Source of the DNA: Allochromatium vinosum DSM 180
GTDB lineage: Bacteria > Pseudomonadota > Gammaproteobacteria > Chromatiales > Chromatiaceae
NCBI RefSeq assembly: GCF_000025485.1
Contig: NC_013851.1
Location: 2,910,001 to 2,974,000 of the forward strand
DNA: 64,000 nucleotides
Reading direction: 5' to 3'
Positions within the stretch are counted from its first letter, which is position 1, and each line of letters begins with the position of its first letter. Under the pieces are notes generated by a model that saw only the letters and a program-made list of their open reading frames with translations, searched no databases and was not told the origin of the DNA. Of the stretch, positions 1-64,000 are shown piece by piece. A program made the position numbers and the translations under genes.

Positions 1-1031
1 TGGATAACGGCGGAGAAGGCCAGTAATCCACAGAGTACGCCGATCGTCGTGAGTCGATAGGCATTGCCGCCATGCCCCAGCCAGTAGCCCGACAGCAGGA
101 AGGCCACCAGGGTTCCGGTCGCCCAGAGCGCCGTCAGCGCGGTCGTCTGCGACACGGTCATTCCCAAAACCTGACCGCCATAGGGTTCGAGCAGAATGTC
201 CTGCATGGTGAAACCGGCCGTGCCCAGACCGACCACGATCAGCAGCCGACTGGCCTGACCGCCGGCGGCGAATTCACGCCAGGTCTCGAGAAACGGCGGA
301 CGCTTGGCCGGATTGGCGGCACGCACCGCATCGACCGCTTCCTGCTTCCAGAGAGCAACGAGGTTCAGCACGATTGTGGCCACGGCCGCGCCCTGGATGA
401 GCTGAATCAGGAGCTGCTGCGAGAAGTCGGTCAACAGGCGACCGAAGAGCAGTGCGCTGAGCACCATGCCGAGCAGCAGCGTGACATAGAGCAGTGCCAC
501 GACGCGCGGACGCTTGTCCGGCGGTGCGAGATCCATGGCCAGTGCCAGACCGGCAGTCTGGGTGGTGTGCAGGCCCGCGCCGACCATCAGGAAAGCCAGA
601 CCCGCGCCCAGCTTGCCCAGGATGTTGAGGCTGTTCGAAGCATCGGCCAGCAACAGCAGAGCGAACGGCATGATCGCGAAACCGCCGAACTGCAACATGC
701 TGCCGAACCAGATATAGGGAACGCGGCGCAGACCGAACGCCGAGTGATGATAGTCCGAGCGGTGCCCGATCAGGGCGCGGAAGGGCGCAAAGATCAGCGG
801 CAGGGCCAGCATGGTCGCCACCAGCCAGGTCGGAACCCCGAGTTCGACGACCATGACGCGGTTGAGTGTGCCGGTGAGCAGCACCATGGCAATGGCGACC
901 GAGACCTGGAACAGCGACAGACGCAGCAGGCGCGGCATCGGCAAATCCGGGGTCGCTACGTCCGCGAAGGGCAGCAGTCGGCGTACGAGTTCACGCCAGG
1001 CGAGTAACCGTGGATCGATGGGTTGACTCAT
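1..1031 (-). CDS. pucC: PucC-family LH2 assembly protein / bacteriochlorophyll-type MFS transporter (3' end outside window)
   Basis: Reading the minus strand from the ATG at 1031 gives MSQPIDPRLLAWRELVRRLL followed by several hydrophobic helices. Motifs include RALIGHRSDYH and LRRVPYIWFG, which I recognise from the PucC/LhaA/bacteriochlorophyll delivery (BCD) branch of the major facilitator superfamily. PucC is needed for assembly of the B800-850 antenna in the inner membrane. About 343 residues are visible; family members have roughly 450-480, so the C-terminal third lies beyond base 1. It lies downstream of the two LH2 beta/alpha pairs on the same strand, after a strong hairpin, which suggests reduced read-through expression. 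Family assignment is firm; the exact role (transporter or assembly chaperone) is known only from relatives. Confidence 0.93.
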   Translation of the reverse strand, partial: MSQPIDPRLLAWRELVRRLLPFADVATPDLPMPRLLRLSLFQVSVAIAMVLLTGTLNRVMVVELGVPTWLVATMLALPLIFAPFRALIGHRSDYHHSAFGLRRVPYIWFGSMLQFGGFAIMPFALLLLADASNSLNILGKLGAGLAFLMVGAGLHTTQTAGLALAMDLAPPDKRPRVVALLYVTLLLGMVLSALLFGRLLTDFSQQLLIQLIQGAAVATIVLNLVALWKQEAVDAVRAANPAKRPPFLETWREFAAGGQASRLLIVVGLGTAGFTMQDILLEPYGGQVLGMTVSQTTALTALWATGTLVAFLLSGYWLGHGGNAYRLTTIGVLCGLLAFSAVI

Positions 1032-1205
1032 GCCAATATCATCTCCGAGCTTGAATGAAACAGCGCGCTACAGGAGTGCACGCTCGACGCAGGGTGAATG
1101 CCGTCGTTGCAAAGCGGCGATGGTACGCTTCCACTGAAGTGATTGGAAGTTTCAGGGGAGAGGCGGATGGGCGTCAGGAACGGAGGGAGGACAGGAGTCG
1201 TTCTT

Positions 1206-1257
1206 AAAAACCACACGGCGGATGGAATACACCCGAAAATCGGGGATTCCATCCGCC
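1206..1257 (-). terminator. Rho-independent terminator/attenuator between LH2 alpha2 and pucC
   Basis: A perfect 12-bp stem (1217-1228 pairs with 1246-1257, GGCGGATGGAAT against ATTCCATCCGCC) encloses a second nested stem CCCGA/TCGGG at 1232-1244. On the minus strand the hairpin is followed by five T residues (complement of 1206-1210). This has the form of an intrinsic terminator. Because pucC follows in the same direction, it probably allows partial read-through and keeps pucC transcript far below antenna transcript, as in other puc/puf operons. Confidence 0.8.
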
Positions 1258-1333
1258 ATGCGACGTACGGCACTGTACGTCTCGAATCGATGCCGGAATC
1301 ACTGCTAGGCGACTGGCATCGATTGGCGCGGGA

Positions 1334-1492
1334 TCACTGCCAGCCGAGGCCGACCGAGAAGACGACCGCGTGGACAGCGATGGCCAGAACCAGCAGAGCG
1401 TAGAAGATGGGCATCAGCCAGGTAGCCGGATTGACGACCAGCCAGATCTTCCAATCGTCTTCGGGGTTCTTCGGCTTTGCGACGTCGCTCAT
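1334..1492 (-). CDS. pucA: LH2 (B800-850) antenna alpha polypeptide, copy 2
   Basis: A 52-residue single-span antenna alpha polypeptide beginning MSDVAKPKNPEDDWKIW. The conserved segment WLVVNPATWLMP precedes the membrane helix, and the bacteriochlorophyll-ligating His sits in AIAVHAVVF. A Trp follows 10 residues after that His, and the chain ends only one residue later, so it has a very short C-terminus. It binds bacteriochlorophyll a and carotenoid with a beta partner in the peripheral ring. The ribosome site AGAGGAA lies six bases upstream of the ATG. It pairs with the beta gene 36 bp upstream, and its sequence differs strongly from alpha copy 1 outside the NPATW block. Confidence 0.95.
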   Translation of the reverse strand: MSDVAKPKNPEDDWKIWLVVNPATWLMPIFYALLVLAIAVHAVVFSVGLGWQ

Positions 1493-1528
1493 TGTATGTT
1501 CCTCTATGGAGAGAGAATTAAAACCGGT

Positions 1529-1669
1529 TTACCACCAAGGATTGGCGGCGATCACGAACAGGTGAGCCAGAGCGGCCAGACCGACGAACGCGGTGTAGGT
1601 CACTTTGAACTGCTCGTGGAATTCCTTCGCCTGCTGCTCGGTCAGACCCGACAGGGATTGCTCGGCCAT
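1529..1669 (-). CDS. pucB: LH2 antenna beta polypeptide, copy 2
   Basis: A 46-residue antenna beta polypeptide, MAEQSLSGLTEQQ and onward. It carries the N-proximal His (EFHEQF) and the membrane His of LAALAHLFV that ligates B850 bacteriochlorophyll, and ends NPWW. From SLSGLT to the end it is identical to beta copy 1; only the first few residues differ. A GGGAGA ribosome site precedes the ATG at 1669. It is the third structural gene of the antenna operon. The start is unambiguous because the upstream sequence in this frame has no antenna-like residues. Confidence 0.95.
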   Translation of the reverse strand: MAEQSLSGLTEQQAKEFHEQFKVTYTAFVGLAALAHLFVIAANPWW

Positions 1670-1700
1670 CGTTTGATCTCCCAAAGGGATGAATTGAGTG

Positions 1701-1719
1701 CCTCTGAATCACTCAGAGG
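1701..1719 (-). promoter_or_regulatory. Intercistronic hairpin between the two beta/alpha cassettes
   Basis: CCTCTGA (1701-1707) pairs with TCAGAGG (1713-1719) around a five-base loop, 31 bp upstream of the beta copy 2 start. No T-run follows, so termination is unlikely. Such hairpins in antenna operons commonly stabilise upstream mRNA or set segment stoichiometry; that role is inferred here. Confidence 0.45.
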
Positions 1720-1774
1720 ACGACGATTCCACCGCGACCCTCGATTCAGCGTCGCGACGAGATGAATTCGCTGC

Positions 1775-1981
1775 TTACTGAGCCGCCGGAGCTGCTTCAA
1801 CAGCTTCCGCAGCCGGAGCATGCCAGCCCTGACCTTCCAGATCGAAGGCCACGACGTGGATCAGGATGGCGGTCAGCGCCACGGCGATCAGCGTCGGGAT
1901 CAGCCAGGTAGCCGGATTGACGACCAGCCAGAATTTGTAGTCGTTTTCGAGAGGCTTGTAACCCATGAATTCGATAGCCAT
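1775..1981 (-). CDS. pucA: LH2 antenna alpha polypeptide, copy 1 (Ala/Pro-rich tail)
   Basis: A 68-residue alpha polypeptide beginning MAIEFMGYKPLENDYKFW. It shares WLVVNPATWLIP with copy 2, has the bacteriochlorophyll His in ILIHVVAF and a Trp 11 residues after it, then an Ala/Pro/Glu-rich extension of about 15 residues that may be trimmed or lie in the periplasm. I chose the ATG at 1981 over an in-frame TTG at 1987 because GAGAGG lies eight bases upstream of the ATG and only two from the TTG. It lies 16 bp after beta copy 1. The two alpha copies probably give rings with different absorption; that is inference. Confidence 0.94.
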   Translation of the reverse strand: MAIEFMGYKPLENDYKFWLVVNPATWLIPTLIAVALTAILIHVVAFDLEGQGWHAPAAEAVEAAPAAQ

Positions 1982-1997
1982 TTTCAATACCTCTCAA

Positions 1998-2141
1998 TTA
2001 CCACCAAGGATTCGCCGCGATGACGAACAGATGTGCCAGAGCGGCCAGACCCACAAACGCGGTGTAGGTCACCTTGAACTGCTCGTGGAATTCTTTCGCC
2101 TGCTGCTCGGTCAGACCCGACAGACTCTTCATATCAGCCAT
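1998..2141 (-). CDS. pucB: LH2 antenna beta polypeptide, copy 1
   Basis: First gene of the operon, 47 residues, MADMKSLSGLTEQQ and onward, with the two beta His residues (FHEQF and ALAHLF) and an NPWW end. GGAGG lies six bases upstream of the ATG at 2141. It is identical to beta copy 2 over its last 42 residues. Its upstream region holds a sigma70-like promoter overlapped by two PpsR/CrtJ-type palindromes, so expression is probably repressed under aerobic or high-light conditions. The family is certain; the repression is inferred from motif architecture. Confidence 0.95.
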   Translation of the reverse strand: MADMKSLSGLTEQQAKEFHEQFKVTYTAFVGLAALAHLFVIAANPWW

Positions 2142-2275
2142 TGTTGGCCTCCATACTCTGGATATGTGATGTCGCCATTCGCATCCGAGCCGTATCACCG
2201 AACTGCTGACCGCCGGATGCACACCATGTCCAACTTCTCGGACTCGAAATCTTTAGGACCCATCGAGATCCTGGG

Positions 2276-2293
2276 TGTCATCTTAGCTTGACA
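2276..2293. promoter_or_regulatory. PpsR/CrtJ-type operator, -10-proximal
   Basis: TGT at 2276-2278 and ACA at 2291-2293 with exactly 12 bases between them match the TGT-N12-ACA consensus of the PpsR/CrtJ photosynthesis repressor. The site covers the proposed -10 hexamer of the LH2 promoter. Confidence 0.7.
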
Positions 2294-2307
2294 CCGACAG
2301 ATGTCAA
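2280..2307 (-). promoter_or_regulatory. Sigma70-type promoter of the LH2 operon
   Basis: On the minus strand a perfect TTGACA (complement of 2302-2307) is followed after 16 bp by TAAGAT (complement of 2280-2285). It lies about 140 bp upstream of the beta copy 1 start. Each hexamer is embedded in one of the two TGT-N12-ACA palindromes. Confidence 0.65.
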
Positions 2308-2319
2308 GTCTGTTTTACA
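2302..2319. promoter_or_regulatory. PpsR/CrtJ-type operator, -35-proximal
   Basis: TGT at 2302-2304 and ACA at 2317-2319, again with exactly 12 bases between, overlapping the TTGACA -35 element. It is separated from the first palindrome by 8 bp (2294-2301), the spacing known for cooperative CrtJ binding at the Rhodobacter bchC promoter. Confidence 0.7.
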
Positions 2320-2328
2320 GCGCATCGA

Positions 2329-2742
2329 TCATTCGAGGAACTTTCGGAGGTAGGTGATGATGAGGGCCATCAGGGCGATGCCGGCGGTGGCGATGAAGGC
2401 CACTTTGCCCATGTAGAAGATCATCGAGATGACAGGGCTGAGATTCGGCAGCCCCACGGGTTCGGACTCGTCCTCGCCGGCCGCCGGCTCCGAGCCGGCA
2501 TCCGCCGTGGACGCGGTGCGCGCTTCGGCGGGTTCCAGGCGACAGGGCGCCGTGGCGGCGACGCGGAAGAATCGAACCCCCTGCTCATCCTCATCCTTGC
2601 ACATGACGACGAATTCGGCACCGACCGCCAGCTGTTCGAGTGTTGCGAATTCCGACGCAAAAGACTCGACGTCGTCCGCTTCGCCTTGATGCTCCCAGGT
2701 GGTGGCTTTGTCTGGCCAGGTTCTTTTAGCCGCAAACTTCAC
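2329..2742 (-). CDS. Hypothetical tail-anchored membrane protein
   Basis: A 137-residue protein of unknown function. I place the start at the GTG at 2742 (MKFAAKRTWPDKATTWEHQG) because GAGAGGAA lies six bases upstream; longer in-frame versions have no ribosome site and a low-complexity Arg/His-rich extension. Residues 1-75 are soluble and acidic, 80-100 are Ala/Glu/Pro-rich, and the last 35 residues form one hydrophobic span (MIFYMGKVAFIATAGIAL) ending in LRKFLE, which suggests a cytoplasmic domain anchored by its C-terminus. It lies just upstream of the LH2 promoter on the same strand, and is divergent from baeS. No family recognised. Confidence 0.6.
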   Translation of the reverse strand: MKFAAKRTWPDKATTWEHQGEADDVESFASEFATLEQLAVGAEFVVMCKDEDEQGVRFFRVAATAPCRLEPAEARTASTADAGSEPAAGEDESEPVGLPNLSPVISMIFYMGKVAFIATAGIALMALIITYLRKFLE

Positions 2743-3024
2743 GTGCAATTCCTCTCTAAGATTCGGATCAACGAAGGGGCTTTTATGCATCGCCGAGACG
2801 ACGGCATGCGTGTCATGCCTGGAGACGACGCGCGGGGAAAACCTTGGGCGGTGAGCATCGTGGCGCTGGTGACGCAAGAGGGGTTTGCTCACAAGATTCA
2901 GGGGATTGTATTGCTCGCTGCCGGGCTTGTCACGGTATCGCGCGCGGTGCCGTCCTGGCATTCATGCCGACGGCGCCTGAACGGCATCCATCTTTCTTGC
3001 AAGCTGAAACGCCAACATCGCCCC

Positions 3025-4500
3025 ATGCGTCTGTCGATCCATTCCAAAGTCTTCCTGACACTCCTGCTTGCCTGTGTGGTGGTGCTGGCGGGATCGCATG
3101 CCTTCGTGCAATGGTCGTTTCAGCGAGGACTGGTCGAATTCGCCGACGCGCGTGAACAGGAGCGTATCGCGCGCGTCATCGAGCGACTGAGCGATATCCA
3201 TCAGCGCGAGGGTTCCTGGCGATCGCTGATCGAAGATCGGCGTCTGTGGTTCTATGCGTTGAACGGGCGGCGCGACCCCTGGCGTGAGCCGCGCCCCGAA
3301 CGCCAGGAGCGTGGGCCGCACTGGATGCGCGAGGTCGGAGCAGATCCACGCGCCTGGCCGCCCCAGGGCTGGCTGGATCGGTTGCGTCAGCACGAGCGCC
3401 CGGCCCCGCTTGAACTGAGGCTCATGCTGCTCGATGCTCAGGGTGACATCCTCTATGGCCGCACCGAACTGCTCGCCAACACCCGTCGCTATCCGGTGGA
3501 GGTGGACGGCCGGCGGATCGGTGAACTGGCCCTGCTTCCCGGCTCGCCCGTACCTGAATCGGCCGAGCTGCGTTTTCGCGCCACCCTGGGCGACCGGCTC
3601 TGGATCATCGCCCTGGCGATGCTGCTGCTCGCCGCCGCCCTCGCCTATCCACTCTCCAGTCGGCTCGTGCGTCCGGTGCGCGATTTCCAGGACGTGGCAC
3701 GGCGGCTGGCGGCCGGCGATTTCAGCGCGCGCGTGCCCGCGCATGGCGGTGACGAGCTGGCGCGTCTGGGGCAGGACATCAATGCACTGGCCGCCGCACT
3801 GGAGCGCAATGAACAGGCGCGCCGACGCTGGGCGGCCGACATCTCGCACGAGCTGCGCACGCCCATTGCCCTGCTGCGCGCCGAACTGGAAGCCCTTCAG
3901 GATGGGGTGCGCCCCTTCGATCGTGATGCGCTCGATGCCTTGCATGGCGATATATTGCGTCTCGGCCGCCTGATCGACGACCTCTACGAGCTGACCACGA
4001 CCGACATGGGCGCGCTCGGCTATCGCTTCGCCGCCTGCGATGTCGCCGAGATCCTCGGTGCCGACATCGACGCCTTCGAGCGGACGTTCCAGGAGGCGGG
4101 GCTGACGCTGGAGTTCGACGACGCGCTGCGCGAACCCATACTGATCCAGGCCGATGCACAGCGGCTCTCGCAGCTGTTTCGCAATCTGCTGGGCAACAGC
4201 CGTAAATACACGGACCCAGGCGGCGGGCTGTACATCCGGTTGTGGCGTGAGACCGGACGGCTCGTCATCGATTTTCAGGACAGCGCGCCCGGTGTTCCGG
4301 CTGAAGACGTGTCGCGGCTCTTCGAGCGGCTCTATCGGGTCGAGGGATCGCGCAGTCGGAATACGGGTGGAGCCGGGCTGGGGCTGGCCATCGCCCGCAA
4401 CGTGGTCGAAGCGCATGGCGGCACCATCGCGGCAGAGGCCGCACCTCAGGGCGGCCTGTGGATTCGCGTGACCTTGCCGGTCTCGGGCAAGTCCGCCTGA
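3025..4500 (+). CDS. baeS: BaeS-like membrane sensor histidine kinase
   Basis: A 492-residue kinase. Membrane helices lie at about residues 7-29 and 192-212 around a 160-residue periplasmic sensor region, followed by a HAMP linker (about 212-265). The phosphoacceptor His is residue 275 in ADISHELRTPIALLRAELEA; the phrase DISHELRTP-LRAELEALQDGVRP is typical of BaeS, the envelope-stress kinase. The N box NLLGNSRKY and G box GAGLGLAIARN are intact. The response regulator gene follows after 46 bp with its own GAGGAAAT ribosome site. In-frame sequence upstream of 3025 lacks kinase features. The signal is unknown. Confidence 0.9.
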   Translation: MRLSIHSKVFLTLLLACVVVLAGSHAFVQWSFQRGLVEFADAREQERIARVIERLSDIHQREGSWRSLIEDRRLWFYALNGRRDPWREPRPERQERGPHWMREVGADPRAWPPQGWLDRLRQHERPAPLELRLMLLDAQGDILYGRTELLANTRRYPVEVDGRRIGELALLPGSPVPESAELRFRATLGDRLWIIALAMLLLAAALAYPLSSRLVRPVRDFQDVARRLAAGDFSARVPAHGGDELARLGQDINALAAALERNEQARRRWAADISHELRTPIALLRAELEALQDGVRPFDRDALDALHGDILRLGRLIDDLYELTTTDMGALGYRFAACDVAEILGADIDAFERTFQEAGLTLEFDDALREPILIQADAQRLSQLFRNLLGNSRKYTDPGGGLYIRLWRETGRLVIDFQDSAPGVPAEDVSRLFERLYRVEGSRSRNTGGAGLGLAIARNVVEAHGGTIAAEAAPQGGLWIRVTLPVSGKSA

Positions 4501-4546
4501 CACCGAGCGGTTTTGATAGGGTCTGACCCTGCGAGGAAATCATTGC

Positions 4547-5248
4547 ATGAGCACGACAGAGACAGCGCACATCCTGATCGTCGAGGACGAAGAACGACTC
4601 GCCCGGCTGGTGGCGGACTATCTGCGAGCGGCCGGACACCGCGTCCAGCATCTGGCCGAGGGAACCGGTGTCGCCGCCTGGGTACGGCGCGAACGCCCGG
4701 ATCTGATCCTGCTGGACCTGATGCTGCCGGGCAAGGACGGACTGGACATCTGCCGCGAGATCCGCACCGAGAGTCAGGTGCCGATCATCATGACCACGGC
4801 GCGAGTCGAGGAGATCGACCGGCTACTCGGACTCGAACTCGGCGCCGACGACTATGTGTGCAAGCCCTACAGTCCGCGCGAGCTGGTGGCGCGGGTCAAG
4901 GCGGTGCTCCGGCGCACGCTGGCACCCGAGCCTCCGGCAGCCGATCCCGGCCCGCTGCATCTGCATCGCGACGAACTGCGCGTGCGCGCGGGCGACGACG
5001 AGATCGAACTCACGGCCGTCGAGTTTGCCCTGCTCGAAACCCTGCACGGCGCGCCGGGGCGCATCTTCTCGCGCGACCGGCTGATGGACCGCATCTATCG
5101 CGACCATCGGGTCGTCTCGGATCGCACCATCGACAGCCACGTCAAGAAGCTCAGACGCAAGCTCGCCGAACTCGTGCCCGACCAGGAGTTGATCCATTCG
5201 GTCTATGGCGTCGGCTATCGCTACGAGACACCGGCCGACAGCGATTAG
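4547..5248 (+). CDS. baeR: BaeR-like OmpR-family response regulator
   Basis: 233 residues: an N-terminal receiver domain with acidic pocket (VEDEE), phosphoacceptor Asp57 (LLDLMLPGKDG) and the conserved KPYSPRELVARVKAVLRR linker, then a winged-helix DNA-binding domain (about 138-228; RTIDSHVKKLRRKL). IIMTTARVEEIDRLLGLELG matches BaeR closely. It is the cognate regulator of the kinase just upstream and probably controls envelope-stress or efflux genes; targets cannot be seen here. Its 3' end overlaps the stop of the convergent CitE-like gene by four bases. Confidence 0.9.
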   Translation: MSTTETAHILIVEDEERLARLVADYLRAAGHRVQHLAEGTGVAAWVRRERPDLILLDLMLPGKDGLDICREIRTESQVPIIMTTARVEEIDRLLGLELGADDYVCKPYSPRELVARVKAVLRRTLAPEPPAADPGPLHLHRDELRVRAGDDEIELTAVEFALLETLHGAPGRIFSRDRLMDRIYRDHRVVSDRTIDSHVKKLRRKLAELVPDQELIHSVYGVGYRYETPADSD

Positions 5249-6120
5249 GAGTCGAGTGCCGTGCGATCGAGGATGTGGCGCGCCCAGGTGCTGTGCGTGG
5301 CCAGTTCGCACATGGAGCCGCCGAACTTGAAGACCGCCTGCTCGGACTCTTCCAGGATACGTCGCGCGGCCTCCAGATCGGTCGGCGCCACCCGGAAACT
5401 CGCCTCGATCAGCGGTAGCTGACTCGGGTGGATGGCCGTCTTGCCGCAGAGACCGTGGGCGATGTCGTCGCTGAGTTCCTCGTGCAGCACTTCGGGATGA
5501 TCGATGTGCTCGAAGACCGGCGCGGTGAGCTGGAAGCCGTAGGGTTTGAAGCAGGTCACGAGCTGGGCGATGGTCTGCCCCAGGGGCGTGCGGTAGATGG
5601 TGCGGTCGCGCGGACGGCGGATGCCGAGCAGGGACAGCAGATCGTTGCCGCCGATGCGCAGCGCCAGGATACGCTCGTGATAGCCGCGCTCGAGCAGATG
5701 ATCGCGCAATGCCGCCATCCGCACCGGCTCGAAGACATCGCGCGTCTCCAGCGTCGGCATGCACAGATGTCCGGAGTCACCGACGAGCGGCTCCAGATAG
5801 CGATCGGCGTTGCTCAGGTCGAACTTGGGCAGCACGAAGCCGTCGAGTTTCTCGATCCCCGGCAGGGCCAGCAGCCAGTCAAGGATCTCGGGATTGCGCA
5901 CCCGCACGAACCGGAGCAGCGACGGACGCGGCTCCATCGCGTCCAGACAGTCGCGCAGATTGGCCAGCCCGGATTGGAGCGCACTCGGTGCGACGGCATC
6001 CTCGGTACAGAAGATGACCGAGCGCAGTTCGGGCCACTTGAGTCCATTGGCGATACGCAACACGTCCCGATGCGTCACGGGCACATAGAGCGATCCGCCG
6101 AGACGATAGGCGTCAAGCAT
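5245..6120 (-). CDS. CitE-like (HpcH/HpaI-superfamily) lyase of the Ter cluster
   Basis: A 291-residue TIM-barrel protein of the HpcH/HpaI aldolase/citrate lyase beta superfamily (LYVPVTHRDVLRIANGLKWP, VIFCTEDAV, LRFVRVRNPEILDWL, IEKLDGFVLPKFD). The Glu of CTEDAV and the late Glu/Asp residues are candidate metal ligands. It is the last gene of a minus-strand Ter run and overlaps the StiP-like gene by eight bases, so it is translationally coupled. In Ter loci this enzyme is predicted to cleave or form a C-C bond in a nucleoside-like metabolite; the true substrate is unknown. Citrate lyase itself is unlikely because citD/citF are absent. Confidence 0.8.
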   Translation of the reverse strand: MLDAYRLGGSLYVPVTHRDVLRIANGLKWPELRSVIFCTEDAVAPSALQSGLANLRDCLDAMEPRPSLLRFVRVRNPEILDWLLALPGIEKLDGFVLPKFDLSNADRYLEPLVGDSGHLCMPTLETRDVFEPVRMAALRDHLLERGYHERILALRIGGNDLLSLLGIRRPRDRTIYRTPLGQTIAQLVTCFKPYGFQLTAPVFEHIDHPEVLHEELSDDIAHGLCGKTAIHPSQLPLIEASFRVAPTDLEAARRILEESEQAVFKFGGSMCELATHSTWARHILDRTALDS

Positions 6121-7222
6121 CGATCACCCCCTTGATGAGCGAAACAGCCTGATAAGGCAGTGTCGGGTCGACCTGCCGGCGTACATTCTTCTCATGCGCC
6201 AGCTCCAGGAGATGCGCGACCTCCGGAGCCTCCGGGTCGCGGATGATGACGCGCTCGGGCACGCGGCGCAACAGCACGCGCGTCGCCTCGCCGATGCCCG
6301 GCTTGATGAAATTCTCGTTCTGGATTCCGAATGTCGCGCGGATGTCGGCGAGCAGCGCCGTCGAGCGGGCGCGCGCCAGGCTCGGATCGACGGGTCGCGC
6401 ATTCGGCGCATAGCCCTCGGCGAGCCGGGCGCGTGCCGCCGCGAGCAGTTCCTCGATGAACCACACCGAGCGATCGGCGGGCGTGAATTCGTGATAGTAG
6501 ACGCAGCCGTGGAAGTCGTCCGGGCCGATGTGTTCGTTAAGGATGGAACGGCTGACGAGTCCCGACATGGTCGCGTTCAGAATGCTCGATGGGATCAAAT
6601 AGTCGGTGTCCGATGGGGCGATGCCGACGCCCGCCAGATCGGTGAGTGCATGGAGGTCGGCGTCCAGGCGCACGCCATGGTCGTGCTCGAAGCCGGCGAG
6701 CGCGCGGCGCAGTTCACGCGCAATCACGCCCTTGCCGGTCCAGCCGTCGACGAACACCAGTCCTGCCGGATCGCGCCCGGCCCGGTCGAGGATGAAGCGC
6801 AACGCATTCCTGTCGATCCCCCGGTCACGGATGATCGAGATCGAATAGTGTTCTGGCGCGCGTCCGAAGACCTCGCGCAGCACATGCTTGAGCGCCACAC
6901 CGACCGGCGTTCCGGCCCGCGCCAGCGAGACCAGGGTGATCTCGTCCGGACGACGTGCCGCGATGATCGCCGCCAGATCGAGCACGCCCTGGGCCATCGG
7001 CTTCAGTCCCATGGCCAGCGCGCGTTCGAACACCTCCAGATAACGCGCCGAGGGCAGCGACTCGCGACTGAGCATTTCGCTGTAGTGACGCCGTCCGCTC
7101 TGGATGAGGCGCTCCTTCTCGGCCACGTCGATGGGGTCGATCTCGATCGGCTTGAGCAGGAACTGCACGTCACCCGGACGATAGCTTCCCGAGAAGGGCG
7201 CAGGGCCAGGTCTGTCGTTCAT
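6113..7222 (-). CDS. StiP-like / phosphoribosyltransferase-like protein of the Ter cluster
   Basis: A 369-residue protein matching the family annotated as cysteine protease StiP in Ter gene clusters, starting MNDRPGPAPFSGSYRPGDVQ with FLLKPIEIDPIDVAEKERLI. The core (ITLVSLARAGTPVGVALKHV, VFVDGWTGKGVIARELRRAL) looks like a phosphoribosyltransferase fold with an altered PRPP loop, and the C-terminal part contains a conserved small RNA-binding-like domain (ERVIIRDPEAPEV). Peptidase activity is not evident to me from sequence. It overlaps the CitE-like gene and follows the HAD gene by 87 bp, placing it in the biosynthetic module of the Ter island. Confidence 0.78.
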   Translation of the reverse strand: MNDRPGPAPFSGSYRPGDVQFLLKPIEIDPIDVAEKERLIQSGRRHYSEMLSRESLPSARYLEVFERALAMGLKPMAQGVLDLAAIIAARRPDEITLVSLARAGTPVGVALKHVLREVFGRAPEHYSISIIRDRGIDRNALRFILDRAGRDPAGLVFVDGWTGKGVIARELRRALAGFEHDHGVRLDADLHALTDLAGVGIAPSDTDYLIPSSILNATMSGLVSRSILNEHIGPDDFHGCVYYHEFTPADRSVWFIEELLAAARARLAEGYAPNARPVDPSLARARSTALLADIRATFGIQNENFIKPGIGEATRVLLRRVPERVIIRDPEAPEVAHLLELAHEKNVRRQVDPTLPYQAVSLIKGVIDA

Positions 7223-7309
7223 GATGTGAAAGTCTGTGGTGTGAGCACTGGTCGAGCATGAGCCGCCGGTCCGTCCGGCGGTGGCGTGGTGTCTGTCCGA
7301 GCGCTGGAC

Positions 7310-8068
7310 TCAGATCAGGACACGCGACAGGGTCGCCTCGAACAACTGCGAGCCGCGCGGCGTGATGGCATAGTCGCATTCGGCCATAAAGGCGCCATCG
7401 ATCAGGCTGTCGCCGATGCCGATGGTGAGCAGCTCGCCCCAGTCGCGTCCCAGGTGCGCGATCAGGTGCCGCACCGCCCATTCCTTGCCGAGCCAGCGCG
7501 GGAGGATCGCCAGATTGTTACCGTTGCGATGCAATCGATAGGTCTGGGAACGCTCGGCCGCCCAGGGGACGACCAGCGCGTCTTGCAGCCGGTCGAGATC
7601 CGACGCGCGCTCGTCGCGATACTTGGCGACCAGATAGAAGTGCACGCCGAAATCGGTGATGAACCGCGCATGGATCGCCAGACGCTCATGGGCGGCGAAG
7701 CTCAGCATCCGATCCAGCAGGGCGTTGAGTTCGTCGAGCGAGTCATGCGACTGCGCCTCCATGCGCGCCATCCAGTCGCTGTCGGGTTCGCCATCCGGGT
7801 TCAGGATGACCCCGCCATAGTCGATGATGCGCCAGCTCTGGAACGGCAGATCCACCCGGCGCAGGGCGTCGTGATCCCGCGCCGTGGTGGGGATGAGCGT
7901 CGACTGGTCGTCCAGCAGTTGCCACAGCGAGCACTGGCGTGCCGTCATGAACGAATGGGCGCGACCGTCTGCCAGATAGGCGGTCGGACGCAGCTCCCCA
8001 TCGCTCGGGCACTTGCGGTGACTCTGGAACAGGGTGTCGTCCAGATCCAGGAAGACCAGCCGGCGCAC
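7310..8068 (-). CDS. HAD-superfamily phosphatase of the Ter cluster
   Basis: A 252-residue HAD hydrolase. Motif I is FLDLDDTLF (residues 5-13), with nucleophile and acid/base Asp in DLDDT; motif IV is GIGDSLIDGAFMAECDYAI near the C-terminus. The region between is a substantial cap. It begins 2 bp before the terB stop (terB is upstream in transcription), so the two are co-transcribed. Presumably it dephosphorylates the intermediate made by the neighbouring phosphoribosyltransferase/ATP-grasp enzymes; the substrate is inferred from context only. Confidence 0.82.
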   Translation of the reverse strand: MRRLVFLDLDDTLFQSHRKCPSDGELRPTAYLADGRAHSFMTARQCSLWQLLDDQSTLIPTTARDHDALRRVDLPFQSWRIIDYGGVILNPDGEPDSDWMARMEAQSHDSLDELNALLDRMLSFAAHERLAIHARFITDFGVHFYLVAKYRDERASDLDRLQDALVVPWAAERSQTYRLHRNGNNLAILPRWLGKEWAVRHLIAHLGRDWGELLTIGIGDSLIDGAFMAECDYAITPRGSQLFEATLSRVLI

Positions 8069-8070
8069 GC

Positions 8071-8526
8071 TCAGGCCAGCTCGAAGTCGGCCGGGTTCAG
8101 ACCCAGCTCCATGGCCAGCTTGCGGGCGACGCGCTTCTCGCTCTCGTCGAAGTTGCCGTCGGCACCCGCGATGGCGATGGCCAGACGCACGATGAGACGC
8201 GCGGCCTCGTCGTTGCCCTTCATCTTGCGGATGGCCTCATAGGCCTTGGCCTCACCGAGATCCTTGTCGAACTCGATCTGGGTCATGGTGTTCTGGAAGG
8301 ACTCGATGATCTCCTTGCTGGAGAACACCGACAGCGCCTCGTAGTTCTCGATGAAGCGCATCATCTTCTGCTTCTCGTCGGAGGAGACGTGGCCATCGGC
8401 CATGGAGATGAGCACCGAGCTGCCGACGGCGGCATTCAGGAAGTCCTTGTTCTTGAACTTCATCACTTCGTTCTTGAGGTCGGAGGCTTTCTGTTTGAGG
8501 TTGTTCAAAAAGTCTTGGAAGGCCAT
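8071..8526 (-). CDS. terB: TerB-family tellurite/stress protein
   Basis: 151 residues, all-helical. Two related halves hold the acidic metal-binding pattern: SVLISMADGHVSSDEKQKM and IAIAGADGNFDESEKRVA. The N-terminus is MAFQDFLNNLKQKASDLKNE. TerB is a cytoplasmic helical metal-binding partner of the TerC membrane protein and TerD proteins in the tellurite/phage/stress response. No terC is visible in this window. Spacing is 52 bp from the TerA-like gene and 2 bp to the HAD gene, consistent with one transcript. Confidence 0.92.
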   Translation of the reverse strand: MAFQDFLNNLKQKASDLKNEVMKFKNKDFLNAAVGSSVLISMADGHVSSDEKQKMMRFIENYEALSVFSSKEIIESFQNTMTQIEFDKDLGEAKAYEAIRKMKGNDEAARLIVRLAIAIAGADGNFDESEKRVARKLAMELGLNPADFELA

Positions 8527-8578
8527 GGTGTGTCACCTGTGATGTTGATTTGATGCATGAACGGAAAGTCTAGACCGG

Positions 8579-9772
8579 TCAATCCTTGCTGCCCCGGACC
8601 CACTCCAGACCCCAGTGATGGGCCTGATCCATATCCAGATGGCCGCGATGATAATCAACCAGTTTGGTGATCTTGACTGCGCCGCCCTGGTTCTCCAGGA
8701 GCGCGATGGCGCACATGGGACGGTCGTTGCGGTGCGAGTCGAGCCGCACCTCGATCTCGGGCTGGCCAGGCGTCTTGAGCGTGATGAGCGCCTCGGCCTC
8801 GGCCCAGTTGGGCGCCCCCTCATAGATGAAGGCATAGACCAGGACGCGCTTGATCTCGTCCCAATGCTGACCGTTGATACGCAGATTTTCGCCACTGGAG
8901 CTGGACCCCGTGCGATCGTCGGCGTCCAGCGCGATATAGGGCGGGCCATAGTAGTTGCCGAAGGTGTTGCCCAGCGCCTGAACCGCACTCTTGTCGCCAT
9001 TGATCAGCTCGTAGAGACAGCCGACGTCGAGATCGGTTCGATTGGACCCCATGAGTCCGCTCAAAAACCCCTTCTTGGCCCCGGACAGCGAACGCCATTT
9101 GAGGTTGATGAGAATCTCCCCGTGGCTGGCGTTGGCCTGCTTCTGCAGCGACACCGAGTTGCCGCGCTTGTCCAGCGTGATCTTGCTCAGATTGACCGGT
9201 GACGGCTGAGGCTTGGGCGGTTCGGGCGGCGGCGGCGCCGGAGTCTCGGGCGCCACGGTGCCGCCGAAGTGCGCGACCAGGGCCGCCAGACCGCCGTTGA
9301 AACCCTGACCGAGGGCGCAGGTACGCCAGATACCGTCCTTGCGGTAGATCTCCAGCAGCATGAGCGCACGTTCCTCGGCGAAATCCGCGCCGCTGAACTC
9401 GAACCGTCCGACTTCGCTTGCACCGTCCATCAAGCGCACATGTCCGCGACCGATCCGCGACATGGTGCCCGCGCCATCGATCGCGGCCGTGAGGGTCAGA
9501 CGCTCGATGCCTGCCGGCAGTCGACCGAGATCGATCGCGAAGCCGGCCTTGTCACCCGAGGGCACCGACAGCGCCACCCCGCCACAGGGCGAGGTCGGCT
9601 GGTTGAAGAAGGTCATGTAGCGCTCATCGGCGAGCTGCCCCCGGGCATCGAGTCCGAAGCAGGCGAAGTCGATGATCAAACCAGGCGCATCGACCGACAC
9701 GCCCAATGTGAAACGCTGACCATTCGGCACCAGATCCGCGATCTTGGCGCGCTGTCCGCGCGAGAGATTCAT
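8579..9772 (-). CDS. terA: TerA-like protein: two TerD-type domains joined by a Pro-rich linker
   Basis: 397 residues. Residues 1-165 form a TerD-like beta-sandwich ([18 protein letters not shown]) in which the usual DLDAS calcium motif is replaced by FACFGLDA, so calcium binding by this half is doubtful. A Pro/Glu linker follows (about 168-192), then a second TerD-type domain (about 193-397) with [18 protein letters not shown] and [17 protein letters not shown]. Length and layout match TerA of tellurite clusters. Its ATG overlaps the stop of the upstream TerD gene by four bases, so translation is coupled. It probably forms scaffold complexes with TerD/TerB under the membrane. Confidence 0.82.
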
Positions 9773-10359
9773 CCGACGTTGACCCCGTGCTGTAACGCCA
9801 GAGCGCGCAAGCCGCCGGAATAGCCCTGCCCCACGGCGCGGAACTTCCAGTCGCCGCTATGGCGGTAGATCTCGCCGAAGATCATGGCCGTCTCGGTCGA
9901 ATAGTCCTCGGACAGATCGAAGCGCACGACCTCTTGGTTGTTGTCGCGATTGACGATGCGCACGAAGGCGTTGCTGACCTGTCCGAAGTTCTGACGCCGC
10001 GCGTCGGCATCATGGATCGTGACCACGATCACCAGACGCTGCACCTCGGCAGGCACCTTGGACAGCGTGACATGGACCGACTCATCATCGCCCTCGCCCG
10101 CGCCGGTGCGATTGTCGCCTGTGTGCTCGATGGCCCCCTCGGGCGACTTCGGCTGGTTGTAGAAGATGAAATAAGCGTCGCTCGGCACCTTGCCGTCGTC
10201 CTTGACCATGAACAGGCTGGCATCCAGGTCGAAGTCCTGTCCGTCGGTCGCGCGTGCGTCCCAACCCAGACCCACGAGCACGTTCTCCAGATTGGGCGCT
10301 TCCTTGCTCAGGTTGACGTTGCCGCCTTTGTTCAAGCTGATGGCCATGCTTACCTCCAT
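9769..10359 (-). CDS. terD: TerD-family calcium-binding stress protein
   Basis: 196 residues with the full TerD signature: [31 protein letters not shown], then [16 protein letters not shown], the two calcium-binding loops, and [17 protein letters not shown] near the end. TerD proteins are soluble double beta-sandwich calcium binders that work with TerC/TerB in resistance to tellurite, phage and membrane stress. It is coupled by a four-base overlap to the TerA-like gene downstream. It is very similar to the TerD at 14239-14817. Confidence 0.93.
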
Positions 10360-10446
10360 TCAGGGTAGACAGTAATCGCTGGCTGGAACGACACAACCAC
10401 GCCAGCAAGCGCAATGCTTGGCGAGTTTAAACGAGGTTCGATCGTT

Positions 10447-11622
10447 TCAAGAACCTTTCCGTGCTGTCGCGCGCGGCTGATAGGGCCGATGACGGGGTCC
10501 AAGGTTTTGCAGCAAATCGTCGAGTCCGGCGCGCGGCGTCTCGTGGCAGACGATGATGCGCACATAGTCGTCGGGATCGACATTGTAGAGATAGTTGAGG
10601 ATGCCCTCGCCGTAATTATCCGCGAAGACGAGCCTTCGCCCAACATCGGCGCCGACCAGGATCGGCGAGCGGCTGGTGGCCTGGACGGCGACCCTGAGCC
10701 CCAGCGCTTCCAGCCCCAGCCCAACCCGGAAGGCGAGATGCATGAACTCGCCGGTGCCCAGCACCAGTACCGGATCGCCGGACTCCAGACCCTCGGCCAA
10801 TTCCTCAAGGTCCATGCTCGGCACGGTGATCGGTCGGTCGATACCGAACCGGCCCAAGTCCTCGGCGAGATCATGGGGCATGAGCCGGTTGTCGCCGACG
10901 GCCGGTGGCGGCTCATCGGTGAACCAGGAGGCGGCCGGCTCGAAGGCGAACTCGCCATGCAGCGCGGCCACGCATTCGACCGGCAACCCCAGACGCTCGG
11001 AGAAACGTACCGCGCTGTCGGCACCGCCGAACTGGGTGATGGCGACGAAGTGGACGCGCTCGATGCCGGGGTTGAGGCGTCGATAGGATTCGACCAGATT
11101 GCAGAGCGTGTTGCCGGTGCTGATCTCGTCGTCGATCAGTACCAGCTCGCGCGCCGACTCGAAGCGACGGCGCTGCTCGGGCTGGATCGGCGCGTAGAGC
11201 AACTGGTCGGGCGCGTGACAGTGAGCCTCCTGGAAGTCGAGCGCCGCGCGTCCGTCGACACGATAGCGGGTCGAGTGGATGAACAGCGCTTCGGTCTCGG
11301 GCCGCTGTTCGAGCCGCGACTCGAACACCCCCTGTCCCAGTCCGGTCGCGGTCTCGGCCATGGCGACGAACAGGCAGGGGCCGGCGCCCAGGTCGAGCTG
11401 GCCGGCCAGATGGGCGTGGATCTCACGCATCCGTGTCGGTGTGACCGGCCAGTGCTTGCCGAGCACCTTGCTCAGGAACAGAAAACCGCGCTTGCGATTG
11501 TGGCGCGCGGCAAATCCGCACAGCTCGTCGAGCGCAAAGGCCGATTCACGCACCCGCACGCGCAATGTGCCCGTATCCAGCCTGACCGAACGCTCGGTCA
11601 CGTCCAACACATCCTTGGTCAC
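10447..11622 (-). CDS. Ter-cluster phosphoribosyltransferase (TRSP type)
   Basis: 391 residues. The N-terminal half contains a type I phosphoribosyltransferase with a classic PRPP loop, ELVLIDDEISTGNTLCNLV, and conserved CLFVAMAETATGLGQGVFE; the C-terminal part (VLGTGEFMHLAFRVGLGLE, ILVGADVGRRLVFADNYGEG) matches the TRSP domain found after these enzymes in Ter loci. It overlaps the upstream ATP-grasp gene by four bases. Together they are predicted to attach a ribosyl-phosphate moiety and an acid in building a nucleoside-like product; the product has not been shown for this organism. Confidence 0.83.
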   Translation of the reverse strand: MTKDVLDVTERSVRLDTGTLRVRVRESAFALDELCGFAARHNRKRGFLFLSKVLGKHWPVTPTRMREIHAHLAGQLDLGAGPCLFVAMAETATGLGQGVFESRLEQRPETEALFIHSTRYRVDGRAALDFQEAHCHAPDQLLYAPIQPEQRRRFESARELVLIDDEISTGNTLCNLVESYRRLNPGIERVHFVAITQFGGADSAVRFSERLGLPVECVAALHGEFAFEPAASWFTDEPPPAVGDNRLMPHDLAEDLGRFGIDRPITVPSMDLEELAEGLESGDPVLVLGTGEFMHLAFRVGLGLEALGLRVAVQATSRSPILVGADVGRRLVFADNYGEGILNYLYNVDPDDYVRIIVCHETPRAGLDDLLQNLGPRHRPYQPRATARKGS

Positions 11623-12659
11623 GCGGCGACCTCATGACGTTCGTACTGTGCAACCTCCAGGACTGTCATGTCCGCCGCCAGCCTTGGAGCCTCCTGGTAG
11701 TCCTGCTCGGTGAACCCCTGAATCAGACCACGGAGCGCCAGATAGGGCAGATTGAGCCCGGCCGCGCCCGTGTAGCCGATACCGCCGGCAAAACGCGGGT
11801 TGACCTCCAGCAGACGCGGGCCATGGCGGCCCTCGCGAAACTGGGCATTGAAGAGTCCGGTCAGGCCGAAGCGCTCGGTCAGTTCGGATACCGCCTGGGT
11901 CAGATCGGAGCGTGCAACGATCCGCTGACCATAGGCGCCGCCCGATGCCTTGCGGCGCTGGGTCAGGGCGATCAGGCGCCGGCCATCGCCGACGGCATCC
12001 AGGCTGTATTCATCGCCCGCGAGATATTCCATCAGCAGCCAGGTCTCAGCGGGCGGATGGCGCGCGAGCAGCTGGCGCAGACAGCCGAGCTGGATACTGT
12101 AGACGCCGTCACGCAACAGCCCCTCCAGGCCAGCGTGTCCCTCCTGGATGACACGAAAACCGGCACCGTTCACCCCCTTGGCCGGCTTGATGCACAGCAC
12201 GTCATGGGTGAAGCGCAGCCGCTCGTAGGCCGACTCGAACTCGGCCACCGTGCGAAAGGGAATGGTCTCGGGCGTGGGGAGATGGAACTGGCTCGCTTCG
12301 AGCGCAAAACGCGCTTTGTCGTGCAGACGCTCCAGCGACTCGGGCGCGGCCACCGACAGCAGCCGCACACCGATGGCGGAAAAGCGCGGGCGCTGCTCGG
12401 TCAGCAACCGCGCTTCCTTGCCCGGCCAGAGCGCATCGACATGCCGCTCGCGGCAGAAATCCAGACAGAAATCGACATAATCCGCACCGCTCAGCCCGGC
12501 CGGCTCCAGGGCCTGCTCGTGCGCCGGCACGAAGCCTGGAAAGCTCGGCTCGGGATGGGTGCAGACCAGCCGGAACTCACCCGCCGCGTCGCCCCGACGG
12601 ATGAGGTCGAGGACGGCGCGGACGTTCGAGAAGGTACGGTTGAACCAGACGCGGGTCAT
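11619..12659 (-). CDS. ATP-grasp ligase of the Ter cluster
   Basis: 346 residues, MTRVWFNRTFSNVRAVLDLI. The ATP-grasp features are visible: LCIKPAKGVNGAGFRVIQEG (ATP-binding lysine and glycine-rich loop), TWLLMEYLAGDEYSLDAVGD, and the Mg ligands in RLLEVNPRFAGGIGY. I chose the ATG at 12659 because earlier in-frame residues overlap the 3' end of the TerD gene at 12677 and look non-coding. It likely forms an amide or ester bond on the Ter-linked metabolite. It is coupled to the phosphoribosyltransferase gene by a four-base overlap. Confidence 0.85.
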   Translation of the reverse strand: MTRVWFNRTFSNVRAVLDLIRRGDAAGEFRLVCTHPEPSFPGFVPAHEQALEPAGLSGADYVDFCLDFCRERHVDALWPGKEARLLTEQRPRFSAIGVRLLSVAAPESLERLHDKARFALEASQFHLPTPETIPFRTVAEFESAYERLRFTHDVLCIKPAKGVNGAGFRVIQEGHAGLEGLLRDGVYSIQLGCLRQLLARHPPAETWLLMEYLAGDEYSLDAVGDGRRLIALTQRRKASGGAYGQRIVARSDLTQAVSELTERFGLTGLFNAQFREGRHGPRLLEVNPRFAGGIGYTGAAGLNLPYLALRGLIQGFTEQDYQEAPRLAADMTVLEVAQYERHEVAA

Positions 12660-12676
12660 GGGGTCCGGCGACGACC

Positions 12677-13273
12677 TCAGAGATGCGGCTTGATCTGCGG
12701 CATGAGCTGATCGAAGGTGCGCCCCTGCCCGACCTCGCCGATGGCGTGCATCTTCCACTCGTTGTTATGACGGTAGACCTTGGCCATGATCATGGCCGAG
12801 TGGCTACCCTGGCAGCTCAGATCGTAGCGGGCGATCTCGCTGTTGTCGGCGCCGTTGAGGATGCGGCAGTAGGCGTTGGCCACCTTCGAGAAGTCCTGGC
12901 CGGTGTAGTTGTTGACGGTGAACACCAGACTCTTGACGTTGGCCGGCACGGTCGCGAGGCTGACCTGAATCTGCTCGTCGTCACCTGCGCCCTCGCCGGT
13001 GCGATTGTCGCCGGTGTGATGGATGCTGCCGTCGCGGCTGGTGAGCTGGCGGAACCAGACCACGTCGACCAGTTCGCCCGCCTCGTCGAACAGCAGACAG
13101 GAGGCGTCGAGATCGATGCTTTCACCGCCACCGCCCCCGAACAGCCCGCCCAGCAAGCCGCCCTTGCCGGATTGGGCGGCATCCCAGCCCAGCCCCATGA
13201 TGACGCGGGTCAGACCGCCGCCGGCTTCTTTTTCGAGCGAGATCTTTTGGCCTTTCTGAAGACTGATGCCCAT
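12677..13273 (-). CDS. TerD-family protein with a Gly-rich insertion
   Basis: 198 residues, MGISLQKGQKISLEKEAGGG, with DLDASCLLFDEAG and DNRTGEGAGDDEQIQV calcium loops intact. Between GLGWDAAQ and the first loop there is an insertion (KGGLLGGLFGGGGGE) absent from the other copies in this island. That variant resembles the TerX-like subgroup, but I cannot separate subgroups by eye. The ATP-grasp gene follows after 17 bp. Its C-terminal half (CRILNGADNSEIARYDLSC, MHAIGEVGQGRTFDQLMPQI) also differs from the two closely matched TerD copies. Confidence 0.88.
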   Translation of the reverse strand: MGISLQKGQKISLEKEAGGGLTRVIMGLGWDAAQSGKGGLLGGLFGGGGGESIDLDASCLLFDEAGELVDVVWFRQLTSRDGSIHHTGDNRTGEGAGDDEQIQVSLATVPANVKSLVFTVNNYTGQDFSKVANAYCRILNGADNSEIARYDLSCQGSHSAMIMAKVYRHNNEWKMHAIGEVGQGRTFDQLMPQIKPHL

Positions 13274-13387
13274 GGTTGCGACTCCTCGTGATGAACCGCG
13301 TCTGGCGCGGCATGGATTACATGATGTGTGGTGCTTGGGGGAACGGCTGATCCGGGCGCGGCGCCGGATGGCGTCACGGCCGCGCGG

Positions 13388-14074
13388 TCATTGCCCTTGC
13401 TGGGGCTGGAAGATGGCCTTGTTGCGCGAGCAGATGACGACCTTGCCCTGACCGCGAAAGCGGATCACCAGACCTTCGCCCGATGTCACCGAGTTGACGA
13501 TCGAGCCGAAGAAACCGCCGCCGGTGCGCGGCATCCCGACCTCGTAGAGCAGATTCGACGACCAGGCCACGGCATGATTGTTGTCGATGACGATGTCGCG
13601 TCCCGGTGTGACCTCCAGACTGAAGATCGAGCCGAAACCCGACACGGCCAGCTTGCCGTGCCCGACGGCCTCCATGATGACGAAGCCGCCCGTACCGCCG
13701 AACAGTCCGCCGCCGACCGTGTTGAGCCGTGGATTGATTTCGACGCCCGATTCAGCCGCCAGAAAGCTGCTGTCGGAGAGCGTGTAAGGCGAATTGGGGG
13801 TGACGTCGAGCAGTTCGATCGCCCCTGGCAGGTTCGGCGAGAGCAGACAGTCGCCATCGCCGCCGACGGCCTCGATCTCTTGCTGGAAGAAGGATTCGTC
13901 ATTGGCCAGACGCCGCAGCAGCGCACGTCCGAATCCGCCGCGCATCTGCCCCTTCACTTGCAGCGGCTCTTCCATCATGACCATGGCGCCGGACTCACAA
14001 AAGATCCGTTCGCCCTTGCGCAGACTCACATGCAGAAACGGATCGATCTCTCCAGTGACCGTGAAGACAGGCAT
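13388..14074 (-). CDS. AIM24/TIGR00266-family protein
   Basis: 228 residues, MPVFTVTGEIDPFLHVSLRK, with GERIFCESGAMVMMEE and repeated beta-strand segments ending in VVICSRNKAIF. This matches the AIM24 (TIGR00266) family of trimeric beta-helix-like proteins, often encoded beside TerD genes in bacteria and related to a yeast mitochondrial inner-membrane protein. No catalytic residues are evident. It lies between two TerD genes, 114 and 164 bp away on the same strand. A structural or membrane-associated role in the Ter system is likely but unproven. Confidence 0.85.
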   Translation of the reverse strand: MPVFTVTGEIDPFLHVSLRKGERIFCESGAMVMMEEPLQVKGQMRGGFGRALLRRLANDESFFQQEIEAVGGDGDCLLSPNLPGAIELLDVTPNSPYTLSDSSFLAAESGVEINPRLNTVGGGLFGGTGGFVIMEAVGHGKLAVSGFGSIFSLEVTPGRDIVIDNNHAVAWSSNLLYEVGMPRTGGGFFGSIVNSVTSGEGLVIRFRGQGKVVICSRNKAIFQPQQGQ

Positions 14075-14238
14075 GGCAGTGACCTCGCGGCAGAGGAATG
14101 TGGGCGACCGGCCTCCAGGATCCGAGGACGCGTGAGGCGGGAACCGCCGCGATGACGCTGAATGCGGCTCCCATGCTCACGGCCCCCGCACGATCGTCAG
14201 AGGCCGGAAGCCAGCGGATCGAAAGCGGTCGCGCGCAA

Positions 14239-14817
14239 TCAGCCGATGTTGACGCCGTGATCCTTGGCCAGCGCGGCCAGACCACCGGCGAAGCCCTGGC
14301 CGACGGCCTTGAACTTCCACTCCTCACCGTTGCGATAGATCTCGCCAAAAATCATGGCCGTCTCGATCGAGTAGTCCTCGGAGAGGTCGAAGCGGGCCAG
14401 CTCGGTGTTGCTGTCCTTGTTGAGCACACGCATGAAGGCATTGCGCACCATGCCGAAATTCTGCTTGCGGCTCTCGGCCTCGTGGATGGTGACGGCGAAG
14501 ACGACACGCTTCACCCCGGCCTCGACGCCCGGCAGATTGATGGTCACGACTTCGTCGTCGCCCTCGCCCGCGCCCGTGGTGTTGTCGCCGGCATGAATCA
14601 CGGCCCCATCGGGCGAGGTCTTCTGGTTGTAGAAGACGAAGTGACCGTCCGAGAGCACCTTGCCGTCGTCACCGACCAGGAACACGCTGGCGTCCAGATC
14701 GAAGGCGGCGCCGTCGGTGGAACGCGCGTCCCAGCCCAGTCCGACCTGGACATTGGTCAGACCCGGATCGGTCTTGGTCAGGCTGACGTTACCGCCTTTT
14801 TGCAAGCTGATGGCCAT
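14239..14817 (-). CDS. terD: TerD-family calcium-binding stress protein (first gene of Ter run)
   Basis: 192 residues, [20 protein letters not shown], with [16 protein letters not shown] and [16 protein letters not shown] calcium loops. The ribosome site AGAGGAG lies six bases upstream of the ATG. As the most upstream Ter gene on the minus strand, its promoter should lie in 14818-14956, a region with a repeated GGGTCGTTAT (at about 14836 and 14852). It is the closest relative of the TerD at 9769-10359, suggesting duplication within the island. Confidence 0.93.
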
Positions 14818-14956
14818 TGGAGACTCCTCTTGTGGGTCGTTATGGAAACTGGGTCGTTATAAATTGATCCGGTCTAGTGTAGTCGAGTCGATCAGCGCGC
14901 GGTATAAGCTTACCGATTCTTCATCTTGCCAAAGTTATCGATCGTCTTATTTTTCG

Positions 14957-16690
14957 ATGAGTCCGCTTCTCGACATCCTTGGCCCCACTGCCCGTTGTTC
15001 CGCCATCAAGGGTGCGCTGGCACGGCTGGCGCGACAGCGCGGCGCCGCCTCCACGCCGCCCGCCGTCGTGAACGCCCTCCTGGATCTGGCCGGCCATACG
15101 CCCGATCGGCCCCTCTATCGTCGGCGGCTGCTCGAACCGGCCTTCGGCCGGGGCGAGGTGCTGCTGGCCGCGATCGAGCGTCTGCTCGCCTCCTACAGCC
15201 TCGCCGGCGGGCAGGCGAGCGAGGCTGTGCACGCGCTGCGCGACGCCATTCGCGCCGTCGAGCTGCATGTTGCCGGTCATGACGCCGCCGCGCGCGCCGT
15301 CGAGGCGCGCTTGATCGCAGCGGGACTCTCCGAGCGCGATGCACACCGACTACGCACGATCTGGCTGGTCCGCGACGATTTCCTGCTCTGCCATCTGAAT
15401 GGCGAGTTCGATTGCGTGGTCGGCCATCCACCCCAGACACGCCTGGAACGCCTGCCCAGTGTCCTGCGACGCGAGTACCGGCGGCGTTTCCATACCCTCT
15501 ATGATCGTGCTGATGTTTCGATCGCTTTCTTCGAGCGCGCCCTGGATCGGCTGGCGCCTGCTGGACGGCTCGGCTTCGTCGGCTCCAGCCGCTGGCTGAA
15601 GAACAAATCCGGTGGCCCATTGCGCACCAAGATCGCGCTGGAGTTTGCGCTGACGCACTTCATCGACCTTGAAGGACTGGAGGCCTTCACGTCGAACGGC
15701 ATCGCCGAATCCGCGCTCATGTTCATCGAGCGTCCGCCAGTCGAATTCCATGATGCCGTGTCTGGCTGCACCCGCCTCGTCAAACCGGGCGTCCTGAGCC
15801 TGCCCGAGCAACTGCCGTATCTGGTGACAGCCCTAGGTGCCGAATCACTGGACGAGGCACTGCTCGCTGAGGTTCGGCTCGGCGGCGCAAGACGCGATGC
15901 GCCCTGGCTGCTCGACGGCGGGGAGCATCTGGATCTGATCCATCGGTTCGAACACGCCTACCCAACCCTGAACGAGGCCGGCTGCCAGATTGGCCATGGC
16001 GTGGCGACTGGTTGTGACCGTGTCTTCATCGACGACTATCCGAGTCTGCCGGTCGAGTCCGCCTGCAAGCTGCCGCTGATCATGGCTCGGGATCTGGTCG
16101 ATGGCGAAATCCAGTGGCATGGCCAGGGGGTGATCAATCCGTTCCAGCCCGATGGCCGACTGGTCGATCTCGACGAACATCCGCGACTGGCGGACTATCT
16201 CGAACGGCATCGGGCAGCGATCGCGGGGCGGCATGTCGCCCGGCGTAATCCGACGGCCTGGTATCGCACCATCGACCGTATCGACCCGAGCCTGGTCGGT
16301 CAGCCGAAGCTGCTCATGGCCGATGTCAAGGGCGAAACGAAGGTCGTGTTCGATGAGGGGCATTTCTATCCGCATCACAGCCTGTGCTACGTCACCACGT
16401 CCGAGTGGGAGCCGCGTGCGCTCCAAGCGGTGCTGTGCTCGTCGGTGGCCGTGGCGATGATCGCGACCTATGGCACACGCTCGGCCGGCGGCTCCACGCG
16501 GCTCCAGGCGTCATCACTCAGACGCCTGCGGATTCCACGCTGGGCAGAGGTATCGGAGACGCAGCGCACGGAGTTGGCCGCCGTGGCGCTCGACGGCGAT
16601 CGGGATGCCATCGATGAGGCGGTGTTTCGGCTCTATGGTCTCGATGGGCGTGAGGCGGAATACATCCGCGCGATGGCGCGTTGGCACTGA
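14957..16690 (+). CDS. Eco57I/TaqI-like DNA adenine methyltransferase with degenerate motif IV
   Basis: 577 residues from the ATG at 14957 (MSPLLDILGPTARCSAIKGA; no clear ribosome site). The N-terminal half resembles N6-adenine methyltransferases of restriction-modification systems: a SAM-binding motif I variant (LLEPAFGRGEVLLAAIERL, near residue 57), then FDCVVGHPPQTRL at residues 152-164 where active enzymes have NPPY. Residues 200-260 (LDRLAPAGRLGFVGSSRWLK, GIAESALMFIE) fit the family, and the C-terminal part (GHGVATGCDRVFI, SAGGSTRLQASSLRRLRIP) fits a TaqI-type target-recognition domain. No separate nuclease gene is adjacent. The Asn-to-Gly-His change predicts weak or absent methylation. 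It is divergent from the Ter run and upstream of the cas1 remnant. Confidence 0.72.
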   Translation: MSPLLDILGPTARCSAIKGALARLARQRGAASTPPAVVNALLDLAGHTPDRPLYRRRLLEPAFGRGEVLLAAIERLLASYSLAGGQASEAVHALRDAIRAVELHVAGHDAAARAVEARLIAAGLSERDAHRLRTIWLVRDDFLLCHLNGEFDCVVGHPPQTRLERLPSVLRREYRRRFHTLYDRADVSIAFFERALDRLAPAGRLGFVGSSRWLKNKSGGPLRTKIALEFALTHFIDLEGLEAFTSNGIAESALMFIERPPVEFHDAVSGCTRLVKPGVLSLPEQLPYLVTALGAESLDEALLAEVRLGGARRDAPWLLDGGEHLDLIHRFEHAYPTLNEAGCQIGHGVATGCDRVFIDDYPSLPVESACKLPLIMARDLVDGEIQWHGQGVINPFQPDGRLVDLDEHPRLADYLERHRAAIAGRHVARRNPTAWYRTIDRIDPSLVGQPKLLMADVKGETKVVFDEGHFYPHHSLCYVTTSEWEPRALQAVLCSSVAVAMIATYGTRSAGGSTRLQASSLRRLRIPRWAEVSETQRTELAAVALDGDRDAIDEAVFRLYGLDGREAEYIRAMARWH

Positions 16691-17350
16691 GACGCGGGCG
16701 ATCACACTCAGCTGTGGATTTCATGGCGGCTTCCGATTTCGAGCAGCACGACATCCGTTCCATGGCCTTGAGCCGCCGCGTCAGCCGATGTGCCACAGCG
16801 CTTGATCTCTTGGGCTGGAGTGCTGTTCACGGAGGACGTTCGCATTGAACGCCGTACCGATTGCAGCGCCGTAGCCGGTAGGGGTCGGGATCAAGCAGAC
16901 ACGACGGGACCATGATGACGTTCATGCCAAAGGAGAATCATCAGTGGACAGTTTCACGCCCTCGGATCTCAAGACGATTCTGCATTCCAAGCGAGCCAAT
17001 CTGTACTACCTCGAGCATTGCCGCGTCCTGGTCAACGGCGGACGTGTCGAGTACGTGACGGATGCGGGCAAGCAGTCGCTGTATTGGAACATTCCCATCG
17101 CCAACACCACCTCCCTGCTGCTGGGAACGGGCACCTCGATCACCCAGGCGGCGATGCGCGAGCTGGCCAAGGCCGGGGTGCTGGTCGGATTCTGCGGCGG
17201 TGGCGGCACACCGCTGTTCGCAGCGACCGAGCGTGATACCGACATCCTCTGGTTTTCCCCGCAAAGTGAATATCGTCCCACCGAGTATCTTCAGTCCTGG
17301 GTGCGATTCTGGTTCGACGACGGACATCGTTTGACCCAGAGCGCGACAAG

Positions 17351-17370
17351 CCCCGCCCTTCAGGGCGGGG
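17351..17370 (+). repeat. Left-end subterminal hairpin of the IS200/IS605 element
   Basis: CCCCGCCC (17351-17358) pairs perfectly with GGGCGGGG (17363-17370) around a TTCA loop, 15 bp inside the inferred left boundary. This is the type of folded end recognised by Y1 transposases. Confidence 0.8.
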
Positions 17371-17404
17371 AAGGATAGCGCGGACGGCGTAGCCGTCCTG
17401 GGGT

Positions 17405-17821
17405 TCAGTGCGGAGTGCGCTGTTGCTCGATGTACTGGCGCACGATGGAAATGGGGGCGCCGCCACAGGATGAAGCGAAGTAGGACGGCGACCACAACGC
17501 GCGCCCCCAGAGTTTCCGGCGCAGGCTCGGGTAATTTTTGGCGCGAATGAGTCGGCTGGAGACGCCTTTGAGACTGTTCACGAGGCTGGAGACGGCCGCC
17601 TTCGGCGGATATTCCACCAACAGGTGAACATGATCGTCCTCACCGTCCATCTCGATCAGTTGCGCCTCAAAATCGATACAGACCTTGGTGAAGATGTGGC
17701 GCAGGTCCTCAAGGATGTCCTTGGTAAAGACGCCGCGCCGATACTTGGTCACGAAGACCAAGTGAACGTGCATCAGGAAGACACACTGCCTTCCGCGTCG
17801 AAGATCGTTGTCGCTGCTCAT
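17405..17821 (-). CDS. tnpA: IS200/IS605 Y1 transposase TnpA
   Basis: 138 residues, MSSDNDLRRGRQCVFLMHVH, from the ATG at 17821. The HUH metal-binding motif is His64-Val-His66 (DDHVHLLVEYPP), and the catalytic Tyr is Tyr130 in SIVRQYIEQQ. Length is normal for the family (about 130-155). It cleaves and joins single-stranded DNA ends folded as hairpins, moving the element during replication without target duplication. All catalytic residues are present, so it is probably functional. Confidence 0.93.
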   Translation of the reverse strand: MSSDNDLRRGRQCVFLMHVHLVFVTKYRRGVFTKDILEDLRHIFTKVCIDFEAQLIEMDGEDDHVHLLVEYPPKAAVSSLVNSLKGVSSRLIRAKNYPSLRRKLWGRALWSPSYFASSCGGAPISIVRQYIEQQRTPH

Positions 17822-17842
17822 AGACCAAACTACACTGCGTGC

Positions 17843-19063
17843 ATGCAGCGCCACCAAGCCTTCAAGTACGCCCTTCGACCGACCGGTCAACAGGAACGGC
17901 AGATGCGCCGCGTCGCCGGATCGTGCCGATTCGTCTACAACCAAGCGCTGGCGTTGCAGAAGGCGCGCCACGAACACGGCGACAAGAAGCTCGGGTATGC
18001 CGAGCTGTGCAAACGGCTGACCGCGTGGCGAAACGGTGCACAGACGCCGTGGTTGGCCGAGGCGCCGGTTCACCCGCTGCAACAGACGCTCAAGGACTTG
18101 GAGCGGGCCTATACCAACTTCTTCGCCCAGCGGGCGGCGTTTCCTCGCTTCAAGAAGAAAGGGCAAGGCGACAGTTTCCGCTACCCCGACCCCAAGCAGA
18201 TCAAACTCGATCAGGCCAACCGCCGGATCTTTCTGCCCAAGCTCGGCTGGCTGCGCTACCGCCACAGCCGGGACGTGCTCGGTGCGGTGAAGAACGTCAC
18301 CGTGAGCCGGTCGGGTGGCCAGTGGTTCGTGTCGATTCAGACGGAGCGCGCGGTCGATCCGCCCATCCCGAACGGCGGCGCCGTCGGTCTCGACCTGGGT
18401 ATCGTCCGCTTCGCCACGCTCTCCGACGGCACCTATTACGCACCGCTCAACAGCTTCAAGCGCCATGAAACGGCCTTGCGCCAGGCGCAGCAGGCGCTGA
18501 GCCGCAAGGTGAAGTTCAGCCGCAATTGGAAGAAGGCCAAAGCCCGCGTCCAGAAGATTCATTCCCGGATTGGTAATGCCCGCCGCGACTACCTGCACAA
18601 GACCTCGACCACGATCAGCCAAAACCACGCGATGGTGTGTATCGAGGACTTGCCGGTACGGAACATGTCCAAGTCGGCGGCCGGCACCACCGAGCAGCCG
18701 GGCAAGAACGTTCGGGCCAAGTCTGGCCTGAACAAATCCATCCTCGATCAAGGCTGGTTCGAGTTCCGCCGCCAGTTGGACTACAAGCTGGCGTGGAAGG
18801 GCGGCTGGCTCATCGCCGTGCCGCCGCGCAACACCAGCCGCACCTGTCCGTGTTGTGGCCATGTGTCGGCCGACAACCGCCGGACGCAAGCGCGGTTCGC
18901 CTGTGTGGAATGCGGTTTCGAGGAACACGCCGATCTCGTCGGCGCGATCAACGTTTTAAGGGCGGGACACGCCCGGTTCGCCTGTGAAGTGAGCGGTGCT
19001 GTCAGGCCGCCAGCAGCAGGAACCCACCGAAGCGACTCCGGCACGGCTCAATGCCGCGTTTGA
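17843..19063 (+). CDS. tnpB: TnpB RNA-guided nuclease of IS200/IS605
   Basis: 406 residues from the ATG at 17843 (MQRHQAFKYALRPTGQQERQ). The three RuvC acidic residues are visible: Asp184 in VGLDLGIV, Glu268 in VCIEDLPV and Asp364 in EHADLVGAIN. A zinc finger uses Cys335/Cys338 (CPCCGH) and Cys354/Cys357 (CVECG). TnpB proteins cleave double-stranded DNA guided by an RNA from the element's right end, next to a target-adjacent motif equal to the insertion motif (here TTGAC). All key residues are intact. It is divergent from tnpA; the last residues run into the right-end structure. Confidence 0.93.
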   Translation: MQRHQAFKYALRPTGQQERQMRRVAGSCRFVYNQALALQKARHEHGDKKLGYAELCKRLTAWRNGAQTPWLAEAPVHPLQQTLKDLERAYTNFFAQRAAFPRFKKKGQGDSFRYPDPKQIKLDQANRRIFLPKLGWLRYRHSRDVLGAVKNVTVSRSGGQWFVSIQTERAVDPPIPNGGAVGLDLGIVRFATLSDGTYYAPLNSFKRHETALRQAQQALSRKVKFSRNWKKAKARVQKIHSRIGNARRDYLHKTSTTISQNHAMVCIEDLPVRNMSKSAAGTTEQPGKNVRAKSGLNKSILDQGWFEFRRQLDYKLAWKGGWLIAVPPRNTSRTCPCCGHVSADNRRTQARFACVECGFEEHADLVGAINVLRAGHARFACEVSGAVRPPAAGTHRSDSGTAQCRV

Positions 19064-19122
19064 GCGCCGTAGGAATCCCCCGCCTTCAGGCGGGGGAGGA
19101 TGTCAAGGCTGCGAAAACGATC
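18900..19122 (+). ncRNA. Putative omega (guide) RNA of TnpB
   Basis: In IS605-type elements the guide RNA scaffold derives from the 3' part of tnpB through the right end, and the guide is the flanking DNA just past it. Here the scaffold would end at 19106 (hairpin 19077-19096, then GAGGATGTCAA) and the guide would begin at 19107 with GGCTGCGAAAACGATC, which is cas1 sequence. The 5' boundary is a guess. Not directly demonstrable from sequence alone. Confidence 0.35.
19077..19096 (+). repeat. Right-end hairpin of the IS200/IS605 element
   Basis: CCCCCGCC (19077-19084) pairs with GGCGGGGG (19089-19096) around TTCA, ten bases before the TCAA that ends the element. It uses the same loop as the left-end hairpin. 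Confidence 0.82.
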
Positions 19123-19158
19123 CAGCGCCTGCGGCTCGCTTGGATCCGTGACCACTGG

Positions 19159-19246
19159 GCTTACTGCCGAGTAGGCAGCTCAGAAAATCAATTGCTGCAA
19201 ATCGTCAGCGTTCCCATGATTCACTGCCGAGTAGGCAGCTCAAAAA
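19159..19246 (+). CRISPR. Relic type I-F CRISPR array: two repeats, one spacer
   Basis: Two 28-bp repeats (19159-19186 and 19219-19246) share the core ACTGCCGAGTAGGCAGCT, the type I-F palindromic repeat, and flank one 32-nt spacer (19187-19218), the standard I-F spacer length. The first four bases of repeat 1 read GCTT instead of GTTC and are better explained as cas1 sequence at a deletion joint. Repeat 2 ends CAAAAA rather than CAGAAA and begins ATTC, as expected for a degenerate terminal repeat. Orientation matches cas1. No leader or Cas effector genes remain, so the array is probably silent. Confidence 0.9.
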
Positions 19247-20668
19247 TCATACAATTGAAGTTGTTGCACCTTGTAATGGCTCATCTGGCGGACTGTACCA
19301 ATTCAGTTTCTCGCGCAACTTGACTACTTCACCAACGATCAGCAATGTTGGTGGTGACGGTGGGTCGACTTCGACAATCTCGCGAATAGTAGCCAGGGCG
19401 CCCGTGTAAACTCGTTGCAAATGCGTTGTGCCCTGCTGAACTAGGGCGATGGACATCTCAGGTGAGACACCATGCGCCATCAGCTGCTCGACGATGACCG
19501 GCAGACCGACCAGGCCCATGTAGAAAACGACAGTTTGGTGCGGCTGGGCGAGTGCCGACCAGTTCAGGTCGATGGTGCCATCTTTTAGGTGTCCAGTAAC
19601 AAAGGTTACGGATTGCGCATAGTCGCGATGCGTCAACGGAATACCAGCATACGCCGCGCAGCCGGATGCTGCTGTTATACCGGGAATAACCTGAAAGGGC
19701 ACACCCTCGGCAGCAAGCGTATCGATTTCCTCGCCGCCGCGCCCGAAGATGAAAGGATCACCGCCTTTCAGCCGCAGCACGCGATGCCCATCTTTCGCCA
19801 GATCCGCAAGCAAGCGGTTTATCTCTTCTTGGCGCATGGCGTGATGATTGCGCTCTTTGCCGACATAGATACGACGCGCATCACGCCGGGTCATATTGAG
19901 AATGGGCGTCGCAACCAGGCGATCATAGACAACGACATCGGCTTGCTGCATCAACCTCAGGGCGCGGAAGCTGATAAGATCCGGATCGCCGGGACCGGCG
20001 CCGACAAGGTAGACCTCGCCCATATCGCGATCTAAAGCTCCGGGTGACAATTCACTCTCGATGACGGCTTCTGCTTCTTCAAACTGACCAGCAAGAATCC
20101 GCTCGGCAACCGCTCCTTGCAGTACCCGATCCCAAAAACGACGCCGATCACGCTGTTCGCTGAACCGAGCTTTGACACGCTCACGATAACGCCCGCTCAG
20201 CTCTGCCAGACGCCCGTATCCCGCTGGGATCAGCGCTTCGAGCCGCGTGCGCAGCATGCGCGCAAGCACGGGTGATGTCTTGCCACTCGACACCGCAATC
20301 GTCACCGGCGAACGGTCGACGATCGAGGGCAGCACAAAGGTGCAAGCATCCGGGTCATCAACGACGTTTACAGGAATATCAGCGGCCTTGGCCAACTCAG
20401 CGATCTGGCGGTTAATCGCGTGGTCGTCGGTCGCCGCGATGACGAGCCGCTGACCGGCGATATCCTCAGGCGCGAAGCAGCGCGCTTCATGCCGTAACGC
20501 TCCGGATTCGACCTTGCATGCCAGCGCATCGCACAGCTCAGGCGACACGACAGTCACGGCCGCCCCCGCACGCAGCAGATTGGAGACCTTGCGCGCCGCC
20601 GTGGCGCCGCCGCCGACCACCAAACATGGACGGCCTTGCATGTCGAGAAAGATGGGCAGTAGATCCAT
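19247..20668 (-). CDS. cysG: Siroheme synthase (fused dehydrogenase/ferrochelatase and SUMT)
   Basis: 473 residues, MDLLPIFLDMQGRPCLVVGG. The N-terminal third is the NAD-dependent precorrin-2 dehydrogenase/sirohydrochlorin ferrochelatase (VVGGGATAARKVSNLL; VDDPDACTFVLPSIVDRSPV). From about residue 217 comes uroporphyrinogen-III C-methyltransferase (VYLVGAGPGDPDLISFRALR, VYDRLVATPILN, RLKGGDPFIFGRGGEE). It makes siroheme, the cofactor of sulfite reductases including reverse dissimilatory DsrAB. Its stop codon touches the last base of the terminal CRISPR repeat. It is visibly lower in GC than the flanking genes. It is divergent from rhd across a 105-bp AT-rich promoter region. Confidence 0.95.
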   Translation of the reverse strand: MDLLPIFLDMQGRPCLVVGGGATAARKVSNLLRAGAAVTVVSPELCDALACKVESGALRHEARCFAPEDIAGQRLVIAATDDHAINRQIAELAKAADIPVNVVDDPDACTFVLPSIVDRSPVTIAVSSGKTSPVLARMLRTRLEALIPAGYGRLAELSGRYRERVKARFSEQRDRRRFWDRVLQGAVAERILAGQFEEAEAVIESELSPGALDRDMGEVYLVGAGPGDPDLISFRALRLMQQADVVVYDRLVATPILNMTRRDARRIYVGKERNHHAMRQEEINRLLADLAKDGHRVLRLKGGDPFIFGRGGEEIDTLAAEGVPFQVIPGITAASGCAAYAGIPLTHRDYAQSVTFVTGHLKDGTIDLNWSALAQPHQTVVFYMGLVGLPVIVEQLMAHGVSPEMSIALVQQGTTHLQRVYTGALATIREIVEVDPPSPPTLLIVGEVVKLREKLNWYSPPDEPLQGATTSIV

Positions 20669-20773
20669 GATGCTCTCTGGCTGAAGGTGGTCAGGGGCCG
20701 CGCGGCTCCGTTGAGTTGGCCTTGGAAAATCCTTAATATACTTAAATACTTTGTTTTAGGGTAGGACGATAGT

Positions 20774-21097
20774 GTGGTCAACGAGATCGATTCCGAGTCC
20801 CTGAGCCAGCGGCTCGCGGATACTGAAGATGTGTTGCTGGTGGACATCCGCACCCCGGCAGAGATCGCCCAGGGCATGATCCCCGACGCCCTGCAACTGC
20901 CGATGCACCTGATCCCGATCCGGATGAGCGAGATACCCAAAGATCGCGACGTGGTCATCTACTGCCGCAGCGGCGCGCGCTCCTACCAGGCTTGCGCCTA
21001 TCTGATGCAGCAGGGTTATGGCCGCGTGCTCAACCTGCGCGGCGGCATCATCGCCTGGGCGCGTCACGGCCTGCCGATCGTCGCCCCCGAGGGCTGA
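20774..21097 (+). CDS. rhd: Single-domain rhodanese sulfurtransferase
   Basis: 107 residues from the GTG at 20774 (MVNEIDSESLSQRLADTEDV). A single rhodanese domain with active-site Cys64 in YCRSGARSYQA. Cytoplasmic; in purple sulfur bacteria the rhd-tusA-dsrE2 products pass sulfane sulfur from low-molecular-weight persulfides to TusA and onward to DsrEFH/DsrC for reverse dissimilatory oxidation. First gene of that three-gene cassette; the upstream AT-rich stretch (20720-20760) probably holds the promoter. Confidence 0.92.
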   Translation: MVNEIDSESLSQRLADTEDVLLVDIRTPAEIAQGMIPDALQLPMHLIPIRMSEIPKDRDVVIYCRSGARSYQACAYLMQQGYGRVLNLRGGIIAWARHGLPIVAPEG

Positions 21098-21214
21098 TCC
21101 AAGTACCCGCCCAACCGATCCGGCGGCTCCCTTGTTTTTTACGGTGGATTCGCCTATAACCGCGAATTCTTGTTTTTACTGAAATACTGAAATAAGTAAT
21201 TGACGGAGGCTCCG

Positions 21215-21445
21215 ATGGCTGATTTCGATCAAGAACTCGACGCAAGCGGCCTGAACTGCCCGCTGCCGATCCTGCGCGCCAAGAAGACCCTGAACGCCAT
21301 GTCCAGCGGTCAGGTCCTGCACGTCATCGCCACCGATCCCGGCTCGGTCAAAGACTTCGACGCCTTCGCCAAGCAGACCGGCAACGAGCTGATGGAGTCC
21401 AAGGAAGAAGGCGGCAAGTTCCACTTCCTGATCAAGAAGTCCTGA
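21215..21445 (+). CDS. tusA: Sulfur carrier protein TusA
   Basis: 76 residues, MADFDQELDASGLNCPLPIL, with the invariant CPLP motif at Cys15, which carries the persulfide. The ATG at 21215 is preceded by GGAGG with five-base spacing; an in-frame TTG at 21200 overlaps that site and is rejected. TusA is the central cytoplasmic sulfur carrier, here between rhodanese and DsrE2. A 117-bp gap separates it from rhd and includes an AT-rich stretch, so an extra promoter is possible. Confidence 0.96.
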   Translation: MADFDQELDASGLNCPLPILRAKKTLNAMSSGQVLHVIATDPGSVKDFDAFAKQTGNELMESKEEGGKFHFLIKKS

Positions 21446-21460
21446 TCGATCCGCACGGCG

Positions 21461-21487
21461 CGAACCTGAAGCCCCACATCAGGTTCG
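21461..21487 (+). promoter_or_regulatory. Intercistronic hairpin between tusA and dsrE2
   Basis: CGAACCTGA (21461-21469) pairs with TCAGGTTCG (21479-21487), a 9-bp perfect stem with a nine-base loop. No T-run follows. It may protect the upstream tusA transcript or lower dsrE2 expression. Confidence 0.45.
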
Positions 21488-21567
21488 AACGCCCGCTCCG
21501 CACGACAGACGGCTATCCAAAACAACATGATCCGCGAGCCTGACACAGGCGCCGCGTGGAGGACTCG

Positions 21568-22047
21568 ATGGAACAAAAGAAACTGGCGATCATCGCCACC
21601 AAGGGTTCGCTCGACTGGGCCTACCCGCCCTTCATCCTCGCCTCGACGGCCGCCGCCCTGGGCTATGAGGTGCAGGTCTTCTTCACCTTCTACGGGCTGC
21701 AACTCCTGAAGAAGAAGCCGAACCTGGAAGTCACGCCGCTGGGCAACCCCGGCATGCCGATGCCGATGGGCATGGACAAGTGGTTCCCGGTGCTCGGTCT
21801 GGCGCTGCCCGGTATGCAGGGCATGATGACCGCCATGATGAAGCAGAAGATGAAGAGCAAGGGCGTGGCCAGCATCGAGGAACTGCGCGAGCTCTGTCAG
21901 GAAGCCGAAGTCAAGATGATCGCCTGTCAGATGACCGTCGACCTCTTCGATATGCCGAAAGCCGAGTTCATCGACGGCGTCGAGTACGCCGGCGCGGCGG
22001 CCTTCTTCGAGTTCGCCGGCGAGAGCGACATCTGTCTCTACATCTGA
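21568..22047 (+). CDS. dsrE2: DsrE2-family membrane-associated sulfurtransferase
   Basis: 159 residues, MEQKKLAIIATKGSLDWAYP, from the ATG at 21568 (GGAGG five bases upstream, preferred to a GTG 12 bases earlier). It has the DsrE-like fold; Cys120 (IACQMTVDLFDM) is the expected reactive residue, with Cys110 and Cys156 as others. Hydrophobic stretches around 20-45 and 70-92 (Met-rich GMQGMMTAMMKQKM) suggest membrane attachment as described for DsrE2. It partners with Rhd and TusA in cytoplasmic sulfur relay during oxidation of stored sulfur. Confidence 0.93.
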   Translation: MEQKKLAIIATKGSLDWAYPPFILASTAAALGYEVQVFFTFYGLQLLKKKPNLEVTPLGNPGMPMPMGMDKWFPVLGLALPGMQGMMTAMMKQKMKSKGVASIEELRELCQEAEVKMIACQMTVDLFDMPKAEFIDGVEYAGAAAFFEFAGESDICLYI

Positions 22048-22066
22048 AGTCTCTGAACCGCACGTC

Positions 22067-22088
22067 CGGAGCGACTTCGGTCGCTCCG
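22067..22088 (+). terminator. UUCG-loop hairpin ending the rhd-tusA-dsrE2 unit
   Basis: CGGAGCGAC (22067-22075) pairs perfectly with GTCGCTCCG (22080-22088) across a TTCG tetraloop, a highly stable RNA hairpin 20 bp after the dsrE2 stop. Only two Ts follow, so termination may be partial or the hairpin may block exonucleases. Confidence 0.5.
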
Positions 22089-22117
22089 TTCCACTGATCG
22101 AAGCCCTCCTGCCCGAC

Positions 22118-23851
22118 ATGCCCAACGACAACCGTACCGGCGCCGCCATCCTGCTCGATGTCCTCAACGATCTCGGGGTCGAGACCATTTTCGGACACAC
22201 CGGCGGAGCGGTCATCCCGATCCATGTCGAGATCAACAAGCGTCTGCGCGCCGGCACGCCCGTGCCGCGCTTCGTGCTCTGCCGGCAGGAGGGCGGCGCC
22301 GGACATGCCGCCGAGGGCTATGCACGCGCCAGCGGCCGGGTCGGAGTGGCACTGGCGACCTCTGGACCGGGCGCGACCAATCTGATCACGCCGATCGCCG
22401 ACGCCTACAAGGATTCGCTGCCCACGCTCTTCATCACCGGCCAGGTACCGAGCCGGGCGATCGGCACCGACGCCTTCCAGGAAGTGGACATGGTCGGTCT
22501 CACCCGCCCCATCTCCAAGCACAACTATCTGGTCAAGGACGTGGCCGATCTGGAATGGGTGCTGCGCGAGGCCCATGCCTTGGCCATGCACGGACGTCCC
22601 GGTCCTGTCGTGGTCGACATCTGCAAGGATGTACAACTGACGGCGCTGGAGACGGCCAATGTGCCGCGCGTGCGTCATCGCGAGTCCGTCGACTTCGATG
22701 CCGCGCGCGCCGATGCCATCCTGGAGGCGCTCGCCCGCGCCGAGCGTCCGGTGGTCAAGGCCGGCGGCGGCGTCATCCACGCCAATGCCGCCCTGGCGCT
22801 GCAACGCTTCGCCGAACGCTTCGACGTGCCGGTGACGACCACCTTCAACGCCCTCGGCGCCCTGCCCTTCGAGCTGGCCTACAACCTCGGGATGCCGGGG
22901 ATGCACGGCACCGTGCCGGCCAACTATGCCCTGCGCGATGCCGACCTGATCCTCTCGCTCGGCGGGCGCTTCGACGATCGGGTCGCGGTGCGCGGCTTCG
23001 CCGAGGGCAAGCGCATCGCCCATGTCGACATCGACCCGTCCGAGATCGACAAGACCATCGCCACCGATCTCAATCTGGTCGCGACGCTCGACGAATTCCT
23101 CGCCCATGCCCTGGCCTCGGGACGCTCGGCGCGCCATCCCGAATGGATGACGCTCATCGGCGAATGGCGCCAGCGCATGATGCCGCCCTACGGCCAGTCC
23201 GAATACATCAAGCCGCAGGCCGCGATCGAGGTCATCTCCGATCTGACCGGCGGCGAGGCGACCCTGGTCACGGGCGTCGGCCAGCATCAGATGTGGTCGG
23301 CCCAGTACTACCGCTTCCGCCGCCCGCGTCAGTGGATCAGCTCAGGCGGTCTGGGCACCATGGGTTTCGGGCTGCCTGCGGCGATCGGCGCCTGGTATGG
23401 CGACCCCACGCATCCGGTGGTCCTGATCGACGGCGACGGCAGCTTCCAGATGAACATCCAGGAACTCGGCACCGTGGTCGCCAACCGGATTCCGCTCAAG
23501 ATTTTCGTTCTGAACAACAGCTTCCTCGGCATGGTGCGCCAGTGGGAAGACATGATGGACGACGGCCATCATTACGAGACCTGTCTGGCGCGCACCGCCG
23601 ACTGCGACCCGGACTGCATCGACCTCGATCAGGGCTGCCGGCGCCAGATCCCCAACCTGACCGGACTCAAGCACGTCTATCCGCGTCTCAAGACGGTGCG
23701 TCTGCGCGATCCCGAGACCTTGCGCGAAGACATCGCCGCCGTGCTCGCCGAGCCGGGGCCGGTGCTGGTCGACGTCTGGATCGACAAGGCCGAGAACGTC
23801 ATCCCGATGATCCGCCCTGGGCACAGCCTGGAGCAGATGATCGAGTCCTGA
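22118..23851 (+). CDS. Acetolactate synthase-like ThDP enzyme with a Cys-rich insertion
   Basis: 577 residues, MPNDNRTGAAILLDVLNDLG. ThDP enzyme features are complete: catalytic Glu in LCRQEGGAGHAAEGYARASG, the FAD/central domain (LSLGGRFDDRV), and the ThDP-Mg motif from IDGDGSFQMNIQELGT to FVLNN. It is closest to acetolactate synthase large subunits (VRQWEDMMDD; PGPVLVDVWIDKAENVIPMI). Unlike those, residues 489-507 hold an insertion with four Cys spaced 6, 3 and 6 residues apart, where the usual enzyme runs straight into a PDFVKLAEA-like helix. No ilvN small subunit follows. Branched-chain synthesis or a sulfonate/2-oxoacid reaction are both possible. Confidence 0.8.
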   Translation: MPNDNRTGAAILLDVLNDLGVETIFGHTGGAVIPIHVEINKRLRAGTPVPRFVLCRQEGGAGHAAEGYARASGRVGVALATSGPGATNLITPIADAYKDSLPTLFITGQVPSRAIGTDAFQEVDMVGLTRPISKHNYLVKDVADLEWVLREAHALAMHGRPGPVVVDICKDVQLTALETANVPRVRHRESVDFDAARADAILEALARAERPVVKAGGGVIHANAALALQRFAERFDVPVTTTFNALGALPFELAYNLGMPGMHGTVPANYALRDADLILSLGGRFDDRVAVRGFAEGKRIAHVDIDPSEIDKTIATDLNLVATLDEFLAHALASGRSARHPEWMTLIGEWRQRMMPPYGQSEYIKPQAAIEVISDLTGGEATLVTGVGQHQMWSAQYYRFRRPRQWISSGGLGTMGFGLPAAIGAWYGDPTHPVVLIDGDGSFQMNIQELGTVVANRIPLKIFVLNNSFLGMVRQWEDMMDDGHHYETCLARTADCDPDCIDLDQGCRRQIPNLTGLKHVYPRLKTVRLRDPETLREDIAAVLAEPGPVLVDVWIDKAENVIPMIRPGHSLEQMIES

Positions 23852-23852
23852 C

Positions 23853-23883
23853 GCCCCTCCCGCTCCCGCCAGGGGAGAGGGGC
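23853..23883 (+). terminator. GC-rich hairpin after the ThDP enzyme gene
   Basis: GCCCCTC (23853-23859) pairs with GAGGGGC (23877-23883) with further CCC/GGG pairing inside. There is no T-tract. It may be a weak terminator or a dispersed REP-like palindrome; I cannot tell which from one copy. Confidence 0.35.
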
Positions 23884-23981
23884 CGACATCAAAAATCCCA
23901 ACGACGTCTCATCGTCGCGTCCGGCCACCCGCTAAGCTTTAAAGGCATGGAAACCCGTGCCATCAGCGAGGAACGCGACTC

Positions 23982-25457
23982 ATGGGCATCAAGGCAAAGC
24001 TCAAACTGATCGGTCTGTTGCCGCTGCTGGTGGCGATCGTCTTCGGCGTGACCATCTATCGCGGGCAGGATCGTCTCAATGCCTTGAGCCATCTGGCCCT
24101 GAAGACCGATGCGATGCGCGAGGCACTGCGCGATGTGCGCGATGTGAGCCGACTCATCCTGGCCACGCGCGACAACGCCATCCGCCGTGAAGGTTATGAC
24201 GCCCTGGAGATCGTCAATCGCGGCATGGCGGATCTGGCCGTCTGGCGCGACGAGCCAGGACTGGGCGAAATCATCCACGGGCTGGAGCGGCACCTGCTCA
24301 TGGCGCGCATCCATTACGAGATGCTCGACGGCCTGACGGTCCCCATGCTCAAGTGGATCGCCGTCCCTCAGATCAGCGAGGTCGAGCAGAACCTGATGCG
24401 CGAACTCGACGCGCTCGACACCCGCTTGCGCGCACTCCATCAAACCGCCCGCGCGGCCCTGGTCGAGCACAGCGAACGGCTCTGGCGCCGCGAGTTCTGG
24501 CTGCTGACGCTGACGGCCGTGCTGGTCCTCTGGCTGACCCATCCCATTCTCGACCGCATCGGCACGGCGCTGCACACACTCACCCAAGGCACGCGCAGAA
24601 TCGGTCCCAATGGATTGCCCAAGCAACTCGATCTGACCGGCGAGGATGAATTCGGCCAGCTCGCGCGCGACTTCAACACCATGGTCCGGCGTCTGGCCGA
24701 GTCCGAGGTGGCGCGCGCGGAACGCTCGCGCGATCTGGAAGCGGCCGTCCAGGATCTGGAGAATTTCAGCTATTCGGTCTCGCACGATCTGCGCGCACCA
24801 CTGCGCGCCATCGATGGCTTCATCGGCATCCTGCGCGAGGACTACGCCGCCAATCTCGACGCCGAGGGTCTGCGTCTGTTCGGCGTGGTCAGCGCCAACG
24901 CACGGAAGATGGAACGGCTCATCGACGACATCCTGGCCCTGTCGCGCGCCGGACGCCTGGCGATGGAGTGGGTGACGGTCGACATGAACCAGATGGTCGA
25001 CGAGGTCTGGTCGGATCTCCTGGAGACCGCGAGCGGGCGTCCGATCCAGTTCCAGCGCGCGGATCTGCCAAACTGTCAGGGCGACCCGCGAGCGATCCGA
25101 CAGATCTGGCAGAATCTGCTCGGCAACGCGCTCAAGTTCACGCGCGACCGCGATCCGGCCCGAATCCAGGTCTCAGCGCGCGCCGAGACGGGCTGCATCC
25201 GCTACAGTGTCGAGGACAACGGCGCCGGTTTCGACCCGGCCTACTCGGCCAAGCTCTTCTGTCTCTTCCAGCGCCTGCATGGCGTGGACGAGTTCGAGGG
25301 CACGGGTGTGGGACTGGCGATCGTCAAGCGCTTCGTACAGAGACACCACGGCCAGGTCGAGGCCGGGGGGGCGGTCAATGGCGGCGCGGTCTTCGCCTTC
25401 AGCCTCCCCATCGATCCCGAATCATTCACAGCGGCTGCGAACGCGGAGGATGGATGA
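23982..25457 (+). CDS. Membrane histidine kinase (HAMP, phytochrome-type transmitter)
   Basis: 491 residues, [20 protein letters not shown]. Two membrane helices (about 8-27 and 169-190) flank a helical periplasmic sensor; a HAMP linker follows, then His268 in [20 protein letters not shown]. That transmitter subtype is common in cyanobacterial and phytochrome-like kinases and pairs with small Rcp1-type receivers. N box [11 protein letters not shown] box DNGAGF and [11 protein letters not shown] are intact. The next gene, just such a receiver, overlaps its stop codon by four bases. Confidence 0.9.
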
Positions 25458-25911
25458 TGGTCACACAAGACTCGATGGTCGACATCCTGCTGGTCGAAGA
25501 CAACCCGAACGATGCCGAACTGGCCATGCGCGCGCTGCGCAAGCACAATCTGGCCAACCGTCTGGAATGGGTCAAGGACGGCGCCGCCGCGCTGGATTTC
25601 CTCTTCCATCGCGGCGACTATACCCAGTGTCCCAACATACTGCCGCGCGTCGTGCTGCTCGACCTGCGCCTGCCCAAGGTCGACGGGATCGAGGTACTGC
25701 GCGAGATCCGCGCCCATGCCGAAACACGCGAGTTGCCCGTCGTGGTCCTGACCTCATCGCACGAGGAACGCGATCTGGTCGCCACCTATGAACTGGGTGT
25801 CAACAGCTTCGTAGCCAAGCCCGTCGCCTTCGACGAATTCGCGCGTACCGTCGCCGAGCTGGGGATGTATTGGGTGCTGGTCAACCGTGTGCCACCGGAG
25901 ATCCGTTCGAC

Positions 25912-25915
<4 letters not shown>
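25454..25915 (+). CDS. Single-domain response regulator (Rcp1-like)
   Basis: 153 residues and only a receiver domain: [20 protein letters not shown] acidic pocket, phosphoacceptor Asp70 ([17 protein letters not shown]), switch Thr/Ser in [11 protein letters not shown], and Lys of [11 protein letters not shown]. The start overlaps the kinase stop (ATGA), and its own stop overlaps the next start (TTGA), so all three genes are coupled. With no output domain it probably shuttles phosphate to another protein. Confidence 0.92.
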
Positions 25916-30222
<4,307 letters not shown>

Positions 30223-30396
30223 CCTCACCCAGCCTGATCCGGTCGCGGCGAGGCGAACGGATCTATGCTGATGCTTGAGCCAATCAATGCATTCTCAGGT
30301 TGCGCTCACCGCCAAGCCGCCCGATTCTATCGCTTCCAATTCTTCCATCGCGCTCGCTCGACCTCACAGCGCGTGATCCATTTAGAGGCCGACACC

Positions 30397-32571
30397 ATGA
30401 CTGACTACCTGGATATCGGCGGCCTGAAGGTCGCCCAGCCGCTCCACGATCTGGTCCGGGACGAGATCACGCCAGGCATCGGGATCGACCCCGCCGCTTT
30501 CTGGCAATCCTTCGGCGAAATCGTGCGTGAATTCGCGCCCCGTCACCGTGAACTGCTCGCCAAGCGCGACGCCCTGCAACAGCAGATCGACGCCTGGCAT
30601 CGCACCCATCGCGATCAACCCCTGGATCTGGCCGCCTATCGCGATTTCCTGGTCGAGATCGGCTATCTGCTGCCCGAGGGGCCGGACTTCACGGTCAATA
30701 CCAGCAATGTCGATCCCGAGATCGCCACCATTGCCGGCCCGCAGCTCGTGGTGCCGGTCAGCAACGCCCGCTATGCGCTCAACGCCGCCAATGCGCGTTG
30801 GGGCAGTCTCTATGACGCGCTCTATGGCACGGACGCCATCCCCGAGGACGAAGGGCTGGAACGTGGCGCTGAGTTCAACCCGGCCCGTGCGGCGGCCGTG
30901 GTCGAGCGCGCGGCGATCTTCCTGGACGAGGCCGTGCCGCTCAATCGCGGCTCGCACACCGACGCCTGCGGCTACAAGCTGGAGAACGGCAAGCTGGTGG
31001 TGCTCCTGCCCGACAACAGCGAGACCCTGCTCGCCGATCCGGCGCAGTTCGCCGGCTTCCGGGGCAACCCGGACCAGTTGGACGCGGTCCTGCTGGTCAA
31101 CCATGGTCTGCACATCGAGATCCGCATCGACCGCAACCACCCGATCGGCGCCGGCAGCGCCGCCGGTGTCGCCGACATTCTGCTCGAATCGGCCGTCACC
31201 AGCATCCAGGACTGCGAGGACTCGGTCGCCGCCGTCGACACCGAGGACAAGGTCGGCGTCTACCGTAACTGGCTGGGGCTGATGAAGGGCGATCTCACCG
31301 CCGGCTTCAGCAAGGGCGGGCGGATGGTCGAGCGCACGCTGGCCGAGGACCGGACCTACAGTCGCCTTGGAACCGGCTCGCTCACCCTGCCGGGGCGCTC
31401 GCTGATGCTGGTGCGCAATGTCGGCCATCTGATGACCACGGACGTGGTGCTCGATGCCGAGGGGCGCGAGATCCCCGAAGGACTGATGGACGGGATGATC
31501 ACCGTGCTCTGCGCCCTGCACGACGTCCATCCCGAGCATGGCGCACGACGCAACTCGCGCACCGGCAGCGTCTATATCGTCAAGCCCAAGATGCACGGCC
31601 CGGAAGAAGTCCAGCTCGCGGTCGATCTGTTCGGACGCATCGAGGACGCGCTGGGTCTGGCACGCAACACGCTCAAGATCGGCATCATGGACGAGGAGCG
31701 GCGCACCACGCTCAACCTCAAGGAATGCATCCGCGCCGCGCGCGAGCGGATCATCTTCATCAACACCGGCTTCCTCGACCGCACGGGCGACGAGATCCAC
31801 ACCGACATGGAAGCCGGCGCCGTGCTGCGCAAGGGCGACATGAAGGGCGCGGCCTGGCTGCGTGCTTACGAGGACTGGAACGTCGATGTCGGTCTGGCCT
31901 GCGGTCTGCGCGGTCAGGCCCAGATCGGCAAGGGCATGTGGACCATGCCCGACGAGATGGCGGCCATGCTCGCGGCCAAGTCGGCGCATCCGCAGGCCGG
32001 AGCGAGTTGTGCTTGGGTGCCCTCCCCGACCGCCGCGACCCTGCACGCGATGCACTATCACCAGATCGACGTCGCCGCGATCCAGGCTGAGCTGGCCAAG
32101 GGTGAACGCCGGGCGACGCTCGACGATCTGCTCCAGATCCCGCTCGATCCGAACCGCGCCTGGACACCTGAGGAGATCCAGGCCGAGCTGGACAACAACT
32201 GTCAGGGCATCTTGGGCTATGTGGTGCGCTGGGTCGATCAGGGCGTTGGCTGTTCCAAGGTGCCCGACATCGCCAATGTCGGCCTGATGGAGGACCGCGC
32301 CACGCTGCGCATCTCCAACCAGCATGTGGCCAACTGGCTGCATCATGGCGTCGTCAGTGAATCTCAGGTGATGGAGTCGCTCAAGCGCATGGCTGCCGTG
32401 GTCGATACGCAGAACGCGGGCGATCCCCTCTACCGGCCGATGGCGCCCGGATTCGATGGCGTGGCCTTCCAGGCCGCCTGTGATCTGGTCTTCAAGGGTC
32501 GTGAGGCGCCGAACGGCTATACCGAGCCGACCCTGCACGCGATGCGGCGGCGGTTCAAGGCCGGGAGCTGA
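30397..32571 (+). CDS. glcB: Malate synthase G
   Basis: 724 residues, [20 protein letters not shown], the normal length of isoform G (about 723). Conserved segments include [27 protein letters not shown] (split here for reading), [49 protein letters not shown] and [16 protein letters not shown]. It condenses glyoxylate and acetyl-CoA to malate in acetate/glycolate metabolism, useful for photoassimilation of acetate. Starts earlier in the frame are not supported; the ATG follows a short untranslated stretch. It stands alone with no aceA nearby. Confidence 0.97.
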
Positions 32572-32636
32572 GTCGGCGAGTCGTGCGTCATGCCACGGTG
32601 TGGCGCACGCCCTAAAACCCTGCGTCAGGCTGGGCT

Positions 32637-32664
32637 TTGCGCGCCCGAGCCGCTCATCTATAAT
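32637..32664 (+). promoter_or_regulatory. Sigma70 promoter upstream of the FmdB-like gene
   Basis: TTGCGC (32637-32642), a 16-bp spacer and a perfect TATAAT (32659-32664), about 40 bp before the ATG at 32707. Confidence 0.65.
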
Positions 32665-32706
32665 CGCGCGCGTCAACCGCTTGATTCATCTATGGAGAAG
32701 CACGTC

Positions 32707-32970
32707 ATGCCGACCTATGACTACCGCTGCGACACCAATGATCGTGTGATCGAGGTGAGCCATCGCATGAGCGAAACCCTGACCAGCTGGGGCGAGCTGT
32801 GCGAGCGCGCCGGGGTGGAGCTGGGCGATACCCCGGCGGATGCGCCCGTCCATCGTCTGGCCACCGGCGGCAACGTCATCACCAGCTCCAGCCTGGGCAG
32901 CGGCTGCACGCCCGCGCCCTCCTGTGCCACCGGCTCCTGCTGTGGCGGCGGTATGTGCGGGTTGAATTGA
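32707..32970 (+). CDS. Small Cys-rich FmdB-type zinc-ribbon-like protein
   Basis: 87 residues, MPTYDYRCDTNDRVIEVSHR, resembling the N-terminus of FmdB-type putative regulatory proteins, but paired CxxC knuckles are not seen; single Cys occur at residues 8 and 31. The C-terminal 20 residues are Gly/Ser/Cys-rich with five Cys (SGCTPAPSCATGSCCGGG), which could bind metal. I chose the ATG at 32707 (GGAG nine bases upstream) over one at 32692. Function unknown. It has its own promoter and is followed by the glycosyltransferase run after 97 bp. Confidence 0.75.
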   Translation: MPTYDYRCDTNDRVIEVSHRMSETLTSWGELCERAGVELGDTPADAPVHRLATGGNVITSSSLGSGCTPAPSCATGSCCGGGMCGLN

Positions 32971-33067
32971 TCGCCCGCTTAGGCCCCGCTTCAGCCAGGG
33001 TCGGTTCGCCGATCCTGGCCATCGCCATCCAACCCGCGCCGACCGGCTCCAGACAGAGGCTCTGATC

Positions 33068-34105
33068 TTGAAATCGATCCTGGTCGTCCGTCTGAGCGCC
33101 ATCGGCGACATCGTCTTTGCCTCACCGCTGGTCGCGGCGCTGCGCCGCCGCTGGCCGGAGGCGCGCATCGCCTGGCTGGTCCAGCCCGAATGCGCGGCAC
33201 TGCTCGACCGTCATCCGGATCTCGATGCCGTGATCGTCTGTCCGTTGCGTCACTGGCAGCGGCTATGGCGCGAACGGCGCTATCGCGAGCTGTGGGCGGG
33301 GATTCGCACGCTGCGGGCCAATCTGCGCGAACAGGACTTCGATCTGGCGCTCGATCTGCAAGGGCTGCTCAAGAGCGGTCTGTTGACTTGGCTGTCGGGG
33401 GCGCGCGAGCGCATCGGACTCGGCTCGCGCGAGGGCAGTCAGTGGCTGATGACACGCCGGCTGCCGCGCGGGGGCGACTCCAGGCTGATCGGTTCGGAGT
33501 ATCGCTTTCTGGCCGAGTCGCTCGCCCTGCCGGTCGCGGACGGCTTTCCGATGGCGGTCCACTATGGCGAGGCGGAAGCGGCCTTCGCCGAATCGGTCAT
33601 CGCGCGCGAGTCGCTCTCCAACGGCTATGCGGTGTTCTGTCCCTTCACGACGCGTCCGCAGAAGCATTGGATCGAAGAGCGCTGGGCCAGACTTGCGCAT
33701 CGTGTCCGCGATGAACTGGGGCTGGTGCCGGTGCTGCTCGGCGGTCCGGGTGACCGCGAGGCGGCACGACGGATCGCCGATGCGGCCGACGATCAGTTGA
33801 TCGATCTGACCGGCCAGACCAGTCTCACCGAAGCGGCGGCCCTGATCGACCGCGCGGCGCTCCTGATCGGCGTCGATACCGGGCTTTCGCACATGGGCAT
33901 CGCGTTCGATACGCCGAGTCTGCTGCTGTTCGGCTCGACCTGTCCCTATCTCGACACCACGCGCGCCAAGGCGCGGGTGCTCCATCATGCCCTGCCCTGC
34001 TCGCCCTGCAAGCGTCGTCCGATCTGTGACGGGCGATTCGACTGCATGCGTGCGATCGAGGCCGACGAGATCCTGCGCGCTGCCGACGAGGTGTTGCGGG
34101 CGTGA
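33068..34105 (+). CDS. Heptosyltransferase-like glycosyltransferase (GT9)
   Basis: 345 residues from TTG at 33068 (MKSILVVRLSAIGDIVFASP), with AGAGG eight bases before it. It shows GT9 features: the N-terminal RLSAIGD motif, DLALDLQGLLKSGLLTWLSG, and the donor-binding GVDTGLSHMGIAFDTPSLLL. GT9 enzymes add heptose (or related sugars) to the inner core of lipopolysaccharide at the cytoplasmic face. A four-base overlap couples it to the next glycosyltransferase. Whether it acts as WaaC, WaaF or another GT9 cannot be decided by eye. Confidence 0.88.
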   Translation: MKSILVVRLSAIGDIVFASPLVAALRRRWPEARIAWLVQPECAALLDRHPDLDAVIVCPLRHWQRLWRERRYRELWAGIRTLRANLREQDFDLALDLQGLLKSGLLTWLSGARERIGLGSREGSQWLMTRRLPRGGDSRLIGSEYRFLAESLALPVADGFPMAVHYGEAEAAFAESVIARESLSNGYAVFCPFTTRPQKHWIEERWARLAHRVRDELGLVPVLLGGPGDREAARRIADAADDQLIDLTGQTSLTEAAALIDRAALLIGVDTGLSHMGIAFDTPSLLLFGSTCPYLDTTRAKARVLHHALPCSPCKRRPICDGRFDCMRAIEADEILRAADEVLRA

Positions 34106-35202
34106 AGATTCTGCACGTCGAGGGCGGGCGTCATCTCTACGGCGGGGCCTTCCAGGTGCTGCATCTGGTGCGCGGACTGGCGGCGCACGGGCATGAGAAT
34201 CTGCTGGCCTGTCCGCGCGGCTGTGCGCTGGCCGAGGCCGCCGCGCCCTTCGCCGAGGTCCATGGCCTGCCGATGCATGGCGATGCCGATCTACCGATGG
34301 TTGGGCGTCTGTACCGGCTGATTCGCGCCAGCCGCCCGGATCTGGTCCATCTGCACAGCCGCATCGGCGCCGATGTCATGGGCGGGATCGCGGCGCGGCT
34401 GGCCGGAGTGCCGGTGATCCATACGCGCCGGGTCGACAATCCCGAACCGCGCTGGCTGGTCGCACTCAAGTACCGGCTGCACGATCGGGTCATCGCCATC
34501 TCGGACGGGATCGGGCAGGTGTTGATCGCCGAAGGGTTGCCGTCAGCGAAATTGCGCGTGGTGCGCAGTGCCGTCGATCATGAGCGCTATGCGGCGCCGG
34601 TCGACCGAGCGGCGATTCGCGCCCGGCTCCAGGTGTCCGCAGATGCATTCCTGATCGGCGTGATCGCGCAGTTGATCCCGCGCAAGGGGCATCGCTTCCT
34701 GCTCGCCGCGCTGCCTGAGCTGGTCGCCGCGCATCCCGAGATCCAGGTGCGTTTCTTCGGCCAGGGGCCGCTGGCGGATGATCTGCAACGCCGGATCGAT
34801 GAGGCCGGACTCGGCGATCATGTCCGGCTCGCCGGTTTTCGCGATGATCTGCCCGAGATCCTGCCCGCACTCGATCTGGTCGTGCATCCGGCGCTCATGG
34901 AAGGCTTGGGCGTCTCGCTGCTCCAGGCCGCCAGCGCCGGCGTGCCGATCGTCGCCAGCCGTGCCGGCGGTATTCCCGAGGCGGTGCGCGAGGGCGAGAA
35001 CGGCCTGCTGGTTCCGCCGGGCGATGTCGCAGCGCTGCGTGCGGCGATCGGCACGCTGCTCGGCGATCCCGAACGCCGCCGTGCGTTGGGCGCGGGCGGC
35101 CGGGCGCTCATGGCGCGCGAGTTCTCGATCGACGCCATGGTCGAGGGCAATCTCGCGGTCTATCGGGAGTTGCTCGACGCGACTGGATTGGTTCACACAT
35201 GA
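34102..35202 (+). CDS. GT4-family glycosyltransferase (LPS/exopolysaccharide)
   Basis: 366 residues starting at GTG 34102 (MKILHVEGGRHLYGGAFQVL), overlapping the GT9 stop by four bases. It has the two-domain GT-B layout: N-terminal acceptor half with LVHLHSRIGADVMGGIAARL and C-terminal donor half with IPRKGHRFLLAALPELV and the GT4 signature HPALMEGLGVSLLQAASAG-VPIVAS, including the conserved Glu pair region. It likely extends the LPS core after heptosyl transfer. Sugar and acceptor are unknown. Confidence 0.88.
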   Translation: MKILHVEGGRHLYGGAFQVLHLVRGLAAHGHENLLACPRGCALAEAAAPFAEVHGLPMHGDADLPMVGRLYRLIRASRPDLVHLHSRIGADVMGGIAARLAGVPVIHTRRVDNPEPRWLVALKYRLHDRVIAISDGIGQVLIAEGLPSAKLRVVRSAVDHERYAAPVDRAAIRARLQVSADAFLIGVIAQLIPRKGHRFLLAALPELVAAHPEIQVRFFGQGPLADDLQRRIDEAGLGDHVRLAGFRDDLPEILPALDLVVHPALMEGLGVSLLQAASAGVPIVASRAGGIPEAVREGENGLLVPPGDVAALRAAIGTLLGDPERRRALGAGGRALMAREFSIDAMVEGNLAVYRELLDATGLVHT

Positions 35203-36275
35203 CCGAACCGACCACACTGCAAATGGTCGCCAGCAAGGCGCTCGGCGGGGCCGAACGCTGGTTCATCCGCTTCAGCGACGCGCTGGCCGAGCGCGGGGTG
35301 CCGGCTCAACTGTCGATCCGCCAGGGGAGCGCGCTCGACGGGCTGGATCTCGGCGGACTGCCGGTCCATCGACTGCCCTATCGCACCACCTGGGATCCCT
35401 GGTCGCGGCGTGCGGTCGGGCGTCTGATCCAGCGCTTGAAGCCCGACATCGTCCAGACCTACATGGGTCGCGCGACCCGGCTCGCCCGTCTGCCAAGCGC
35501 GGGCGGTCCGGTCCATCTGGCCCGGCTCGGCGGCTATTACGCACTCGGCCCCTATCGTCACGCCCACGGCTGGATCGGCAACACCCAGGGCCTGTGCGAC
35601 TGGATGGTGCGCCAGGGACTGCCGGCCGAGCGCGTCCACCACATCTATAACTTCGCCGACCCGGCCCGTCCGGTCGCGCCCGAACTCGTCGCCGAACGCC
35701 GCGCTATGCACGGCCTGCCGGACGATGCCTGGGTGCTGGTCACGCTCGGACGCTTCGTGCCGGTCAAGGGCCAGCGCTATCTGATCGACGCGCTCGAACG
35801 CTTGCCCGAGACCATTGCCGGGCGTCCGTTGCGGCTGGTGATGGTCGGCGATGGACCGCTCGGTCCCGAGTTGCGGCATCAGGCCGAACAGGGCGGCCAG
35901 TCACACCGGATCGTCTGGGCCGGCTGGCAGCGCGATCCGGCGCCCTATCTCCAGATGGCGGATCTGGTCGTCTTCCCCTCGCTGGAAGACGAGACGCTGG
36001 GCAATGTCATCCTCGAAGCCTGGGCCTGGGGCAAGCCGCTGGTGACGGCCAGTTTCCGTGGCGCGCGCGAGCTGGCCCGTCATGGCGAGGATGCCTGGTG
36101 CGTGCCCTGCGCCGAAGCCGCCGCGCTGGCCGAGGGCATCCGCCAGACGCTGTCCGATCCAGTTCTGATGGCGGCGCTGGTCGCGCGCGGACTGGAGCGG
36201 GTGGAGCATGAATTCAGCCGCCGCGCCATCCTGGATCGCTATCTGGAACTCTATCGCCAGGTCGCGGGTGGCTGA
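35199..36275 (+). CDS. GT4-family glycosyltransferase
   Basis: 358 residues, MTEPTTLQMVASKALGGAER, overlapping the previous stop (ATGA). The GT-B donor half shows LGRFVPVKGQRYLIDALERL, LVMVGDGPLGPELR and FPSLEDETLGNVILEAWAWG-KPLVTA. Third gene of a translationally coupled glycosyltransferase set, so probably acting on the same LPS core molecule. The gene is convergent with hemF, whose stop is only 8 bp away, with no obvious terminator between. Confidence 0.87.
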   Translation: MTEPTTLQMVASKALGGAERWFIRFSDALAERGVPAQLSIRQGSALDGLDLGGLPVHRLPYRTTWDPWSRRAVGRLIQRLKPDIVQTYMGRATRLARLPSAGGPVHLARLGGYYALGPYRHAHGWIGNTQGLCDWMVRQGLPAERVHHIYNFADPARPVAPELVAERRAMHGLPDDAWVLVTLGRFVPVKGQRYLIDALERLPETIAGRPLRLVMVGDGPLGPELRHQAEQGGQSHRIVWAGWQRDPAPYLQMADLVVFPSLEDETLGNVILEAWAWGKPLVTASFRGARELARHGEDAWCVPCAEAAALAEGIRQTLSDPVLMAALVARGLERVEHEFSRRAILDRYLELYRQVAGG

Positions 36276-36283
36276 GCCGGACC

Positions 36284-37210
36284 TCAGTCCTCGCTCAACC
36301 AATCGCGCACCACCAGAAAGCGCTCCAGGAGTTCGGCCTCCGGCGTCCCCGGCTCGGGCCGATGGTCGTAGCGCCAGCTCACCTCGGGCGGCATGGAGAC
36401 CAGGATGGATTCGGTCCGCCCGCCCGACTGCAACCCGAACAGGGTGCCCCGGTCCTGGACCAGATTGAACTCGACATAGCGCCCGCGCCGGATCTTCTGG
36501 AACTCGCGCTCTCGATCACCATAGGTCATGGCCCAGCGGCGCTCGACGATCGGCAGATAGCCGGTCAGATAATGATCGCCAATGCTTCGCCAGAAGGCGA
36601 AGGCGTGCTCGAAACCGCCCTGGTCGAAGTCGTCGAAGAAGATCCCGCCGACACCGCGCGGCTCCTGGCGGTGCTTGATGAAGAAATACTCGTCGCACCA
36701 GGCTTTGAAACGCGGATAGAGTTCGGCGCCGAACGGCTCGCAGGCCTCGCGCGCGTTGCGGTGCCAGTGGATGACATCTTCCTCGAAGCCATAATAGGGC
36801 GTGAGATCGAAGCCGCCGCCGAACCACCAGACCGGCTCGGCGCCCGCCTTCTCGGCGAGGAAGAAACGCACGTTCAGATGCGACGAGGGCACATAGGGAT
36901 TGGCCGGATGCGCCACCAGCGACACGCCAAGCGCCTCGAAGCGCCGCCCAGCCAGCTCGGGCCGATGGGCGCTGGCCGAGGGCGGCAACCGCTCGCCGTG
37001 GACGTGCGAGAAGTTGATGCCGCATTGCTCGAACACCAGCCCCTCGCGGATCACGCGCGTGCGTCCGCCCCCGCCGCCGGGCCGCTCCCAGGCATCCTGA
37101 CGCAGCTCGGCCCCGCCATCGGCCGCGCGCAGCGCCACGGTGATGCGGTCCTGGAGATCGAGCAGATAGGTCTTGACGGCCTGAAGATCGGGTTGGTTCG
37201 ACATGGCCAT
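36284..37210 (-). CDS. hemF: Oxygen-dependent coproporphyrinogen III oxidase
   Basis: 308 residues, [20 protein letters not shown]. Family hallmarks: [84 protein letters not shown] and [20 protein letters not shown]. It converts coproporphyrinogen III to protoporphyrinogen IX with O2, feeding heme and bacteriochlorophyll. The start could be ATG 37210 or 37204; GAGG lies four or ten bases upstream respectively. In a mostly anaerobic phototroph it serves oxic conditions, alongside an expected HemN elsewhere. Confidence 0.96.
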
Positions 37211-37322
37211 GAGTCCTCGCGTTAAAGTATGGACAGTGCAACCATAACCGATCCACGGCGCCTCATGCCCGCGCGAATCCTGCACGAGCGGCTGACAGGC
37301 GCCCGACTCAGGGACCGACACC

Positions 37323-40007
37323 ATGACCCTGCGCACGCGCGTCCTCTGGCTCCTGCTCACCGCCTTCACCGTCTCGGCGGTTTGCCAGTACGCGATCGGG
37401 CACCTGGTGATCTATCCGCGCTTTCTCGAACTCGACCGCGCGCAGGCCGCGCAGAACCTGGAGCGCGCCATCCAGGCCCTGCAACGTGAACTGGACTTCC
37501 TGATCCCATCGATCAACGACTGGGCCGTTTGGGACGAGACCTATCGCTTCGTTCAAGAGCGCAATCAGGACTTCATCGACAGCAATCTGAACCCGCTGGC
37601 TCTGGAGCAACTGGATGTCAATGTGCTGGCCTTCTACGACCAAGCGGATCAAAGGATCTGGGTCGGCAGCCATTCATTGAACCCTGATGAACCGGGCCAG
37701 CTAGCCGAGATTGCGGCGCCTTCACGCTTTCCGCCGCATTCCATTGCAACTCGGCAGGCCTCTCCGGACGCCGCCGTGGGCGGCTTGCTATGGACGCCAC
37801 GCGGACTGTTTCTCGTCGGCTATCGGTTGGTACTGCAAAGCTCCGGAGAGGGGCCGCCCATGGGAACCATCCTCATGGCGCGCTTCTTGGATGAGCACTC
37901 CATCGACCGCCTTGGCCACCAAGCGGGGGTCGATCTGCATCTCTCGCCCCCCGAAACGGACACCGAACCAACGGGCCAGACGCAGAGCGTCGGGCGACTG
38001 ACACTGACTTCGATCAAACTGTATGAAACCCCGGACGAAACCACGGGGACGACGACCCTGATAGGACTCGATGGTCAACCCATGCTGACCCTGGCGGTCA
38101 CGACTCCGCGCCAGATCGCCGCACGCGGCCAGGAGTCGCTGTGGCTGACGAGCCTGTCGCTGGCGGGCGCCGGAACGCTGGTGCTTGGACTGCTGCTGGT
38201 GATGCTCAACCGGATCGTGCTGGCCCCGCTGTCGCTGCTGACCAGGCACGCCACCCGTCTCGGAACCAGTGACGCACTCGATGCCCGGCTCGATCTCGAC
38301 CGGCATGATGAGATCGGCGTCCTGGCCGAGGCGTTCGACCGCATGACCGCGCATCTGGCGCAGGCGCGCCAGCGATTGCTCGATCAGCTCGACGCGCTCG
38401 CCGAGGCACGCGACCATGCCGAGGCGGCCAACCGTGCCAAGAGCGATTTCCTGGCCACCATGAGCCACGAGATCCGCACTCCGATGAACGCGGTGCTGGG
38501 CATGGCCGAGTTGCTGCTCGCGACCGATCTCGATGCGCAACAACAGCGTTTCGCGCAGACCATCCATCGCTCCGGCGGCGCCCTGCTCGACATCATCAAC
38601 GACATCCTCGACGTCTCCAAGATCGAAGCCGGCAAGCTGACGCTCGCCCCCCACGACTTCGATCCGCGCCTCCTGATCGAGGAGACGGCGCAGACCTTCA
38701 GCGAGTCGGCCAGTGCCAAGGGACTGCGGCTGACGGTGCGCCTTCCGCGCGATCTGCCGGGGCTGGTGCATGGAGACAGCACCCGTCTGCGTCAGATCCT
38801 GTTCAATCTGATCGGCAACGCGCTCAAATTCACCGAGCACGGCGAGATCCGGGTGAGCGCCAGCCTCACCATCCATGCCGATGAACGGATGACTCTGGCC
38901 ATCGAGGTCCGGGATACCGGCTCCGGCATCGCTCCCGAGTTCCAGGCCGAAATCTTCGAGGCCTTCGCACAGGGGGATGGCTCGACGACGCGCCGTCACG
39001 GCGGAACCGGACTCGGGCTGGCCATCTCGCAACGTCTGGCGCACCTGATGGACGGATCGATCCGGGTCGAGAGCACGCCGGGCCAGGGGTCCTGCTTCAC
39101 GCTGGAGGTTCGGCTCGACTCGGCACGGGGGGGCGGCGCATCCATGACGTTCGAATCGCGTCACAATCCGGTGACGGCAGACACGGCCCCCTGGGAGCCG
39201 CTGTCGGGTCGTGTGCTCCTGGTCGAGGACAACGCGGTGAACCGTGAGATGGCGAGTCTGATGCTGGATTCACTGGGCCTGGAGGTCGTCACAGCCGTCG
39301 ATGGCGTGCAAGCCGAACGGGCGGTCACATGTGGCGACCACTTCGACCTGGTGCTGATGGATTGTCACATGCCGGTGATGGATGGTTTCGATGCCGCTCA
39401 GGCCATCCGTACCTGGGAGCAGACGCACGCCGATCCGGCACGGCGCCGGCTGCCGATCCTGGCCCTCACCGCCAATGTCGAGAAAGGCGTGCGCGAGACC
39501 TGTACCGGGGCGGGCATGGACGGTTATCTGAGCAAGCCCTTCAGTCAGACGCGCTTGCGCGCGGCGATCCTGCCCTGGCTGGCGCCCGGTACCAAACCAG
39601 TCGAATCCGCTCCGGAGCCGACCACCCTGACCGATCTGGCGACACTCGATCGGGCACCGCTGGCCGCCATTCGCACGCTCCGGCAACCCGGACAGCCCGA
39701 TCCGCTCGAACGGGTCGTCGGACTCTATCTGCAAAGCGCCCTGAGTCTGAAACAGCGTCTCCAGCAGGCGCTGAATGCCGGGGATGCCGAGCAATTGCGT
39801 CAGGCCGCGCATACATTGAAGTCGAGCAGCGCCAATCTGGGCGGCCAGCGCCTGGCGGCCCGCTGCCATGAGTTGGAGGACTTGGGACGAGACGGCCGAC
39901 TACCGGACGCAGCGGTCAAGCTCGCCGAGGTCGAACATGAATTCGCTGGTTTCGTCGCCGCACTCGAAGCGGTCATCCGGCCAGCGGAGTTGGAGGAGTC
40001 GGCATAA
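37323..40007 (+). CDS. CHASE4 hybrid sensor kinase with receiver and Hpt domains
   Basis: 894 residues, [20 protein letters not shown]. Membrane helices near 6-28 and 272-298 flank a CHASE4 periplasmic sensor ([20 protein letters not shown] is the typical CHASE4 phrase). HAMP follows, then HisKA with His382 ([20 protein letters not shown]), HATPase ([13 protein letters not shown]), a receiver (about 629-755, [14 protein letters not shown]), and Hpt ([15 protein letters not shown]). All phosphorelay residues are present. The next gene, an HDOD regulator, begins at the base after its stop codon. Confidence 0.92.
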
Positions 40008-41189
40008 ATGCGCGTGTTGATCCTGGAAGACGAGCCGTCGATGGCCGTTCTATTGGAACAGCTGGTCAAGCAGCTGTGGCCAAGGGCCGTGGTGGATCTG
40101 GAGTCCGACGCGCTGTCGGCGCTCGACCGCTGGCAACGCTCGGGCGCGGATCTGGCGCTGCTCGACTGGGAGCTTCCGGGGATGAGCGGCATCGAGGTGT
40201 TGAAACAAATCAAGAAGTCCGGGAGCAGGACGCTGTGCGTGATGGTGTCCGGACATGCCGATCGCGCCTCGATCCTGACGGCGGGTGCCCAGCATGTCGA
40301 TGCTTTCATCGTCAAACCCTTCGACATCGACGAGGTGCGGGCGCGTCTGTTGCAGGTCATGGCCGCATCGCCTCCCGAACCGGAACCGGATGCCCCGACC
40401 GTCATGCCGACCTTTGCCTCGCTCGAAGCGTTCGTCCTGTTCAACCTGACACACGGCCTGCCCGGTCTGCCGATCGAATCCGGGTTCGTACAGGCTCTCA
40501 AGGGAATACGTCAGCTCGACGTCGAGGGCCTGCGTGCCCTGCTCCAGCGCAGCCAGCGTGATCCGGCACTGGTTCTGCGGGTCTTGAGCCTGGCCAATGG
40601 GCATGGGTACGCGCGCGGACCGGAGCCGCTCGAAACCTTCGAGAGCGCGCTGAGGCGCATCGGGCTGACTGGACTCGTCAATCTCGCCGTGGAGTTGTCG
40701 CTGCTGCCGGGAAGCGCGCTGAAACACGACTGGCTGCGGGCCCAATATCAGGCGTTCCAGCGCGACAGTCTGGCTCTGGCCGAGATCGTCAAGCAGTTGG
40801 GTGCGGACGTGGAATTCGATGTCGAGGCGGCACGGACGGCCTGTCTGCTGTATCGGGTCGGCGAGCTGGCGCTGTTGCAGGTGATGCAGGCCTGGATCGA
40901 TCTGGGGCAGACGCTCGACGAGACACAGGGCGCACGGCTCCTGACACGCGAGGGTGCGCGAGCGGGCAACCAGATCAAGAGCCAGTGGACGCTTCCCGGC
41001 AGTGTGCGAGCGCGTGTCGACGCCGCCCATCTGCTGCCCGAGGGCACCGTGCGCAAGGAGCAGGTGCTGATGCGCATCGCGGGTCTGATCCACAGCGGCG
41101 AATCCGACCAGGAGCTGATGCGTCTACTGGCCCGGCTCGGGCTGCCGGACACGACCGTCGAACGCTATCGCGTCGCCGGCGAGTCATGA
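40008..41189 (+). CDS. Response regulator with HDOD output domain
   Basis: 393 residues, MRVLILEDEPSMAVLLEQLV. Receiver with Asp53 (LALLDWELPGMSGIEVL) and FIVKPFDIDEVRARL, then an HDOD domain from about 140 (LPGLPIESGFVQALKGIRQL, LVLRVLSLANGHGYARGPEP, ESALRRIGLTGLVNLAVELS). HDOD proteins are HD-like but lack metal-binding HD residues and act as signalling adaptors. It directly abuts the CHASE4 kinase, which is therefore its probable phosphodonor. Confidence 0.9.
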   Translation: MRVLILEDEPSMAVLLEQLVKQLWPRAVVDLESDALSALDRWQRSGADLALLDWELPGMSGIEVLKQIKKSGSRTLCVMVSGHADRASILTAGAQHVDAFIVKPFDIDEVRARLLQVMAASPPEPEPDAPTVMPTFASLEAFVLFNLTHGLPGLPIESGFVQALKGIRQLDVEGLRALLQRSQRDPALVLRVLSLANGHGYARGPEPLETFESALRRIGLTGLVNLAVELSLLPGSALKHDWLRAQYQAFQRDSLALAEIVKQLGADVEFDVEAARTACLLYRVGELALLQVMQAWIDLGQTLDETQGARLLTREGARAGNQIKSQWTLPGSVRARVDAAHLLPEGTVRKEQVLMRIAGLIHSGESDQELMRLLARLGLPDTTVERYRVAGES

Positions 41190-41336
41190 GGATTCGGCAC
41201 AGCAAACAAACGATTCGACCGATAGGGCTTGGTCCAACCCCACATCTCGGTCCACAATGCCGCACAGTTCGCTCTCGCGGCTCCAATCCGAGCGGCGGGA
41301 CTTCCCAATTTCCCGAATAACCCTGATCATTGCTCC

Positions 41337-42491
41337 ATGGACGTATTTCCCCTACCCCTTGCCCGGATCGGTATCATTGGCGGCGGCCAGCTCGGCCGCA
41401 TGCTGGCCAAGGCCGCCAAGCGCCTCGGCTGCACCTGCGTGATACTCGATCCGACTCCCGGCTCGCCGGCCGGCCAGGTCGCCGGTCATCAGATCGTCGG
41501 CAACTATCATGATGCGGCCAAGCTGCGCGAGCTGGCCGAGTCCTGTGATGTCATCACCTTCGACATCGAGGACATCGACACCGAGACCCTCATCCAGCTC
41601 GAACGCGAGGGACACCGCATCCATCCATCGCCCCGTGTGCTGGCGCTCATCCAGGACAAGCTGACCCAGAAGCAGGCGCTCGCCGCCGCCGGCATCCCGA
41701 CGGCCGAGTTCGTGCCCATGCCCGAACCGACGCCCGAGGATTTCGCCGCCTTCGGCTATCCGCTGGTGCAGAAGGCCAGACGCGGCGGCTACGACGGGCG
41801 CGGCGTCTCCATCCTCAAGTCGGCCGAAGACTACCCGCGCCATCTGCCGGTGCCCTCGCTGCTCGAACGCTTCGTGCCGGCCGCGAAGGAACTGGCCGTG
41901 GTGGTCGCGCGCGGACACGATGGCGACTGCCGCTGCTATCCGGTGGTCGAGATGGTCTTCCGCCCCGGTGAGAACGTGCTCGACCTGCTGCTCGCCCCGG
42001 CGCGTATCGCCCCCGAGACGGCCGAGGCCGCCGTGGCCCTGGCCGTGCGCACGGTCGAGACCCTGGGCGGCGTGGGCATCTTCGGCGTCGAACTGTTCCT
42101 GACCGAAACCGGAGAACTCCTGGTCAACGAGGTCGCGCCCCGCACGCACAACTCGGGCCACCACACCATCGAGGCCAATGTCACCGACCAGTTCGAGCAG
42201 CATCTGCGCGCCGTGGTCGGACTGCCGCTCGGTGCGACCGACCAGCTCTCGCCGGCGGCCATGATCAACCTGCTCGGCGCGCCCGACCATCGCGGCCGTC
42301 CGGTCGTCAAAGGTTTGTCCGAGGCGTTGGCCATTCCGGGCGTCTGCCTGCACCTCTACGGCAAGGCGGCCACGGCACCCTATCGCAAGATGGGCCATGT
42401 CACCGTGCTCGACCCGGACATCGCCACAGCCGAACACAAGGCACTCCAGGTACGCGCACTCATCGAGATCTCGGGCGAGGATCACCCATGA
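41337..42491 (+). CDS. purK: N5-carboxyaminoimidazole ribonucleotide synthase
   Basis: 384 residues, [23 protein letters not shown]-grasp enzyme of purine synthesis: [54 protein letters not shown], and the metal/AIR-binding [19 protein letters not shown]. It makes N5-CAIR from AIR, ATP and bicarbonate in the cytosol. Its stop overlaps purE by four bases, the standard purK-purE pairing in reversed order. The ribosome site is weak. Confidence 0.96.
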
Positions 42492-43003
42492 CCCAATCCA
42501 AACATCCATCCGGCCCGCTGGTGGGCATCATCATGGGCAGCGACTCGGACTTGCCGGTCATGCGCGAGGCCGCCGCCATCCTCGACGAGTTGGGCGTGGC
42601 CTACGAGATGACCATCGTCTCGGCCCATCGCACGCCCCAGCGGCTCTATGACTATGCTCAAGGCGCCGTCGAGCGCGGCCTGCGCGTCATCGTCGCCGGT
42701 GCCGGCGGCGCGGCTCATCTGCCGGGCATGGCGGCCGCCATCACGCCGCTGCCGGTCATCGGTGTGCCGATCAAGACCTCCAGCCTCTCCGGTCAGGATT
42801 CGCTGCTGTCGATCGTGCAGATGCCGGCCGGTGTGCCCGTGGCCACGGTCGCCATCAACGGCGCCAAGAACGCCGGCATCCTGGCCGCGCAGATCCTGGG
42901 CAGCGCCGATACCGCGCTGCTGGAGCGGGTCGCCCGGTACAAGCGCGATCTGGAGTCGATGGTGATGGAGAAGGTCGCGCTCCTGGAACGGAACGCGCTC
43001 TGA
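42488..43003 (+). CDS. purE: N5-CAIR mutase
   Basis: 171 residues, [20 protein letters not shown]. Class I PurE features: [20 protein letters not shown], the active-site His in [33 protein letters not shown] and [17 protein letters not shown]. It rearranges N5-CAIR to CAIR, using the PurK product. The overlap with purK ensures equal translation. Confidence 0.97.
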
Positions 43004-43027
43004 AGCGGAGCTTCAACCGGTTCTAAG

Positions 43028-43063
43028 CCGCGTCACGGACGCGGTCCGCTCCGCCAACGGCGG
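43028..43063 (+). terminator. Two adjacent hairpins between purE and pilT
   Basis: CCGCGTC (43028-43034) pairs with GACGCGG (43038-43044), followed by CCGCC/GGCGG (43051-43063). They sit between purE and the pilT ribosome site AGGAGG. With no T-run they are only a possible transcript boundary or processing site. Confidence 0.35.
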
Positions 43064-43079
43064 GGAAACAGGAGGACTC

Positions 43080-44117
43080 GTGGACATCGCCGAACTGCTC
43101 GCCTTCAGCGTCAAGAACAATGCCTCGGACCTGCATCTGTCGTCCGGGTTGCCGCCCATGATCCGGGTCGACGGCGACATGCGCCGCATCAATGTTCCAC
43201 CCCTGGAACATCGCGCAGTCCATTCGCTGGTCTACGACATCATGAACGACAAGCAGCGCAAGGACTACGAGGAGTTCCTGGAGACCGACTTTTCGTTCGA
43301 GATCCCCGGCGTGGCGCGTTTCCGCGTCAACGCCTTCAACCAGAAGCGCGGCGCGGGCGCCGTCTTCCGCACCATCCCCTCCAAGGTGCTGACGCTCGAA
43401 GAGCTCAAGGCGCCCAAGAGCTTCAAGGACATCATCGATGTGCCGCGCGGGCTGATCCTGGTCACGGGGCCGACCGGCTCGGGCAAGTCGACCACGCTTG
43501 CGGCAATGGTCGACCACATCAACGACAACAAGTACGAACATATCCTCACCATCGAGGATCCGATCGAGTTCGTGCACGTCAGCAAGAAGTGTCTGGTCAA
43601 CCAGCGCGAGGTGCACAAGGACACCCTCGGTTTCAGCGAGGCGCTGCGCTCGGCCCTGCGCCAGGACCCGGACATCATCCTGGTCGGCGAGATGCGCGAC
43701 CTGGAGACCATCCGGCTGGCCCTGACCGCCGCCGAGACCGGCCATCTGGTGTTCGGCACCCTGCACACCACCTCGGCGGCCAAGACCATCGACCGCATCA
43801 TTGACGTCTTCCCGGCCGCCGAGAAGGACATGGTGCGCGCCATGCTTTCCGAGTCATTGCGCGCGGTCATCTCGCAGACGCTGCTGAAGAAGACCGGCGG
43901 CGGACGTATCGCCGCGCACGAGATCATGATCGGCACCCCGGCCATCCGCAACCTCATCCGCGAGGCCAAGATCGCCCAGATGTATTCGGCGATCCAAACC
44001 GGCCAGGCGCACGGGATGCAGACCCTGGATCAGAATCTCAAGGAGCTCCTGAGCAAGGGACTCATCGCCCGCCAGGACGCCCGCGCCAAAGCGCAGAGCA
44101 AAGAGGATTTCCATTGA
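43080..44117 (+). CDS. pilT: Type IV pilus retraction ATPase PilT
   Basis: 345 residues from GTG 43080 (MDIAELLAFSVKNNASDLHL; AGGAGG four bases upstream). Motifs: Walker A GPTGSGKSTTLAAMV, Asp box ILTIEDPIEF, Walker B PDIILVGEMRDLETI, His box ETGHLVFGTLHTTSA, and the AIRNLIREAK motif needed for retraction in PilT. It is a cytoplasmic hexamer at the pilus base driving depolymerisation for twitching motility and DNA uptake. pilU follows 31 bp later. Confidence 0.97.
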   Translation: MDIAELLAFSVKNNASDLHLSSGLPPMIRVDGDMRRINVPPLEHRAVHSLVYDIMNDKQRKDYEEFLETDFSFEIPGVARFRVNAFNQKRGAGAVFRTIPSKVLTLEELKAPKSFKDIIDVPRGLILVTGPTGSGKSTTLAAMVDHINDNKYEHILTIEDPIEFVHVSKKCLVNQREVHKDTLGFSEALRSALRQDPDIILVGEMRDLETIRLALTAAETGHLVFGTLHTTSAAKTIDRIIDVFPAAEKDMVRAMLSESLRAVISQTLLKKTGGGRIAAHEIMIGTPAIRNLIREAKIAQMYSAIQTGQAHGMQTLDQNLKELLSKGLIARQDARAKAQSKEDFH

Positions 44118-44148
44118 AGCCCCCCTTCTGACCGACTGAGGTCGCACC

Positions 44149-45303
44149 ATGGATCTGAAGCGCGCGCTGGAACAACTCCTGAGTGCCCTGGTCGAGAAAA
44201 AGGGCTCGGACCTCTTCATCACCGCCGGCTGGCCGCCGAGCATCAAGATCGACGGCACCATCTATCCGGCGACCAAGCAGCCGCTCACGGCCGATCAGGC
44301 GCAGGGCATGGTCTACGAGATCATGAACGAGCGCCAGCGCGCCGAATTCGAAGACACCAAGGAGTGTCAGTTCGCGCTCGACCGCGCCCCGCTCGGACGC
44401 TTCCGTGTCAGCGCCTTCGTCCAGCGCGACGCCGTCGGCATGGTGCTGCGGCGCATCGAGACCCGCATCCCGACCCTGGAGGAACTCAAGCTCCCCTCGG
44501 TGCTGCGCGATCTGGCCATGACCAAGCGCGGTCTGGTGATCTTCGTCGGCGCCACCGGCACGGGTAAATCGACCTCGCTCGCGGCCCTGATCGGCTACCG
44601 CAACCATCACAGCTCGGGCCACATCATCACGGTCGAGGACCCGATCGAGTACGTCCACGAGCACGACGGCTGCATCATCACCCAGCGCGAGGTCGGCGTG
44701 GACACCGAGTCCTTCGAGGTCGCCCTGCGCAACACCCTGCGTCAGGCCCCGGACGTCATCCTGATCGGCGAGATCCGCACCCGCCAGACCATGGAGTACG
44801 CCATCACCTTCGCCGAGACCGGCCATCTGGTGCTCGCCACCCTGCACGCCAACAACGCCAATCAGGCCATGGATCGCGTCATCAACTTCTTCCCCGAGGA
44901 ATCGCGCAGCCAGATGCTCATGGATCTCTCGCTCAACCTCAAGGGCATCGTCGCCCAGCAACTGGCGCCGCGCAAGAACGGCCAGGGCCGGCGTGCGGTG
45001 ATCGAGATCCTGCTCAACACGCCGCTGGCGGCCGATCTCATCCGCTTGGGCGAGGTGCACAAGCTCAAGGATCTGATGAAGCGTTCGGGCGAACAGGGCA
45101 TGATCACCTTCGATCAGGCGCTGTTCAATCTCTATCAGGAAGGCGAGATCAGCTACGAGGATGCCCTGAAGTACGCCGACTCGGCCAACGAGGTGCGGCT
45201 GATGATCAAGCTACAGAGCGGTATGACGCCGAGCAGTACGACGGATCAGGGCATCGACGCCATGAGTCTGGTCAGGGACGAAGACCCCCGGAACAAACGC
45301 TGA
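44149..45303 (+). CDS. pilU: PilT-dependent pilus retraction ATPase PilU
   Basis: 384 residues, MDLKRALEQLLSALVEKKGS. Walker A GATGTGKSTSLAAL, ITVEDPIEYVHEHDGC, Walker B PDVILIGEIRTRQTM, His box GHLVLATLHANNANQAMDR. Its longer acidic C-terminal tail (MSLVRDEDPRNKR at the end) and adjacency to pilT mark it as PilU, which assists PilT under load. It is convergent with the HD-GYP regulator gene, whose stop is 9 bp away. Confidence 0.95.
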   Translation: MDLKRALEQLLSALVEKKGSDLFITAGWPPSIKIDGTIYPATKQPLTADQAQGMVYEIMNERQRAEFEDTKECQFALDRAPLGRFRVSAFVQRDAVGMVLRRIETRIPTLEELKLPSVLRDLAMTKRGLVIFVGATGTGKSTSLAALIGYRNHHSSGHIITVEDPIEYVHEHDGCIITQREVGVDTESFEVALRNTLRQAPDVILIGEIRTRQTMEYAITFAETGHLVLATLHANNANQAMDRVINFFPEESRSQMLMDLSLNLKGIVAQQLAPRKNGQGRRAVIEILLNTPLAADLIRLGEVHKLKDLMKRSGEQGMITFDQALFNLYQEGEISYEDALKYADSANEVRLMIKLQSGMTPSSTTDQGIDAMSLVRDEDPRNKR

Positions 45304-45312
45304 ACGCGCCGC

Positions 45313-46395
45313 TCAGGGCACCGGATCGGCGAAGCGTTCGCGGATATTCAGGATCTCGGGGACGAGGTCGAGAAAGACGGCCATGAAGTTCGGGTCGAAA
45401 TGCTTGCCCGACTGCCTGTGCATCCAGTCGAGCGCCGCCTCCACCTCCCAGGCCGGCTTGTAGGGACGCACCGAGGTCAGCGCATCGAAGACATCGGCCA
45501 GGGCGACGATACGGCCCGACTCGGGGATCGCCTCGCCGACCAGACCCAGCGGATAACCGCCACCATCCCATTTCTCGTGATGACTCAGGGCGATCTCGCG
45601 CGCCAGTTGCAGTAGCTCGGAATCATCACCGCTGAGGATATCGCCGCCGATGGTGCTGTGAGTCTGCATGATCCGCCATTCCTCGGGCGTGAGCGGTCCG
45701 GGTTTGAGCAGGATGCTGTCGGGAATACCGATCTTGCCCACGTCATGCATGGGACTGGCATGCAGCATGATCTCACAGCGCTCCGCGTCCCAGCCCAGAT
45801 GGCGGGCCAGCAGGGTCGAGGTATGACTCATGCGCAGGATGTGCTGCCCGGTCTCGTTGTCGCGATACTCGGCGGCACGCCCCAGACGCTGCACCACTTG
45901 CAGCCGGGTCTCGCGGATCTGACGGGTGCGCTCATAGACGATGCGTTCGAGCATGTCCTTCTGATCGTGCGCCATGCGATGCGCCAGTTGCACATCGAGC
46001 ATGTTGCGCACCCGGGCGGCGACCTCGGCCTGGTCGAAAGGCTTGCCGATGAAGTCGCTGGCCCCCGCCTCCAGCGCGCGCAGCCGGTAGTCGCGCGAGC
46101 GCAGCGAGGTGAGTACCAGGATGGGCGGCGTGAGTGGGTCGGCGAGCGCGGCCAGCCGCTCGATGAGATCGAACCCGCTCAGCCCCGGCATCTCGATGTC
46201 GAGCAGGATGAGATCGGTCGGCGCCTGCTGATAGACCGTCATGAATTCATGGGGGTCTTGAACGAGCACGATGTTCGCGTAGCCGGCAGCCTGAAGCAGG
46301 CGCTCCATCAGAACGAGGCTGACGCGCTCGTCGTCGACGACCAGGATCCGGGCCGTCTTACGGCACAGTGTATCGACTCTCGCCATGGGTCTCAT
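45313..46395 (-). CDS. Response regulator with HD-GYP c-di-GMP phosphodiesterase domain
   Basis: About 360 residues. Receiver: ARILVVDDERVSLVLMERLL, phosphoacceptor Asp in LILLDIEMPGLSGFDL, Lys in FIGKPFDQAEV. Then an HD-GYP domain with MHDVGKIGIPDSILLKPGPL, LSHHEKWDGGGYPLGLVGEA and the substrate loop in YKPAWEVEAALDWM. It is RpfG-like and expected to hydrolyse cyclic di-GMP when phosphorylated. The start may be 46395 (MRPMARVD), 46386 or 46428; none has a strong ribosome site. Confidence 0.9.
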   Translation of the reverse strand: MRPMARVDTLCRKTARILVVDDERVSLVLMERLLQAAGYANIVLVQDPHEFMTVYQQAPTDLILLDIEMPGLSGFDLIERLAALADPLTPPILVLTSLRSRDYRLRALEAGASDFIGKPFDQAEVAARVRNMLDVQLAHRMAHDQKDMLERIVYERTRQIRETRLQVVQRLGRAAEYRDNETGQHILRMSHTSTLLARHLGWDAERCEIMLHASPMHDVGKIGIPDSILLKPGPLTPEEWRIMQTHSTIGGDILSGDDSELLQLAREIALSHHEKWDGGGYPLGLVGEAIPESGRIVALADVFDALTSVRPYKPAWEVEAALDWMHRQSGKHFDPNFMAVFLDLVPEILNIRERFADPVP

Positions 46396-46439
46396 CGTCC
46401 CGCTGCTGAATGATAGGAGCGTTGACATGGCCCGGATAG

Positions 46440-47714
46440 TCAGGTTCCGGACTGTCTACGCAACGCATCGATGTCGAGCGGAATCTCCATCACGGCCACG
46501 TCATCGATTTGCTCGGTTCCAGCACAATGCGCATCGAAGGCCGCCATCAGCGCCGGAAGGATCGGCGTTCCAGGCGCCCAATCGTCCAGTAGCGCACTCA
46601 GACCGGCATCGACGAACATCTGGCCCTGTTGGTCCGGTGCTTCGAGCAATCCATCGCTCATGAGCAGCAGACGATCACCCGCCGTGATCTGCACCTGACG
46701 CATGACCGGATCATGGAGTTCGGGCAGGATCCCGAGCGGCAGTGCGTGGGAGGGCAGTTCGATCCGCCCGGCGGCGGTGCACAGGTGGGCGGCCGGCATG
46801 CCGCCGTTCCACCAGGACAGGGTATCGCCGCCTTCCGAGATCGAGATCAGATAGGCGGCCATGAAGCGCTCCGTGGGCAGCAGACGATAGAGCTTCTGAT
46901 TGATCTCGGAGAGCAAGGCCACATCGTCGAAGCCCTTGGTGGTCATGGCATGGAAGGTGTCGGCCACGGGCAGGGCACCGACGGTGGCCGCCAGTCCATG
47001 GCCGGTGAAATCCCCCAGAAGTATCCTCAGCCCGCCATCCGGAAGATAGTGCATCAAGACCAGGTCGCCATTGAAGATCGTGGCCGGACGCTCGACCATT
47101 CCGATGGCCGGGACGCAGACATTGTGATATTTGACGGCCTGGGTCCAGACGCGTTCGGCGAGCTTTTTCTCCTCGTGATCGTGCTCCAGCAGGGTTTCGA
47201 GCAGACGCTGCTTGGCGGCGAGCGTGCGTTGCAGATCGCGCACGCGCTCCATGGCCAGGACACGCGCCCTGAGCCGCGTGAGGGTGAAGGGTTTGGCGAG
47301 GAAGTCGTCGCCTCCGGCCTTGATGCAGCTCAACAGGCACTGCTCGTCCTTGACGGCGGTCAGGAAGATCACCGGCACGAAGTCCTCTCCGGTCAGACGC
47401 TTGATGCGTCTGGTGCTCTCCAGACCGTCCATCTCGGGCATCAGGGCGTCCATGAAGACGATGTCCGGACGCTCCTGCTCGAAGCATTCCAGAGCCTCGC
47501 GACCATTGGCGGCCTCGAGCGTGCGGAAGCCCTCCTTGACCAGCATCGAGCCGAGCAGACGCCGATTGGCGACCTCGTCATCGACGATCAGGGCCAGTCC
47601 CCGCTGACCGCCGGAGACACCACTCGACTCTGAAGGCTCAGAGGCCACGACCGGCTCGACCGGCATTGCAGGCGTCGGAGGGTTCAACTCAGAATTCCGC
47701 CCATTCGTCTTCAT
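46440..47714 (-). CDS. Response regulator with PP2C/SpoIIE-type phosphatase domain
   Basis: 424 residues, [20 protein letters not shown]. After a 38-residue Pro/Ser-rich lead comes a receiver ([20 protein letters not shown], Asp in [29 protein letters not shown]), a coiled-coil linker (about 160-200), then a SpoIIE phosphatase ([55 protein letters not shown]). RsbU/HsbR-like proteins of this form dephosphorylate an anti-anti-sigma factor; no such partner is next to it. Its 5' end overlaps the chemoreceptor 3' end by 26 bases, linking their expression. Confidence 0.92.
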
Positions 47715-49910
47715 CCGGCTTCATCGGCTGACGGGACGGCCCGGCCTTGGGCGGGTGACTGACCTTGCCCGGCCTGGCGGCGACCGGCGACTTGTGCGCG
47801 ACGGCGCGCGTGGTCGCATGGGCATGGACATGGCCATCCTCCTGCCCGACCTTGAACACCGAGACCACCTCGGCCAGGGTACGGGCCTGATCCTCCAGCG
47901 CCTCGGCGGCGGCGGCGGCCTCCTCGACCAGGGCGGCATTCTGCTGCGTCACCTCGTCCATCTGGGTGATGGCCTGATTGACCTGCTCGATGCCGCTGGA
48001 CTGCTCGACGGAGGCGGCCGAGATCTCGGCCATGATGCTGGTGACGCGATTGATCGACTCGACGATCTCGGTCATGCGGGCGCCGGCCTCGTTGACCTGG
48101 GCCGTGCCCGAGTCGACCTTGGAGACGCTGTCGGTGATGAGGGTCTTGATCTCCTTGGCGGCATTGGCCGAGCGCTGGGCGAGACTGCGCACCTCGGCGG
48201 CGACCACGGCGAAGCCGCGGCCCTGCTCACCGGCACGCGCCGCTTCCACCGCCGCGTTGAGCGCCAGGATGTTGGTCTGGAAGGCGATGCCGTCGATGAC
48301 GCCGATGATGTCGGCGATCTTCTTGCTCGACTCGGAGATGTCGGCCATGGTCTGGACCGAGGCATTGACCACCACGCCGCCCTTGACCGCGACATCAGCC
48401 GCCGAAATGGCCAGTTGATTGGCCTGACGGTGCTGGTCAGCTCTTCCATGGAGCTTGCGGTCTCTTCCAGCGAGCTGGCCTGCTCTTCGGTGCGCTGGCT
48501 CAGATCCTGGTTGCCGGTGGCGATCTCACCCGAGGCGGTGTTGATGGTGTCGACCGCCTCACGGATGCGGAACACCAGATCCTTGAGGTTCACCACCGTG
48601 GTATTGACGCCGGCCTTGGTCTCGCCGAAGAGTCCAGGATAGTCCTGGGTGATGGTCTGGGTCAGGTCGCCGTCGGCCAGCGCCTGGGCCACGCGCATCA
48701 CGTCTTTCAGGCCCACTTCGGTGGTGTCGGAGAGCTGGTTGAGCAACTGGGCGATGTCGCGCGCGAAGCCCTGCTTGCCGGCCAGATCGAGCTTGATGCT
48801 GAAGTCGCCCCGGTTGGCGGCGTCGACGATGTTACGGATCTCGTCGACCACGGCGGTCAGGGCCTTGACGGTGCCGTTGACGCCGTTCTTGGTCTCGCCG
48901 AAGAGTCCCGGATAGTCGCGGGTGATGGTCTGCGACAGATCGCCGGCGGCCAGGGCGTTGGCCACGCGGGTGACGTCCTTGAGTCCGACGTCCGTGGTCT
49001 CGGCCAGCTGGTTGAGTCCCTCGCTGATCTCTTTGCCGAAGCCCTGTTTGCCGGCGACATCCAGACGGCGGCTGAAATCCCCACGGGTCGCGGCCTGGAC
49101 GATACCGGCGATCTCACCGACCAGTTGCTTGAGGTTCTCCTGCATCACCTTGAGCGAAGCGAGCAGGCTGGTGGTATCGCCGTCCTTGGTCCGGATACTG
49201 TGCGAGAGATCGCCGTTGGACACGGCCAGCACCATGGTGGCGGCATAATCCGGCTCGCCGCCGAGCTGTCTCGTCAGCGAGCGGGTGATCCAAAGCGCCA
49301 CACCAATGCCGACCACGAACGCCAGCGCCGAGAGCAACAGGGTCAGCGTGATGGCAGTGCCCGCATTTGACTTGGCCAAAACACCAGTTTGATCCATCAG
49401 CGCCGTCTGGAACTTGATGAGTTCGATGGCCGTCTCCTGGTAGATACTCCCGGCCTCGCGGAACTCGTTCAACAGATAAGCGCGCGCCTCGTCATCACGC
49501 CCCGACTGCACCAAGGGAATGATCTTTTGCAGATCCTCGACATAGCGAGAACGCGCGCTCTTTAGCGCATCGAGCCGCTTGATTCCCTCTGCCGATCGAA
49601 TCGTCTCCGTCAACCGCTCAATGTGCTCGCCGATCGACTGGCTGAGCGGGGGAAGCCGGTCGAGTTCGTCGGCCCTCTCGACCGGGTCGCTGAGCAGAAT
49701 CGCGTTGCGAACCGTGAGCGCGACGGCATTGAGGTCGTCGATGATGCCGTTGGCCTCAACGGTCTTGGGAAACAGATCGCTGATGATGATCTCAATATCG
49801 TCGTTGAGCAGGCGGATATTGAACCAACTGACGAAGGCAATCAGGCCCAACAGCAGCAAGACCGCCCCAAAGCCCAACCCCAAGCGTGTGGAAACCTTCA
49901 TAGTGCCCAT
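47689..49910 (-). pseudogene. Methyl-accepting chemotaxis protein broken by a frameshifting deletion
   Basis: The N-terminal frame (49910 down to about 48425) encodes MGTMKVSTRLGLGFGAVLLL with a first membrane helix, a four-helix periplasmic domain, a second helix (about 183-205), HAMP-like repeats and the start of the signalling domain, [17 protein letters not shown]. The frame then breaks. A second frame resumes as [20 protein letters not shown] and continues through the hairpin tip ([20 protein letters not shown]) to DEWAEF at 47689. About eight conserved residues are missing at the joint (48421-48430). As read, it would yield a receptor without a CheA/CheW-binding tip. A sequence error is possible but the microhomology at the joint argues for a real deletion. 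Confidence 0.88.
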
Positions 49911-49965
49911 GTTTTATTCCCGACGATAGATGTTGATTCGATCGAGCATCGAGACGGATACGGAT

Positions 49966-52900
49966 TCAGGAGCCCCGCGTCCAGTCAACCAAGAGGGCGC
50001 GCAACCCCTCGAATTCGCGCTCCATGAGCGACGCCAGACGTTCGACCTCGGCCGACGAAACAGGCTGCCCGGCCAGTTCCTCCAGTGTGGACGCCAAGCC
50101 GTGCAAACACATGGCCGAAACATTGGCCGCCAGGCCGACCAGGCTGTGGGCCTTGCGCTGGACCCCGACCCGATCACCCGACTCCAGAGAGGCGCGTAGC
50201 TCCTGGAGCCGCGCCGGAGCGTCCAGCAGGAACTGATCGATGACCTCGCACGCGATGCCGCGATCTCCCAAGACGCGCTCAAGCATATCGTCAGCGTCGA
50301 AAGAGACGGTGTCTGGCCTGGGGTCGGGCACCTCAGGCGGCAGGTCGGCATCCTTCGGACCACGGCGGCTGTCCATGTGGAACAGATGCTCGGCGATGAT
50401 CCGACTCAATTCGTGTGGCTGGACCGGCTTGGATATATAGGCATTCATCCCGGCGTCCAAGCAGCGTCGCACGTCGCCCGGCATGACGAGCGCGGTCATG
50501 GCCACGATCGGGACATGGGGATCGAGCACTCCGGCCTCGCCGCGCCGGATGAGACGTGCCGTCTCGAAACCGTCCATCTCGGGCATCTGACCATCCATGA
50601 GCACCAGATCGTAACGGGCGCGCGACAAGGCCTCCAAGGCTTCCAGACCATTGCACGCGATATCCGGTTTAGGATAACCGAGTTTTTCCAGGATGCCACG
50701 CGCGACGATCTGATTGGTCGGGTTGTCGTCGACGAGCAGCAGGCGTGCCTCGGGGTGAGCCGGGCGTCCGATTCCTGGAATGCGATCCGGCCCGACGGGC
50801 GGCGACACGGGCTCCAGCACGGGTCTCTCGCGCCCCATGACGCGCAGCAGACAATCACGCACCAGATGGTGGCGCAGAGGCTTGGTGACATAGCCGGCGA
50901 AATCGCCCGATTCGAGGTACGCATAGTCCTCGCGCTTGGCCAGCGCGGTCAGCAGGACGAGCCGGGTGTCGCGAATCTCGGGTTCCTGTTTGATCAGCCG
51001 CGCCAGTTGCAGACCATTGGGGTCAGGCATGCGCAGATCGATCAACGCCACATCGAAGGGGGCGCCGGCCCGGACGGCCTGATGCAGGGCACGCAGCGCG
51101 TCGCCGGCACGTCCCGCCACGGCGACCTGACAACCCCAGGCACGCAGCAGTGAGGCGGCCTGGGCGCGGTTGTCCAGATGATCGTCCACCACCAGTACCC
51201 GAACGTCGTCGATGTCCCGCTCGCACACCCGATATTCGGTCGCGGTCTGCGGCGAACACTCGAACTCAGCGGTGAACCAGAATCGCGATCCCTGGCCGGG
51301 CCGACTCTCCAGACCGATGTCACCGTTCATCAATTGGGCCAGCTGCTTGGCGATGACCAGTCCCAGCCCGGTGCCGCCGAAGCGGCGCGTCGTCGAGCTA
51401 TCGACCTGATTGAAGGCCGTGAACAGCTTGCCCAGCTGATCCTCGGGAATGCCGATCCCACTGTCGTGCACCTCGAAACGGATCAGCGCCCGTCCCGCCT
51501 CGGCCCGCTCGAGTGCGAGCTGGAGGCCGACCTCGCCGCGTTCCGTGAACTTGATGGCGTTGCCCATGAGATTGACGATGACCTGACGCAGATAACGCGG
51601 GTCGCCGCGCACGGCGGTCGGCACCTGAGGGGCGATGCGATAGGTCAGTTCCAGATCCTTCTCGTGGGCGTTGAAGGCCATCATCTCCAGCACCTCCTCG
51701 ATCAGGAGACGCAGGTCGAACTCCAGGTGCTCCAGCTCCAGCTTGCCGGCCTCGATCTTGGAGAAGTCCAGGATGTCGTTGATGAGCGCCAGCAGGTTCT
51801 CGCCGCTGTCGCGCACGATCTCGGCCAGACGGCGCTGCTCGGGATCGAGGTCGGTGTCGAGCAGCAGACCCGTGATGCCGATGACGCCGTTCATCGGGGT
51901 ACGGATCTCGTGACTCATGTTGGCCAGGAACTGGCTCTTGGCCTGAGTGGACGCCTCGGCCTGGGCCAGCGCCCGATCGAGTTCCTGATTCTGGATCTCC
52001 ATGCGGCGTGTGTACTGCTGGAGCTGCTGTTCGGCGAGCTTGCGTTCGCCGATGTCCTTGATACCGCCATAGAGCCGGCGTCCGCCGCATTCATCGGTCA
52101 GGCACTGATTGATGATCTCGACCCAGGCTGAACTGCCGTCGCGCCGGCGCAGACGCAGCTGGCAGCTCGAGACGGCCTCCTCCTTCAGACCGGCCTGGTG
52201 GCGGTCGAACAGCGAACGATCCTCCAGCACCACCAGCCGCCGCCAGGTGCCCATGGCGAGGATCGCCTCGCGCGTATGGCCGGTGATGGTCTCGACGGCG
52301 CCGTTGAGCCAGTCGAGCTTGTAGCGCTCCGGTTCGATCTCGATGCAGGAATAGACGATGTCGGACATCAGCATCGACAGGCGCCGGAAGCGCGATTCGT
52401 TCAGGCGCAGCGCCTGCTCGGCACGACGCTGACGCACCGTTCGCCAGATGGCGTTGGCGATGAGCTGCACGCTCTCGACGTCGAGTTCGCTGTAATCGCT
52501 CGCCTTGTTGCCGACGCCGGCCAGCATGCGCACCAGCCCGCCCTCGATCACCGGAATGGTCAGAAAGCGCTGGAGCGGAGCGTGATCCGGCGGCAAGCCG
52601 CACTTACCGGCGAGTGCCGGATAGTCGTTGCAGGTGATCGGGCGACGCCGGCGCAGGGCATCGGCCCAGACGCCGGCCTGACTGATCGCATAATGAACGG
52701 CATTCGGCGGCAACTGGCAACCACTGTCTTCGACGGTCGCCTGTGACCAGGCGACTAGCTCGATGGTCTCCTGATTCGAGTTGACTAGATGGATGAAGCC
52801 CATGAGGCTGCCGGTGAGCGATTCGGCCAGCGCCAGCCCATGCTGCATGAAGCCGATCTCGTCGAGATCGTCGGCGATCTGGGGTAGCTCCAGTAGCGCC

Positions 52901-53928
52901 TCGGCGCGACGCTTCTGCAGATCCATCAGCAGCTCGTTCTGTTTGCGGTGAGTGATGTCGCGATTGACTCCGCGCCATCCCTGGTGGGTTCCGTCGACGT
53001 CATAGACCGGGCGACAGACGTGTTCGATCCAGCGCTGACTGCCGTCGGGCCGGCGCAGACGCAACTGCAACCGAACGTGCGGCGCATCGTCGGTGGACTG
53101 GGATATCTCGTGCTTGTGCTCCAGCCAGAGCGGCTGGTCGTCGGGATGGATCAGACGATCCATGAGCCTGGGATCGTCCATGAAGGCGTCGGGCGGATAG
53201 CCGCAGACGTATTCGCACGCCGGCGAGACATAGAGATAGCGTCGATCCGAACCCAGCCAGTAGTCCCAGTCGGCCGAATAGTCGGCCAGCATCCGATAGC
53301 GGGTCTCGCTGTCGCGCAGACGCGCATAGGCGGCATGGATCTCGGACTCGTGACGCAGACGCTCGGTGAGATCGACGATGGAGCAGACGAGATGATGCTG
53401 GTCGTCGTCCTCGGCCGGCACCCGCACCACATGCAGCTCGCCGGTGAACTGTCCGGCATCCGTGGTGAGGAACCGGATCTCGGGACAGTGTGCCTCACCG
53501 TCGTCCCAGGCGCGCTGCAGGGTGTCGTCGAGCACCCCGTCTGATTCGCGCGCCACCAGTCGCGGCAGGTAGTGCTGACGCTTGTGCTTCTCGCGCAGCA
53601 CGAAGAGCCGGTCACCGGCATGGTTGGCCATGAGGATCAGGCCATGGCGGTCGACCACCAGGATCGGCTGGGGAACGCCGTAGAAGAGTGCCGTATAGCG
53701 GTTGGCGATACGCTCGACGGCCGCCTGGGTATCGCGCAACTCGATGTTCTGCAACTCCAGCTCGGCCTGATAGATGAGCAGGTTCTCGGTGAGTTCGGGC
53801 AGATCGATCTCGCCACGCGCCAGACGCCGCTCGGCCCATTCGAGGTCGCCACGATCGAGCGCCTGGCGTGCACGCGCACGCACCCTGGGCCAATCGGAGG
53901 ATGTCGGCGGCTTGGGGGGAGAAGTCAT
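49966..53928 (-). CDS. Large hybrid sensor kinase: PAS-PAS-GAF-PAS-HisKA-HATPase-REC-REC-Hpt
   Basis: 1320 residues, [20 protein letters not shown], no membrane helix. After a coiled lead (about 1-75) come PAS ([20 protein letters not shown]), PAS with PAC ([20 protein letters not shown]), GAF (about 345-500, [20 protein letters not shown]), a third PAS (to about 640), HisKA with His673 ([20 protein letters not shown]), HATPase ([13 protein letters not shown]), receiver 1 ([17 protein letters not shown]), receiver 2 ([20 protein letters not shown]) and Hpt ([17 protein letters not shown]). Its GAF region parallels that of the kinase at 25912-30222, suggesting shared ancestry. The chemoreceptor pseudogene follows after 55 bp. 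Confidence 0.9.
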
Positions 53929-54141
53929 GGCGAGATCCTGAAATCGACGGAGACCCGTCCGTCACCGGCGTCGAACCGCGTCTGGAACGGCAACGCCCCT
54001 GATAGCATAAGGCGCTGAGATTTGGAACTGCCGCACCCTGATGTCCAGCCTCAGGCTCGCGTCGAGATAACCGGCGAATGGAGACGCCCGCCGCGCCGTC
54101 CCGGATCGGGGCGGACATGACAGGCCTGTGTCGCGTTGGCC

Positions 54142-56643
54142 TCAGGTCTCTCCCGCCGTCTGGTCGGCTCGCCCCTGCTGCAAGAGCATGAGTTGCTGTA
54201 GCAGGCGCGTTTTGAGGGCGAAGAGCGCGTCGCATTCGGCGCGGAGCCCCTCGGTTTCGCCCCGGCCATGCCGCTCGATGATTCTGTGCCCGAGCCGGCG
54301 AATCTCGTGATGGAGATCACCGAGTTCGGTATAGGCCGGAAGTTGCCCGTAATGAGTACGCCCCTCGCCACTGTACCAGGTATCGAAGCGACGGCAGGTA
54401 CTATCGGCCAGACTCTCCGCGTGAGGCAGACGTTCGCCGGCTTCCACGGCATGGACGATGTGCCTGACCCACTTGATATGGTCGTATTGAATCAGCAGCA
54501 GCGGGACATCCAGGGCGTTCAAATGCTGATCCGTCCAGAGATTCCATTGCCAGTTCGTCGCGAACTCATCCATCCAGGCCGGGATCTGTTCAGCGGGCAT
54601 GGGCCGTCCGATGCCGTAACCCTGGGCATGGTCGCAGCCGAAGCGCATCAGCAGCAACCCCTGTTCCGGGGTCTCCACCCCCTCGGCGATCACCTCCTTC
54701 CTGAAGACCTTGGCCAAGCCGATCACCCCCTCGATGATGGCCAGATCCTCGGAGTCCTCCAGCATGTTGCGCACGAACGACTGGTCGATCTTGAGGGTTT
54801 CCGCCGGGAGCTGCTTGAGATAACTGAGCGATGAGTAACCCGTGCCGAAGTCATCGAGCGCGAAACGCACGCCCATGGCCTGACAGGCGGTCATGATGCC
54901 GCGCACGCTCTGGATGTCCTCCAGGGCCGCGCTTTCGAGGATCTCCAGCTCCAGCAGACGCGGTGTCGCCTCCGGGTGCTCGGCCAGGATCGTTTGCAGG
55001 CGCAGCACGAAATCGCGCTGCTGGAAATGATGGGCCGCGATATTGACGCTGATGGTCAGCGGCCGCCCCTCGGCGCACCACTGCCGGATCTGTCCCAGAG
55101 CCTCGTGCAACACCCATTCGCCGACCTCGACGATCAGGGGCGATGCTTCGATCAGTGGCAGAAACTGTAGCGGCGGCACCAGTCCGCGCTCGGGGTGCCG
55201 CCAGCGGATCAGCGCCTCCATGCCGACCACCTGACCGAGGCGCATGTCGACCTTGGGCTGGTAGTAGAGCTGGAATTCGCCGTGCTGGAGCGCTTGGCGG
55301 ATGCGCTCCAGCTCGCGATGACGCGACTGCATCGCATTGGCCGCCTCCGGGTCGAAGAGCTGATAGCGATTCCGCCCCATCTGCTTGGCCTGATACATCG
55401 CCTGATCGGCATGGCGCAGCAGGGTGTCGGGATCATGGTCATCGAGCGGATAGATGGTGACGCCGACACTGACGGTGATCACGATCTGCAGGGCGTCGAT
55501 GCGCACCGGATGCGCCACACCGTCGAGCAGCCGCACCAGGACATTGTCCAACTCCTCCTGATTGCGCAGGTCATTGAGCAGGATCACGAATTCATCGCCA
55601 CCCAGCCGCGCCACCGTATCGTTGGAACGCAAGGTGTCGCGCAAGCGACGACCGATATCGATCAACAGGCGGTCGCCGGTCTCGTGTCCGTGGTGATCGT
55701 TGACCAGCTTGAAATTGTCGAGATCCAGGAAACAGACGGCAGCCAGACGTTCATGACGCTGGGCGTCGTCGAGCGCCTGTCTTAGCCGGTAGCCCAACAG
55801 CAGGCGATTGGGCAGACCGGTGAGCACGTCGTAATGGGCCAGATTTTCCAGCCTGCTCTGCGAGTTCTTGAGATCGGTGATGTCGATGAACATGCCGATG
55901 TAATGCGTCACCCGGCCAGATGGATCCTGCACCGCGTTGATATGCAGGATCTCCGGATAGAGTTCGCCCGATTTCTTGCGATTCCAGATCTCGCCGTGCC
56001 AGCGTCCGGTCTCGTTCAGATCGCGCCACAGCGCACGATAGAAAGCGGCGTCCTGCAAACCGGATTTGAGCAGGGTCGGCGTCCGGCCCAGCGCCTCCTC
56101 GCGGCTGTAGCCCGTGACCCGGACGAAGGACGCATTGACATCCAGGATACGGGTCGCCGGGTCGGTGATCATGATCCCTTCCTGCGAGTGCTCGAAAACG
56201 CTGGCCATCTGCCGCAGCCGCAGCTCGGCCAGTTTATGGGAGGTGCGATCGCGCAGCGTTTCGACCACGGCGATGATCCGGCCCGAGGAATCGCGCACCG
56301 GGCCGGCGTCGATGGCCAGATAGCGTTCGGTACCCTGCAGGGGCATGACACACCAGTTTTCGGCGTGGATTTCGCACCCCGTGCGGAGCAACTGGTCATA
56401 CTCGGTATAGAAGTGATCGATCTCGTCCAGGCGGTTGTGCAACACCAGATCGGCCAGACAGGGTCGGCATTCGGGATAGAAGGCCCGCCAGTGATCCTGG
56501 CTGCCCAGGACACGGCTGGCGGGCATGCCGGTGAGGTTCTCGCAAGCGCGGTTCCAAACGATGACCCGCCCCGTGGCATCCAGCACGAAGGTCGGAACCA
56601 CGAGCTGCTCCAACAACTCGGCGGCAAAAATCTGTCCGTCCAT
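54142..56643 (-). CDS. PAS-PAS-GGDEF-EAL protein with CZB-like zinc-binding C-terminus
   Basis: 833 residues from the ATG at 56643 (MDGQIFAAELLEQLVVPTFV; a G-run with GGGGAG lies just upstream). Two PAS domains (about 15-125, 135-255), a GGDEF domain with intact VARLGGDEFVILL, and an EAL domain with intact GMEALIRWRHPERG, LELEILESAAL and FALDDFGTGYSSLSYL, so both cyclic di-GMP synthesis and hydrolysis are possible. Residues 715-825 look like a chemoreceptor zinc-binding (CZB) domain: His722 and Trp725 (DHIKW), Cys750 with TWYSGEG, and His778/His779/His786. Zinc-tuned c-di-GMP turnover is therefore plausible. Confidence 0.88.
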   Translation of the reverse strand: MDGQIFAAELLEQLVVPTFVLDATGRVIVWNRACENLTGMPASRVLGSQDHWRAFYPECRPCLADLVLHNRLDEIDHFYTEYDQLLRTGCEIHAENWCVMPLQGTERYLAIDAGPVRDSSGRIIAVVETLRDRTSHKLAELRLRQMASVFEHSQEGIMITDPATRILDVNASFVRVTGYSREEALGRTPTLLKSGLQDAAFYRALWRDLNETGRWHGEIWNRKKSGELYPEILHINAVQDPSGRVTHYIGMFIDITDLKNSQSRLENLAHYDVLTGLPNRLLLGYRLRQALDDAQRHERLAAVCFLDLDNFKLVNDHHGHETGDRLLIDIGRRLRDTLRSNDTVARLGGDEFVILLNDLRNQEELDNVLVRLLDGVAHPVRIDALQIVITVSVGVTIYPLDDHDPDTLLRHADQAMYQAKQMGRNRYQLFDPEAANAMQSRHRELERIRQALQHGEFQLYYQPKVDMRLGQVVGMEALIRWRHPERGLVPPLQFLPLIEASPLIVEVGEWVLHEALGQIRQWCAEGRPLTISVNIAAHHFQQRDFVLRLQTILAEHPEATPRLLELEILESAALEDIQSVRGIMTACQAMGVRFALDDFGTGYSSLSYLKQLPAETLKIDQSFVRNMLEDSEDLAIIEGVIGLAKVFRKEVIAEGVETPEQGLLLMRFGCDHAQGYGIGRPMPAEQIPAWMDEFATNWQWNLWTDQHLNALDVPLLLIQYDHIKWVRHIVHAVEAGERLPHAESLADSTCRRFDTWYSGEGRTHYGQLPAYTELGDLHHEIRRLGHRIIERHGRGETEGLRAECDALFALKTRLLQQLMLLQQGRADQTAGET

Positions 56644-56764
56644 GATGCTCCCCCCCATGATCTCTAATCGTTTTTCGAGTGCGGCGTGGCAGGCGGTCAG
56701 TGTCAGGGTCGTTGCCGCCTTCACCATTGTTCATCTACTTGTAACGTGTCAAGAGCGCTTCGGG

Positions 56765-56794
56765 TTGCTGCCGCCAAGCCGCACGGCGGATAAT
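56765..56794 (+). promoter_or_regulatory. Candidate promoter of the ior-paaK operon
   Basis: TTGCTG (56765-56770), an 18-bp spacer, and GATAAT (56789-56794). Transcription would begin near 56801, which favours translation from the ATG at 56835 over one at 56793. Confidence 0.45.
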
Positions 56795-56834
56795 GCCTCC
56801 GCCCTATCCCGAGAACGAGAGCGACCAGAAGAAC

Positions 56835-58463
56835 ATGACTGTAGAACGACTTCTATTGAGTGGCGACGATGCCGTCGCGCTGGCGGCGCTGCACGCCGGA
56901 GTCCGGCTGGGGACGGGATATCCCGGTACACCCTCGACCGAGATCCTCGAGACCTTCGATCAGCTCGGCGGTCGCGCGCAATGGTCGCCGAACGAGAAGG
57001 TTGCGCTCGAGGTCGGCATCGGCAGTGCCTTCGCCGGTGCGCGCACCATCGTCACCATGAAGCACGTCGGGCTGAACGTGGCCGCCGATGCGCTGTTCAC
57101 CGCGGCCTATACCGATGTCGAGGGCGGTCTGCTGGTGATCTCGGCCGACGATCCCGGCATGGCCTCCAGCCAGAACGAGCAGGACAACCGCCACTATGCG
57201 CGCGCCGCGGCGTTACCGATGCTGGAGCCGAGCGATTCGCAGCAGGCCTATGATTTCACCTGGCTGGGACTGGAACTCTCGGAGCGCTGGAAGATCCCGG
57301 TCATCCTGCGCCTGACCACGCGCATCTGTCACGCCAAGACCGTGGTGCGTCCGCGCCCGGCGCTCCAGACCCTGCCCGAGCCGAGTTTCAAGCGCGACGT
57401 GCCGGCACGGGTCATGATCCCGGCCTATGCCAAGCCGGCGCATCTGCGTCTGCGCCAGAAGCTCGCCGAGATCGCGGCCTGGAACGAGGCCGAGGGACCG
57501 TTCGAGATCCACGAAGGCGACGCCACGCTCGGCATCATCGCCACCGGCATCGGCGCCATGCACGCGCGCGAGGCCGCACCTGGGGCCAGTCATCTGAGCT
57601 TCGGCCTGACCTATCCGCTGCCGATCGAGCGCCTCCGCGCCTTCGCCGACCGGGTCGAGCGTCTGGTCGTGATCGAGGAAGGCGACCCGGTGCTGGTCGA
57701 CGCCCTGCGTGCCGTCGGTCTGCCCGCCGAGGGCAAGCCCGAGATGTATCGCTTCGGCGAACTCAACGTCGAGCGCGTACGCCGCATCCTGGCCAACGAC
57801 ACCAGCCCCGAGGCCGTGCCGCCCAAGGGCAAGCCGCCCGAACTCTGCCCCGGCTGCTCGCATCGCGGCGTCTTCGAGACCCTGCGCGATCTCGACTGCA
57901 TCGTCTCCGGCGACATCGGCTGCTACACCCTCGGCGTGCTGCCGCCCTTCTCGGCCATGGACACCTGTGTCTGCATGGGCGCGAGCATCGGCGTCGGTCT
58001 GGGTCTGCGGCATGTGCTGCCCGAGGAGCAGGCGCGGCGCGTGGTCAGCGTCATAGGCGACTCGACCTTCGTGCACTCCGGTCTCACCGGCCTCGCCGAG
58101 ATGGTCTACAACCCGCCGCCGACCGGCCATCTGGTGCTCATCCTCGACAACGGCACCACGGCCATGACCGGCCAGCAGGAGCATCCGGGCACCGGGCGTC
58201 TGCTCGACCACTCGGCCACCAATCTGCTCAACTTCGAGGAGACGGCACGGGCCATGGGCGTACAGAACGTCCATGTCATCGACACCACCTCGCTCAAGGA
58301 CGACTCGCTGCGCGATCTCATCACGGATCTGCTGGCGCGTAACGAGACCTCGCTGATCGTCACCCGTCAGCCCTGTGTGCTCGCGGCGCCCAAGATCCGG
58401 CTCTACGAGAAGGCCAACGCCGAACAACGGGCCGCCACCTGCTCGGCGGATCTGGTCGATTGA
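56835..58463 (+). CDS. iorA: Indolepyruvate:ferredoxin oxidoreductase alpha subunit, lacking the C-terminal Fe-S domain
   Basis: 542 residues, MTVERLLLSGDDAVALAALH. Features: GTGYPGTPSTEILETFDQLG, the pyrimidine-domain NEKVALEVGIGSAFAGAR, then PELCPGCSHRGVFETL and the ThDP motif VSVIGDSTFVHSGLTGLAEM with ILDNGTTAMTGQQEHPGTG. The enzyme oxidatively decarboxylates aryl pyruvates to aryl-acetyl-CoA, or the reverse. Classic IorA ends in a 2[4Fe-4S] domain with two CxxCxxCxxxCP sets; here the chain stops after RQPCVLAAPKIRLYEK and a single late Cys. Electron transfer must therefore differ. It is coupled to iorB 14 bp downstream. Confidence 0.9.
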   Translation: MTVERLLLSGDDAVALAALHAGVRLGTGYPGTPSTEILETFDQLGGRAQWSPNEKVALEVGIGSAFAGARTIVTMKHVGLNVAADALFTAAYTDVEGGLLVISADDPGMASSQNEQDNRHYARAAALPMLEPSDSQQAYDFTWLGLELSERWKIPVILRLTTRICHAKTVVRPRPALQTLPEPSFKRDVPARVMIPAYAKPAHLRLRQKLAEIAAWNEAEGPFEIHEGDATLGIIATGIGAMHAREAAPGASHLSFGLTYPLPIERLRAFADRVERLVVIEEGDPVLVDALRAVGLPAEGKPEMYRFGELNVERVRRILANDTSPEAVPPKGKPPELCPGCSHRGVFETLRDLDCIVSGDIGCYTLGVLPPFSAMDTCVCMGASIGVGLGLRHVLPEEQARRVVSVIGDSTFVHSGLTGLAEMVYNPPPTGHLVLILDNGTTAMTGQQEHPGTGRLLDHSATNLLNFEETARAMGVQNVHVIDTTSLKDDSLRDLITDLLARNETSLIVTRQPCVLAAPKIRLYEKANAEQRAATCSADLVD

Positions 58464-58477
58464 GGAATTGAGACACC

Positions 58478-58963
58478 ATGAAAGTCAAGAACGTAGTCAT
58501 CGCCGGACTCGGCGGTCAGGGCGTGCTCAAGGCGTCCGACATCCTGGCGGATGCGGCCTTTCGCGCCGGCTTCGACGTCAAGAAGAGTGAGCTGCACGGC
58601 ATGAGCCAGCGCGGCGGCTCGGTGAGCAGCGACGTGCGCTATGGCGAGGGTCTCCTCAGCCCCATGGTCCCGCCGGGCGAGGCCGATGTGCTGGTGGTGC
58701 TGGAAGAGACCCAGGTCGAGATCAACCGCCCGACGCTGCGGGCGGGCGGTGTGCTCATCGGGCCGGACGTCATCGCCCCCGAGTCGCTCAAGAACAAGAA
58801 GAGCCTCAACGTCGCCCTGCTCGGCGCGGCCTCGACCGTGCTCGACATCGCCGACGAGCACTGGATCGCCGCCATGCACGCCAATCTGGCCGAGAAGCTG
58901 CACACGCTCAACGAGCAGGCGTTCGAGATCGGACGCGAGGCGGCACGCGCGCGCGCGGCCTGA
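58478..58963 (+). CDS. iorB: Indolepyruvate:ferredoxin oxidoreductase beta subunit
   Basis: 161 residues, MKVKNVVIAGLGGQGVLKAS. It has the gamma-type oxidoreductase domain: GLGGQGVLKASDILADAAF, KKSELHGMSQRGGSVSSDVR. It is slightly shorter than many IorB proteins (180-200). It forms the heterodimer with IorA and contributes CoA binding. The paaK gene follows after 86 bp. Confidence 0.93.
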   Translation: MKVKNVVIAGLGGQGVLKASDILADAAFRAGFDVKKSELHGMSQRGGSVSSDVRYGEGLLSPMVPPGEADVLVVLEETQVEINRPTLRAGGVLIGPDVIAPESLKNKKSLNVALLGAASTVLDIADEHWIAAMHANLAEKLHTLNEQAFEIGREAARARAA

Positions 58964-59049
58964 GCTGAGAGGCAGGATGGGCATCGCGTTCGCGCGGCCC
59001 ATCCCACGCCTCCCCCTTCTACAACCGACAACGCTTTACCGAGGCCCTC

Positions 59050-60387
59050 ATGCTGAAAGAGCTTTGGAACGACGCCGAGGGCGGCTTCCATCCCGCGAGC
59101 GCCCCCGATTTCCTGCCCCAGACGGCGCTCAAGGAAGTCCAGCTACGCCGGTTGCGCGCCGTGGTCGCGCGCGCCTATGCCAACGTCCAGCTCTTTCGCG
59201 AGCGTATGGACGAACGCGGACTGACGCCCGAGTCGATCCGGTCGCTCCAGGACATCCGTCATCTGCCGTTCACGGTCAAGACCGACCTGCGCGATACCTA
59301 CCCCTTCGGACTCTTCGCCAGCCCCATGAGCGACGTGGTGCGGCTCCATGCCTCATCCGGCACAACGGGCAAGCCGATCGTGGTCGCCTACACGCGCGAG
59401 GACGTCGAGGTCTGGTCCGAGGTCATGGCGCGCACCTTCGCCTCCTGCGGTCTGCATCGCGGCGACATCCTGCAGAACGCCTTCGGCTACGGACTCTTCA
59501 CCGGCGGACTGGGCGCGCACTATGGCGGCGAGGCGCTGGGCGCGACCGTGATCCCGATCTCGGGCGGCAACACCGACCGCCAGATCATGCTCATCCGCGA
59601 CTTCAACGTCACGGCACTCTGCTGTACCCCGAGCTACTTCACGCACATGGTCGAGCGCGCGCGCGAACTCGGCATCGATCTGCGCGATCTGCCGCTGCGC
59701 GTCGGCATCTTCGGCGCCGAGCCCTGGACCGATGGGATGCGCCATCACATCGAGGCCGAGGCGGGCATCAAGGCGTATGACATCTATGGTCTGTCCGAGA
59801 TCATCGGCCCCGGCGTGGCCGCCGAATGCTCGGCCCAGGACGGACTGCACGTCTTCGAGGATCATTTCTATCCCGAGATCATCGACCCGGATACCGGCGA
59901 GCCGCTGCCCGACGGAGCGGAAGGCGAGCTGGTCATCACCACCCTGAGCAAGAAAGCGATGCCGATGATCCGCTATCGCACGCGCGACATCACCTCGCTC
60001 ATCACCGAACCCTGTTCGTGCGGACGCACCATCCGCCGGATGCGGCGCATCGGGCGGCGCTCCGACGACATGTTCATCATCCGCGGCGTCAACGTCTTCC
60101 CGTCGCAGGTCGAGGCCGCGCTCATGGCCGTCGAGGGCACGCTGCCGCACTATCAGATCATCCTCACCCGCAAGGGCGGCATGGATCGCATGGCCGTCGA
60201 GGTCGAGGTCACGCCCGAGGTCTTCAGCGACAGCATCCGTGGACTGGAAGACATCCGCACCCGTCTGGCCCAGTCGATCGAGCGGATTCTCGGCATCCGG
60301 GTCGAACTGCGTCTGGTCGAGCCGCACACCCTCGCGCGCAGCGAGGGCAAGGCCAAGCGCGTGATCGATCGGCGCAACGAAGGTTGA
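59050..60387 (+). CDS. paaK: Phenylacetate-CoA ligase, copy 1
   Basis: 445 residues, MLKELWNDAEGGFHPASAPD. Adenylate-forming signature RLHASSGTTGKPIVVAYTRE, FGYGLFTGGLGAHYGGEALG, DIYGLSEIIGPGVAAECSAQ, IRYRTRDITSLITEPCSCGR, and the C-terminal lysine region FVRSEGKAKR-like (ARSEGKAKRVIDRR). It activates phenylacetate or related aryl acids as CoA thioesters. With IorAB this gives a reversible link between arylacetates and aromatic amino acids. GAGG lies five bases before the ATG. Confidence 0.94.
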   Translation: MLKELWNDAEGGFHPASAPDFLPQTALKEVQLRRLRAVVARAYANVQLFRERMDERGLTPESIRSLQDIRHLPFTVKTDLRDTYPFGLFASPMSDVVRLHASSGTTGKPIVVAYTREDVEVWSEVMARTFASCGLHRGDILQNAFGYGLFTGGLGAHYGGEALGATVIPISGGNTDRQIMLIRDFNVTALCCTPSYFTHMVERARELGIDLRDLPLRVGIFGAEPWTDGMRHHIEAEAGIKAYDIYGLSEIIGPGVAAECSAQDGLHVFEDHFYPEIIDPDTGEPLPDGAEGELVITTLSKKAMPMIRYRTRDITSLITEPCSCGRTIRRMRRIGRRSDDMFIIRGVNVFPSQVEAALMAVEGTLPHYQIILTRKGGMDRMAVEVEVTPEVFSDSIRGLEDIRTRLAQSIERILGIRVELRLVEPHTLARSEGKAKRVIDRRNEG

Positions 60388-60409
60388 TTTCTCAAGCGAG
60401 CACACGGCT

Positions 60410-60847
60410 ATGAAACTGCAACAACTCTCGCTCTTCCTGGAAAACCGTCCCGGACGGCTGGAAGCCCCACTGTCGGCCATCGCCGCCGAGGGCATCAACA
60501 TCCTCACCCTGTCGCTGGCCGATACGGCCCAGTTCGGCATCCTGCGTCTGATCGTGCGCGACTGGGAGAAGGCCAAGCGCGTGCTGGAACAGGCCGGCTG
60601 GGTGGTGAACCTGACCGAGGTGGTCGCCGTCGACGTGCTCGACCGTCCGGGCGGTCTGGCCGAGGCGCTGCGCATCCTGGAAGACGCCGACCTCAACATC
60701 GAATACATGTACGCCTTCTCGCTGCGCCGCGGCGACAAGGCCATTCTCATCTTCCGCTTCGAGGATCCGGATCGCGCGATCCAGGTGCTGACCGACAAGG
60801 GTCTGCACGTGGTCGATGGCGAGGAGTTGATGTCCTTCGTGCCATGA
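60410..60847 (+). CDS. Tandem ACT-domain protein
   Basis: 145 residues, MKLQQLSLFLENRPGRLEAP. Two ACT domains in tandem (about 1-70: LSLFLENRPGRLEAPLSAIA; 71-145: VDVLDRPGGLAEALRILEDA). These small proteins bind amino acids and commonly accompany paaK/ior genes. It likely senses aromatic or branched amino acids to regulate the flanking ligases or the operon. It overlaps the next paaK by four bases (ATGA). Confidence 0.9.
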   Translation: MKLQQLSLFLENRPGRLEAPLSAIAAEGINILTLSLADTAQFGILRLIVRDWEKAKRVLEQAGWVVNLTEVVAVDVLDRPGGLAEALRILEDADLNIEYMYAFSLRRGDKAILIFRFEDPDRAIQVLTDKGLHVVDGEELMSFVP

Positions 60848-62184
60848 TGTCAGTGAGTTCAACGACGACGAATCAGGCCCATCCGATGTGGGATCGGGCC
60901 GCCGAAACCCTGCCGCGCGCCGAGCGCGAGGCGCTGCAACTCGAACGGCTGCGCGCCCAGGTCGAGCGCGCGCGGCGCGTGCCCTTCTATCGCGACATCC
61001 TCAACCACCGCGAGCTCGGGCCGCACAGCATCCGTTCGCTCGACGACGTGCGGCGTCTGCCCTTCACCACCAAGGACGACATGCGCCGCCAGCATCCGCT
61101 GGGACTGCTCGCGGTGCCGCGCAAGGAGCTGGCGCGCATCCACGGCTCGTCCGGCACTACGGGTAAACCGACCTTCGTCGGCTACACCGCCGGCGATCTC
61201 CAGATCTGGTCGGACCTGTGCGCGCGCTTCCTGGTCGCCGGCGGACTGCGGCCCGAATACACGGCACAGGTCGCCTTCGGCTATGGGCTTTTCACCGGCG
61301 GCTTCGGTCTGCACTACGGCATCGAGAAGGTCGGCGCCGCCGTCATCCCGGTGGCCGCCGGCAACACCCGCCGCCAGCTCGAGATCATGCGCGACCTCGA
61401 TCCCGAAGTGCTCATCTGCACCCCGAGCTATGCCCTGACCATCGCCGACACCGCGCGCGAGATGGGGTTGGAGCCGCGTGCGCTGCCGATCCGCATCGGT
61501 CACTTCGGCGGCGAACCCTGGACCGAGGACATGCGCCGCGAGATCGAGGAGCAGCTCGACATCCAGGCGTTCAACAACTATGGCCTGTCCGAGATCATCG
61601 GCCCCGGCGTGAGCGGCGAGTGTATGGCGCGCACCGGGATGCACATCCAGGAGGATCACTTCCTGGTCGAGTGTCTCGACCCCGAGACCCTGGAGCCGGT
61701 TCCTGAGGGCGAGCCGGGCGAGCTGGTCATCACCGCGCTCACCCGCGAGGCCATGCCGATGATCCGCTACCGCACGCGCGACATCGCCCGGCTCTATCGC
61801 GATCCCTGCCCCTGCGGGCGCACCACCCTGCGCATGAGCCGGGTCACGGGCCGCACCGACGACATGCTCATCATCCGCGGCGTCAACGTCTTCCCGTCGC
61901 AGATCGAGGAAGCGCTGTTGCGCGTCGAGGGCACCACGCCGCACTATCTGATCGAGGTCAGCCGTCCGGGCACGCTCGACGAGGTCCACGTCAAGGTCGA
62001 GATCCATCCCGAGATCTTCTCCGACCGCATGGACCGGATGCAGGCGCTGTGCGAGCGCATCAGCCGCGAGATCCAGACCGTCGCCGGCATCCGCGCCCAT
62101 GTCGATCTGGTCGAGCCGCGCAGCATCGAGCGCTTCGTCGGCAAGGCCAAGCGCGTGCTCGACAAGCGCGGCCTCACGGATTGA
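60844..62184 (+). CDS. paaK: Phenylacetate-CoA ligase, copy 2
   Basis: 446 residues, MMSVSSTTTNQAHPMWDRAA. Adenylation motif RIHGSSGTTGKPTFVGYTAG, FGYGLFTGGFGLHYGIEKVG, FNNYGLSEIIGPGVSGECMA, IRYRTRDIARLYRDPCPCGR, and RFVGKAKRVLDKRG at the end. It is clearly paralogous to copy 1 but diverged, so perhaps tuned for another aryl acid (phenylacetate versus indole- or 4-hydroxyphenylacetate). Last clear gene of the module; the DUF4412-like gene follows after 39 bp. Confidence 0.94.
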   Translation: MMSVSSTTTNQAHPMWDRAAETLPRAEREALQLERLRAQVERARRVPFYRDILNHRELGPHSIRSLDDVRRLPFTTKDDMRRQHPLGLLAVPRKELARIHGSSGTTGKPTFVGYTAGDLQIWSDLCARFLVAGGLRPEYTAQVAFGYGLFTGGFGLHYGIEKVGAAVIPVAAGNTRRQLEIMRDLDPEVLICTPSYALTIADTAREMGLEPRALPIRIGHFGGEPWTEDMRREIEEQLDIQAFNNYGLSEIIGPGVSGECMARTGMHIQEDHFLVECLDPETLEPVPEGEPGELVITALTREAMPMIRYRTRDIARLYRDPCPCGRTTLRMSRVTGRTDDMLIIRGVNVFPSQIEEALLRVEGTTPHYLIEVSRPGTLDEVHVKVEIHPEIFSDRMDRMQALCERISREIQTVAGIRAHVDLVEPRSIERFVGKAKRVLDKRGLTD

Positions 62185-62223
62185 ATCGCCCGACCCTTTT
62201 CACCCCACCATGAGAAACCACCG

Positions 62224-63021
62224 ATGAAGCATCCTGTCCTGCGTTCAGCCCGATTCGTCTCGCTCGGCCTGACGGCGCTCCTGGCGAGTGCCCTGTGTTC
62301 ATCCATCGCCCTGGCCGAGGAGGACGGCGTCTTCATCGAAACGGTGAATCGCAGTTCGGGACTGACCGGCGAGGCGCCGACCGAGGAAGTCAGCCAAACC
62401 TTCGTCGCTCACGGCAAGATGAAGGTCGCGAGCGCCGACCCGAACGGAACCGACATGATCCTCGATCCGGCCACGGGTGAGATGACCTTCATGAATCACG
62501 GCGTCAAGGAGTTCTACAAGATCAACGCCAAAAGCATGATGGAAGGGCTGTCCAAGCCGGGTATGGATCAGATGCGCGCCATGATGGAGCAGACCAAGGT
62601 CACGGTCGAACCGACCGACGAGACGCGCGAGATCAACGGCTGGAACTGCCGCAAGTATCGCGTGGCCAAGACCGGCATGATGGAGATCGAGCAGGAGATC
62701 TGGGCCACCGAGGACGTGGATCTGGACCTGGATCGTTACACCGATCTGATGAGCCTGTCCGGCCCCGATGGTCTGCTAGGTGATTCCGAGGCCGGACGCG
62801 CGCAACGCGCCGAGATGGAGAAGATCAAGGGCTATCCGATCCTGACCAAGTCCAAGATGCAGCTCATGGGCACCAACATGGAGAGCGAGACCGAGGTGCG
62901 CGTCATCCGCCGCGAGCCGATGGCGGCCAGCCTGTTCGAGGTGCCGGCCGATTACAAGGAACGTGAGATGAACATGCCGGGCGCGCCGAGTGCGCATGGT
63001 GCGCCGGCCGGGCATCCCTGA
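62224..63021 (+). CDS. Secreted DUF4412-like protein
   Basis: 265 residues, MKHPVLRSARFVSLGLTALL, with a signal peptide (hydrophobic core about 13-30, cleavage probably after IALAE). The mature part has NPNGTDMILDPATGEMTFMN-type repeats of strand-turn (DPATGEMTFMNHGVKEFYKI), a single Cys in GWNCRKYRVAKTG, and a flexible Gly/Ala/Pro tail. This resembles periplasmic DUF4412 proteins of unknown function, which look like LolA/LppX-type half-barrels. No known partner is adjacent. A hairpin follows the stop. Confidence 0.8.
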   Translation: MKHPVLRSARFVSLGLTALLASALCSSIALAEEDGVFIETVNRSSGLTGEAPTEEVSQTFVAHGKMKVASADPNGTDMILDPATGEMTFMNHGVKEFYKINAKSMMEGLSKPGMDQMRAMMEQTKVTVEPTDETREINGWNCRKYRVAKTGMMEIEQEIWATEDVDLDLDRYTDLMSLSGPDGLLGDSEAGRAQRAEMEKIKGYPILTKSKMQLMGTNMESETEVRVIRREPMAASLFEVPADYKEREMNMPGAPSAHGAPAGHP

Positions 63022-63366
63022 GTGTGATCGCGGCTTGCTCGGGCCATGCGCCCGAGCATAGCGTCGAGCAGCGTGACTCCCTGCATCGTCCTCGATCGTT
63101 CTGGCCCGTGACAGGGCTGGGCTGTAGCCACCATGCCGACGCGGGTGTCGGAGTTTTCGATGATCTTTTTCAGCGGGGGCATGGATTAGGTTTCAGGTTG
63201 GGGCATTGGCAGCCGCTGGGTCGGCGCCTGGAGGCAAAGACACCCCATCGATTTGCCACCGAGTAAACTGTTCGGGGACTTGACAGCGAACCCGTCGAGC
63301 AGGATTGGCGGCCAGGTCGAATCGGTCGGCGGCGTGGCGTTGGGGGCCGTCATGACGCTCTCCCGG
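63022..63366. other. Intergenic region of 345 bp, no supported gene
   Basis: Apart from the hairpin at 63037-63057, I see no gene here. On the minus strand at 63182-63120 a short stretch reads MPPLKKIIENSDTRVG, faintly like the start of bacterial ion-channel proteins, but it loses resemblance immediately afterwards. No tRNA, repeat array or clear promoter was found. Confidence 0.5.
63037..63057 (+). terminator. Hairpin after the DUF4412-like gene
   Basis: GCTCGGG (63037-63043) pairs with CCCGAGC (63051-63057), 16 bp after the stop codon. No T-tract follows, so it is a possible Rho-type or weak terminator. Confidence 0.4.
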
Positions 63367-64000
63367 TCATGGATGAATCAGTGTGTCTTCCACGACCTGC
63401 TGGATGACCTCGTTGTCGAAGCTGCATCCGGTGTCACGCTTGATGACGAGGCGGATCTTGTTGATGACGTCCTCGGTCAGGAGGGCACGGATGAGGCTTT
63501 CGCGTGTCAGGGCGCTGACCTCGTTCCAGTGTTTCTCCAGCATCCCCTTGCGCGTCATCCCAAAGCGCGAGATCAACAACAGGCGTTCGCAGTCCTCCAG
63601 ACTGACATCAGGCAGCAGGTCAACCGAGAAGACCAGATTGGCCGTGACCATGTCATGCGTAGCGATATGGTAGACGCGCCAGGTGGCGAGATTGGTCAGC
63701 AGTGCCCAGCGGATGCCGGAATAGGCACCGTAGGAGGTGGACTGGAAGACATGCTTGTCGCGCAAAGTGAGTCCTGCACGCTTACTCTCGCCGACGATGA
63801 GATCCTGATCACCGACAGCCAGCACATAGTCGGCCTTGCGCCCCTGAACCTTCTGCTCGGCCTTGATCTCGTCCATTGAATACCCGAGCACGTCCATCAG
63901 GATCTTGTCGAGGATCATGCGGGTATTGCTCTCGTTGAGCTGATTGTCGACGGCGGCCCGGATTTGCGGCAGGAAGCGGCGCAACGCCTTCTGCAGGGCT
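63367..64000 (-). CDS. Type I restriction HsdR-N-like nuclease domain protein (5' end outside window)
   Basis: At least 205 residues are visible, entering from beyond 64000 (frame ALQKALRRFLPQI before the first internal start). The core ILMDVLGYSMDEIKAEQKV, GRKADYVLAVGDQDLIVGES-KRAG shows the PD-(D/E)XK pattern, Asp then Glu-Ser-Lys, typical of the HsdR N-terminal domain found in stand-alone proteins as well as in type I restriction subunits. The C-terminal part is helical (RLLLISRFGMTRKGMLEKHW). No helicase domain follows, so it is a stand-alone version. Probably defence-related; the partner, if any, is beyond the window. Confidence 0.75.
   Translation of the reverse strand, partial: ALQKALRRFLPQIRAAVDNQLNESNTRMILDKILMDVLGYSMDEIKAEQKVQGRKADYVLAVGDQDLIVGESKRAGLTLRDKHVFQSTSYGAYSGIRWALLTNLATWRVYHIATHDMVTANLVFSVDLLPDVSLEDCERLLLISRFGMTRKGMLEKHWNEVSALTRESLIRALLTEDVINKIRLVIKRDTGCSFDNEVIQQVVEDTLIHP

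Follow-up and report, generated by a model that had tools for sequence, protein, structure and literature searches.

The insertion sequence IS608 of Helicobacter pylori encodes the Y1 transposase TnpA together with TnpB, is inserted 3′ of a short motif that is retained in its left flank, and uses TTAC and TCAA as its left and right cleavage motifs (C_L and C_R), with AAAG and GAAT as the corresponding guides (G_L and G_R; PMC5934647). The guide of TnpB comes from the right flank of the element, and the TnpB of ISDra2 from Deinococcus radiodurans, whose TAM is TTGAT, uses only the proximal 12 nt of its guide (PMC10278001). Excision and insertion by TnpA, cutting of the resealed site by TnpB and copying back of the element have been published in outline (PMC11870625, PMC10278001), and a preprint reports gene drive by IS200/IS605 TnpB on plasmids, in which the guide records the insertion site and element-free copies are cut (PMC11870625). 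IS insertion into cas genes has also been reported to inactivate CRISPR–Cas (PMC10359306), in a paper whose main text, by a term search, contains no mention of IS200, IS605, TnpB or type I-F. No title describing a TnpB guided at cas1 was found in the literature by a search with subscription papers mostly outside its scope, which is weak evidence of absence.

Here we describe an element of this kind in the window, a 64,000-nucleotide stretch of Allochromatium vinosum DSM 180 (NC_013851.1, positions 2,910,001 to 2,974,000), where it lies within what is left of a type I-F cas1 gene. Like IS608, it combines a Y1 TnpA with TnpB, has TCAA as right cleavage motif, GAAT as right guide and a left guide and motif in the corresponding places, and was inserted 3′ of a short motif that its left flank retains; it differs in having TGAC (TTGAC preferred) with CAAG rather than TTAC with AAAG, a pair that a related subgroup of elements within the Chromatiaceae does have. 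Its TnpB resembles that of ISDra2 in the positions of the RuvC D/E/D residues, a 5-nt TTGA-type motif and a right-flank guide, although the motif predicted for it is TTGAC instead of TTGAT. With the reported drive it shares the principle of a guide that would record the insertion site and direct the cutting of element-free copies, but that drive operates on multicopy plasmids, whereas the locus in the window is chromosomal and has no known intact target. As in the reported inactivation of CRISPR–Cas, an IS lies inside a cas gene; there the insertion causes the loss, whereas here it may have come before or after the loss.

Our preferred reading, which we consider probable, is that an ordinary self-retaining IS resides in a decaying CRISPR locus, and that its TnpB and flank-derived guide act on the resealed insertion site.

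Results

A complete-looking IS605-type element

The element that separates the two parts of cas1 (Table 1) is flanked on the left by TTGAC and terminates in TCAA at 19106. It has subterminal hairpins, a TCAA right cleavage motif with the guide GAAT and a left motif retained in the flank, all of which are features of the IS605 type; because the cas1 flanks join in frame, there is no target duplication. The HVH motif is present in the translation of TnpA. By its sequence, the element can be classed as a complete-looking, ordinary IS200/IS605 (IS605-type) transposon.

Table 1. Features of the element and its surroundings, in window coordinates.
Feature	Position	Strand	Basis
cas1f 5′ part, ~130 codons, ending in TTGAC	16944-17335	+	TIGR03637 positions 1-120 of 307, E 8.4e-69
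TTGAC, left cleavage/insertion motif and predicted TAM	17331-17335	+	flank reading; TGAC in 12 left ends including the window
IS200/IS605 element (TnpA and TnpB), ends IS608-like	17336-19106	+	end and flank comparison
Left-end hairpin (17351-17370) with 5′ foot CAAG (17347-17350)	17347-17370	+	sequence reading, IS608 scheme
TnpA, Y1 (HUH) transposase, 138 aa	17405-17821	-	Pfam Y1_Tnp 4e-44; NCBIfam transpos_IS200 4.2e-43
TnpB, 406 aa, RuvC D184/E268/D364, zinc ribbon C335/C338/C354/C357	17843-19063	+	NCBIfam guided_TnpB 4.3e-107
Presumed reRNA/omegaRNA scaffold, overlapping the tnpB end	18960-19106	+	fold z, conservation, covarying stem
GAAT within the scaffold	19073-19076	+	
3′ stem of the scaffold, 9 nt before the guide	19076-19097	+	
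Predicted guide, 16-20 nt, cas1 sequence	19107-19126	+	flank-derived guide rule
All cas1 remaining 3′ of the element, ~52 bp	19107-19158	+	
Type I-F CRISPR array remnant, two 28-bp repeats and one ~32-nt spacer	19159-19246	+	repeat matches; limits read from sequence

Comparison of left ends defines the insertion motif. Among 29 extracted rows, including that of the window, the motif is TGAC in 12, TTAC in 13 and TTGC in two, the remaining two being unusable as placed: one (L106) carries an internal deletion, yet shows TTGAC slightly further along, and the other (L115) looks like a right-end hairpin picked up by chance. Within the TGAC group (n = 12, with the window), TTGAC is found eight times, CTGAC twice and ATGAC and GTGAC once each, so that the motif of these aligned flanks is best given as (T)TGAC, with T preferred before TGAC. 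The foot of the left hairpin, compared by eye, tracks the motif: its first position is C in all 12 TGAC rows (CAAG in 10, CAAA in one, CGAG in one), and it reads AAAG in 15/15 rows with TTAC or TTGC. A change from T to G in the motif is thus matched by a change from A to C in the foot, as in a base pair, and the CAAG at 17347-17350 is likely to act as the left guide for TGAC. At the other end, TCAA terminates 31/31 retained right ends, a count favoured by selection because matches falling short of the last 3 bases of the query had been discarded.

Elsewhere in the genome, a second copy (L012; C1:1317060-1318411) consists of TnpB without TnpA and has the same TTGAC on the left and TCAA on the right. 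Its TnpB is 94% identical to that of the window and both of its ends are kept, so the TnpA of the window could move it in trans; the two tnpB genes are 72-85% identical over the first 200 bp and 92-100% beyond, which gives the pair a mosaic look. The genome also holds scattered short copies resembling the left-end hairpin (CCGCGAGAAACCCCGTC...; L014, L015, L016 and L018), one of which (L014) differs upstream of the hairpin; these may be small relics or the ends of a further IS200/IS605 group.

The interrupted cas1 and the state of the type I-F locus

When the flanks are joined without the element, they encode an in-frame type I-F Cas1, and homology crosses the junction in 21 loci: in 19 relatives it reaches residues 147-156 of the joined query, which ends at 160, at 76-89% identity, and two more distant relatives likewise cross the junction. 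Judged by this homology, the reconstructed empty site holds for the ancestor of the A. vinosum DSM 180 strain. The initial annotation was thus right that the element interrupts cas1; it overlooked that the 3′ part of the gene is missing as well, except for the short tail listed in Table 1, which a CRISPR repeat follows directly.

The I-F repeat has only two matches genome-wide (counting those that differ at 3 or fewer of 23 bases), and a single I-F spacer of ~32 nt survives (19187-19218). Neither cas3f nor csy3 was found in the genome, by genome-wide searches that were positive in 4/14 and 1/14 control genomes, respectively. In an intact relative (L135) the order is cas1f, cas3f, csy1, csy2, csy3, csy4 and array, and a stretch of some 8.5 kb, by its estimated length in L135, is missing from the A. 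vinosum locus. Of what makes up a functional locus (cas1, cas3f, csy1-4 and an array), the main parts are, from the sequence, gone, and cas1 is kept only over profile positions 1-121 of 307. A type I-E set of cas1, cas2 and cas6 lies elsewhere in the genome; with cas3f and csy3 absent and the I-E cas1-cas2 pair kept, the strain no longer has a functioning I-F system that could be lost, and adaptation may persist through I-E. The proposal that the element brings about a loss of CRISPR adaptation is not supported by this state of the genome.

Directly upstream of the cas1 remnant lies a large gene for an Eco57I-type methylase (14660-16690), and the stretch 9769-14817 holds three TerD-domain genes with AIM24-like, ATP-grasp and PRTase_2/TRSP genes, together a ter-type operon with a biosynthetic module.

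In a draft genome of the same genus (G140; L118, G140:C150), the 5′ part of cas1 has a one-base gap and is 93.0% identical over 301 bp, and cas3f sequence follows within about 120 bp, its best-matching stretch beginning at profile position 372; the genome being a draft, an assembly error at this break is possible. No element was seen in the sequence at this break, the only matches to its left end in G140 being short and on other contigs. Since cas1 is broken otherwise in this relative, its loss in the genus appears possible without the element. The region upstream of cas1 (window 14221-16644) is 81.6% identical in G140 over 2,444 bp, against 93% for cas1, a sharp step in divergence.

The cas1 gene may even have been dead when the element arrived, through deletion of the I-F operon between cas1 and the array, in which case the insertion would have had no effect on CRISPR function. 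This is compatible with the preferred reading and differs from it in the order of events. The abutment of the ~52-bp cas1 tail on the CRISPR repeat, where L135 has an intact operon, points this way, as does the decayed cas1f of G140 with no element seen at its break; set against them, the 5′ part of the A. vinosum gene is open and, by its identity to that of G140, does not point to long decay, and a single genome is compatible with either order of insertion and deletion. In A. vinosum, then, the deletion may have preceded the insertion, and we regard a dead target gene as a serious prospect that falls somewhat short of even.

TnpB cuts at a distance of 15-21 bp. That it made the deletion itself was considered and rejected, as the deletion starts ~52 bp from the element, past this distance, and the site, with the element present, is not empty.

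TnpB and the presumed right-end RNA

Residues 2-394 of TnpB align with ISDra2 TnpB (8bf8; E 1.1e-56). Counted along this alignment, D184, E268 and D364 stand opposite residues 191, 278 and 361 of 8bf8, which we take to be the catalytic triad of ISDra2, so that all catalytic residues are present, as had been noted from the sequence at the outset. Against 19 related copies, dN/dS is 0.137-0.266, indicating purifying selection, and the aligned part is free of stops in 18 of these 19; the set comprises the loci, out of 30 searched, with one TnpB match each that was 250 aa or longer, shorter matches having been dropped, which favours intact copies.

The 147 nt preceding the guide fold with a z of -2.6, equalled by one in 200 shuffles. 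They are more alike than the remaining tnpB in five picked copies, of which L086 and L105 come from one genome and are near-identical there, and between the element in the window and the second copy of the same genome they are 99-100% identical, compared with 92.8% for the rest of tnpB. In an alignment of 29 rows (the window plus 28 right ends, three of the 31, L094, L102 and L100, having been dropped), 94.7% of the cells of the terminal 3′ stem are paired, against 52-68% when the stem is slid. Changes on both sides occur in three of its seven pairs, a number matched by 400/500 shuffles and so not above chance; no shuffle (0/500) equalled the stem in paired cells, changed cells or covariation score. 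Typical TnpBs have a conserved stem within 10 nt of the guide (PMC10278001), which the 9-nt spacing seen here fits. An Rfam search of the whole window returned no family at the gathering score.

In one published TAM screen, 27/59 TnpB orthologues were active (PMC10278001). The 32/59 that showed no TAM activity in that screen mean that the TnpB of the window may be inactive as well, a passenger without double-stranded DNA cleavage whose guide would be a positional accident of no consequence. Its intact triad, the purifying selection on it and a right-end scaffold conserved above the gene body in the five picked copies (two from one genome) speak against this, and we think such inertness unlikely.

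The predicted guide and the search for a matching target

By the published rule, the guide would be set by the right flank, which from 19107 onward is cas1 sequence, as the initial annotation had it: the 16 bases 3′ of the element are GGCTGCGAAAACGATC, and the bases beyond 19106 read GGCTGCGAAAACGATCCAGC. The TAM of TnpB is inferred from the insertion motif as TTGAC, and the resealed site would accordingly consist of TTGAC followed by the guide. Equating target motif with insertion motif agrees with the anatomy and with TnpB biology, once refined to TGAC with a preferred T (TTGAC in 8/12). That an uninterrupted cas1 reads TTGAC plus guide is borne out by the joined flanks of A. vinosum itself, and fails in every relative compared.

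The family comparison comprised 23 cas1f loci, of which 21 cover the site, L046 (short of the site) and L047 (no match) having been dropped; among the 21 genes, L042 is cut off by the end of its contig and L045 contains a stop, and a second cas1f of G033 (C15) was left out. TTGAC stands at the site in 0/21. One of these genes has CTGAC, but differs in 5 of the first 12 guide bases, and the best guide matches, with 3 mismatches in 20, differ in 3 or 4 of the 5 motif bases. A wider set was formed from the best 80 of at least 572 cas1f relatives in genome contigs and 10 from viral contigs; 89 of these 90 cover the site, L223 ending before it, and it overlaps with the family set (L139 with G033, L143 with G031). 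TGAC stands at the site in 0/89, and the 16 guide bases differ at 3 to 12 positions (n = 89).

Searches for the site irrespective of gene gave the same picture. The exact motif with 16 guide bases was absent from GTDB and IMG/VR contigs, in collections that hold one genome per species, with A. vinosum represented by at most one strain, and from which the records closest to its own genome may be excluded. With up to three mismatches, motif plus 16 bases gave 23 matches in 21 of 194 family genomes, compared with 10 for a backward-pattern control; none of the 23 was exact, the best (G003, motif TTGAG) having two mismatches. Two of them lie in the A. vinosum genome, at the right junction of the element and at C1:554479-554495; the latter, the nearest TTGAC site of the genome, differs in 2 of the first 12 and 3 of the 16 guide bases, so that self-cutting seems unlikely. 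Because ISDra2 TnpB uses the proximal 12 nt, the motif with 12 guide bases was also searched: the exact form was absent from the own genome and the genus, and up to two mismatches gave 10 matches in five of the eight genus genomes, none exact, compared with 9 for the control. For a Sulfolobus TnpB, single mismatches are tolerated when the TAM is cognate but not when it is weak (PMC11043419), a rule under which the cas1 genes of the relatives would be safe. From these comparisons the target site looks private to the A. vinosum lineage.

The initial annotation had made the guide a population force: resident TnpB could cut empty cas1 in other cells or on sister chromosomes, repair could spread the insertion, and loss of CRISPR adaptation may be driven through the population. 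Since none of the compared cas1f genes has motif and guide, with no TTGAC in either set (0/21 and 0/89) and never fewer than three guide mismatches in 16, this claim has no target to act on among them. A chromosomal locus, moreover, normally meets only its own sister copies. In its favour, the reconstituted site does read TTGAC plus guide, neither the left homology arm nor any of the guide has been lost, and TnpB drive has been reported for multicopy plasmids (PMC11870625). A drive requires both intact alleles that bear the site and the meeting of alleles, of which the first was not found here and the second has been shown for multicopy plasmids (PMC11870625). Given also the absence of the exact site from GTDB and IMG/VR contigs, the loss of cas3f and csy3 with I-E cas1-cas2 remaining, and the differently broken cas1 of the nearest relative, we judge it very improbable.

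Still more remote is a variant in which repair of a cut intact cas1 from the A. vinosum allele would copy the element along with the deletion of the cas1 3′ part, cas3f and the csy genes, the deletion being co-copied because the guide is whole and the CRISPR repeat stretch and downstream homology remain on the right; if true, this would be, within cells holding both alleles, a drive erasing an entire type I-F immune locus.

Discussion

The preferred reading, a self-retaining IS in a decaying CRISPR locus, can be set out as a series of steps modelled on the biology of the family. TnpA would have inserted the element 3′ of TTGAC in the I-F cas1, whether that gene was still whole or had already been broken. 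A transcript running through tnpB and the right end would then carry a scaffold that stops at 19106, with the following 16-20 nt of cas1 as guide. Excision by TnpA would restore TTGAC plus guide, the presumed TAM and target of TnpB, and a cut there, repaired from a sister copy that holds the element, would keep the element at its site. The effect would be local and self-preserving; with a site that looks confined to the lineage and an I-F locus that has already been lost, the element would not serve as a weapon against cas1 in general.

Both TnpB drive and the inactivation of cas genes by IS insertion have been reported before. The lesson of the window is that, before drive is claimed, an intact allele with motif and guide has to be looked for; none was found here. 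Among the Chromatiaceae copies, the paired change between TGAC/CAAG and TTAC/AAAG (window 17331-17370, L086-L111) is a natural one that fits the IS608 recognition model, and the A. vinosum locus offers a clean natural example of a TnpB with a CRISPR gene as its predicted guide.
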